Both the position numbers and the translations under genes were made by a program. This document shows, in pieces, positions 1 to 37,694 of a DNA stretch of 37,694 nucleotides. The DNA comes from Tissierellales bacterium. GTDB lineage: Bacteria; Bacillota; Clostridia; Tissierellales; Dethiosulfatibacteraceae. The notes beneath the pieces are model-generated. The model had not been told where the DNA came from and ran no database searches. It saw only the letters and a list, made by a program, of their open reading frames with translations. The stretch lies in NCBI GenBank assembly GCA_016938195.1, contig JAFGVC010000168.1:1-37694 (forward strand). Reading direction: 5' to 3'. Every line of letters starts with the position of its first letter. Within the stretch, counting starts at the first letter, position 1.

Positions 1-43
1 CGCTAATATTTGCGGGGAAAAAGGACCCGTTTTTCACCGGTCC

Positions 44-105
44 CAAAACGTCCCCTTGACTTCCAAAAACGTCCCCTTGACTTCCAAACGTCCCCTTGAC
101 GTCCC
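44..105. repeat. Three short tandem repeats (CGTCCCCTTGAC units)
   Basis: Three consecutive units of about 20-21 bp share the core CGTCCCCTTGAC, separated by TTC plus a run of A that varies from three to five. They sit just beyond the 3' end of selD. A GGACC/GGTCC inverted repeat (23-27 and 39-43) lies beside them. The unit count is too low and the spacing too short for a CRISPR array. They could be a small REP-like or expansion-prone intergenic element. No transposase gene is visible beside them. Confidence 0.7.
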
Positions 106-110
106 TGTTT

Positions 111-1151
111 TTATTCTACTACTATGCTATAAATATCCTTTGCCAATACCTCTCCGATTAAAGCATATGGCATAGGGCTGTCTTGTAACTCTGTCAAGAG
201 CATCTCAGCCTTACCTTTATCCAATGAAATCAATAATCCTCCTGAAGTTTGAGGGTCGTACATGCAATCCACTAATTCCTGTGGTATTTGATTTGAAATC
301 CTTACAAAATCCTTAATATAATTCATATTTTTGTAAGCGCCAGCTGGGATAATGCCCATTTTTGCTAAGGATAGTGCTTCCTGTATAATAGGAATTGATT
401 TTGACTGAATTTTTATAGTGACATCACTCCCTTTGGCCATTTCGTAAGCATGTCCTAACAAACCAAATCCAGTTACATCTGTACAGCTATTTACGCCTAC
501 CTTCATCATTGCATTTTTAGCAAATTTGTTTAAGGTTGACATCGTTTCTACAGCTAAACGATAGCCTTCTTCGCTTATCATCTCTGATTTAATTCCTGTA
601 TTTAATACACCTATGCCGATAGGCTTAGTAAGGATTAAAACATCGCCTACTTTAGCATTGCAATTTGTTACAACATCATCCGGATGCATAAATCCCGTAA
701 CGGACAGTCCATATTTCGGTTCGTTATCATCTACTGTATGACCGCCAACTATCAAAGCGCCAGCCTCTTTTACTTTGTCGTGGCCTCCTTTTAAGATAGC
801 GTTTATGGTTTCCTTAGGCAAATTTTCAGAAAAACAAATAATGTTTAGAGCTAGCTTTGGTTCAGCTCCCATTGCATAGATATCGCTTAAAGAATTTGCC
901 GCAGCTATCTGACCAAATACGTAAGGGTCATCAACCACCGGTGTAAAAAAATCTAAAGTTTGAACAATAGCAATATCATCGGTAATTTTATATACAGCAG
1001 CGTCATCGGACGTTTCTATTCCGACGAGAAGATTTTCATGAGTATCTTGTGTTAAGTGACACAAAACTTGTGCCAGGACGTCAGGTCCGATTTTTGCAGC
1101 TCACCCCGAGCTTTTTGTCATTTGAGTTAATCTAATTTCTTCTAAGCTCAT
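111..1151 (-). CDS. selD: Selenide, water dikinase SelD containing selenocysteine (UGA read-through)
   Basis: SelD makes selenophosphate from selenide and ATP, the selenium donor for selenocysteine synthesis and tRNA modification. A conventional reading starts at 1064 and loses the N terminus. Reading upstream through one in-frame TGA (1101-1103) gives an ATG at 1149-1151 behind a strong AAAGGAGG. It also gives the family N terminus with SSG-U-AAK, placing Sec at 17 and Lys at 20, the positions of Cys17 and Lys20 in E. coli SelD. The downstream motifs SDDAAVY, VGGHTVDD, DVTGFGLLGH and DPQTSGGLL are typical of the family. The product is 346 residues, normal for SelD. A hairpin follows the UGA. 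No selA, selB or selC is visible in this window, so the rest of the machinery must be elsewhere. Confidence 0.95.
1059..1103 (-). promoter_or_regulatory. UGA selenocysteine codon and candidate bacterial SECIS hairpin(s)
   Basis: The in-frame TGA is at 1101-1103. Twelve nucleotides after it the message can fold GGAC-CUGAC-GUCC (1088 down to 1076; four G-C-rich pairs with a five-base loop). A second hairpin, GCACAA-GUU-UUGUGU, occupies 1073 to 1059. Bacterial SECIS elements are short hairpins just 3' of the UGA that SelB recognises. I cannot tell which hairpin serves, or whether both do. Confidence 0.6.
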
Positions 1152-1444
1152 GCGACCTCCTTTTGTCATATTTTATGTCATTTTAAGCACTGTACTTTAC
1201 ATATTATATATACCTTTTAGATATTTATCAAGACATGAGGGGACATTCTTTGATGAAAAGCTTATTGCAGAATATTATAATTAAGATGGGAATGATAGTA
1301 TTTTAAGGATAGAGTCTGAAAAAACGCTTAAATACAGTCATACATATTAGAAAATAAGCAAAAAATAAATTGCAAAACATTATTTATTTTGATAACATAA
1401 ATCAATGATAGATACTCAATGTTAATTCACTCTGGGAGGTAGCA

Positions 1445-2269
1445 ATGGGAACATGGGATATCAACAAAAGAACAAAATCCTATTTGATAACGGCTTTTTT
1501 ATGGACATGGTCGGGATGGATTGGTGCATATGCACTTAGTCAAATCATGGGAACGACATTATCTCTTAACGGGACATTGTTTAGCTTATGGACATGGGCA
1601 TGGGACCGTTCCATTATTCCTCAGATTCTATTTTCGCTAGCGGTATATGGACCTCTAGTAGGAGCATGGGCTGTCAGAGCTATTAACCTAGATTTATTTA
1701 AAAACGGGAATGCACCGGAAATGTGGCGTTTGGTCATCCTGATACCTATCCTATCCATTTTCCCAGCGGTCATATTGAGCTTTGCAACATCATATTTTGA
1801 TACGCAGAGTTGCTCATTTTTAGCATTACTGACCGCAGTGACGACTTATTTCGCATCTAATTTGTTGACAAGTGGCACTGAGGAATTTGGATGGAGAGGT
1901 TTTTTATATCCTCAAATGAAAGCATCAGGGATGTCATTTTGGGATATAGCATGGAAAGGTGGGTTTGTATGGGCACTATGGCACTTTCCTTTATTGTTTA
2001 TAATGTATATGCCGATGGGCTTGATGATTCTTCTGCCTTCACTTGTGGGATTCACAGCTTCTATAGTTGCGATGAATTTCATATCAAATTTTCTGTATGA
2101 CAAGATGAAAATTATTTGGCCATTAGTAGTTTTACATGCACTTAATAACACGATGAGTTTCACACTGGTTTTATTGTTTCCGGGAACTCCCTTCACTATT
2201 TTTACAAGTATTATGGCTTGGGTTGTTGTTTGGTGGATAGAAAAAAAATATCCTGAGGTACATTATTAG
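1445..2269 (+). CDS. CPBP-family intramembrane metalloprotease (CAAX prenyl protease/Abi type)
   Basis: This 274-residue polytopic membrane protein has the three conserved motifs of the CPBP/Abi (PF02517) family. They are TEEFGWRGF, with E146, E147 and R151 forming EExxxR; WALWHFP, with H180; and LHALNNT, with H231 and N235. In studied homologues these residues build a metal-dependent or glutamate-based intramembrane protease site. The substrate cannot be read from sequence. The start ATG follows GGGAGGT at good spacing. The gene lies 36 bp before the SLC13-type permease gene and may be cotranscribed with it. Confidence 0.85.
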   Translation: MGTWDINKRTKSYLITAFLWTWSGWIGAYALSQIMGTTLSLNGTLFSLWTWAWDRSIIPQILFSLAVYGPLVGAWAVRAINLDLFKNGNAPEMWRLVILIPILSIFPAVILSFATSYFDTQSCSFLALLTAVTTYFASNLLTSGTEEFGWRGFLYPQMKASGMSFWDIAWKGGFVWALWHFPLLFIMYMPMGLMILLPSLVGFTASIVAMNFISNFLYDKMKIIWPLVVLHALNNTMSFTLVLLFPGTPFTIFTSIMAWVVVWWIEKKYPEVHY

Positions 2270-2305
2270 TTGACATCTATATGCTTTGCCTATAAGGGGT
2301 AAGAA

Positions 2306-3406
2306 ATGATACATTATTTGCGCAATAAAATTGAGAAAGAAATTGTCTTTGTAATCGCGACGTGCTTGACTGTTTTGTCTGCTTTTTTTACAAAAACCGA
2401 CATTGGAGCTATTAACTGGGCAGTCCTGTGTGCACTTTGGAACTTAATGCTCATTAGCTTATCTTTTGAAACCTATCACCTACTGGATGCAATAGCTGTC
2501 ATGATTCTTAGAAAAGCGAATAGCATTCGTACCATAGGTGTAGTCATGATTTTATTGACCGCACTGATGGGGATGCTGATGACCAATGATGTGGCTCTTT
2601 TGACAATAGTACCGATAACTTTAGTTATAGGTATAAAGGCAGGGTTTAATCCATGTAAAATGATTGTTTTGGAGACAGTATCAGCCAACATCGGTAGCAG
2701 TCTGACACCTTTTGGAAATCCTCAAAATCTGTTTTTATATCAATATTTTCAGATGAACTTAAGGGATTTTTTTAGCATCCAGTTTCCGTTGACAACGATA
2801 GGAATCTTATTGATACTACTTATTAATCACAGGAGTGACAAACATAAGATCCACTTGGATTTGTTTAAGGTCAGACTTTGTCACCCGATGCGCCTAAGCC
2901 TTTACGGCGTTTTGTTTGTTGCAGTGATATTGTCAGTCGTAGGCATATTGGATTATCGATGGGTGACATTACTTGTGGCAGGGGTAGTTTTGATTTTGGA
3001 TAGATATTTGTTTTTTAAAGTGGATTATTTCTTATTGATGACTTTTGTGGCATTTTTTATTTTGATTGATAATTTAACACAAATATACTGGATTAGTTCT
3101 TTTGTCAAAGGTTTTTTAGATCGTCCAATCAAGACTTATCTTGCAGGCATTTTTCTATCACAAGGTATCAGCAATGTTCCTGCTGCAATACTTCTAAGTG
3201 GCTTTTCAGCTCACAGAAAGGCAATATTGCTGGGAGTGAGTGTGGGTGGATTAGGCACACTGATTGCATCCATGGCAAATCTAATTTCTTACAAATTATA
3301 TATACGTGCATACGGAAAGTCGGAATACATGCGTTATTTTCATCTGATTAATTTTGCATTGCTAATGGTAGTGGGAATATTAATGGGGTTGAGAATTGGG
3401 GAATAA
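2306..3406 (+). CDS. SLC13/CitMHS-type anion permease (YbiR-like)
   Basis: This 366-residue, highly hydrophobic protein has about ten predicted membrane segments. Two motifs fit the ion transporter superfamily (SLC13/ArsB/CitMHS): MTNDVALLTIVP near the first re-entrant half and ANIGSSLTPFGNPQN after it. A second-half counterpart, QGISNVPAAILLSGF, also fits. The length and the single permease domain without RCK domains resemble the small YbiR group rather than the larger regulated transporter at 11957-13744. The substrate (a di- or tricarboxylate or an inorganic anion) is unknown. It follows the CPBP gene closely and is followed by a hairpin at 3421-3446. Confidence 0.75.
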   Translation: MIHYLRNKIEKEIVFVIATCLTVLSAFFTKTDIGAINWAVLCALWNLMLISLSFETYHLLDAIAVMILRKANSIRTIGVVMILLTALMGMLMTNDVALLTIVPITLVIGIKAGFNPCKMIVLETVSANIGSSLTPFGNPQNLFLYQYFQMNLRDFFSIQFPLTTIGILLILLINHRSDKHKIHLDLFKVRLCHPMRLSLYGVLFVAVILSVVGILDYRWVTLLVAGVVLILDRYLFFKVDYFLLMTFVAFFILIDNLTQIYWISSFVKGFLDRPIKTYLAGIFLSQGISNVPAAILLSGFSAHRKAILLGVSVGGLGTLIASMANLISYKLYIRAYGKSEYMRYFHLINFALLMVVGILMGLRIGE

Positions 3407-3420
3407 TAAAACCAATAAAT

Positions 3421-3446
3421 TGTACATCCTCATTGAAGGATGTATA
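3421..3446. repeat. Inverted repeat between permease and flavodiiron genes
   Basis: TACATCCT (3423-3430) and AGGATGTA (3437-3444) are perfect arms around CATTGA. One G-U and one U-A pair extend the stem to ten pairs. No clear U-tract follows, so it is a poor intrinsic terminator. It may instead be an operator or an mRNA hairpin upstream of the flavodiiron gene. Confidence 0.5.
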
Positions 3447-3509
3447 ATGTAGCTAATAAAAACAATAAATTTATTGAAGAAAAATTTGAAAGAAAGGACG
3501 CGTAGCACG

Positions 3510-4697
3510 ATGAAAAAGCAAGTTAAAAACAATGTATACTGGGTTGGAAAGGTTGACTGGGAGCTTCAAAAGTTTCATGGGGATGAGTACTCCACCCATA
3601 AAGGCTCAACATACAACTCCTATTTGATTCAAGAAGAAAAAACCGTATTGATTGACACCGTATGGGCGCCTTTTGCAAAGGAATTTGTAGAAAATCTAGC
3701 AAAAGAAATCGATTTAAATCAGATTGATTATATTATTGCAAATCATGGAGAAGTCGATCATAGTGGGGGTTTGCCTGAACTTATGAAGCATATTCCGGAT
3801 ACGCCGATTTATTGTACGGCAAATTCGGTAAAATCCTTGAAGGGACAGTATCATGAAGATTGGAATTTTCGAGTAGTAAAGACGGGCGATAAAATTGATA
3901 TTGGCAATGGAAAAACGCTTGTATTTGTTGAAATGACAATGTTACATTGGCCTGATAGTATGGCGACCTACATGACAGAAGACAATATTTTATTTAGCAA
4001 TGATGCATTTGGCCAACATTATGCCACTGAAAAATTATTTAATGACCTGGTGGACCAATGCGATCTCATGCAAGAAACATTGAAGTACTTTGCAAACATA
4101 TTGACACCATTCAATGCCATTTTAAGAAAGAAACTGGATGAAGTTATTGCATTGAATTTGCCAATTGACATGATTGCTACCAGTCATGGTGTAATCTGGA
4201 GAGATAATCCTCTCCAAATAGTCGAAAAATACATTGAGTGGTCAAAGGATTATCAAGAAAATCAAATTTCAATTATTTATGATACGATGTGGAACGGTAC
4301 AAAAGAGCTTGCTGAGAGAATCGCGGAAGGGATTGCTTTAGAGGACCAAGAGGTTACAGTAAAAGTGTTTAATTTAGCCAAAAGCGATTTGAATGATATT
4401 ATTACCGAAGTATTTAAATCAAAAGCAGTTGTGGTAGGATCCCCTACGATAGGCAATGATATACTGCATTCCATTTCGGCCTTTATCCATTATGCCAAGT
4501 CGATGAAATTTAAAAACAAAAAAGCCGCTGCCTTTGGATGTTATGGTTGGAGCGGAGAATCTGTCAAAGTCATCAATAAGCTTATGACAGAAGCAGGCTT
4601 TGAAATGATTGGAGAAGGTTACCGTAACCTATGGAATCCAGATGAAAATTCAAAAAAAGAAGCTGTAGAATATGGGAAAATCATAGCAAAATCATAA
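3510..4697 (+). CDS. Flavodiiron protein (FprA/NorV-type O2 or NO reductase)
   Basis: This two-domain cytosolic protein of 395 residues reduces O2 to water or NO to N2O in anaerobes. The N-terminal beta-lactamase-like domain keeps the full diiron ligand set: HGEVDH gives H79, E81, D83 and H84, followed by H146 (LHWPDS), D165 (SNDAF) and H226 (TSHGV). The C-terminal flavodoxin-like domain begins near residue 250 with YDTMWNGTKELAE, an FMN phosphate loop. I chose the ATG at 3510, after AAAGGA, over an upstream TTG at 3474 that has no ribosome-binding site. The chosen length and ligand numbering match the family. No rubredoxin domain is fused, so an external electron donor is expected. A bidirectional hairpin terminator follows. 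Confidence 0.95.
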   Translation: MKKQVKNNVYWVGKVDWELQKFHGDEYSTHKGSTYNSYLIQEEKTVLIDTVWAPFAKEFVENLAKEIDLNQIDYIIANHGEVDHSGGLPELMKHIPDTPIYCTANSVKSLKGQYHEDWNFRVVKTGDKIDIGNGKTLVFVEMTMLHWPDSMATYMTEDNILFSNDAFGQHYATEKLFNDLVDQCDLMQETLKYFANILTPFNAILRKKLDEVIALNLPIDMIATSHGVIWRDNPLQIVEKYIEWSKDYQENQISIIYDTMWNGTKELAERIAEGIALEDQEVTVKVFNLAKSDLNDIITEVFKSKAVVVGSPTIGNDILHSISAFIHYAKSMKFKNKKAAAFGCYGWSGESVKVINKLMTEAGFEMIGEGYRNLWNPDENSKKEAVEYGKIIAKS

Positions 4698-4702
4698 AAC
4701 AT

Positions 4703-4742
4703 AACGGGTCAAGTATGCAGTTTATGCATATTTGACCCGTTT
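4703..4742. terminator. Bidirectional terminator hairpin between convergent genes
   Basis: The arms AACGGGTCAA (4703 onward) and TTTGACCCGTT (to 4742) enclose an inner TATGCA/ATGCATA stem. It lies between the 3' ends of the flavodiiron gene (plus) and the large SLH gene (minus), where it could serve both. The U-tracts are modest. Confidence 0.65.
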
Positions 4743-4761
4743 AAGTGTTATAAGATGATAA

Positions 4762-7700
4762 TTATCTTGTCCAATTGACGCTCACCGGCATCTGTAGCTT
4801 TTGATTGGCGTTGTGATAAGCTTCTTTTGTAAAGGCGTATTGAACTGTTGGGTCCAAGTATATCATAGAGCTTTCCATTCGCATATATTCCTCAGCGGTA
4901 GGAAATCGACCGGAGAGATTAAAATATGTGAATTTTTTATTGCCGTTATTAAAGTACATATTTTCAAAGTCAATTCTATATACAGGTTCACCCTCAGGAT
5001 AGTAAGAGAATTGTTTCCCTTCATAGGGATTCAGATAGACGCGCACTGTTCTTTTTTCATAAGGAGCCAAACGCGGTACTTTGATACCGATTTGAGGATT
5101 AAATAAGTTGTAGATAGCTTTATCTCCTTGTGAATAATTGACAGTGTGTCCATTTAGACCATATTCAAAGTGCTCTCTATAGGTAGCTGCATTCGCAAAA
5201 GCCGCATCTGAGCTATATGAATAGTTGCTCGGAAGAGAAAGCGTTAATGGATAAATGGGGTTAATCATACTGTAGTAATCAATTTCAAAGGTTACTTTAA
5301 GATCAAAGGTACCTGGTATTGAAGGCACATTGGTTGTGTTGGCGACTTCTATATCGACATATCCAGGTCTATACAAATAATCGGGATCAAGCTTGAGAAA
5401 AGGTGCATTAACAGGATTGAAATCCGAATGGTTTGCGGCCTTGTCGATTTCATTTCCTATAGCATTTACAACGTCTTCAAATTGCTCTTTTGTGACATCC
5501 GTAACCGGAATGCCGGCTTCAGTCAATGCGACCTCTGCGAAATAACTCATTCCTTGATCAGTAAGCTCATCAAAATTGGGTAAAGTTGGTGGAATGCCGA
5601 TGCTCATCAAGCCATAATTGAGGTAAGACTCCAAGGCGGTTTTAAAAGGTCCTTTCAATGACTCAATCGGGCAAAAGTCAACAACAAAGTTGACGAGGCC
5701 TGATTTTAGGTTAGCATAGGAGGTACTAATCTGATTAACAATGGTTTTGGTTGCATAGGCTAAATCTTTGAAGAAATTGACAATTCCTTCAAACAGCTGC
5801 TGCCACCAGGACTTGTCCTCCTCTTTAGGTGTGGGGAAATACACCTTAGTTCCGACAGCCAGCACTCTTGGAATGACCTTTGTTTCATAATCCTGAGCAT
5901 TGTTGATTCCCTGTGAGGCATAGGATTGTATATAGGGACCCATGTAGGGATACAGGACTTCATTCGTATTGATATTTCTCCAATTACAGACAATTTCATT
6001 GGCTTTTGGCGCGGTATAGACATAATAATGATGCATATAATTTTTGTCAGGCCACTGAGGTTTTGTGTAATTCAATATTTTGACATCAGGTTTTGAAACC
6101 TTTAAAATTGTAACTGAAGTGTAAGGGCTGTCACTATACCATGTCACAGGGGGATTATACCCATATTCAATTGTGACGGGTGTTGAATATTCAACATTAT
6201 CGATTCCAGGAGCTGTTGATTTTTTAAATGCAACCCCCCTTAAGTAATATCGAATATACTGACCTTCTTTCATTTGAGATGCAGGCTTGGCAAATTTTGA
6301 AAAATCAACATAGATGCTATTTGGATAGTCAGTATAGATTGTTGTGATGGGCATTGTGTACTCTTTTTCGAAGATGATATTGGGCGTGTTGGGCCATCCG
6401 CCACCAGTCGATGGGAAAGGTTCGGTGGCAATTTGAATAGCAATTTTGTTGTATGAACTATCAATGCCATAATAATAGAATAGTCGATTTTCATTGTATC
6501 GTGGGTCAACACGGAAAACACTTCTAAATTCAGGCAAATCAAGGATTTCTCCTGAAAAACCACCACTAGGGTTTACAGGTGTCCAAACCTGGAATGTAGA
6601 TGAAATTTTTTCTGATGGGTTATAATCAATGACTCTTTCTCCGTATAGAACAGCAATGCCTTTTCCCGGATCGCCAATAGGAACTCCAAAAGAATCAACT
6701 GCAACGGCTCGCACATAATAGGTGGCATGCTTTTGTTCAATGGGCTTATAAGGCGCAGTTGAGCCAATCAGACCGATGTTGATGAGTGAAGATGTCTTTT
6801 TAAGGTTGGCAAAATCAATCTCAAATTCTCCTAGTGAGGCGTCAGCTTCACCACTAGCGATAAGCCCTATAGGTGTTTTCCAGTTTTCTTTGTAACCGAC
6901 GAAAGGAGACGACGATACCTGCCAAACGATTTTTTTAGCGCTGATTGCATTCTTTAATGTAAAAGCAAACCATCTTTTTTGGTCTTCATTCTTATCGATA
7001 AACGTGGTATAGGATGAGTTTGAATAGATGGATTTTTCTATCCCAGGTAAGTATAAATCCGGAATGATAATAGGCTTAATTAATTGGATAGAAGTGGTTG
7101 GTTTGTTTGCAGGCTTTGTTGGTGTTGATGCCGCGTAAAGTGTCAATCGCTCATCATATTTAGGGAAAAAGAGGGTATTGTCGGGCATCTCTCTATATTT
7201 TATTACGTCACTCAGTTTCAGAAAAGAAGGATTATAAGTGCTAATGGTTCCTAAAGTATTTTCAGGAAACGGCACACCTTGTTGAGATGAATCAGAAAAT
7301 TTTTCAAAGGTTCTTTTAAGCAATACAATAGCTTCCTCTCTCGATGTGTTTTTAAGAGGACCAATGGTGTTATCCGTATAGCCTTTCATAATTTGATTCT
7401 TATAGGCAAATTTCATTTCGGTTAGTGCCCACGTATTAATACTATTCTGGTCTGAAAATAAAAAAGCACCACTGACATCTTTATTTAACTCAGTAATGCT
7501 CACGTCCAATGTGCGATAAATCATAACGCATATTTCTTGACGTGTGATATTGTTGTAAGGATCAAAGGTAGTAGCACTCCGACCATTTACGATGCCTAAA
7601 TGATAAGCTTTTAGAATTTCAGGATTATTAGTATCATTAAAAGGATTAGCTGTTGTGAGCGCAGTGAGACCGGTTAGACTTTCATACAACTTGACGGCAA

Positions 7701-7923
7701 TAGTGGAAAATTCTTCTCTGGTGATTTTGTTTGTGAAGTTATTCATGACTTGAGGATAGGTCAGGTTATAGCTATAAGCTTCCAATAATTCGGATTCAGC
7801 CCAAGCGCTTTGAGTTCCGTCAAAATTAAATGTTTGTGGTGTTGTTTCTGAAATAGCAGGTATTGTAAATAGCATTGTCAAGATAAGAAGAAAACTAATG
7901 GTTCTGGATAAATATTTATTCAT
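4762..7923 (-). CDS. Large exported SLH-domain surface protein, 1053 residues
   Basis: An N-terminal signal peptide (about 1-26; MNKY..LLILTMLF) is followed by three SLH domains at about residues 40-215. Their conserved cores read KITREEF, NITRQEI and NTSREEA. SLH domains bind pyruvylated secondary cell-wall polymer and hold proteins in the S-layer. The remaining 800 or so residues are rich in Tyr, Pro and Asn and look like stacked beta-sandwich modules. One internal stretch (about 700-850) is more helical. I recognise no catalytic domain. The start ATG follows GGGGTGATG. It is monocistronic on the minus strand, with a 326-bp upstream region shared with the divergent flavin-protein gene. It does not resemble the SLH proteins at 17283 or 34786 outside the SLH part. 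Confidence 0.85.
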   Translation of the reverse strand: MNKYLSRTISFLLILTMLFTIPAISETTPQTFNFDGTQSAWAESELLEAYSYNLTYPQVMNNFTNKITREEFSTIAVKLYESLTGLTALTTANPFNDTNNPEILKAYHLGIVNGRSATTFDPYNNITRQEICVMIYRTLDVSITELNKDVSGAFLFSDQNSINTWALTEMKFAYKNQIMKGYTDNTIGPLKNTSREEAIVLLKRTFEKFSDSSQQGVPFPENTLGTISTYNPSFLKLSDVIKYREMPDNTLFFPKYDERLTLYAASTPTKPANKPTTSIQLIKPIIIPDLYLPGIEKSIYSNSSYTTFIDKNEDQKRWFAFTLKNAISAKKIVWQVSSSPFVGYKENWKTPIGLIASGEADASLGEFEIDFANLKKTSSLINIGLIGSTAPYKPIEQKHATYYVRAVAVDSFGVPIGDPGKGIAVLYGERVIDYNPSEKISSTFQVWTPVNPSGGFSGEILDLPEFRSVFRVDPRYNENRLFYYYGIDSSYNKIAIQIATEPFPSTGGGWPNTPNIIFEKEYTMPITTIYTDYPNSIYVDFSKFAKPASQMKEGQYIRYYLRGVAFKKSTAPGIDNVEYSTPVTIEYGYNPPVTWYSDSPYTSVTILKVSKPDVKILNYTKPQWPDKNYMHHYYVYTAPKANEIVCNWRNINTNEVLYPYMGPYIQSYASQGINNAQDYETKVIPRVLAVGTKVYFPTPKEEDKSWWQQLFEGIVNFFKDLAYATKTIVNQISTSYANLKSGLVNFVVDFCPIESLKGPFKTALESYLNYGLMSIGIPPTLPNFDELTDQGMSYFAEVALTEAGIPVTDVTKEQFEDVVNAIGNEIDKAANHSDFNPVNAPFLKLDPDYLYRPGYVDIEVANTTNVPSIPGTFDLKVTFEIDYYSMINPIYPLTLSLPSNYSYSSDAAFANAATYREHFEYGLNGHTVNYSQGDKAIYNLFNPQIGIKVPRLAPYEKRTVRVYLNPYEGKQFSYYPEGEPVYRIDFENMYFNNGNKKFTYFNLSGRFPTAEEYMRMESSMIYLDPTVQYAFTKEAYHNANQKLQMPVSVNWTR

Positions 7924-8249
7924 TTCATCACCCCAAATAATATTATATCGAATTCTATCAATGAATAGTAAACAATTTGCTGTATAGAGCTTATATTATT
8001 TGTTTTGAACAGTTATCTGAAATGCTTACTATGAATAATTATATCATAGACATGAATGAAATTTAACTTTTTTTTAATACGAATGAATTGTTATGTGCGT
8101 TTGTTAGGCAGGATTGATAGGGCTAATGCAATTTTTTGAGGCTCATGATATAATTTAATTTATTTAGTGACGTATTAGGCGTAATCATTTTATAATGAGG
8201 GCATACAACAACAATAAAATTCAAAGGTCAAATATTACAAGGAGAAATC
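7924..8249. other. Divergent intergenic region
   Basis: These 326 AT-rich bases separate the minus-strand SLH gene from the plus-strand flavin-protein gene. A good -10 box, TATAAT, is at 8191-8196, with a weak -35 candidate (GTGACG or TGACGT) 17-18 bp upstream. It probably serves the plus-strand gene. I saw no hairpin, repeat or small ORF that I would defend. Confidence 0.5.
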
Positions 8250-8732
8250 ATGTTTAGAGAAATGAGAAGATTAAAGCAATTATTATCAGTAGAGGAAGCC
8301 ATATCCATCATGAAAAGATGCACAAATGGTTCTATGGCATGCCTTGGAGATGATGATTATCCTTATTCGGTGCCACTAAGCTTTGTTTATTTCAATGATA
8401 AAATTTATTTTCATTCAGCAAAGGTTGGACATAAAATCGATGCTATCACGAAAAGTAATAAGGTTTCTTTTTCAGTTGTGGATAAAGACAAGATAGTTAG
8501 CGAAGAATATACGAGTTATTTCAGAAGTGTTATTGCTTTTGGAAGGGCAAGAATTGTTGAAGGAGATGAAAGATTGAAGGCTTTTATAGCTTTAGTTGAG
8601 AAATATTCAGGTGACCAACCCGAAGAAAACAAGCGTAATGAAATAGCGAAATGTAACCACGCTTGTATTGTAGCCATTGATGTTGAGCATTTAACCGGCA
8701 AGGAAGCGATTGAATTAGTCGCTACTCCATAA
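8250..8732 (+). CDS. Pyridoxamine 5'-phosphate oxidase-like (NimA-type) flavin protein
   Basis: This 160-residue protein has the split-barrel FMN-binding fold. It shows MFREMRRLKQLLS, then NGSMACLGDDDYPYSVPLSFVY, then IYFHSAKVGHKIDAI, the order typical of the NimA/PNPOx-like family. Family members bind FMN or haem and include 5-nitroimidazole-reducing proteins, but most are uncharacterised, so I do not assign a drug-resistance role. The start ATG follows AAGGAGAAATC. Its last 11 bp overlap the 3' end of the convergent diguanylate cyclase gene. Confidence 0.85.
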   Translation: MFREMRRLKQLLSVEEAISIMKRCTNGSMACLGDDDYPYSVPLSFVYFNDKIYFHSAKVGHKIDAITKSNKVSFSVVDKDKIVSEEYTSYFRSVIAFGRARIVEGDERLKAFIALVEKYSGDQPEENKRNEIAKCNHACIVAIDVEHLTGKEAIELVATP

Positions 8733-10254
8733 AAATGACACCATTCCTTCCCTTTGTTTTTGCCTCATACATGGCTAAATCAGCCCTATTGATGAAGGCA
8801 TCAAAGGATTCTTTTTCCTTAATAGTCGTCACCCCTAAACTAGCAGTAATCGTTCCGATTTTGGGATAATTAAAGTTTTCAATATTTTTGCGACATCGCT
8901 CAGCAATCATCAGGGCTTCTTCTTTCCCCGTTTCAACCAAGAAAACAACAAATTCTTCCCCGCCCCACCGAGCGACGATGTCTTGTTTCCTCACGGTGCT
9001 TCGCAAAATATCTCCAAAGGATTTCAATACCTCATCTCCGGAGGTGTGCCCGTACTTGTCGTTGATATTTTTAAACCAATCGATATCCAATAAAATGAGG
9101 GAGGCAACGGATCCATAACGTTCGAAACGTTCCATTTCTCTTTCGGCTATTTCTAACATTTTATGACGATTGTAGAGACCTGTTAACTTATCCGTGGAGG
9201 AAAGGATTTCTAGCTCATGTTGTTTTTTTTGGTAAACTATACTTGATGCGAATAGTAATATAAATAGAGCGCTTACTAGCAATATATCGCTGGCGACGCC
9301 ATCATCAAAGGTAGCTGCATGCTCTTGGATAGAAATACCTATAAAATATGCAACAGGCTCTTTTGCAATATTTTCGATTGCTTTAAACTGTACTAGATAA
9401 TCGCTTCCGTTATATTTCAGAATACGGTTGAAGCTTTCTTTGCTCTTTAATATATCAGGTTCATTCTTCATCAATTCGCTAAACAAGCTACATTTTGAGT
9501 CTTCTGGTGATATGCAGTTGACATTAGAAGAATTTACAATTTCCTTGTCATAATAATATCCGGTCAAAAGAGGATGCAATTCATAATTGGACTGTTGATT
9601 CTCAAATACTATCTTTTCAACAACCTCTTGATTTACAATAAAAAACGTATCGATATCGGGGTAAAGGTCTTTTAACACGGACATCAACGTTTCCATGGAT
9701 ATAGAAACTTCAACAGATCCCACATGCTTATTTTCAAGGAAAAGAGGATATACAAATCGAAATCCGTTATAAACGCGTCCTTCTTCAAATCCAAAAACAT
9801 ATCTGTGGTCGATATTTGCTATGCGGATAGATTCTCTTACATCCAGCAAATTATCTCCGAAAAGCTCCGGGGTATGAAAGCGCAAGAAGCTGTCACCATT
9901 TGCCAAATGAAAATGCAATTGTCTGAAATCATATTGAATAATTAAATTGTAATCATCTTTAAAATAGGCATATAATTCTTGCCTAAGTTTGGCTTTTTCA
10001 GCTTCTGTTCCTTGGTTAGCGGCATTCATTAATTCCATCACATGAGGCTGGTTGACAACTTTGTTATAGACATAATTAGAGAATTTTTCGTAGGTTTTCA
10101 ATGTAGACATGATTTTTGAAGAAAATGCATTCATTTCGGTATCTAGATAAGTCTTTTGTTTCTCTTGAGCACTGCTGAACAATGCGAAAACAATGAGAGT
10201 ATATAATATGATTCCTGTTATAGTTAAAATAATCCAGTTTTTGAGTCTTGGCAT
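8722..10254 (-). CDS. Membrane diguanylate cyclase with extracellular Cache sensor and GGDEF domain
   Basis: It makes c-di-GMP from two GTP. The order is a membrane segment (about 8-30) and an extracytoplasmic sensor (about 31-325) with LHFHLANGDSFLRFHTPE and the phrase GFEEGRVYNGFRFVYPLF, typical of double-Cache (dCache_3) sensors. A second membrane segment near 330-350 leads to the GGDEF domain. The active-site motif is GGEEF at 431-435. Exactly five residues before it is RKQD (422-425), the RxxD inhibitory site, so product feedback is expected. I chose the ATG at 10254, nine bases after AAGGGGG, over the ATG at 10275, whose codons would contain that ribosome-binding site. The ligand is unknown. 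It is a plausible source of the signal read by the riboswitches at 28281-28594. Confidence 0.93.
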   Translation of the reverse strand: MPRLKNWIILTITGIILYTLIVFALFSSAQEKQKTYLDTEMNAFSSKIMSTLKTYEKFSNYVYNKVVNQPHVMELMNAANQGTEAEKAKLRQELYAYFKDDYNLIIQYDFRQLHFHLANGDSFLRFHTPELFGDNLLDVRESIRIANIDHRYVFGFEEGRVYNGFRFVYPLFLENKHVGSVEVSISMETLMSVLKDLYPDIDTFFIVNQEVVEKIVFENQQSNYELHPLLTGYYYDKEIVNSSNVNCISPEDSKCSLFSELMKNEPDILKSKESFNRILKYNGSDYLVQFKAIENIAKEPVAYFIGISIQEHAATFDDGVASDILLVSALFILLFASSIVYQKKQHELEILSSTDKLTGLYNRHKMLEIAEREMERFERYGSVASLILLDIDWFKNINDKYGHTSGDEVLKSFGDILRSTVRKQDIVARWGGEEFVVFLVETGKEEALMIAERCRKNIENFNYPKIGTITASLGVTTIKEKESFDAFINRADLAMYEAKTKGRNGVIFME

Positions 10255-10408
10255 TAGCCGCTTCCCCCTTGACATACAAACTAGCGCATCGTATTTAATG
10301 ATTTATTTTTATGTATAAAATACTACAGTAAATAACATGAAAATGCAATATTTATGTATAAATTTAATATTGATGCATAAATGAGATATTTTTAAGGATG
10401 CTAAAAAT

Positions 10409-10437
10409 TTGCAATATAGTATAAAGTGATATAAGAT
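10409..10437 (+). promoter_or_regulatory. Candidate sigma-A promoter upstream of the glycosyltransferase gene
   Basis: TTGCAA (10409-10414), a 17-bp spacer and TAAGAT (10432-10437) fit a housekeeping promoter. A transcript would begin near 10445 and meet the hairpin at 10482-10517 before reaching the coding region. Confidence 0.55.
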
Positions 10438-10481
10438 GTATAATAGATAGAGACATATGTAGAATAGACTTTCTCATAAAT

Positions 10482-10517
10482 TAAGCTTCGAGGACTTCTC
10501 TATAGCTTATTTTTTTG
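10482..10517 (+). terminator. Leader terminator/attenuator upstream of the glycosyltransferase gene
   Basis: TAAGCT (10482-10487) pairs with AGCTTA (10504-10509), with an inner GAG/CTC, followed by seven T. No plus-strand gene ends nearby, so this looks like a leader terminator or the end of a roughly 70-nt small RNA. An alternative pairing, ATAGAGA (10447-10453) with TCTCTAT (10497-10503), would break the inner stem and abut the terminator's 3' arm, as an antiterminator would. No ligand class is recognised. Confidence 0.5.
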
Positions 10518-10601
10518 TTAATTCAAAGACTAATCAAGATAGATAAAACAATCATCTCATCAGCATTATTTCTTGCTAAAAATATCATTTAAGGAGATTC
10601 A

Positions 10602-11843
10602 ATGGATAATAAAAAGGATATTAAAGTCGGTATCGGTTTTGCAACTGGAAGAAAAAGCTTTCAAAAGGTTCTTAGAAGCTACATTTATAACTGGAAAGAA
10701 TCAGGATTGGTAGACAACAATAAAATACAATTAAATGTCTTTGTTGCCTATGACCTTACTTACAATCAGACAGTCAAAAAGGATTATATCAATATTCACC
10801 CTGAACTCCTTAAGCATATCAATGGGACGATATTTATTGGAACGGGTAATATAAATGAGGAAATCAATCATTTGGTTGCGAAAAATGTGATTGAAATCAC
10901 TGAAGCGAAGAAAATATTTGGCAAAGGGTATGCCTCTCAAAGAAATGCCTTGATTTATAGTGCGATAAAGAATGGCATGGATTACCTGATTTTTTTAGAT
11001 GATGATGAATATCCTGTGGCGGTGACTAACGCACGTAAGAATGCCGTTTGGGGAGGAGAACATGTTTTATCATCACATATTCAACACATAGAGCAAGCAG
11101 ATTTCACTCATGGATATCACTGCGGATATATATCTCCCATACCATTTGTGGAATATAACGATAAGATGACAGAGACAGATTTTCGCTATTTTATAGAAGC
11201 TATAAGTAATGATATATTGAATTGGGATAACATCAAAAAAGTCATGAATGATGGCGGAGTAACCTATGCAGACAAGGAAGTGTTAGCTACTGATGATACT
11301 CAAGAAGTCCAAGAAATAAACAAATCAAAATTTATTTCCGGATCGAACTTGGGAATCAATCTTACTGACCCTCAACGTGTTTTTCCTTTTTATAATCCTC
11401 CGGGAGCAAGAGGTGAAGATACCTTTCTGAGCACGTGTTTAAGTGAAAGAAAGGTTATTAAGGTACCTTGTTATACGTTCCATGATGGATTTTCTACTTA
11501 CAAGCATCTACTTGAAGGCGTTCTTCCAATAAAATTGAAGTTTATCAGAGCGGATAACGATAAAATTGTTGATCGTTTTTATAGAGCTTGCATTGGATGG
11601 ATTCGTTATAAGCCTTTGCTGTTGTTAATCACACAACCTGATGATTATAAGGGAAAAATAGAGGAAATGCGTCAACAATTAAAAGCTGTTTTGCCCAAAG
11701 TATGTTTATTTTTTGATCAGCCCAATTTTATGAATATATTAACCGAACTTGATAAATATGATCGAAATGTAAATAGACATTATAAAGATTTTGTAGAAAC
11801 ACAACTTATCTGGAAAAAAATAATGAATCATTTAGTAAAATGA
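10602..11843 (+). CDS. Glycosyltransferase-like protein (GT-A type, function unknown)
   Basis: This 413-residue soluble protein starts after AAGGAGATTC. Near residue 126 it has YLIFLDDDEYP, a hydrophobic strand ending in an Asp cluster, like the metal- and nucleotide-sugar-binding DxD of GT-A glycosyltransferases. Upstream, KGYASQRNALIYSA fits the helix before the DxD. A later PPGARGEDTFLS resembles the catalytic acidic motif of inverting GT-A enzymes. It has no membrane segment or signal peptide. The C-terminal 110 residues are helical. It stands alone between a leader terminator and the promoter of the transporter gene, so its acceptor cannot be inferred. Confidence 0.6.
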   Translation: MDNKKDIKVGIGFATGRKSFQKVLRSYIYNWKESGLVDNNKIQLNVFVAYDLTYNQTVKKDYINIHPELLKHINGTIFIGTGNINEEINHLVAKNVIEITEAKKIFGKGYASQRNALIYSAIKNGMDYLIFLDDDEYPVAVTNARKNAVWGGEHVLSSHIQHIEQADFTHGYHCGYISPIPFVEYNDKMTETDFRYFIEAISNDILNWDNIKKVMNDGGVTYADKEVLATDDTQEVQEINKSKFISGSNLGINLTDPQRVFPFYNPPGARGEDTFLSTCLSERKVIKVPCYTFHDGFSTYKHLLEGVLPIKLKFIRADNDKIVDRFYRACIGWIRYKPLLLLITQPDDYKGKIEEMRQQLKAVLPKVCLFFDQPNFMNILTELDKYDRNVNRHYKDFVETQLIWKKIMNHLVK

Positions 11844-11879
11844 GCGCGCTGAACTATTTATGTATTTCGCAAACTCAGA

Positions 11880-11908
11880 TTGAGATACTTCCGTGAGGAT
11901 GATATAAT
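11880..11908 (+). promoter_or_regulatory. Sigma-A promoter of the SLC13-radical SAM pair
   Basis: TTGAGA (11880-11885), a 17-bp spacer and a perfect TATAAT (11903-11908) lie 48 bp before the ATG at 11957. Confidence 0.7.
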
Positions 11909-11956
11909 GAAAATACTAGTCAACATAAAGATATTTGACTTAATACGGAGGTATGA

Positions 11957-13744
11957 ATGTTTCAGCAAATCATTGTTTTTGTGGTTATTATTATATCGCT
12001 ATTCTTGTTTGTTGACGGGAGAATACGTTATGATTTTGTGGCCTTGATGGGTTTGTTAATCTTGACTTTAACCGGTGTCATTTCAGCTGAGGAAGCTTTT
12101 TCAGGGTTTAGTCATCCAGCAGTGATTACGGTGGTCTCGGTATTGGTAATCAGTAGTGCCTTAATAAAAACCGGTGCTATAAATCATCTCGTGGTTTTAC
12201 TCAATACCAGAATTAAGCATGTTTCTTTGAAAATTTTCGCCTTAATGCTTGTTACAGCTGTGATATCCAGTTTCATGAACAATGTAGGAGCACTGGCTTT
12301 GATTATGCCAATTGCCATACGTGTTGCGAAAGAAAGCAAATTGTCCCCTTCTCACTTTCTTATGCCGGTTGCTTTTGCTTCTTTGCTGGGAGGGATGATG
12401 ACTGAAATCGGAACGCCTCCGAATCTTATTATTTCTGCATATCGGTTGGAGGCGGGACACGCAGCTTTTGCGTTTTTTGATTTTACTCCGGTGGGCTTTG
12501 TCGTCATGAGTGTGGGGATTTTATTTATTACGGTTATAGGATGGCGTTTGATTCCGACGAGAAAATCCCAGACGGATGAAAAGCTTTTTCATATTGATGA
12601 CTATCTCTCGGAAGTGACGGTATCAGAAAACTGTAAAATGATTGGCAAGACACTTAGAGATTTTTACTTTACATATAAACTAGAAATCCAAGTACTCAGC
12701 ATCATACGAAACAAGCAGAAAATAATAGCGCCACTCGCTAATGAACAGTTGATTGGCGGTGATGTGTTACTGATTAAATCCGACTCGTCTGAGCTTGCTA
12801 ATCTAATTGAAAGAACAGGTTTGACCGTTAAAACTTCAAGAGTTGATGTGATTGAACCGGAAGATATATTGAAAACGGAAGAATATGCGATGACCGAGGT
12901 GGTATTGAGAGATGATTCCCCACTCATAGGAAGAACTGCTGTTGGGGTACAATTACGTAATCGGTACAATGTTCATTTGATTGCGGTATCAAGAAAAGGG
13001 ACCTCTTCAGTCAGAAGACTAAAATCATTTCGCTTCCAAGCAGGAGATATTTTATTGATTCAAGTACCTAAAAATATTTTGCAGGATGTTTTTACAAAGC
13101 TGCGATGTTTGCCTTTAGCTGAACGCGGAGTGGAATTAAATTTAGATAAGTCTTCTTCTAATCAATATTTAGCACTTGGAATATTTTTGACATCTATTTT
13201 GTTGACAACAGCCGGAGTTTTAAAGGTGCAAGTAGCTTTTTCAGTTGCGGCCTTGACGTTGGTTATCATTAAAATCATTAATCCAAGAGAATTTTATGAT
13301 GCGATTGAATGGCCAACAATTATCATGTTAGGTTCTTTATTGCCTCTTGGGAGTGCTTTGAGAAGTAGTGGAGGGTCCGATACGATAGCTAATGGACTCA
13401 TGGTAGCCACCTCATTTTTGTCTGATAAGATGATGCTGGTCTTGTTGATGGCGCTTACGATGATGATGACTAATTTAATCAATAATTCTGCAGCAGCGGT
13501 ATTGATGGCTCCTATTGCACTCAGCTTGGCAAAGTTCATGGGCGTTTCACCTGATCCACTGTTGATGACGGTATGTGTTGCAGCCTCTTCAGCATTTATG
13601 ACACCCATAGGACATCAGTCAAACTTATTGGTTATGGGACCTGGAGGGTATCGATTTACTGATTATTGGCGCATGGGACTACCGGTATCTATTCTCGTGA
13701 TTCTAACGGGTGTTCCTTTAATTTTATATGTTTGGCCTTTATAA
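11957..13744 (+). CDS. SLC13-family permease with two central RCK_C (TrkA-C) domains
   Basis: This 595-residue membrane transporter has its two permease halves at about residues 1-200 and 400-595. Between them lie two regulatory RCK_C domains, at about 205-290 and 300-385, with repeated phrases VTVSENCKMIGKTL and VVLRDDSPLIGRTA. The permease signatures are MNNVGALALIMPIA with GTPPNLIIS in the first half and MTNLINNSAAAVLMAPIA with GHQSNLLVMGPG in the second. Such proteins move sulfate, dicarboxylates or other anions, usually with Na+. The RCK_C domains probably sense a small ligand. The substrate is not determinable here. The ATG follows ACGGAGGTATGA. The radical SAM gene starts 20 bp after its stop, suggesting cotranscription. 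Confidence 0.88.
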   Translation: MFQQIIVFVVIIISLFLFVDGRIRYDFVALMGLLILTLTGVISAEEAFSGFSHPAVITVVSVLVISSALIKTGAINHLVVLLNTRIKHVSLKIFALMLVTAVISSFMNNVGALALIMPIAIRVAKESKLSPSHFLMPVAFASLLGGMMTEIGTPPNLIISAYRLEAGHAAFAFFDFTPVGFVVMSVGILFITVIGWRLIPTRKSQTDEKLFHIDDYLSEVTVSENCKMIGKTLRDFYFTYKLEIQVLSIIRNKQKIIAPLANEQLIGGDVLLIKSDSSELANLIERTGLTVKTSRVDVIEPEDILKTEEYAMTEVVLRDDSPLIGRTAVGVQLRNRYNVHLIAVSRKGTSSVRRLKSFRFQAGDILLIQVPKNILQDVFTKLRCLPLAERGVELNLDKSSSNQYLALGIFLTSILLTTAGVLKVQVAFSVAALTLVIIKIINPREFYDAIEWPTIIMLGSLLPLGSALRSSGGSDTIANGLMVATSFLSDKMMLVLLMALTMMMTNLINNSAAAVLMAPIALSLAKFMGVSPDPLLMTVCVAASSAFMTPIGHQSNLLVMGPGGYRFTDYWRMGLPVSILVILTGVPLILYVWPL

Positions 13745-13764
13745 ATAATAGGAGATGATAATAA

Positions 13765-14691
13765 ATGAAAGCAATGCAATACGTTTATGGACCCGTTCCA
13801 TCGAGAAGACTTGGAATCTCTCTGGGTATCAGTCCAATACCCAAAAAAACATGTAATTATTCTTGTATATACTGTCAACTAGGCAGAACGAATCATTTGG
13901 CAAATAAAAGACAGATGTTTTTTGCAGTGAAGGACATCGTCATGGAGTTCGAAGAAGTAATTAAAGCCAATTCTAATTTTGACGTGGTGACAATTGTAGG
14001 AGAAGGTGAGCCCACATTATATTTAGGGTTGGGTGAAATGATTGATGAAATAAAATCAAGAACAGATAAGCCGATTGCGGTCATCACAAACGGGGCCCTC
14101 TTAAGCGACAGGCAAGTACAATTCGAGCTCTCTAAAGCGCATATTATATTACCATCAATGGATGCTTTTGATGAAAAATCACTACGTGCTATTAATCGAC
14201 CGCATGGAGAAATTTCTTTTGCACAGGTATATGAAGGATTGACAGCTTTTTCGCTTACGTTTGAAGGGCAAATATGGATAGAAATTATGCTGATGAAAGA
14301 TTATAATGCAGATGACCTGTCTTTGGCCCGATACGCTGAATTGCTCAAAACGATTAAATTTGACCGACTTTATTTAAATACGCCCGTACGTCCACCTGCT
14401 GAGAGCTATGTCGAGCCTGTAACACATGACACTATGAACCATGCGGTCGATATTCTGGGAGGGATTTCAATTGATTTGCTTGACTCAGAAGGATTTCATA
14501 GTGAAATTTCGGATCATTATGAGGCTATCATGAGCATTATTAAAAGGCATCCAATGAATCAGTTTGAGATAAAAAATTTTCTGGGGACAAGAGACTGCAA
14601 GGATATCCCACTCATTTTCGAACAACTTGAGGTAGACGATTCAGTTGAGGCTGTCATTTATAAAGGGTACGCAACTTATCGTCTAAAATAA
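13765..14691 (+). CDS. Radical SAM protein (COG0731-like)
   Basis: This 308-residue protein opens with YGPVPSRRLGISLGI and the radical SAM cluster motif CNYSCIYC (C30, C34, C37; CxxxCxxC), which binds the SAM-cleaving 4Fe-4S cluster. EGEPTLY near residue 78 and ITNGALL near residue 110 are the usual SAM-contact elements. The C-terminal 70 residues resemble a small winged-helix module. The family is related to wyosine-type enzymes but most bacterial members have no assigned reaction. It lies 20 bp after the RCK-containing transporter and precedes the arsenic operon, which has its own promoter. A role in either system is possible but unsupported. Confidence 0.8.
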   Translation: MKAMQYVYGPVPSRRLGISLGISPIPKKTCNYSCIYCQLGRTNHLANKRQMFFAVKDIVMEFEEVIKANSNFDVVTIVGEGEPTLYLGLGEMIDEIKSRTDKPIAVITNGALLSDRQVQFELSKAHIILPSMDAFDEKSLRAINRPHGEISFAQVYEGLTAFSLTFEGQIWIEIMLMKDYNADDLSLARYAELLKTIKFDRLYLNTPVRPPAESYVEPVTHDTMNHAVDILGGISIDLLDSEGFHSEISDHYEAIMSIIKRHPMNQFEIKNFLGTRDCKDIPLIFEQLEVDDSVEAVIYKGYATYRLK

Positions 14692-14730
14692 GGTTATTAA
14701 TCAATTAACACAAATTTAACAGCAGACTGA

Positions 14731-14782
14731 TTGCAAACTCAATAAAAGGGTGTTAATATATGATTACATTCAAATATATTAA
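14731..14782 (+). promoter_or_regulatory. Arsenic operon promoter and ArsR-type operator dyad
   Basis: TTGCAA (14731-14736), a 17-bp spacer and TAATAT (14754-14759) form the promoter. A perfect inverted repeat, TTAATATAT (14753-14761) and ATATATTAA (14774-14782), spaced 12 bp, covers the -10 box and probable transcription start. That is where an ArsR repressor would be expected to block polymerase. The ribosome-binding site AAGGAGG follows at once. Confidence 0.65.
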
Positions 14783-14796
14783 TATAAGGAGGATAT

Positions 14797-15204
14797 ATGA
14801 TTAACATTCTTAAAGCACTGGCCGATGAAAACAGACTGAGAATAGTTCATTTACTGATGCATTATGATTTGTGTGTTTGTGAGCTGGAAGTTATTTTGGA
14901 TATGAATCAGTCCAACGTTTCGAGACATCTAAGCAAGCTTAGAAGTGCTAAGATTATAAAACCATTAAAGGAGGGTCAGTGGGTGCATTACAAGATAGAA
15001 AGCGGTTTTTCAACTGAAAACATAGAGCTGATGTCTTATCTAACTCATGAATTTGAGAAGGAGCTCCCTTTTGTGAATGATCTAGCTAGATGCAAGACTT
15101 ATATTCATAGTTCCTTTAATTGTCAGACAATCACAAATGATAAAGAAAGAGTATCTGAATTCATTTCCAATAATAGCCAACAGGAGGGCGACAATGAAAA
15201 ATGA
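14797..15204 (+). CDS. arsR: ArsR-family arsenite-responsive repressor
   Basis: This 135-residue winged-helix repressor has the metalloid-binding motif DLCVCELE (C26, C28) in helix alpha-3, the classic arsenite site of type I ArsR. The recognition helix MNQSNVSRHLSKLR follows. Arsenite binding releases it from the operator. The C-terminal 45 residues exceed the minimal fold and contain two more cysteines (ARCKTYI and FNCQT) that could contribute to metal binding. The gene is first in an arsR-acr3-arsC operon, and its last 11 bp overlap acr3. A dyad sits over its promoter. Confidence 0.93.
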   Translation: MINILKALADENRLRIVHLLMHYDLCVCELEVILDMNQSNVSRHLSKLRSAKIIKPLKEGQWVHYKIESGFSTENIELMSYLTHEFEKELPFVNDLARCKTYIHSSFNCQTITNDKERVSEFISNNSQQEGDNEK

Positions 15205-16261
15205 AAAACTTACAATGCAAGGCATTAGTTTTTTTGAAAAATATTTGACGATATGGGTTGCGTTATGTATGGCTATAGGGATATTAATCGGCATATATTG
15301 GCCTCAAGTGCCGGATTTTTTGAGTAAATTTGAATATGCCAATGTTTCCATACCCGTAGCTTTGTTGATTTGGCTGATGATTTATCCAATGATGCTGAAG
15401 GTTGACTTTCATAGTATCAAGAAGGTAGGAGAAAACCCGAGAGGCTTGGTAATTACATGGGCAACAAACTGGTTAATTAAACCCTTTACGATGTTTGGCA
15501 TTTCTTATTTCTTCTTTCACATTGTCTATAAAGGACTTATTTCATATGAGCTAGCCAATGAATATCTTGCAGGAGCCGTTTTATTGGGGGCAGCTCCTTG
15601 TACGGCCATGGTATTTGTTTGGAGTCATCTCACAAAAGGAAATCCAGCGTATACATTAGTACAGGTGGCTACCAACGATTTAATAATCCTAATCGCATTT
15701 GTGCCAATCGTAATGTTTTTATTGGGGATTAGTAACATTGTCGTTCCTTGGATGACGCTATTTTTATCAGTTGTATTATTTGTGGTGATACCATTGACCG
15801 CCGGATGGTTCTCAAGAGTCATCATTTCAAATAATAAGGGAAAAGAATATTTCGAAAAAATATTTATTCCAAAGTTTAATAACGTAACAATAGTAGGATT
15901 ACTGCTGACTTTAATTATCATTTTCTCTTTTCAAGGTCAAATTATCGTAGAAAATCCTTTGAATATTGTTTTGATAGCGATACCGCTTGTCATACAAACT
16001 TTTCTTATCTTTTTCATTGCTTATTTATGGGCAAAAGCTTGGAAATTGCCTCATGACATCGCTGCTCCAGCGGGTATGATTGGTGCGTCTAATTTTTTTG
16101 AACTGGCGGTAGCGGTGGCCATTTCTATATTTGGGCTGCAGTCCGGTGCTACTGTGGCTACGGTGGTAGGTGTATTGGTAGAGGTACCGGTGATGTTAAC
16201 ATTGGTAAAAATTGCAAATCAAACTAAATACTGGTTTTCAGCAGAGCAGGGAGGAAAATAA
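15194..16261 (+). CDS. acr3: ACR3-family arsenite efflux permease
   Basis: This 355-residue membrane protein has about ten transmembrane segments and exports arsenite. Family markers include GAAPCTAMVFVWS, with the essential Cys at 136, the following NDLIILIAFVPI, and the late GASNFFELAVAVAISIFG. I chose the ATG at 15194, six bases after AGGAGG, over an earlier ATG at 15137 that lies inside arsR. The start overlaps the arsR stop, so translation is probably coupled. arsC follows after one base. Confidence 0.95.
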   Translation: MKNEKLTMQGISFFEKYLTIWVALCMAIGILIGIYWPQVPDFLSKFEYANVSIPVALLIWLMIYPMMLKVDFHSIKKVGENPRGLVITWATNWLIKPFTMFGISYFFFHIVYKGLISYELANEYLAGAVLLGAAPCTAMVFVWSHLTKGNPAYTLVQVATNDLIILIAFVPIVMFLLGISNIVVPWMTLFLSVVLFVVIPLTAGWFSRVIISNNKGKEYFEKIFIPKFNNVTIVGLLLTLIIIFSFQGQIIVENPLNIVLIAIPLVIQTFLIFFIAYLWAKAWKLPHDIAAPAGMIGASNFFELAVAVAISIFGLQSGATVATVVGVLVEVPVMLTLVKIANQTKYWFSAEQGGK

Positions 16262-16262
16262 G

Positions 16263-16679
16263 ATGGAAAAAAAACTAAAAGTAGCTTTTGTATGTGTTCA
16301 CAACTCATGTAGGAGTCAAATGGCGGAAGCCATCGGAAAAAAAATTGCTTCTGAAACTTTTGAAAGTTATTCAGCGGGGACAGAAACCAAACCTCAAATT
16401 AATCAGGATGCCGTGCGGTTAATTAAAAAAATCTACGATATAGATATGGAAGCGACTCAACGATCTAAATTAATTACCGAATTACCGGAAATTGATGTTT
16501 TAATTAAAATGGGATGCAATGTAATCTGTCCATTTCTACCTAATTCTCATGAAGAAGACTGGGGTCTTGATGATCCAACCGGAAAAGAGGACGAAGCTTT
16601 TATCAAAACGATACAAATCATTGAAGAAAAAATAAGGGAATTAGCTAGCCAGATTCAATCTCATCAGATTAAGTCATAG
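16263..16679 (+). CDS. arsC: Arsenate reductase ArsC (low-molecular-weight phosphatase fold, thioredoxin type)
   Basis: This 138-residue protein reduces arsenate to arsenite, the substrate of the adjacent ACR3 pump. The P-loop is CVHNSCR (C11 to R17; CX5R). The redox relay cysteines lie in MGCNVICPFLP, near residues 83-87, followed by the conserved DWGLDDPTGK. The fold and cysteine pattern are those of the Gram-positive, thioredoxin-linked type, not the glutaredoxin type. I chose the ATG at 16263, after GGAGG, over one at 16212 inside acr3. It is last in the operon, and no clear terminator follows before the next promoter at 16705. Confidence 0.95.
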   Translation: MEKKLKVAFVCVHNSCRSQMAEAIGKKIASETFESYSAGTETKPQINQDAVRLIKKIYDIDMEATQRSKLITELPEIDVLIKMGCNVICPFLPNSHEEDWGLDDPTGKEDEAFIKTIQIIEEKIRELASQIQSHQIKS

Positions 16680-16704
16680 ACAAAGGCTTCGGGTAAGTGG
16701 ATTA

Positions 16705-16733
16705 TTTACATGAATGGGTTTTTATGGTATAAT
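16705..16733 (+). promoter_or_regulatory. Sigma-A promoter for the Rnk/GreA-like gene
   Basis: TTTACA (16705-16710), a 17-bp spacer and a perfect TATAAT (16728-16733) lie about 100 bp before the GTG start at 16836. Confidence 0.7.
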
Positions 16734-16762
16734 AATGACATTATCATAAAAAAAAATCATTA

Positions 16763-16792
16763 TAGCGATTGTCTTTCGGAGGATGGTCGCTA
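16763..16792 (+). promoter_or_regulatory. Stable leader hairpin before the Rnk/GreA-like gene
   Basis: Positions 16763-16774 and 16781-16792 pair over 12 bp, counting G-U pairs, around the loop UUCGGA. T-rich but interrupted sequence follows. It lies between the promoter and the ribosome-binding site, so it is part of the 5' leader. It may be an attenuator or simply a structured leader. No known riboswitch class is recognised. Confidence 0.5.
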
Positions 16793-16835
16793 CTGATTTT
16801 ATTTAATCTATTTTATCAGGAGGCGTTGGACTGTT

Positions 16836-17246
16836 GTGGCAAAAAAAAGAATTTATATTACTGAAAACGATAAAAAAAAGCTTGAGAAGTTGATTCAAGA
16901 AGCAAGGCATCAGAATCTCTATAATGAAGAATATATCAAAAGCCTTATAACAGAAATTGAAATTGCCAAGGTTGTCAAATCGAAGTCAATTCCAAAGGAT
17001 GTTATCACAATGAATTCGCAGGTTAGACTCATAAGCCCCGATGGTGAAGAGGAAGATTATACGCTCGTTTTTCCAAATGAAGCGGATGTTATGAATAACA
17101 AAATATCTATTTTAGCCCCTGTCGGTACGGCTATGATTGGTTATAAGGTGGGCGATGTGATTGAGTGGCCTGTACCTGAAGGAATTGTAAAATTTGTGGT
17201 CAAGGAGATATTGTATCAGCCTGAGGCCGAGGGAGACTATGAATAG
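16836..17246 (+). CDS. Rnk/GreA-GreB family transcription factor-like protein
   Basis: This 136-residue protein has a short N-terminal helical region (about 1-50) and a C-terminal FKBP-like GreA/GreB domain (about 53-132). The latter shows VTMNSQVRL, then LVFPNEAD, SILAPVGTAMIGYKVGDVIEW, and a final basic strand. The layout matches Rnk-type proteins, which bind RNA polymerase without the long coiled-coil of true Gre factors and so do not rescue backtracked complexes the same way. I use the GTG at 16836, 12 bases after AGGAGG. It may be cotranscribed with the SLH gene 36 bp downstream. Confidence 0.8.
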   Translation: MAKKRIYITENDKKKLEKLIQEARHQNLYNEEYIKSLITEIEIAKVVKSKSIPKDVITMNSQVRLISPDGEEEDYTLVFPNEADVMNNKISILAPVGTAMIGYKVGDVIEWPVPEGIVKFVVKEILYQPEAEGDYE

Positions 17247-17282
17247 TCCGACTAAGATTGAAAAATTAAGGAGGTGCTAAGC

Positions 17283-17903
17283 TTGACAAAAAACATTGCG
17301 ATTGTTTTAACCATTCAATTAATCAGCCTGTTCATCTTTGTAATGCCGGTTGCTTGTGCGGAAGATATGAACGATTGGTCTAAAGAATATTTAAATAGAG
17401 CTGTCCAATATAAATGGATGGATGAGGATGAAATTGAGTTTTCTAAAGCAACAATAACAAGACTTGAATTCATAAAGATTGTTATTCATTTGTATGATAC
17501 AATCAGTGATAAAGCGATTGAGACCGAGTATGATAGCCCATTTGATGACACTCAGGATATTGCAGTTTCAAAAGCTTATGATTTAGGCATTGTTTTAGGG
17601 ATGGAAGAGGATAGATTTGAACCCAATCTTGAAATTACCCGTGAACAAATGATGGTTATTTTGCATCGTTTGCTGGACGCATTGGAGATTTATCCCATAA
17701 CGACAATGGAGTATAGAATTTTTGAAGATGAAATGGCTATTTCTGGTTGGGCCAAAAATTCAGTCCAACTGTTAAGCAAGTTAGGTGTTGTGAATGGGAT
17801 AACAGAAGGTCAAATAGCCCCTAAGCAATCAGCAACATTAGAACAGGCGATTGCTATGGTTGTAAGAATGCAAATGTTCATCAATTCAATGAACAGTCAT
17901 TAA
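17283..17903 (+). CDS. Minimal secreted SLH protein (signal peptide plus three SLH domains)
   Basis: This protein of about 206 residues has a signal peptide (LTIQLISLFIFVMPVACAE, cleaved near residue 25). The rest is nearly all SLH: domains at about 30-80, 85-140 and 145-200, with ATITRLEF, LEITREQMM and a degenerate third repeat (SATLEQAI). It has no effector domain, so it may be a cell-wall-polymer-binding filler or a competitor for SLH binding sites. The TTG at 17283 is preferred, seven bases after AAGGAGGT. A GTG at 17274 falls within that site. A terminator follows at 17963. Confidence 0.8.
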   Translation: MTKNIAIVLTIQLISLFIFVMPVACAEDMNDWSKEYLNRAVQYKWMDEDEIEFSKATITRLEFIKIVIHLYDTISDKAIETEYDSPFDDTQDIAVSKAYDLGIVLGMEEDRFEPNLEITREQMMVILHRLLDALEIYPITTMEYRIFEDEMAISGWAKNSVQLLSKLGVVNGITEGQIAPKQSATLEQAIAMVVRMQMFINSMNSH

Positions 17904-17962
17904 GACCTCGTATTTATCATTATAACACCATTAGTTGAGAATTATACTTTGTCATTAATCTG

Positions 17963-17984
17963 AGCAGCCTTGCTGCTTTTTTTA
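17963..17984 (+). terminator. Intrinsic terminator after the minimal SLH gene
   Basis: AGCAGC (17963-17968) and GCTGCT (17972-17977) pair around a CTT loop and run straight into a tract of eight T. It ends the transcript from the promoter at 16705. Confidence 0.85.
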
Positions 17985-17992
17985 TAAATAAA

Positions 17993-18020
17993 TTACATAA
18001 TACAGAATTTGTGGTATGAT
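17993..18020 (+). promoter_or_regulatory. Candidate promoter of the DUF4153 gene
   Basis: TTACAT (17993-17998), a 16-bp spacer and TATGAT (18015-18020) lie just after the terminator and 48 bp before the ATG at 18068. Confidence 0.5.
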
Positions 18021-18067
18021 TTAAATAAGAAAAAATAAAAAATTTTATGAAGAAGGGTTGGTTTGTG

Positions 18068-19861
18068 ATGAAAGTAATCAGTAGATTCAAAAAAAATCTG
18101 CAGGGTTTGATTGACGCAGTTGTCAGATTTCCTTTTACAACCATTTTTCTTATGGCAGTTGCTTCAGTAAATGCCTTAGCTATTCAGTCGAGCCGGGAAG
18201 ATTACATCAAATTGATTGTGACCTTTGTAGTGGGTGCTTTTTTGGGAGCTACCGCTCATTTGATTTACGAAAGATTTTTCAGTAGAACATTACACAAATG
18301 GATATTAGGAGTTATTTCCGTTTTAATCGCATTGGGATATTACATCATTATAAAGGATTTGCCTAGATTTAGCATGGAATTGGGCATTAAGACCTCGGTG
18401 TCCGTGTTTGCTTTGTTAATCGCTTTTATTTGGATTCCGTCGATTAAAGCTAAATATACATTTAATGATACTTTTTTAGCTGTATTTAAAGGGTTTTTCA
18501 TTGCATTGTTTTTTGCAGCCGTTACTTGGGGTGGCATGAGCCTCATACTGGGTGCAACAGATGAATTGTTATTTAGCATCAATAGTAAGCTATATAGCCA
18601 TACAGCCAATATTATCTTCACACTATTTGCACCAATATATTTCTTATCCATGATTCCAAGGTATCAACATGTTGGCATTTTAACTGAAGATGCGAAAATG
18701 CACAATGAAGAGGAGATTCAAAAGGCGGTTTTATGCCCGAAGTATCTTGAGATATTAATATCCTATATAATTGTTCCATTGACAGCTGTTTTTACAATAA
18801 TCTTGTTAAGTTACATCATGATAAATATAAGGGCAAGCTTCTGGGAAAATAACTTGCTTGAACCTATGCTGGTTTCCTATTCGATTATCGTGATTCTCAT
18901 ATATATCCTTTCAAGTAATTTGCAGAATAAATTCGCATTAACCTTCAAAAAAATATTTCCTAAAATGTTAATTCCTATTGTTTTTTTTCAAGTTATGGCT
19001 TCAATCTTAAAAATTGGAGACTTAGGGATTACACATGGGAGATATTATGTCATCCTGTACGGTATCTTTGCATTGATTGCGGGAATTATTTTCAGCATTT
19101 TTTCAGTTAAAAAGAACGGATGGATAGCACTGGTGCTGATAGTATTTTCGTTGACATCAATTATGCCTCCTTTGGACGCTTTTTCAATAAGCAAAGCAAG
19201 TCAGATCAGCGTGTTAAAGGACGCCCTTGACAGAAACAAGATGATAGTGGAGAATCAAATTATACCCAATTCCGCCATCAGCAAGGCGGATAAAACAATA
19301 ATAACGAGCACGGCCGAATACATCAGTATGATGGAGTATGCCAATCAAATTGAGTGGCTACGTGATGATTTTAGAGTTTACGAGCATTTCGAGGAAACCT
19401 TTGGTTTCTCTGCTTATGAAAGAATAGAAGGACCTAAATCTGAATATTATCATTACGAACGAGATGAGAATAGCAGCATAAATATTTCCGGATATGACTT
19501 ATTTGTCAACGCTAATACGTTTGCATATCAAAATGAGGGTGATGGAGAAGCCATTTCAATATTTTCCGAAACCGGAGCCATATTCAAGATTTTTAAAAGT
19601 GAAGGAGAAAAGTACTCGCAAATTGAGTTCTATGATGAACGTGGAAATTTGATGATCGCCTATCATTTAAGAGAAATTTTTGAACGTTATCAGAATGATA
19701 CTGCGATTGACAAATTATTGCCTCTTGAAGAAGCTACATTCATCAAAGAAAATGATCAGGTTGAAATGAAACTGGTTGTTAATTTTGTGGACTATTATTT
19801 GGACGGAAAAGAAGAAAATTTTAACGCGAATTTTTACGTTTTCATTAGAATTAAAGAATAA
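18068..19861 (+). CDS. DUF4153-family polytopic membrane protein
   Basis: This protein of about 597 residues has some ten membrane segments over residues 1-385. The last 200 residues or so are soluble and rich in acidic and aromatic residues. The early phrases FPFTTIFLMAVAS and LKLIVTF-like helices, plus the overall layout, match DUF4153, a family of unknown function. I prefer the ATG at 18068 because the earlier ATG at 18047 has no ribosome-binding site, while GAAGGG lies about 13 bases before 18068. It appears monocistronic, with its own candidate promoter. Confidence 0.7.
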   Translation: MKVISRFKKNLQGLIDAVVRFPFTTIFLMAVASVNALAIQSSREDYIKLIVTFVVGAFLGATAHLIYERFFSRTLHKWILGVISVLIALGYYIIIKDLPRFSMELGIKTSVSVFALLIAFIWIPSIKAKYTFNDTFLAVFKGFFIALFFAAVTWGGMSLILGATDELLFSINSKLYSHTANIIFTLFAPIYFLSMIPRYQHVGILTEDAKMHNEEEIQKAVLCPKYLEILISYIIVPLTAVFTIILLSYIMINIRASFWENNLLEPMLVSYSIIVILIYILSSNLQNKFALTFKKIFPKMLIPIVFFQVMASILKIGDLGITHGRYYVILYGIFALIAGIIFSIFSVKKNGWIALVLIVFSLTSIMPPLDAFSISKASQISVLKDALDRNKMIVENQIIPNSAISKADKTIITSTAEYISMMEYANQIEWLRDDFRVYEHFEETFGFSAYERIEGPKSEYYHYERDENSSINISGYDLFVNANTFAYQNEGDGEAISIFSETGAIFKIFKSEGEKYSQIEFYDERGNLMIAYHLREIFERYQNDTAIDKLLPLEEATFIKENDQVEMKLVVNFVDYYLDGKEENFNANFYVFIRIKE

Positions 19862-20016
19862 TATACAAAAGTATTTTTTCTTAGCAAATTATAAAGTATA
19901 ATGTACTTATCATATTTTGCAGGTGAATATTTTTGTTAGGCTATTACCTTTTATATATTAAGAATACAAGGATAGCTTTGATGGCTTGGAACTAATCACA
20001 TTGATGGAGGATAAAG

Positions 20017-20346
20017 ATGCACAAGATTATTATTATTGACGACTCGACTGTAGTACGGATGAGAATAATGAAAATTCTACAGGATTTTGGATACAGCAAT
20101 GTTTTTGGCTATAACTCGGCCAATACGATCTCATCATTTTTAAAAACGTATCTTTTTGACGTGGATTTGATAATATCAGAGATTAATCTAAAAGGTATAT
20201 CCGGCTATGAATTGCTTGAGAAAATCAGAAATAGTCCCGAGTTTTATAAAACGCCAGTCATATTAATGAATGAATCTACGGATGAGGAGACAATCCGTGA
20301 GGCTATGACAGCAGGTGCTACGGATTTTCTACAGAAACCATTTTAG
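20017..20346 (+). CDS. Degenerate response-regulator receiver domain (first half of a frameshifted gene)
   Basis: These 109 residues have the receiver fold: IIIIDDST with the acidic pair D8/D9, GISGYELLEKIR, and the terminal KPF lysine. However, the phosphoacceptor Asp is replaced by Glu (E55, in LIISEINLKG), and the conserved Thr/Ser of beta-4 is Asn (VILMNES). It is therefore probably not a phosphorylated switch and may be locked on or off. It ends abruptly at FLQKPF with TAG at 20344-20346. The natural continuation is in the -1 frame, so the protein is probably the front half of a broken two-domain protein. The ATG follows TGGAGGATAAAG. Confidence 0.8.
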   Translation: MHKIIIIDDSTVVRMRIMKILQDFGYSNVFGYNSANTISSFLKTYLFDVDLIISEINLKGISGYELLEKIRNSPEFYKTPVILMNESTDEETIREAMTAGATDFLQKPF

Positions 20347-20765
20347 AAAAGGTGAAATCAGTTGTCACCAAGCCATTAGCTAGTCAATATCAACAAATTT
20401 TGGAAAGGGAGGTAGGAAAACTTCAAGCCATCATTACTTCTGAGTACGAACGATCACTTCGTGGAAGCTCTTATGTGAGTTTTATAAAATTTATTACTGA
20501 TACTGGAGATATTAACGAAAATACAAAGAAAATCAAAAAAATATTGAGAAAAATAGATATAGTAGAGAATGTTGCTGAAGATATTTTCATAGTACTTCCG
20601 TTAACAAATGAAGCAGGACTCGAAATCGTTATTGAAAAACTGCAATTTAGGCTCAAAAAATTTGGCATTAATATGGAAAAAATAGAAACAGAGACATTTT
20701 ATCCGGATACAACAAAAAATATTGAAGCGTTGCTCTCGAAATTTTTGGGGAGCTATCCTGTATGA
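20343..20765 (+). pseudogene. Frameshifted C-terminal part: degenerate GGDEF-like domain
   Basis: Shifting frame by -1 at the TTTT run (20341-20344) continues the receiver as KPF-LEKVKSVVTKPLA, exactly as expected. About 140 codons follow. The C-terminal segment aligns by eye with a GGDEF domain: DIVENVAEDIFIVLP sits where D-x-V-x-R-x-GGDEF-x-VLLP would be, so the catalytic motif is lost (VAEDI). Loss of one T from a run of five would explain the break. No ribosome-binding site serves the GTG at 20352. It could be a true mutation, a sequencing error or, less likely, recoding. It is followed by the glucosaminidase gene 23 bp downstream. Confidence 0.7.
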
Positions 20766-20788
20766 AAGACCAATAAATGAGGATACTT

Positions 20789-22903
20789 ATGAAAAAAATT
20801 ATTAAACAAGGCATACTAATATTATTTATCATTGCTTTTGCAATGATTCTTAGTGATGACGTAAATGCGGTTGAGACCATTGATGACATTAAACTGGTTG
20901 TTGATGGCAAGGATATTACAGAAAGAGCTAATCCGGTACTGATTGAAAACCGTACAATGGTTCCGATTCGATTTATTTCCGAAGAAATTGGAGCAAAAGT
21001 GACATGGGATCCTGAAGAACGAACAGTGCTTGTTGTAAAAGACAATCGCAGCGTTTTTTTAAGGATTGACAGTCATTTTGTAACCTATGACGATGGTAAA
21101 TTTTGTCAAGTGACAGATGTTGCTCCTCTCATTATCAAGGATAGAAATAAAGATGACAGGACATATGTACCTTTAAGACTGATCAGCAATGCATTGGGAA
21201 TAGGGATTGAATGGGTTGAAAAAACCAGAACAGTTCAAATGTATTCAGATCAAGCTTCTGTCCGAGAGCCTTTTTTTGATATGACCATCTTGAATATTCA
21301 ATCAGGAGATTTAATTACGGGGAAAACCCAAATTGAGCTTAACTTATCTGAAAATTTGAAGAATAAAGCCTCGGAAATGAAAGTATTACTTTTAAACAAA
21401 GAAACAGGGAAAGGTTTTGTTGTCGCAAGAACGACAGATACAGAACAAGTACTTGTTTATACCCCTAAAATAGAAGATAAAGGAGAAAAAGCACTTGCCA
21501 TTGTCTTATATGATGAAAATGATGATTTTTTAGCCGGCGAGGCCATCTTGGTCAATGTGGACGTGGCGCCTAAGGTCTCAATTAAAGGGAGCAAAAGCTT
21601 AGGGCTATTTTCATCGTCCATTAACGTTACTCCGGACGTTAATTTTGTTGCAACAGGTGTTCAATATGAATTCACCCATTTATCAAATGGAAAAGTAACG
21701 GTGATTAAGAATAGAGATCCTTATGAATCTTATTCGTGGGAAACCACCTTTGAGCAAAATGGAGATTATACCATTAAAGTGACAGCCTTTGACAGCTTAG
21801 GACAAGCTTACGAAAGCGAAAATTATTTTGCTTCGGTATTAGTACCTCGATATTTATCCTTGCGTGGTGTTTCAGAGGGTATGGTGGTTAATAAACCTGT
21901 AACGTTGATTGCCTCACGAAACTTTGATGTTACTGAGACTCAGTATGTCATGAAGGATATTAAAACGGGAAAGGAGACAATGCTAAAAACAGTGCCATAT
22001 GGCGGATACACTTGGTTCCCGGTAGAGGATGAATCCGGTTTAAAAGAACTTACTGTCAGAGTCAAAGATATTTATAGCAGAACACATGAAAGCAATCCAA
22101 TTCTGGTTGAGGTTGATGGACGCCCTGCGATTCAAATGAAAGGGGTAGGTCCGAATCAAGTGATGACGGTTAATGCCAACCTTTTTGCAACGAGCAATGT
22201 AGAGCTAGACAGTCTTACCTATATTCTGACCAATTATACAACCGACTCAGAAAGGATTATTAATCCCGAAGAGGATTATAACTGGTCGGCTTCGTTTTAC
22301 GCACTGCCTGAAGATGAAGGAGAGGTGAGTCTCCATGCAGAGGGGCTTTACAAAGGAGAAATAATTAGTTCGGAAAAGATTAAATTCAGGATTTATCTAG
22401 GCGAGGTATACGCTGCGCAACCCTTGATTGAAAAAGAAAATTTCCTGGCATTAGCTTCTGAAATGGCAGTCCATTCATGGGAAAAGACAGGGATGTCGGC
22501 TGCTTTGCAAACGGCGCAAGCTATATTGGAATCTGGTTGGGGACAGAGTGTACCGGTGGATAAATATACAGGCCATTTTTCATACAATCTTTTTGGAATA
22601 AAGGGAACAGGAACCAATGGATCTGTCATCTCAAACACCTGGGAGGTCTACAACGGAGTCTCTTTTAGAACAGATGCTGCGTTCCGCTCGTATAATACGG
22701 TTGAGGAAAGCTGGCTTGACCATAAGAATATTTTGCTACAGCTAGACAGATATGCACCGTTTAGAGAAGTTATGTACGATAGCACATTGGGGGCTTATGC
22801 CATTAGGCGGGCTGGGTATGCAACTGACCCGGAATATCCTTCAAAACTGATTCGCATAATTAACCAATACAATTTAATAGAGTTAGACAGGATAGGCTTA
22901 TAG
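20789..22903 (+). CDS. Secreted endo-beta-N-acetylglucosaminidase with copper-amine-oxidase-like stalk domains
   Basis: This cell-wall hydrolase of about 704 residues has a signal peptide (ILILFIIAFAMIL) followed by two copper-amine-oxidase N-terminal-type modules at about residues 25-145. Their signatures are IENRTMVPIRFISEEIGAKVTWD and DRTYVPLRLISNALG, stalk domains common in Firmicute surface enzymes. Three or four Ig-like repeats with SYSWETTFEQNGDYTI and GYTWFPVEDESG phrases fill residues 150-550. The C-terminal glucosaminidase domain (about 555-704) has AALQTAQAILESGWGQS, with the catalytic Glu in LESGWG, then YNLFGIKG and GYATDPEYPSKLI. I chose the ATG at 20789, after GAGGATACTT. A terminator overlaps its stop codon. 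Confidence 0.9.
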   Translation: MKKIIKQGILILFIIAFAMILSDDVNAVETIDDIKLVVDGKDITERANPVLIENRTMVPIRFISEEIGAKVTWDPEERTVLVVKDNRSVFLRIDSHFVTYDDGKFCQVTDVAPLIIKDRNKDDRTYVPLRLISNALGIGIEWVEKTRTVQMYSDQASVREPFFDMTILNIQSGDLITGKTQIELNLSENLKNKASEMKVLLLNKETGKGFVVARTTDTEQVLVYTPKIEDKGEKALAIVLYDENDDFLAGEAILVNVDVAPKVSIKGSKSLGLFSSSINVTPDVNFVATGVQYEFTHLSNGKVTVIKNRDPYESYSWETTFEQNGDYTIKVTAFDSLGQAYESENYFASVLVPRYLSLRGVSEGMVVNKPVTLIASRNFDVTETQYVMKDIKTGKETMLKTVPYGGYTWFPVEDESGLKELTVRVKDIYSRTHESNPILVEVDGRPAIQMKGVGPNQVMTVNANLFATSNVELDSLTYILTNYTTDSERIINPEEDYNWSASFYALPEDEGEVSLHAEGLYKGEIISSEKIKFRIYLGEVYAAQPLIEKENFLALASEMAVHSWEKTGMSAALQTAQAILESGWGQSVPVDKYTGHFSYNLFGIKGTGTNGSVISNTWEVYNGVSFRTDAAFRSYNTVEESWLDHKNILLQLDRYAPFREVMYDSTLGAYAIRRAGYATDPEYPSKLIRIINQYNLIELDRIGL

Positions 22904-22930
22904 CAATGTTGCTATAAGTCTTCATTTTTC
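22894..22930 (+). terminator. Intrinsic terminator overlapping the glucosaminidase stop codon
   Basis: AGGCTTATAGCA (22894-22905) pairs with TGCTATAAGTCT (22910-22921) around ATGT, with one G-U pair. The T-rich stretch TCATTTTTC follows. The stop codon TAG is inside the stem. Confidence 0.75.
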
Positions 22931-23032
22931 TTGCTTTCGAGCCAAAAATAGATTGATTTAGTGTCTGAATAGGAGTAGAATAATTTTGTTTGATTTGGCA
23001 ATTATATTATGATGATGAGGAAGGGGAAACAA

Positions 23033-24697
23033 GTGTCTACATTAAAACCTAAATTATTGACCACAATGAAAAATTATTCAAAGGAACAATTTATTAGTGA
23101 CGTAACGGCTGGCATTATTGTTGCGATTATTGCCCTGCCACTTTCTATTGCTTTGGCCATTGCTTCTGGAGTTTCACCTGAAAAAGGACTGCATACGGCC
23201 ATTATTGCCGGATTTTTGATTTCTTTGCTTGGTGGGAGTAGAGTTCAAATCGGAGGACCTACTGGAGCTTTTATGGTTATTGTATACGGAATCGTTACAA
23301 AGTTTGGTATATCCGGATTAATGACCGCAACTGTTATGGCGGGTATGATCATGATTGTGATGGGGCTGCTCAAAATGGGAGGCATTATAAAATATATTCC
23401 TTTCCCCATTACTACTGGCTTTACAAGTGGAATCGCTGCTGTTATATTTTCCTCTCAGATTAAGGATTTTTTAGGATTGACAATAGAGAAAGTCCCTGCT
23501 GATTTCATCGGACAATGGAAAGTGTATTTTCAATCGTTTTCCGGTTTTGACTTGACGACCGCATCAATTGGATTGCTAGCACTTCTCATTATTATCTATT
23601 GGCCAAAGGTGAATCGTAAAATTCCGGGAGCTTTAATTGCATTAATTATCACATCAGCTCTGGTAAGCTTTTTAGACCTTCCTGTAGCTACAATAGGAAG
23701 CAAATTTGGAAAATTATCGTCTGCACTTCCTCAACTGCAAAAGCTTGATATTTCGGTAGAGATGATTAGAATGTTGATAGGTCCTGCTTTTACAATCGCT
23801 ATTCTAGGATCGATAGAGTCTTTGTTGTCGGCTGTCGTCTCAGATGGCATGATTGGAGGAAAGCATCGTTCAAATATGGAATTGATTGCACAGGGGATTG
23901 CTAACATGGCTTCCGGATTATTTGGAGGAATTCCTGCGACAGGTGCCATCGCACGTACGGTAGCCAATATAAAAAACGGAGGACGTACGCCTGTAGCCGG
24001 AATGGTTCATGCTTTAACGCTATTATTAATCATGCTTTTATTTATGCCTCTTGCGCAGATGGTTCCATTGACTTCACTGGCCGCGGTTTTGATTATTGTG
24101 GCTTATAACATGAGTGAATGGAGACAATTTTTAGGAATATTCAAATCAACAAAAAGTGATACCATTGTATTGCTGGCAACTTTTTTTGTCACAGTCTTGA
24201 TTGATCTGGTTAAAGCCATTGAAATTGGAGTAGTATTGTCATCCTTTCTGTTCATGAAAAGAATGGCAGAGGTGTCAAATATTAATGTTACAATGATGGA
24301 TGCCTCTGAAGAAATCTTGGAGACAGAAGATGAAGTGGCTGTCAAAGAAAACATTGAGATATCAGAATCAAAAGGAATTCAGATTTATGAAATCAATGGC
24401 CCCTTCTTCTTTGGGGCTGCCGATAAATTTCTTCAAGCGTTCAATAGAGTTGATCACCAGACAAAAATTTTAATCTTGAGAATGAGAAATGTACCGGCAA
24501 TGGATGGAACGGCTTTGAATGCTTTTAAACGGATTATGAAAATGGCAAGCCAAAGGAAGATTCGAATTTTAATTTCTGGAATTAATCCGCAACCCGAAAC
24601 CGTTCTAACAAAAGCCGGAATTTATAATGAATTAGGTGAAAACAACTTCTTCTCTGATTTTAGTGATGCCGTACAATATGCTAAAAGCATTTCATAA
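23033..24697 (+). CDS. SulP-family anion transporter with C-terminal STAS domain
   Basis: This protein of about 554 residues has a membrane domain (about 20-410) carrying SulP markers: DVTAGIIVAIIALPLSIALAIA near the start, GGSRVQIGGPTGAFMVIV, and GGIPATGAIARTVANI. A cytosolic STAS domain occupies about 435-550 with GPFFFGAADKF and RMRNVPAMDGTALNAF. The family carries sulfate, bicarbonate or other anions by symport or exchange. The substrate is not determinable. I prefer the GTG at 23033, six bases after AGGAAGGGG, over the ATG triplet at 23009, which lies upstream of that site. Confidence 0.9.
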   Translation: MSTLKPKLLTTMKNYSKEQFISDVTAGIIVAIIALPLSIALAIASGVSPEKGLHTAIIAGFLISLLGGSRVQIGGPTGAFMVIVYGIVTKFGISGLMTATVMAGMIMIVMGLLKMGGIIKYIPFPITTGFTSGIAAVIFSSQIKDFLGLTIEKVPADFIGQWKVYFQSFSGFDLTTASIGLLALLIIIYWPKVNRKIPGALIALIITSALVSFLDLPVATIGSKFGKLSSALPQLQKLDISVEMIRMLIGPAFTIAILGSIESLLSAVVSDGMIGGKHRSNMELIAQGIANMASGLFGGIPATGAIARTVANIKNGGRTPVAGMVHALTLLLIMLLFMPLAQMVPLTSLAAVLIIVAYNMSEWRQFLGIFKSTKSDTIVLLATFFVTVLIDLVKAIEIGVVLSSFLFMKRMAEVSNINVTMMDASEEILETEDEVAVKENIEISESKGIQIYEINGPFFFGAADKFLQAFNRVDHQTKILILRMRNVPAMDGTALNAFKRIMKMASQRKIRILISGINPQPETVLTKAGIYNELGENNFFSDFSDAVQYAKSIS

Positions 24698-24709
24698 CAT
24701 ATTGAAACC

Positions 24710-24747
24710 TTGACAGGTCTTATAGAAATGCTTACAATTGAATTGTA
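24710..24747 (+). promoter_or_regulatory. Ferritin-like gene promoter with a 7-1-7 dyad over the -10 box
   Basis: TTGACA (24710-24715), a 17-bp spacer and TACAAT (24733-24738) form a strong promoter. A perfect 7-1-7 inverted repeat, TACAATT-G-AATTGTA (24733-24747), covers the -10 box. That geometry is used by Fur/PerR-family operators, though the bases only partly match their consensus. Confidence 0.6.
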
Positions 24748-24773
24748 TCATCAATATAAAGGAGGTTTTCTAA

Positions 24774-25286
24774 ATGGGAAGAAAAGCGATTGACATTGCA
24801 AAGCTTGATGTTGAAAAATTGATTCAGATGCTTAATGAAGCATTATCAGAAGAATGGTTAGCCTATTATCAATACTGGATAGGCGCAAGGATGCTTGAGG
24901 GTCCGATGAGAAGCGAGGTTGAGCCAGAGCTATTATTACATGCAACTGAAGAATTAGCACATGCTGAGCTGGTAGTAAACAGAATATTACAGCTTGGCGG
25001 CACACCTGTTCTTAATCCGTCTAAATGGATTGAATATGCAAAATGTCCTTATGAAGAACCTAATGACCCATATGTCGAGGTTATATTGCAACAGAATCTT
25101 GATGGAGAGAGATGTGCGATACAAAGGTATGAAGAGATAGCAGAATATACCTATGGTAAAGACCACTCAACTTATCAAATGGCGATACAGATTTTAAACG
25201 ATGAGCTTGAGCATGAGCATGACATTGAAGATTTTTTAGCTGATTTGGCACGATTAAAAGAAGATATTCGTAAAATCAGACTATAA
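24774..25286 (+). CDS. Ferritin-like diiron protein (bacterioferritin/DPS-like)
   Basis: This 170-residue protein is a four-helix bundle. The diiron-type ligands are visible as LSEEWLAYYQYW in helix 1, ATEELAHAE (ExxH) in helix 2, NLDGERCAIQRYEEI in helix 3 and LNDELEHEHDIEDFL in helix 4. A Cys lies in YAKCPYEEP and another in GERC, reminiscent of the cysteine pair of DPS-like thioferritins. Such proteins store iron and consume peroxide or O2 in anaerobes. The ATG follows AAAGGAGGTTTTCTA. It has its own strong promoter with a Fur/PerR-shaped dyad and a strong terminator, so it is monocistronic. Confidence 0.85.
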   Translation: MGRKAIDIAKLDVEKLIQMLNEALSEEWLAYYQYWIGARMLEGPMRSEVEPELLLHATEELAHAELVVNRILQLGGTPVLNPSKWIEYAKCPYEEPNDPYVEVILQQNLDGERCAIQRYEEIAEYTYGKDHSTYQMAIQILNDELEHEHDIEDFLADLARLKEDIRKIRL

Positions 25287-25292
25287 TAGGCA

Positions 25293-25332
25293 GCATCCTG
25301 GATTTTTCTTGTAAATCCAGGATGCTTTTTAT
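25293..25332 (+). terminator. Strong intrinsic terminator after the ferritin-like gene
   Basis: GCATCCTGGATTT (from 25293) and AAATCCAGGATGC (to 25325) form a 13-bp perfect stem with a TTCTTGT loop, followed by TTTTTATT. Confidence 0.9.
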
Positions 25333-25362
25333 TATCAGGAAATATTCGTAACACAAGTTACC

Positions 25363-25629
25363 GAACAGGCTGTGATTGCCATGAAGCTTAAGGAAATATT
25401 TGAATTGAATGATATAAATGATCTTCCTATTGCTTATAATATTGCTTGGTATGAGCAAAAGGCAGTTATCGTACTGTTGGCATTACTCTATCTAGGTGTT
25501 AAAAATATCAAGCTTGGGCCTACATTGCCAGGATTTTTATCCCCAGGAGTAGCCAATGTATTAGTTGAAACATTTGGTATCAATGGAATCACAAATGTGG
25601 AAGATGACCTAGAACAATTATTGAAATAA
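25363..25629 (+). pseudogene. hcp: Remnant of hydroxylamine reductase/hybrid cluster protein (hcp), C-terminal end only
   Basis: About 89 codons match only the extreme C terminus of the roughly 550-residue Hcp. They include [47 protein letters not shown] and [10 protein letters not shown]. The similarity begins at EQAV, just after where the conserved cluster-binding GQCND segment should be, and upstream codons show no Hcp sequence. All cluster cysteines are therefore missing, though the Glu of WYEQKAV remains. No ribosome-binding site precedes ATG 25381 or GTG 25372, and a strong terminator lies 30 bp upstream. It is best read as the relic of a deletion that left hcp's own terminator (25646) intact. 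Confidence 0.85.
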
Positions 25630-25645
25630 GTTTTACATAAACTTG

Positions 25646-25684
25646 ACCCGAGTAAACCACTTTGGATGGCTCGGGTTTTTATTT
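25646..25684 (+). terminator. Intrinsic terminator after the hcp remnant
   Basis: ACCCGAG (25646-25652) and CTCGGGT (25670-25676) are perfect arms with a 17-base loop, followed by a T-rich tract. Confidence 0.8.
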
Positions 25685-25774
25685 TTCTGAAGGTGGCATT
25701 ATGGTAGAATATTATATATAATGATATTAATAACACGAGTGTTTGGCATTCAAAAAACATGTAATGGAGTGAAC

Positions 25775-26683
25775 ATGAATAATAAAATCACGAAAATGCT
25801 CAAAATCAAATACCCTATTTTACAAGGGGGAATGGTATGGATTTCCGATGCGACATTAGCGACGGCGGTGTCCAATGCCGGAGGAGCAGGTATTATTGGA
25901 GCCGGAGGACATGATGCTGCTTGGGTAACAGAAGAAATCCATAAGGCTAGAAAGACTACGAATAATCCTTTTGGTGTCAACATTCCTTTAATGACAGAAG
26001 ATGTGCCTGAGATTGTGTCAGTAGTTTGCCGGGAGAGGCCGGCATTTGTTACTTTGGGTGGTGGTAACCCAATCCCTTATATTAGTCAAATCAGGCAAGC
26101 CGGCATTATTTGCATACCGGTTGTTGCAAGCTTGTACCAGGCCAAAAAAGTTGAAAAAGCTGGGGCTGACGCTATCATTGCCGAGGGAATGGAAGCAGGT
26201 GGACACATTGGCAAGATGACGACGATAGCTTTAATGACTAATATTGTGAATAATATTCAAATTCCTGTCATAGCAGCAGGAGGGATTGCAGATCAAAGAG
26301 GCTTCAAAGCGGTATTGGCTATGGGAGCACAAGGCATACAGATGGGATCTCGATTTTTGCTATCAGAAGAATGTCCGGTTCATTTTAATGTCAAGAAAAA
26401 GATAATGAATGCTACAGACACGGACACTGAAATTTTGGGATATACGATTGGACACAGTGTCAGAGTTATTCAAAATGAATTTGCAAAAGATTATCTTTCG
26501 ATTGAATACAGTGACGCTCCAAGGCTTGCATTAAAAGGCAAAATGAAGGGAGCCAGTTACAGAGCTTTAATTGAAGGAGATGTTGTGAATGGACTTATTC
26601 AAGTTGGGCAAAGTCTTAATGTGCTCAATGATATTTTAACCTGCAAGGATATTATCAGTTCGATGATGGAAGGTATAGAATGA
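25775..26683 (+). CDS. fabK: FabK-type enoyl-ACP reductase II (or nitronate monooxygenase relative)
   Basis: This 302-residue FMN TIM-barrel protein has YPILQGGMVWISDATLA at the N terminus, GGAGIIGAGG, PFGVNIPLM, AEGMEAGGHIG with the catalytic His, AAGGIADQRG for phosphate binding, and GIQMGSRFLLSEE. These are the motifs of FabK, which performs the last step of fatty-acid elongation in many Firmicutes. Nitronate monooxygenases share the fold. The GGHIG motif and linkage to pgsA favour FabK, though no other fab gene is nearby. I chose the ATG at 25775 (after GGAGTGAAC) over an ATG at 25721 lacking a site. Its stop overlaps the pgsA start. Confidence 0.8.
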   Translation: MNNKITKMLKIKYPILQGGMVWISDATLATAVSNAGGAGIIGAGGHDAAWVTEEIHKARKTTNNPFGVNIPLMTEDVPEIVSVVCRERPAFVTLGGGNPIPYISQIRQAGIICIPVVASLYQAKKVEKAGADAIIAEGMEAGGHIGKMTTIALMTNIVNNIQIPVIAAGGIADQRGFKAVLAMGAQGIQMGSRFLLSEECPVHFNVKKKIMNATDTDTEILGYTIGHSVRVIQNEFAKDYLSIEYSDAPRLALKGKMKGASYRALIEGDVVNGLIQVGQSLNVLNDILTCKDIISSMMEGIE

Positions 26684-27219
26684 TGAAAAATATTCCTAAT
26701 TATTTAACTGTTTTCAGACTTGCTTTAGTACCTGTTTTTGTTGTCGTTTTCTTCTCAGATATATCAAATAATAGTTTATGGGCATTTGGCGTATATGCGC
26801 TTGCGTCTGCAACGGATGTATTGGACGGATATATTGCGCGAAAATACCAGTTGATCACTGAGATTGGAATTGTTTTGGATCCCTTGGCGGACAAGGTCAT
26901 GTTGATTACAGCCGTGGTATGTCTATATATTGACCATAGAATTCCCTTGATTGCGGTTGTTGTAATCGTAATCAAAGAGAGCTTCATGATTTTATCAGGC
27001 TTCATTCTATTTTATAGAAAAGATAAAATGGTTATTTCATCCAATATTTTCGGCAAAATGGCTACGGTAGCTATCACACTATCCATTGTATTATTAATAC
27101 TAATACCTTCATATAAAATTGGAATCTATATATTATATGTGGCTATCGGATCAAAAATCATTGCTTTTGTAAGTTATATGAAATTGTATCGCGAAAAAAA
27201 GAGAGGAGAACTGAAATGA
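26680..27219 (+). CDS. pgsA: CDP-diacylglycerol-glycerol-3-phosphate 3-phosphatidyltransferase
   Basis: This 179-residue membrane enzyme makes phosphatidylglycerol phosphate from CDP-diacylglycerol and glycerol-3-phosphate. The CDP-alcohol phosphotransferase signature DG-x2-AR-x8-G-x3-D-x3-D is complete, starting at LDGYIARKY and ending at LDPLADK. It opens with IPNYLTVFRLALVP, typical of PgsA. Five or six membrane segments are visible. Its ATG overlaps the fabK stop (ATGA) and its stop overlaps the next start (ATGA), so the three genes are translationally coupled. Pairing with fabK joins fatty-acid and phospholipid synthesis. Confidence 0.9.
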   Translation: MMKNIPNYLTVFRLALVPVFVVVFFSDISNNSLWAFGVYALASATDVLDGYIARKYQLITEIGIVLDPLADKVMLITAVVCLYIDHRIPLIAVVVIVIKESFMILSGFILFYRKDKMVISSNIFGKMATVAITLSIVLLILIPSYKIGIYILYVAIGSKIIAFVSYMKLYREKKRGELK

Positions 27220-27620
27220 AAACATTATTGATTACTTACATGGTAACATTAGGCGTCTTTTTTGCAATTGACTTGGTGTGGCTTGGCATTATTGCTAAGA
27301 ATTTATATGCAAATCATATTGGGCATTTAATGGCTGATAAAGTCAATTGGATGGCGGCCTTGCTTTTTTACCTGCTCTATATATTGGGAGTGGTTTATTT
27401 TGCTGTAAATCCTGCCCTTCAAGGAGGAGGATGGACCTTTGCACTGAAAACAGGTCTAATTTTCGGATTTTTTACGTATATGACCTATGATTTAACCAAT
27501 CTCGCAACACTTAAAGACTGGCCAATTAAAATTACAATGATTGATATGGGTTGGGGCACATTTTTAGGCGGATTCGTAGCACTTTTTAGTTATCTAATTA
27601 ATTCATGGTTACTGAAATAA
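27216..27620 (+). CDS. DUF2177-family membrane protein
   Basis: This 134-residue protein has four membrane segments. It begins LITYMVTLGVFFAIDLVWLGIIAKNLY and contains FGFFTYMTYDLTNLATLKDWP and DMGWGTFLGG, the signatures of DUF2177, whose function is unknown. It is the third of three overlapping genes after fabK and pgsA, so a membrane-lipid link is possible but unproven. Confidence 0.85.
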   Translation: MKTLLITYMVTLGVFFAIDLVWLGIIAKNLYANHIGHLMADKVNWMAALLFYLLYILGVVYFAVNPALQGGGWTFALKTGLIFGFFTYMTYDLTNLATLKDWPIKITMIDMGWGTFLGGFVALFSYLINSWLLK

Positions 27621-27652
27621 CGGGCTAAATAACTGACCAATAGATAAATGCA

Positions 27653-27681
27653 TTGAAAAGACTTAATAAAAGTGATATAAT
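27653..27681 (+). promoter_or_regulatory. Sigma-A promoter of hutP
   Basis: TTGAAA (27653-27658), a 17-bp spacer and a perfect TATAAT (27676-27681) lie 51 bp before the chosen ATG. hutP therefore has its own housekeeping promoter. Confidence 0.75.
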
Positions 27682-27732
27682 TTCTAATGATTATGCATTG
27701 TGTGCTTATCAAGTGAACGGAAGAGAGTGCTT

Positions 27733-28179
27733 ATGAATAAGGATTTCATTAGGGAAATGATTACAAAAGACGGAGAAATGGATATAGCTAAGGCAGCTAT
27801 ATTTATTTCTATGATTGAAAACAAATCCAGAGAATCCTTTGTAAGAAATTATATTGAAGAACTAGGATTTAAAGTTGTCATCACCGAAGTAGCCGGATCA
27901 GGCAGAGAGTTAAAAAAGAAAATTATTAACTCATGTGTTGGGGCTGCACTTAATTTAGAAGTGATTGATAAGGAGCCTCACCATATCCATGGGCTCATAC
28001 ATGCCGCCCAAGAAGCCGGTAGGGGTATGATGCTTGATATGCCTTTAGATGCCAATCTCCACATTAAAATAGCCATCGTGAGTAGTCCGCATTGGATTGC
28101 CGTCTCCATGTATGGAAATTCAGCTTATCATATTCTGTCTAACCACAGTCGTCTAGGACTTGGACATGTTAATATTTAA
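27733..28179 (+). CDS. hutP: HutP-family RNA-binding antiterminator
   Basis: The product is 148 residues, the same length as B. subtilis HutP, a hexamer that binds NAG-repeat RNA in the presence of L-histidine and Mg2+ and prevents terminator formation. The metal/histidine residues are retained: H86 and H90 in HGLIH (for H73 and H77) and H138 in SNHSRLGLGHVNI. HWIAVSMYG matches the DWIAVSLYG strand. Relative to B. subtilis it has extra N-terminal sequence and a shorter loop before HWIAV. I chose the ATG at 27733, after GGAAGAGAG, over a GTG at 27700. No hutH, hutU or hutI is in the window, so its target may differ. A likely one is the leader at 36846-36973. Confidence 0.9.
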   Translation: MNKDFIREMITKDGEMDIAKAAIFISMIENKSRESFVRNYIEELGFKVVITEVAGSGRELKKKIINSCVGAALNLEVIDKEPHHIHGLIHAAQEAGRGMMLDMPLDANLHIKIAIVSSPHWIAVSMYGNSAYHILSNHSRLGLGHVNI

Positions 28180-28280
28180 ACAAAATACTGATTCAATTTT
28201 TTCTAAAAAGAGCTTTTATTTTTTGGGTTTTGGGTATATAATATGTATGAGGAATTTTTTCTTGAGATGATTTGAATAAT

Positions 28281-28377
28281 AAGTCTTGCATAATTGTTTG
28301 TAGCTATCAATTATTTAGGAGACCTAGAGTCATATGATGCATATGGGACACTTGTCATATGAGGAGTCAATAGTGCA
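28281..28377 (+). ncRNA. Putative cyclic-di-GMP-II riboswitch, copy 1
   Basis: The core reads ATGATG (28333 onward), GGGACACTTG, a variable arm, then AATAGTGCAACCGGCC. This matches, from memory, the conserved blocks of the class II c-di-GMP aptamer (GGGCACUUG...AGUAGUGCAACCG in the C. difficile type). A 5' hairpin, ATAATTG/CAATTAT, precedes it. TTTAGG (28314-28319) can pair with CCTGAG (28383-28388) as P1, which overlaps the terminator's 5' arm, so ligand binding and termination may compete. The AUGAUG-to-CACUUG segment is shorter than in the crystallised example, so class assignment is probable rather than certain. Confidence 0.75.
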
Positions 28378-28405
28378 ACCGGCCTGAGAGAGGGTCGGTT
28401 TTTTT
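28378..28405 (+). terminator. Riboswitch copy 1 expression-platform terminator
   Basis: ACCGGCC (28378-28384) pairs with GGTCGGT (28393-28399), seven pairs with one G-U, around TGAGAGAG, followed by seven T. Its 5' arm uses the aptamer's 3' conserved bases. Confidence 0.85.
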
Positions 28406-28469
28406 AATGGTGAATTAAAATGAAATTCAATCATTTTAAGGAAATACTCTTTAATGAATATGAATCGTG

Positions 28470-28566
28470 AAGTCTTGCATAATTGTTTGTAGTTATCAAT
28501 TATTTAGGAGACTTAGAATCATATGATGTATGTGGGACACTTGTCATATGAGGAGTCAATAGTGCA
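28470..28566 (+). ncRNA. Putative cyclic-di-GMP-II riboswitch, copy 2
   Basis: This is a second copy, 189 bp after the first. Over 137 bp (28281-28417 versus 28470-28606) I count five substitutions, all transitions and all in the 5' arm or the AUGAUG region. The conserved 3' core and terminator are identical. The tandem arrangement puts two sensors and two terminators in series on one transcript, which can sharpen the response or act as a two-input gate. Confidence 0.75.
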
Positions 28567-28594
28567 ACCGGCCTGAGAGAGGGTCGGTTTTTTT
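28567..28594 (+). terminator. Riboswitch copy 2 expression-platform terminator
   Basis: It is identical to the copy 1 terminator: ACCGGCC (28567-28573), GGTCGGT (28582-28588) and a seven-T tract. It stands about 130 bp before the ATG of the large surface-protein gene. Confidence 0.85.
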
Positions 28595-28722
28595 AATGGT
28601 GAATTAAGGAGGTGGTTTATATATTTTTAATAGATGCTTCACAGATATCACGGAGATAAAGTATTTTATGCGGTTATTGTTTAGAGACGGTTTGTTAACC
28701 GAAATTGAAAGGAGGTAACAGG

Positions 28723-31700
28723 ATGAAGATTAAGAGGCAATTGATGATTTTTGTGATTGTAACCACGCTGGTATTTAGTGTATTCTTCCAGATGCCTACA
28801 TACGCCGATGATGAAAATTTAGCTTTAGTCAATTATGTAGGTCCCGGAAGATACGAAACAAACCTGATGATTGTACAAGGAGGAGAGGTATTACAAAATT
28901 ATGAAGACGTTGGTACTGCAGCCATATGGAATACGCGCAATGAACTGTACATTTCACTGGAGGTTGAAGAAGGATGGGTCATTAAAGAAGTGATGGCATA
29001 TGTGGGTAACGGGGAAATACCAACCTCTGAATCAGGAAACCCATTGCCGGTGAGATTTCCTTATGGGGAAAAGCTTCGAAATGCTCAAACGACCTATCAA
29101 ATGTCTTTGAAGCTTGTTGAAGACCTTGATATCAGCTGGGGAATGCGGGACGAAGCAAAAAGGATGCCCAAAATTTCAGTCTGTGCAAGGGTGGAAAGAG
29201 AAAATTCTAAAAATGGAACACCTTATTTTGCTTGGGCTGAAGGAAATAATCAATTTGAAGTCAATTCAGGATGGTGGGTTAGATATGCTGTGGTTCATCC
29301 AAAAACAGGACATTTTATTGATTCTCCGGTAGACGGTGTAGAGTATGAAACCCCAACACACCGAGGCAAGACGGATGAAGGAGGCGCATTTGACTACATA
29401 CAAGGTGAGGATGTTAATCTGTATATCGGAGGTATTCATATTGGAACGGCAAGAGCCGGACATAAGATTACACCGTTGGATTTGGTCGGCACGACGGACA
29501 TCAACAATACCGCGGTCATTAACATGGCTGTGATGCTTCAGAGCTTTGATGAAGATGGTGAGCCTCATGCAGGGATAAAAATAACAAATGATACATCTGA
29601 GGCCTTGAACGAGTCTTTTGTAGAAATGGGACTAACGGAGATAGATTTTTATGACTCTGAACAGGTGAATTCTCTGATTGCGCTAACCGATCAAAAGCTT
29701 GGAGGAACTTTAAACATTGTTTCCAGAGAAGAAGCGAAGGATAATCTAGAAAAAGGTACTGGGAGCACCATTGTCAGGAAAAATGTATCTAAATCATCGG
29801 AATTTGAGAATACCAAAGCCAAGCTTGAATTAATGCCTTTATATGTGCCGGCACAAAAAGCCAATGGAGATCCGGTGACTTTGGAATATTATGAAACTGT
29901 TTTGGACCCCGTAACAGGTGAACCGACTGGAGAAGAGATTTTATTAGAAACCAGAACAATGGTTAAACCCCTTATTTCCTGCTACACTGAAGCGATTGGA
30001 GATACCGGAGCTGATGATATTGTGGCAGCTGTATCCCGGGATGAAGGAGAAACTTGGAAGACAACCAATATCTCTAAATCAGCCGATAAGTCATCTTTTA
30101 AACTAAAGGATGGAACGGATTTTCCGGGGGATACGCATAAACCACAAGTTAAGGTGAGTGGCAATTACATTTTAGCAGTTTGGACCTCCAAATTTGCCAA
30201 GACAGGAAAACCGACTTACGCTATCAAGATAAATGATGAAACGTCGGAGGATTACTATCCATATGACGACCCATACTATGAAGAAGACATTTGGGGAGTA
30301 TCCGGACCGCAAAGATCTGTCGACTATGCCGATATGGGTTTTCCGGATGTGGGCGAGCTTCCTTTTAGTGTGGTTTGGGCTTGTAGAGGAAAGATTGACG
30401 TTGAAACAGGAGAAATCACTTGGTATAAGCCTGAGCGATTAACCTCCGGGCGAAGAGATGCCAATCAGGTTATGATGAATGCCGTTGAAGGAGCTGGTTT
30501 TGCTATAGTTTGGCAGGAAGATCCGGAAGGACTAAGACCGGGTGAACAGGCAGGTCCCGGAGAAGGCTGGAGTGGAGCGACGACCAATCATAAAACAGAT
30601 ATTTGGTACTCATATTTAAAATGGGAGGATTTTGAAGCTATAGATGAGAATTTCGTGTCAAAAGGGGCTTCACAACATAAAGAAGACGAAGAGGAAGACG
30701 AAGAGGAAAGAGGAAGACCAAAAGCACTTGTACCTTTTAGACTTCCGGTAAGGTTGACGGATAATGATACACTCAATCTTGACAATATGAAAATAGATAC
30801 CACTAACATCAATTTGCCACAAACAGAATTGACTTGGGTCGATGTGGATTCGAGTACATTTTTACCTTTAATCGAGGATGAAAAGATGCAAGGTACGCAT
30901 CAATATGGTTATGTGGACCTAGCCCAATATTATCCTTACTATAATGGTCCTGAAATTTGCGATATGCTTTACTATGAAGTCAATCACCAAGGGGCGGATA
31001 AATATATAGCCATAACAGGAGATGGAAGGCTCATAGATGGCAATACAGGTGCTTCAAGACCAAATATTATGCTACAAAAATATACAAAAGCGGATGGCAG
31101 TATCAGTGCATGGGCAGCTATTTGCTATGAAGAAACAAAAGGAGTAGGTGCAGGGCCTCCTATGGATGAGGAATTAGATGCAATCGCATCAGTCACTACA
31201 TCATATTCTGAAGAAGAATTGGATGCCATGGCATCAGCGACGACATCAGATAGTGACGTCGCTGAATCCGGAGATGGTATTGGTAGCGGTGGCTCAGGAG
31301 AAGGAGGAAGCAGTGATGGTGTAGGCGCTCAAAGGGGTAAATATGCTTATGTTGCTGATTCAGGTAAGTTTGTTATTTACCATTCCTTCGACTTTGCACA
31401 ACCCGATTTGGTCAGCGCAGGCCACATTATCAATCCTCAGATTAAAATTGACTCTGAAGAAGAAATTGAATTTTATACCAGAGAAGATGGAACCTTGCCA
31501 GGTCTTGACGAATCTACAGGATTGCTTTATTTAACTGATGAAGACGGAAATATTCTGTATGATTGGGATGGTGTTACGCCGTTAGCGGCCTATGAAAATG
31601 CCAGAAGACCAAGAATGTTGATACAAGGCAAATCTGCAGCTATTGCAGGAAAACCGGCCGGTACAGACGGTACCGTCATGGTTATGCTGTATAAGATGGG

Positions 31701-33495
31701 TGAAGAAGGAAAAGGAAGGCCTTCAGATATCTTTATGCACAGATGGGAGGTTAGCTCTTTAGATAAGGGGAATCCATATGATATCAAATATATGTCACCG
31801 GATATCTATAATATCAGCAGTGTCACACCGGGAGACACCATTATCAACGAGAATCGATCGGAGTCTAGCAAGGGGGAAGGACTCAAAGTCTTAAATTGGA
31901 CACAGGATGTGACTAATTTAGATGATGATTCGTGGGAAAATCCTTATGATGACGCCAGAGCGCACAGGGGAATACTCAGAGGAGATATGCTGGCAATTGC
32001 ATTAGATTGGACACCAAACTGGGCTGCTTCAAGGAACGGAAACGATATTTATAATTTATATGTCAGACGATCATTTGATGGTGGCAAGACTTTTACGACC
32101 AATCCAGCAGGTACAGGTGTAACACACACCGATATTTTCAAAACCGGATTGGGTACAGGTCAAGGAAGTGAAGAAAGAGAAGAAGATTTGAAAGTGGAAG
32201 TTCAAACTTTCTATGAAGCCGGAGCATTTGAACCGATGAGAAATCTCTCGCATTTATCTAACAATAAAACTTCAGTCATTGAACCAAGACTTGTCGGAGG
32301 TCAGGGAACAATAGCGGGTTCACCATATCCTGAAGATGTTAGAAATGCTAAAGTTTTCTGGGTAACCTATGGAACATCAACCAACCCAGGTGATGATTCA
32401 ACAGAATTAAAAGAGCCCCTCGATTTGTATTATAGTTATACATCTGATTTTGGGGATACATTTTATGATATCACAAAGATAACTAACCCTGAGAGCAAGG
32501 GCAATCATCCGGGAGAAGAAAAAACAGTCTGGGATTGGTTAGCAAAGGATACTGGACAGAAGGTTGCGGCCCAAGCTGAATGTCAAATCAGGATGTCAGC
32601 AGATGGTTCAATATTCTATGCCGTATGGAACGAAACAGGGGATAACGGAAGCGATGTCATGTTCAGAAGAATTATACCTAGTGGAATGAAAATCCGCAGT
32701 ATTGTAGAAGTGATAGATGAAACCGCACCGGTTATTCAAGTTGAAGGCATTAATGATGGAGATATTATAAACGATGATATCACTTTAGAAGTTCGATTAA
32801 GTGAATTGGGAGTGTGGGAAGCTGAACTTGTTTCGAGTGACAGCACTAACCATTTCAATGATGAATTTACGATAGTGGCTGATCGCTCTAAGCGTGATTA
32901 CACATTAAAAGTGTCAGCAGAAGATCTGTCAGGAAATAAGAGCTACAAAGAGCTTTCTTTTACCGTAGATGGACAAGCTCCAAATATTAATGTGTTTGGA
33001 GTAGAAAAAAATGAACATGCACAAACAGATATTAAACTGCAAATCCATACATCAGGTGTTAAGGAGCACATCAAGCTATTAAAGGATGGAAAAGAGATTA
33101 ATACAACGAATTGGTCTTTGCTGACTGAAGAAGGAAACTATTATCTGGATGTTATTTCCGAAATCAACGGCTACATGGCTAGAAAGAACTTGGTGTTCAC
33201 AATAGACAGAACAGCGCCGAAAATTGTTTATAAAGGTGTTGAGGACGGAGGAATATACATAGGTAGCGTGAGACCAGAAGTGATTATTACGGATAATTTG
33301 TGTAAATCACTTCAAAGACTTGATATTAAGCTTAATGGACTTGATTACTTATCATCGACTCAGATATCTAGAGTGGGAGAATATACGTTATATGTATATG
33401 CTGTAGATAAAGCGGGTAATACAGCAGTTTCTGAAATTAATTTCAAAATTATGGCTGCTGAAACTGAAATTAGTTTACAAATGATGGAAGAGTAA
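28723..33495 (+). CDS. Giant exported surface protein with Asp-box (BNR) and Ig-like repeats, 1590 residues
   Basis: A signal peptide (MKIKRQLMIFVIV, cleaved after TYA near residue 30) starts the protein. Beta-propeller-like Asp-box motifs appear as SRDEGETW (438), SFDGGKTF (about 1117) and TSDFGDTF (about 1241). The central QEDPEGLRPG...GEGWSGA segment (about 598-620) resembles the 'choice-of-anchor O' family from memory. Around 816 there is a tandem pair of 14-15-residue repeats (EELDAIASVTTS, EELDAMASATTS) followed by a Gly/Ser linker. The last 260 residues hold three Ig-like modules (DETAPVIQVEG, VDGQAPNINVFG, IDRTAPKIVYKG). No catalytic residues or SLH domain are recognised. The ATG is seven bases after AAAGGAGG. 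Expression should depend on the tandem riboswitches upstream. Confidence 0.85.
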   Translation: MKIKRQLMIFVIVTTLVFSVFFQMPTYADDENLALVNYVGPGRYETNLMIVQGGEVLQNYEDVGTAAIWNTRNELYISLEVEEGWVIKEVMAYVGNGEIPTSESGNPLPVRFPYGEKLRNAQTTYQMSLKLVEDLDISWGMRDEAKRMPKISVCARVERENSKNGTPYFAWAEGNNQFEVNSGWWVRYAVVHPKTGHFIDSPVDGVEYETPTHRGKTDEGGAFDYIQGEDVNLYIGGIHIGTARAGHKITPLDLVGTTDINNTAVINMAVMLQSFDEDGEPHAGIKITNDTSEALNESFVEMGLTEIDFYDSEQVNSLIALTDQKLGGTLNIVSREEAKDNLEKGTGSTIVRKNVSKSSEFENTKAKLELMPLYVPAQKANGDPVTLEYYETVLDPVTGEPTGEEILLETRTMVKPLISCYTEAIGDTGADDIVAAVSRDEGETWKTTNISKSADKSSFKLKDGTDFPGDTHKPQVKVSGNYILAVWTSKFAKTGKPTYAIKINDETSEDYYPYDDPYYEEDIWGVSGPQRSVDYADMGFPDVGELPFSVVWACRGKIDVETGEITWYKPERLTSGRRDANQVMMNAVEGAGFAIVWQEDPEGLRPGEQAGPGEGWSGATTNHKTDIWYSYLKWEDFEAIDENFVSKGASQHKEDEEEDEEERGRPKALVPFRLPVRLTDNDTLNLDNMKIDTTNINLPQTELTWVDVDSSTFLPLIEDEKMQGTHQYGYVDLAQYYPYYNGPEICDMLYYEVNHQGADKYIAITGDGRLIDGNTGASRPNIMLQKYTKADGSISAWAAICYEETKGVGAGPPMDEELDAIASVTTSYSEEELDAMASATTSDSDVAESGDGIGSGGSGEGGSSDGVGAQRGKYAYVADSGKFVIYHSFDFAQPDLVSAGHIINPQIKIDSEEEIEFYTREDGTLPGLDESTGLLYLTDEDGNILYDWDGVTPLAAYENARRPRMLIQGKSAAIAGKPAGTDGTVMVMLYKMGEEGKGRPSDIFMHRWEVSSLDKGNPYDIKYMSPDIYNISSVTPGDTIINENRSESSKGEGLKVLNWTQDVTNLDDDSWENPYDDARAHRGILRGDMLAIALDWTPNWAASRNGNDIYNLYVRRSFDGGKTFTTNPAGTGVTHTDIFKTGLGTGQGSEEREEDLKVEVQTFYEAGAFEPMRNLSHLSNNKTSVIEPRLVGGQGTIAGSPYPEDVRNAKVFWVTYGTSTNPGDDSTELKEPLDLYYSYTSDFGDTFYDITKITNPESKGNHPGEEKTVWDWLAKDTGQKVAAQAECQIRMSADGSIFYAVWNETGDNGSDVMFRRIIPSGMKIRSIVEVIDETAPVIQVEGINDGDIINDDITLEVRLSELGVWEAELVSSDSTNHFNDEFTIVADRSKRDYTLKVSAEDLSGNKSYKELSFTVDGQAPNINVFGVEKNEHAQTDIKLQIHTSGVKEHIKLLKDGKEINTTNWSLLTEEGNYYLDVISEINGYMARKNLVFTIDRTAPKIVYKGVEDGGIYIGSVRPEVIITDNLCKSLQRLDIKLNGLDYLSSTQISRVGEYTLYVYAVDKAGNTAVSEINFKIMAAETEISLQMMEE

Positions 33496-33519
33496 GAATG
33501 TTATAAAAAGGAGGATAAA

Positions 33520-34713
33520 ATGTTTAGTAATTATGATTATAAAAAAGTATGGATATTGATTTTTGCAGCTGTGTTTGCTTTGACAATGTTGACCGGCAAT
33601 ACATTTGCAGACCCAGGTAGAGTTGTTTTGCCTCAGCAAAATGGACCGGAAGAAAATGAAACGTTTTTCTTTGCGGATGATTTAGTAGAAATAAAGCTTG
33701 AAATGAAAGATGATAAGATAAAAGATAATAATGGGAAGGCATTAGGTAAAGAAAAGCAAGAAGAGGAGATACCGGATGAGGCAGTCGAGGAGGAATTGCC
33801 TGAACTACCTGAAGAAGAGGAATTACCTGAGGAAGATTTACCTGACAATCCAGGACAAGGGCAAGGATCTGGTGGTAATGGACAAGGACAGGATGAGCCG
33901 GAAGACGATCCTGAGGAAGAACCGGAATTGAGCAGCGATTCATCACTGAGCATGATTTTTATCGGAGATAAGGCTTTGCCGGGATTTAGCCCTGAAAAGA
34001 CAGAATACACGTATCTATTACCAAAGGATACAGTGGTTTTGCCTGAAATTACTGCCGTACCGAATGATGAAAATGCATCAGTAAAATTCGGAAATATTGT
34101 TGAACTGCCTGGTACATTGGTTATTCAAGTAGCCGCACAGGATGGAAGCGAAACACACTACAAATTGAATTTATCAGTCAAAGGACTTCCTGAAGGAGAA
34201 ACCATTATCTTGCAGGATGAGTTAATCCCATTGGGTACACTGCAAATTTTTGGAATTTGGCTACCACCGGTCGAAGACAATTTTGTACTTGAGAAAAAAA
34301 GCACTAAAATTAGATTCTGGGTCAGTGAGCAGCTGCTCTATCCTGAAATATGGATTTTTGAGGTTGATGAGGGATACGAAGATATCATGAGCCAATCACT
34401 TGTGATTAAAATCGGAACGAGCGAGTTGAAATCAAGTACAGGTAACGGAAAGCACTCTAAATCAGTTGCGGAGAATGGAGAAGGAGGTTATTACAAATAT
34501 AACCTTAAAGGAAAGAATTTTCCTCAATTAGAAATGGATAAGCAATATGCCTTGGCTATTATGAACGAAGGTTGTGTTGTTACATTTGGAATTGACCAAC
34601 CGGCTATCCTTCATTTTACGATGGGAGAGGTAACGAATACAGTAATCAAGGAAAGAAATAAAACCTATAATGAATCTACTAGAAGATCCAATGTAGGAAG
34701 CAAGCAAGATTAA
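33520..34713 (+). CDS. Secreted protein with acidic Pro-rich linker and cadherin-like domain
   Basis: The product is 397 residues. The signal peptide (residues 10-30, ILIFAAVFALTMLTGNTFA) is followed by a Glu/Pro/Gly low-complexity linker (about 60-145; ELPELPEEEELPEEDLPDNP). A beta-sandwich then starts near residue 146 (LSMIFIGDKALPGFSPEKTEYTY), typical of cadherin-like PF12733-type modules. The C-terminal 170 residues are unassigned. It has no SLH domain or sortase signal. It lies 24 bp after the giant gene and before the SLH gene, each with AGGAGG. It is probably a partner in one surface assembly, but that is inferred only from the operon. Confidence 0.75.
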   Translation: MFSNYDYKKVWILIFAAVFALTMLTGNTFADPGRVVLPQQNGPEENETFFFADDLVEIKLEMKDDKIKDNNGKALGKEKQEEEIPDEAVEEELPELPEEEELPEEDLPDNPGQGQGSGGNGQGQDEPEDDPEEEPELSSDSSLSMIFIGDKALPGFSPEKTEYTYLLPKDTVVLPEITAVPNDENASVKFGNIVELPGTLVIQVAAQDGSETHYKLNLSVKGLPEGETIILQDELIPLGTLQIFGIWLPPVEDNFVLEKKSTKIRFWVSEQLLYPEIWIFEVDEGYEDIMSQSLVIKIGTSELKSSTGNGKHSKSVAENGEGGYYKYNLKGKNFPQLEMDKQYALAIMNEGCVVTFGIDQPAILHFTMGEVTNTVIKERNKTYNESTRRSNVGSKQD

Positions 34714-34785
34714 TCATATAAAATACCCCAAATTATGAATTTGACTAGCGTATTATGTAGTAGATTCATAAAGGAGGAATGTAAA

Positions 34786-36726
34786 ATGAGAAAAACTATG
34801 AAAATTGTTTTAGCAGTTATGTTGGTTTTGAGTCTTGCAATGATGCCTGTGACTGCGGTTGCCGGAGGACAAAGCGGATCAGCTCCGGGACAACAGAAGA
34901 CTGGATATGCGGAACAGCATGCATTTAGCCATTCTTTTAACGATATGACAGGTTATGATTGGGCTCAAAAGGCTGTACAGACAATGGCCAGAATGGGCAT
35001 CATAAAAGGCGAGGGTAACGGAAGATTTGCCCCATCGAGATCCGCAAAAGAAATTGAAGTTGTAGCAATGACACTAAGATTCTTAGGGTTGGAAGAAGAG
35101 CTTGATTTGGATGCCGAGCTTCCGAAATACTACAAAGGTACGGATCCGGATGAATGGATGATTCCATATATAGATGCTGCTTTGGAAGAAGGCATACTAT
35201 TACCGGAAGAAATGGATGACTTTAATCCCAATGCCGCTTCTTCAAGGTCGAGGGCCGCTGTTTACATGATTAGAGCCTTAGACATGGTAGAGGAAGCTGA
35301 AGATCACATGGATGAGGATTTACCGTTCAAGGACGCGGGTTCTATACCAGAAGAGCATGTAGGTTATGTTTATTTGGTTAATGAGCTTGGTCTAATGATT
35401 GGATATAATGATACTTTCCAACCGAACAAGCCTGTGACACGGGCTGAATTGGCAGTTCTTTTTGCAAGAATGGTCGCCATGACAGACACGGAGTACTCAT
35501 ATACAATGACTGGTCGCATTTATTATCTGGTTCTAACCGGAGATAAGATGATTGCCATTAAGAGTGGTAGTACTTATGCACAATTTGATTTAGATGATGA
35601 TGTTGTTGCATACGACTTGGATGACGAAGAAATAGAATTGGAAGATCTAAACTTGAATGACTTTGTCAAGCTTTACATTGTCAATGATTTAGTAGTACAA
35701 ATCGATCTCATTGAAGAAGGAACGGAAGTAAACAAAATATTGCTTAGAAGAACAGGTGAATTGATTGATATTACTTGGGATGACGATGACCTTGAGATTA
35801 TTGAGGTATTAGTCACTGACACTACAACACCTGAAGCCTTTGAAGTTGATGAGGATGTTGTCATTAAAGTCGAAGGAAACGAAGAAGATTTATTAGAAGC
35901 TCACATTGGGTTGGAAATTGTGTTCTATACATCGAATGATGTCGTATATAAAGTCTATGTTCACTATGATAAAATAGAAGGCATTTTAGACGAGCTTATT
36001 TATGACGACGAAGACCTTGTTGGGGCTGAGATTACACTTGATGGAGAAGAAGAAAGTGATTCGTATATGTTTGCTGAAGACATGCAAATATGTATCAATG
36101 AAGTTGATTCGGACCTTGAAGATTTAGAAGCACTCGATTTTGAAGATGATATTGTCTATGAAGTCAATGCAAAGCTTTTAGGAGACGGAACGGTCATCAA
36201 TTTGTGTGTCAACTTTGAAGGACCTGAATTAGCAGAAGGAACAGGCGAACTGACGGATATCACTTGGGAAGATGATGTCGTTACTGAGCTAGAAATTTTA
36301 GTCACAGATGCGACTGAATCCGAAACATTTGAAGTAGATGAAGATGCCGTATTTAAAGTTGAGGGTGTTGAGACTGATTTGACTGAAGCACACGTTGGAT
36401 TGGAATTGACTTTCTATACATCGGATGATGTGATTTATGAAGTGGATTTAGAATATGATGAGCTTGAAGGCGTCTTAAATGCATTGGTGTATGAGGATGA
36501 AGACTTAATAGGACTTGATATTACACCTGAAGGAGAAACTGAGGGAGAAGATTATCTCTTTGCAGAAGGTGTAATCCTATTCATCAATGAAGTAGAATCC
36601 GAGCTTGAAGATCTTGAGGACCTTGATTTTGAAAGCGAAATAGAATATGAAGTGAGTGCATCCCTTCTAGGTAACGGAGAATTGATTATTGTTTCCATCG
36701 ATTTCGACGAACCGGAAGAAGAATAA
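34786..36726 (+). CDS. SLH-anchored surface protein with two long acidic repeats
   Basis: The product is 646 residues. The signal peptide (IVLAVMLVLSLAMMPVTAVAGG) is followed by three SLH domains at about 45-235, of which only the third keeps TRAE (PVTRAELAVLFARM). Residues 324-486 and 487-646 are two tandem repeats of about 160 residues that open GELIDITWDDDD and GELTDITWEDDV and share FEVDED, GLE-FYTS and DLEDL-LDFE phrases. They are extremely rich in Asp and Glu with almost no Lys or Arg, suggesting calcium binding or salt-responsive packing. The ATG at 34786 follows AAAGGAGG. An earlier ATG at 34735 lacks a site. It is the only SLH protein of the three-gene set, so it may anchor the others. 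A strong terminator follows. Confidence 0.85.
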   Translation: MRKTMKIVLAVMLVLSLAMMPVTAVAGGQSGSAPGQQKTGYAEQHAFSHSFNDMTGYDWAQKAVQTMARMGIIKGEGNGRFAPSRSAKEIEVVAMTLRFLGLEEELDLDAELPKYYKGTDPDEWMIPYIDAALEEGILLPEEMDDFNPNAASSRSRAAVYMIRALDMVEEAEDHMDEDLPFKDAGSIPEEHVGYVYLVNELGLMIGYNDTFQPNKPVTRAELAVLFARMVAMTDTEYSYTMTGRIYYLVLTGDKMIAIKSGSTYAQFDLDDDVVAYDLDDEEIELEDLNLNDFVKLYIVNDLVVQIDLIEEGTEVNKILLRRTGELIDITWDDDDLEIIEVLVTDTTTPEAFEVDEDVVIKVEGNEEDLLEAHIGLEIVFYTSNDVVYKVYVHYDKIEGILDELIYDDEDLVGAEITLDGEEESDSYMFAEDMQICINEVDSDLEDLEALDFEDDIVYEVNAKLLGDGTVINLCVNFEGPELAEGTGELTDITWEDDVVTELEILVTDATESETFEVDEDAVFKVEGVETDLTEAHVGLELTFYTSDDVIYEVDLEYDELEGVLNALVYEDEDLIGLDITPEGETEGEDYLFAEGVILFINEVESELEDLEDLDFESEIEYEVSASLLGNGELIIVSIDFDEPEEE

Positions 36727-36739
36727 CAATAGCCGCTTC

Positions 36740-36775
36740 AATAAAAAACGCCTGCAGATGTAGGCGTTTTTTATT
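36740..36775. terminator. Strong terminator closing the surface-protein operon
   Basis: AATAAAAAACGCCT (36740-36753) and AGGCGTTTTTTATT (36762-36775) are perfect 14-bp arms around GCAGATGT. A-tract and T-tract symmetry would let it act in both directions. Confidence 0.9.
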
Positions 36776-36792
36776 GAAATTTCAAAAAACTA

Positions 36793-36821
36793 TTGACAAT
36801 AAAATATGAGCATGTTAAGTT
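36793..36821 (+). promoter_or_regulatory. Sigma-A promoter of the CoA-transferase leader
   Basis: A perfect TTGACA (36793-36798), a 17-bp spacer and TAAGTT (36816-36821) predict a start near 36828 and a 5' leader of about 200 nt before the TTG at 37026. Confidence 0.75.
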
Positions 36822-36845
36822 ATTAATTGAAGCAACAACGGCTCA

Positions 36846-36936
36846 AAGAGTTGAGCCGATAGAGTATAGAGTGTCGTTATAAATGATGTAACATTTAATA
36901 ATCATGCTTGCATAGAGGATAGAGAATAGAGAACAG
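36846..36936 (+). promoter_or_regulatory. Putative HutP-binding leader RNA: two clusters of NAG triplets at 7-nt spacing
   Basis: Cluster 1 has AAG (36846), GAG (36853), TAG (36860) and TAG (36867), each followed by four other bases. Cluster 2 has TAG (36913), TAG (36920), TAG (36927) and CAG (36934). Exact NAG-N4-NAG phasing in two separated clusters is the known HutP recognition pattern. Part of cluster 1 lies in a perfect hairpin, CGGCTCAA/TTGAGCCG (36839-36858). The last CAG of cluster 2 lies in the 5' arm of the following terminator. The match to HutP is my inference. Confidence 0.6.
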
Positions 36937-36973
36937 GCGAATGGAAGATCCATTTTCTTGTTTTTGTTTTTTT
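36931..36973 (+). terminator. Leader attenuator (terminator) before the CoA-transferase gene
   Basis: AATGGA (36940-36945) and TCCATT (36949-36954) pair around AGA. Further pairs outside (36931-36939 with 36955-36963, including G-U pairs and one mismatch) lengthen the stem. A broken T-tract follows to 36973. It lies inside the leader, so most transcription may stop here unless the 5' arm is held open. Confidence 0.6.
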
Positions 36974-37025
36974 GAATCTAGTTTTGTGGTATTAAATCCG
37001 TTAATTAAATGAAGGAGGTGATCGA

Positions 37026-37694
37026 TTGGGCGTATTGAATGGCATCAAAATTCTGGATTTAACTCAGGGACTCTCAGGACCATACTGTACTATGATTTTA
37101 GGAGACATGGGAGCAGAGGTTATTAAAATTGAAAAAATCAATAATGGTGATGACTCAAGAGCTATAGGACCATTTATCAATGAAGAAAGTGGTTATTTCA
37201 TGAGTGTGAACCGAAATAAGAAGAGCCTTGCCATTGATCTGGGTAAAAAGAAAGGCAAAAAAATACTGAAAGATCTAGTGATGGTATCAGACGTACTGGT
37301 TGAGAATTATAAGCCAAGCACGATGGAAAAACTGGGACTCGATTATGAATCAATCAAGACAGTTAATCCCAACATTATCTATTGCTCTATATCAGGATAT
37401 GGACAAGATGGTCCCTTGAGGGATCGACCAGCGTATGACGCAGTTATTCAAGCAATGGCTGGATTGATGAGCATCACAGGTCAAGAGCATGGCAAACCGA
37501 CACGTGTTGGCGCTCCCATTGGCGATTTGACATCGTCTTTATATAGTGTGATTGCGATATTGGGGGCGTTATATAAAAAGAAAGAAACCGGAAAAGGTGA
37601 AAGAATTGACATATCGATCTTAGATAGCCAAGTATCAATCCTTGAAAATGCAATCATGAGATACAACACAACAGGCGAGATTCCTGAACCCATC
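37026..37694 (+). CDS. CaiB/BaiF (class III) CoA-transferase, 3' end cut by the window edge
   Basis: The first 223 residues are present and open at the right edge; full proteins are about 400. The start is TTG, five to six bases after AAGGAGGTG. LNGIKILDLTQGLSGPYCTMILGDMGAEVIKIE is the family N terminus (in two parts: LNGIKILDLTQ and GPYCTMILGDMGAEVIKIE). NRNKKSLAIDL, LVENYKP and the catalytic Asp in PAYDAVIQAMAG (D138, equivalent to Asp169 of formyl-CoA transferase) are intact. The enzyme moves CoA between carboxylic acids. In Clostridia relatives serve amino-acid fermentation and carnitine, oxalate or aromatic metabolism; the substrate here is unknown. A long leader with a terminator and HutP-like sites precedes it. 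Confidence 0.9.
   Translation, partial: MGVLNGIKILDLTQGLSGPYCTMILGDMGAEVIKIEKINNGDDSRAIGPFINEESGYFMSVNRNKKSLAIDLGKKKGKKILKDLVMVSDVLVENYKPSTMEKLGLDYESIKTVNPNIIYCSISGYGQDGPLRDRPAYDAVIQAMAGLMSITGQEHGKPTRVGAPIGDLTSSLYSVIAILGALYKKKETGKGERIDISILDSQVSILENAIMRYNTTGEIPEPI

Follow-up and report, generated by a model that had tools for sequence, protein, structure and literature searches.

To our knowledge, HutP has been known only as the histidine sensor of a single operon of Bacillus, where it switches on histidine breakdown. In Bacillus subtilis, HutP antiterminates transcription of hut, and its target RNA carries two clusters of NAG triplets, three triplets in each, approximately 20 nt apart (PMC7430163). 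Here we analyze a leader with a related architecture located upstream of a gene outside histidine utilization, in a 37,694-nucleotide stretch of a Tissierellales draft genome (assembly GCA_016938195.1, contig JAFGVC010000168.1; hereinafter, the window). The segment 36822-37025 is very probably the leader of a CoA-transferase operon that is subject to transcription antitermination by a HutP paralog, which we denote HutP2, with a Mg2+-chelated ligand as the signal and with the operon running on into a Na+ pump. The core of the original prediction, namely that the HutP protein encoded in the window regulates this leader and thus a target other than hut, is strongly supported by comparison with related genomes, through the adjacency of hutP2 to the leader in three relatives and the co-occurrence of HutP2 with the leader.

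Organization of the leader

Upstream, the leader is bordered by an SLH-domain gene that ends at 36726, and downstream by the TTG start codon of the CoA-transferase gene (37026); it contains the following elements.

36793 to 36821, + strand: sigma-A-like promoter, TTGACA-17-TAAGTT, read directly from the sequence, with TTGACA and the spacing kept in four leaders
36846 to 36869, + strand: NAG cluster 1 (AAG, GAG, TAG, TAG), a period-7 run
36913 to 36936, + strand: NAG cluster 2 (TAG, TAG, TAG, CAG), a period-7 run in the presumed antiterminator loop
36932 to 36972, + strand: intrinsic terminator, hairpin 36932-36962 followed by a U-tract to 36972 (12 pairs in all four genomes; fold z-scores)
37026 to 37694, + strand: CoA-transferase family III gene, with its 3' end past the window (PF02515, E 2.9e-87)

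The promoter boxes (36793-36798 and 36816-36821) are separated by a 17-nt spacer. The triplets of cluster 1 start at 36846, 36853, 36860 and 36867 and those of cluster 2 at 36913, 36920, 36927 and 36934, each step being 7 nt. The promoter, the exact positions of both clusters, the hairpin with a T-tract that takes in the last NAG (CAG at 36934-36936, inside the 5' strand of the terminator) and the CoA-transferase gene that follows had all been anticipated, and each was recovered here. Cluster 2 can also be read in an alternative register, two bases later, with GAG at 36915, 36922 and 36929. Cluster 1 is less regular than cluster 2 and is partly located within a hairpin; a helix closing it was sought and rejected because the candidates, AACG/CGUU in the window and CAAAAAG/CUUUUUG in L004, are weak and inconsistent between leaders. 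A search of Rfam returned no family for the CoA-transferase leader, the matches being to c-di-GMP-II riboswitches in the window and to a T-box elsewhere.

Orthologous leaders were identified in four genomes from three genera of one bacterial family. The close relatives reached with the CoA-transferase query are Clostridiales MAG 38_11 (L004, also L115), Dethiosulfatibacter aminovorans DSM 17477 (L005, also L116) and Tissierellia MAG CSBr16_49 (L006, also L117), and in all three a gene for a 148-aa HutP-family protein is located directly 5' of the leader and CoA-transferase gene. In a fifth genome (G020), this hutP gene is likewise present, followed by the first part of the leader, within which the contig ends. 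A covariance model of cluster 2 and the terminator (R2, 69 positions) matched G000, G002, G055 and G060 once each, at 88-94 bits. It retrieved no leader from G020, whose contig stops inside it, from G034, G046 and G066, drafts of 68-82 % completeness in which HutP2 was not found, or from G112 and G009, which encode the related HutP4 proteins considered below. Thus, the leader is seen in four of the five HutP2 genomes, the fifth being cut off inside it, and in none of the three family members without HutP2. The next R2 matches (32-34 bits), inspected as candidate further targets in the same genomes (L172, L236, L237 and L238), turned out to be plain terminators without NAG arrays and were discarded.

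HutP2, a paralog of canonical HutP

27733 to 28179, + strand: hutP2, encoding a HutP-family RNA-binding protein of 148 aa, the presumed antiterminator (PF09021, 115 bits)

The annotation of this gene as hutP holds: the protein matches PF09021 over residues 18-145 with a score far above the cut-off of 25 bits, and is 79-84 % identical to the leader-adjacent HutP2 of the relatives. The genome encodes a second, canonical HutP on contig C95, which matches the solved HutP structures (E 5e-39) and whose neighbors, named by eye from their sequences, we take to be hutH, hutI and a cyclodeaminase gene. HutP2 is only about 22 % identical to this protein and scores 23.3 bits against the HutP equivalog model of NCBIfam (PRK03065), for which the cut-off is 155. 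Its neighborhood showed no linkage to hut; the adjacent genes are fabK-like, pgsA and DUF2177 genes and, in the relatives, also the CoA-transferase leader. In the phylogenetic tree, HutP2 and two HutP4 proteins form a clade of their own (support 0.987) next to a canonical HutP clade (0.957), and by these sequence criteria HutP2 is a separate subfamily, paralogous to canonical HutP. AlphaFold2 modeled HutP2 with moderate confidence (mean pLDDT 66.8), and the best PDB matches found for the model with Foldseek are HutP structures (E 7.7e-4; TM approximately 0.38). Beyond the family, a search of 391 genomes of the class gave a best E value of 2.4e-7, and such matches belong to other HutP groups.

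The three histidines of B. subtilis HutP that we take to be the Mg2+ ligands, H73, H77 and H138, have aligned counterparts in HutP2 (H86, H90 and H138, respectively). The segment opposite R88, E90 and R98, presumably the histidine-binding (side-chain pocket) residues of the B. subtilis protein, is shorter by about four residues and contains no matching residues in the alignments. With the three histidines retained and this segment unmatched, a metal-bound ligand appears likely, and histidine less so; the ligand of HutP2 is, therefore, probably not histidine.

Adjacent in the three relatives, hutP2 and the leader are separated in the window by about 8.6 kb that encompass surface-protein genes and two c-di-GMP-II riboswitches. 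Both arrays are retained in the window despite this island, as would be expected for trans action of HutP2. As to the island itself, the riboswitches are arranged in tandem (28309-28582) upstream of the gene for a 1596-aa choice-of-anchor O surface protein, and the surface-protein genes span 28705-36726, from the choice-of-anchor O gene to a later SLH-domain protein gene.

Because both HutP proteins are encoded in the same genome, and because the canonical hut leader of this genome contains a similar helix-closed NAG array that would make cross-recognition possible, the regulator might instead be the canonical, histidine-responsive HutP of C95, in which case the hut regulon would extend to the CoA-transferase operon and histidine would switch it on. 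We consider this unlikely, given that the leader adjoins HutP2 rather than canonical HutP in the three relatives and that the hut genes have a canonical leader of their own. Furthermore, G034 and G046 encode canonical HutP without HutP2, and no such leader was found in these drafts, which are incomplete (82 % and 77 %, respectively).

Mutually exclusive helices

36906 to 36910, + strand: 5' strand of the presumed antiterminator helix, GCUUG, kept in all four leaders and pairing with 36934-36938
36934 to 36938, + strand: 3' strand of the presumed antiterminator helix, CAGGC, of which 36934-36937 are shared with the 5' strand of the terminator

Immediately ahead of cluster 2, GCUUG offers an alternative pairing partner for the terminator 5' strand, which reads AACAAG in the relatives and AACAGG in the window. 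The resulting GCUUG/CARGC helix encloses cluster 2 and is 100 % paired in all four leaders, compared with 20-42 % when the partner of GCUUG is slid by 1-3 columns; the terminator, too, is fully paired in all four. Judged from the shared strand, the two structures are mutually exclusive. In each of the four leaders, forcing the antiterminator costs 7-14 kcal/mol relative to the terminator fold, so the unassisted state should be off. The HutP2 antiterminator helix differs among the four leaders by a single one-sided change (U-A to U-G) and hence shows no covariation of its own.

The same arrangement recurs in canonical hut leaders. Those located between hutP and hutH in the same genome (L121), in its relatives and in Bacillaceae follow the pattern helix, one base, NAG-N4/5-NAG-N4/5-NAG, one base, helix, and the 3' strand of the helix is the start of the terminator. 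Among 18 representative hut units, selected in part for pairing, the helix is 96.7 % paired, and shifting the partner by 1-3 columns in the 5' or 3' direction lowers this value to 50-66 % or 19-57 %, respectively. Since pairing was a selection criterion, the stronger argument comes from covariation: three of the five pairs are changed on both sides, with GACCC/GGGUC and GCCC/GGGC found beside GCCU/AGGC. The helix-to-NAG junctions are 2-4 and 2-3 nt long in the HutP2 leaders, compared with 1 and 1 in the hut leaders. We do not present the hut helix as a new discovery, an idea that was dropped because the title of Oda et al. 2004 (cited in PMC12456014) already speaks of 'hut antiterminator RNA'.

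Two further features of the canonical leaders were noticed in passing. Several Bacillaceae hut leaders (L193-L217) have NAG triplets spaced by 8 nt instead of 7 nt in the same closed loop. In addition, an extra NAG3 array with 7-nt spacing precedes the start codon of canonical hutP in 8 of the 38 loci checked (e.g. L168-L171), suggesting autoregulation.

We propose the following scheme for the CoA-transferase leader. When active HutP2 is lacking, the nascent RNA would fold into the more stable terminator (36932-36962), and transcription would stop. A Mg2+-chelated ligand would activate HutP2, which would then bind both NAG3 arrays; on cluster 2, it would hold the ends of the array together and so favor the enclosing GCUUG/CAGGC helix. 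Formation of this helix would remove the 5' strand of the terminator, allowing RNA polymerase to read on. The switch would thereby turn on energy-conserving decarboxylation of a dicarboxylate (succinate to propionate in this family, which possesses methylmalonyl-CoA mutase).

The direction of control is not visible in the sequence, and the HutP3 leaders described below, in which phased GUAG lies over the start codon, suggest that some HutP relatives repress translation. HutP2 could accordingly bind and repress, with RNA binding or wrapping favoring termination or blocking elongation until the ligand releases it. This reversal seems quite improbable: the helix that loops out cluster 2 takes up the terminator 5' strand, and the last CAG of the cluster (36934-36936) falls within that strand, such that binding should oppose the terminator; moreover, the HutP precedent is antitermination (PMC7430163).

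Conservation of the NAG phase

Across the entire window, the + strand has no period-7 NAG run of four or more triplets other than the two leader clusters. Runs of four at periods 4, 6 and 9 occur once or twice each in the 37.7 kb, so a single NAG run is unremarkable, and it is the pair within one leader that constitutes the signal; for the window leader, dinucleotide shuffles yield two runs of three or more triplets with p of about 0.005. All four complete leaders contain exactly two NAG runs (at least three triplets) at period 7, and none of the four contains two runs at any other period from 4 to 11. The shuffles give p values of 0.002 to 0.05 per leader and a product of about 1e-8 that ignores the relatedness of the four; because these leaders come from three related genera, the corrected significance is smaller. 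Three triplets per cluster are common to all four genomes. As the original prediction proposed to check, the 7-nt phase is kept, and not lost in any of the relatives, although the spacers and the linker between the clusters vary: the clusters start 67-71 nt apart, and the gap between them is 43 nt in the window and 50-54 nt in the relatives. The TTGACA box and the 17-bp promoter spacing are the same in all four genomes. The view that the NAG runs are a roleless by-product of short tandem AUAGAG-like repeats, next to an ordinary terminator or attenuator under other control, draws on the low complexity and partly tandem nature of the clusters and on the frequency of single period-7 runs by chance (mean 0.1-0.4 per shuffled leader), but is very hard to reconcile with the paired runs at this period alone, the constancy of phase amid varying spacers and the directly adjacent HutP gene in three genomes.

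The downstream operon

Downstream of the CoA-transferase gene, D. aminovorans and CSBr16_49 have genes that encode a methylmalonyl-CoA-decarboxylase-type alpha subunit (916 bits against TIGR01117, below its cut-off of 999), an OadG-family subunit, a biotin carrier and a Na+-pump beta subunit (above the TIGR01109 cut-off). The draft genome to which the window belongs yielded no mmdA gene. In G000, G002 and G020 alike, the contig breaks off at or close to this part of the locus, and loss of a conserved gene during metagenome assembly is, therefore, the likely cause, so that the operon would continue in the window genome as it does in the relatives. Methylmalonyl-CoA mutase is present in all five HutP2 genomes, which fits decarboxylation from succinate to propionate. 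The operon probably encodes a dicarboxylate CoA-transferase together with a Na+-pumping decarboxylase; the CoA-transferase reached no equivalog cut-off that would specify its substrate.

A second instance of this association comes from G112, where a HutP4 gene is located inside an operon with the same Na+-pump decarboxylase subunits as in the HutP2 relatives (L192, L118). We take the other genes of this operon, judging from their sequences, to encode a CoA-transferase III, a MadL/MadM-like transporter and an M42 peptidase. Additional membrane-protein genes lie beside the MadL/MadM-like ones. No methylmalonyl-CoA mutase was found in G112, and no clear NAG array was detected ahead of its HutP4-containing CoA-transferase operon. 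The operons of the HutP2 relatives and of G112 thus tie the HutP2/4 clade to a dicarboxylate CoA-transferase and a Na+-decarboxylase in two bacterial families.

Other branches of the PF09021 family

PF09021 proteins are encoded in 59 of the 199 genomes of the order and in 127 of the 391 genomes of the class, and HutP4 relatives in two of 249 genomes of the order. The PF09021 loci that we looked at belong mostly to two further groups, HutP3 and HutP5, in both of which the metal-ligand histidines were not found at the aligned positions. HutP3 is encoded directly 5' of TrpX-type ABC transporter genes in Clostridia (L084-L113, L120, L146). The HutP3 leaders are rich in GUAG repeated every 8 nt (82 pairs at this distance, followed in frequency by 24 pairs at distance 16), most of them have GUAG triplets over the start codon as well (e.g. 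L108:1900-2060, GGUAGcAUGGUAG), and in many cases there is no terminator. Perhaps, HutP3 represents a second HutP system that acts on translation, and tryptophan or tyrosine may be its ligand. HutP5 genes are found 5' of the genes for aroH chorismate mutase and cytidylate kinase in Clostridia (L183-L190, e.g. L185:1181-1971). At a few HutP5 loci, GUAG-N4-G(U/C)AG-like motifs occur near the aroH start. No earlier description of the HutP2 leader system, HutP3 or HutP5 was found in the literature searched, which comprised only a minority of subscription journals.

Taken more broadly, HutP could be one branch of a Bacillota family of operon-specific RNA-binding switches, with at least three other branches, HutP2/4 (CoA-transferase/Na+-decarboxylase), HutP3 (tryptophan-type ABC transporters) and HutP5 (chorismate mutase), that sense different small molecules. 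At least two of these, HutP2 and HutP3, would read NAG arrays of their own spacing, and the ligand of HutP2 would be a compound other than histidine, perhaps a Mg2+-chelated dicarboxylate or a related amino acid. We regard the arguments for and against this generalization as evenly balanced.

Comparison with known systems

Very probably, judging by the leader, its partner gene and their distribution, a HutP relative switches on an operon other than hut via its binding triplets in a leader RNA. A dedicated HutP paralog with its own phased leader ahead of an energy-metabolism operon would be a case of reuse of a protein-RNA system, and the findings as a whole suggest a larger family of RNA-binding metabolic switches, with HutP as one of its branches. 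HutP and HutP2 form natural pairs in which the evolution of ligand specificity and NAG spacing could be followed, and the leader offers a handle on the control of Na+-pumping decarboxylases in amino-acid-fermenting Clostridia. The HutP2 leaders and those of the two further HutP groups provide directly testable material.

Among phased-triplet regulators, the trp RNA-binding attenuation protein (TRAP) resembles HutP in being an amino-acid-activated oligomer that wraps RNA via phased NAG triplets; however, TRAP has an unrelated fold, recognizes more repeats at a shorter spacing and causes termination. The HutP3 group shares with HutP2 a PF09021 protein encoded directly 5' of a leader with phased (G)UAG, but differs in the 8-nt phase, in the placement of the triplets over the ribosome-binding site and start codon, in the many leaders without a terminator and in the metal-ligand histidines, which are not at the aligned positions. 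The closest counterpart is the B. subtilis HutP/hut system, with which the HutP2 system has in common a HutP-family protein that has the three metal-ligand histidines, two NAG clusters, a helix that closes a NAG3 loop in competition with the terminator, and a terminator just 5' of the first regulated gene. Unlike B. subtilis HutP, HutP2 belongs to a separate clade and does not have residues matching R88, E90 and R98; its clusters are 43-54 nt apart instead of 20, with junctions of 2-4 nt instead of 1, and its apparent target is a CoA-transferase/Na+-decarboxylase operon rather than hut.
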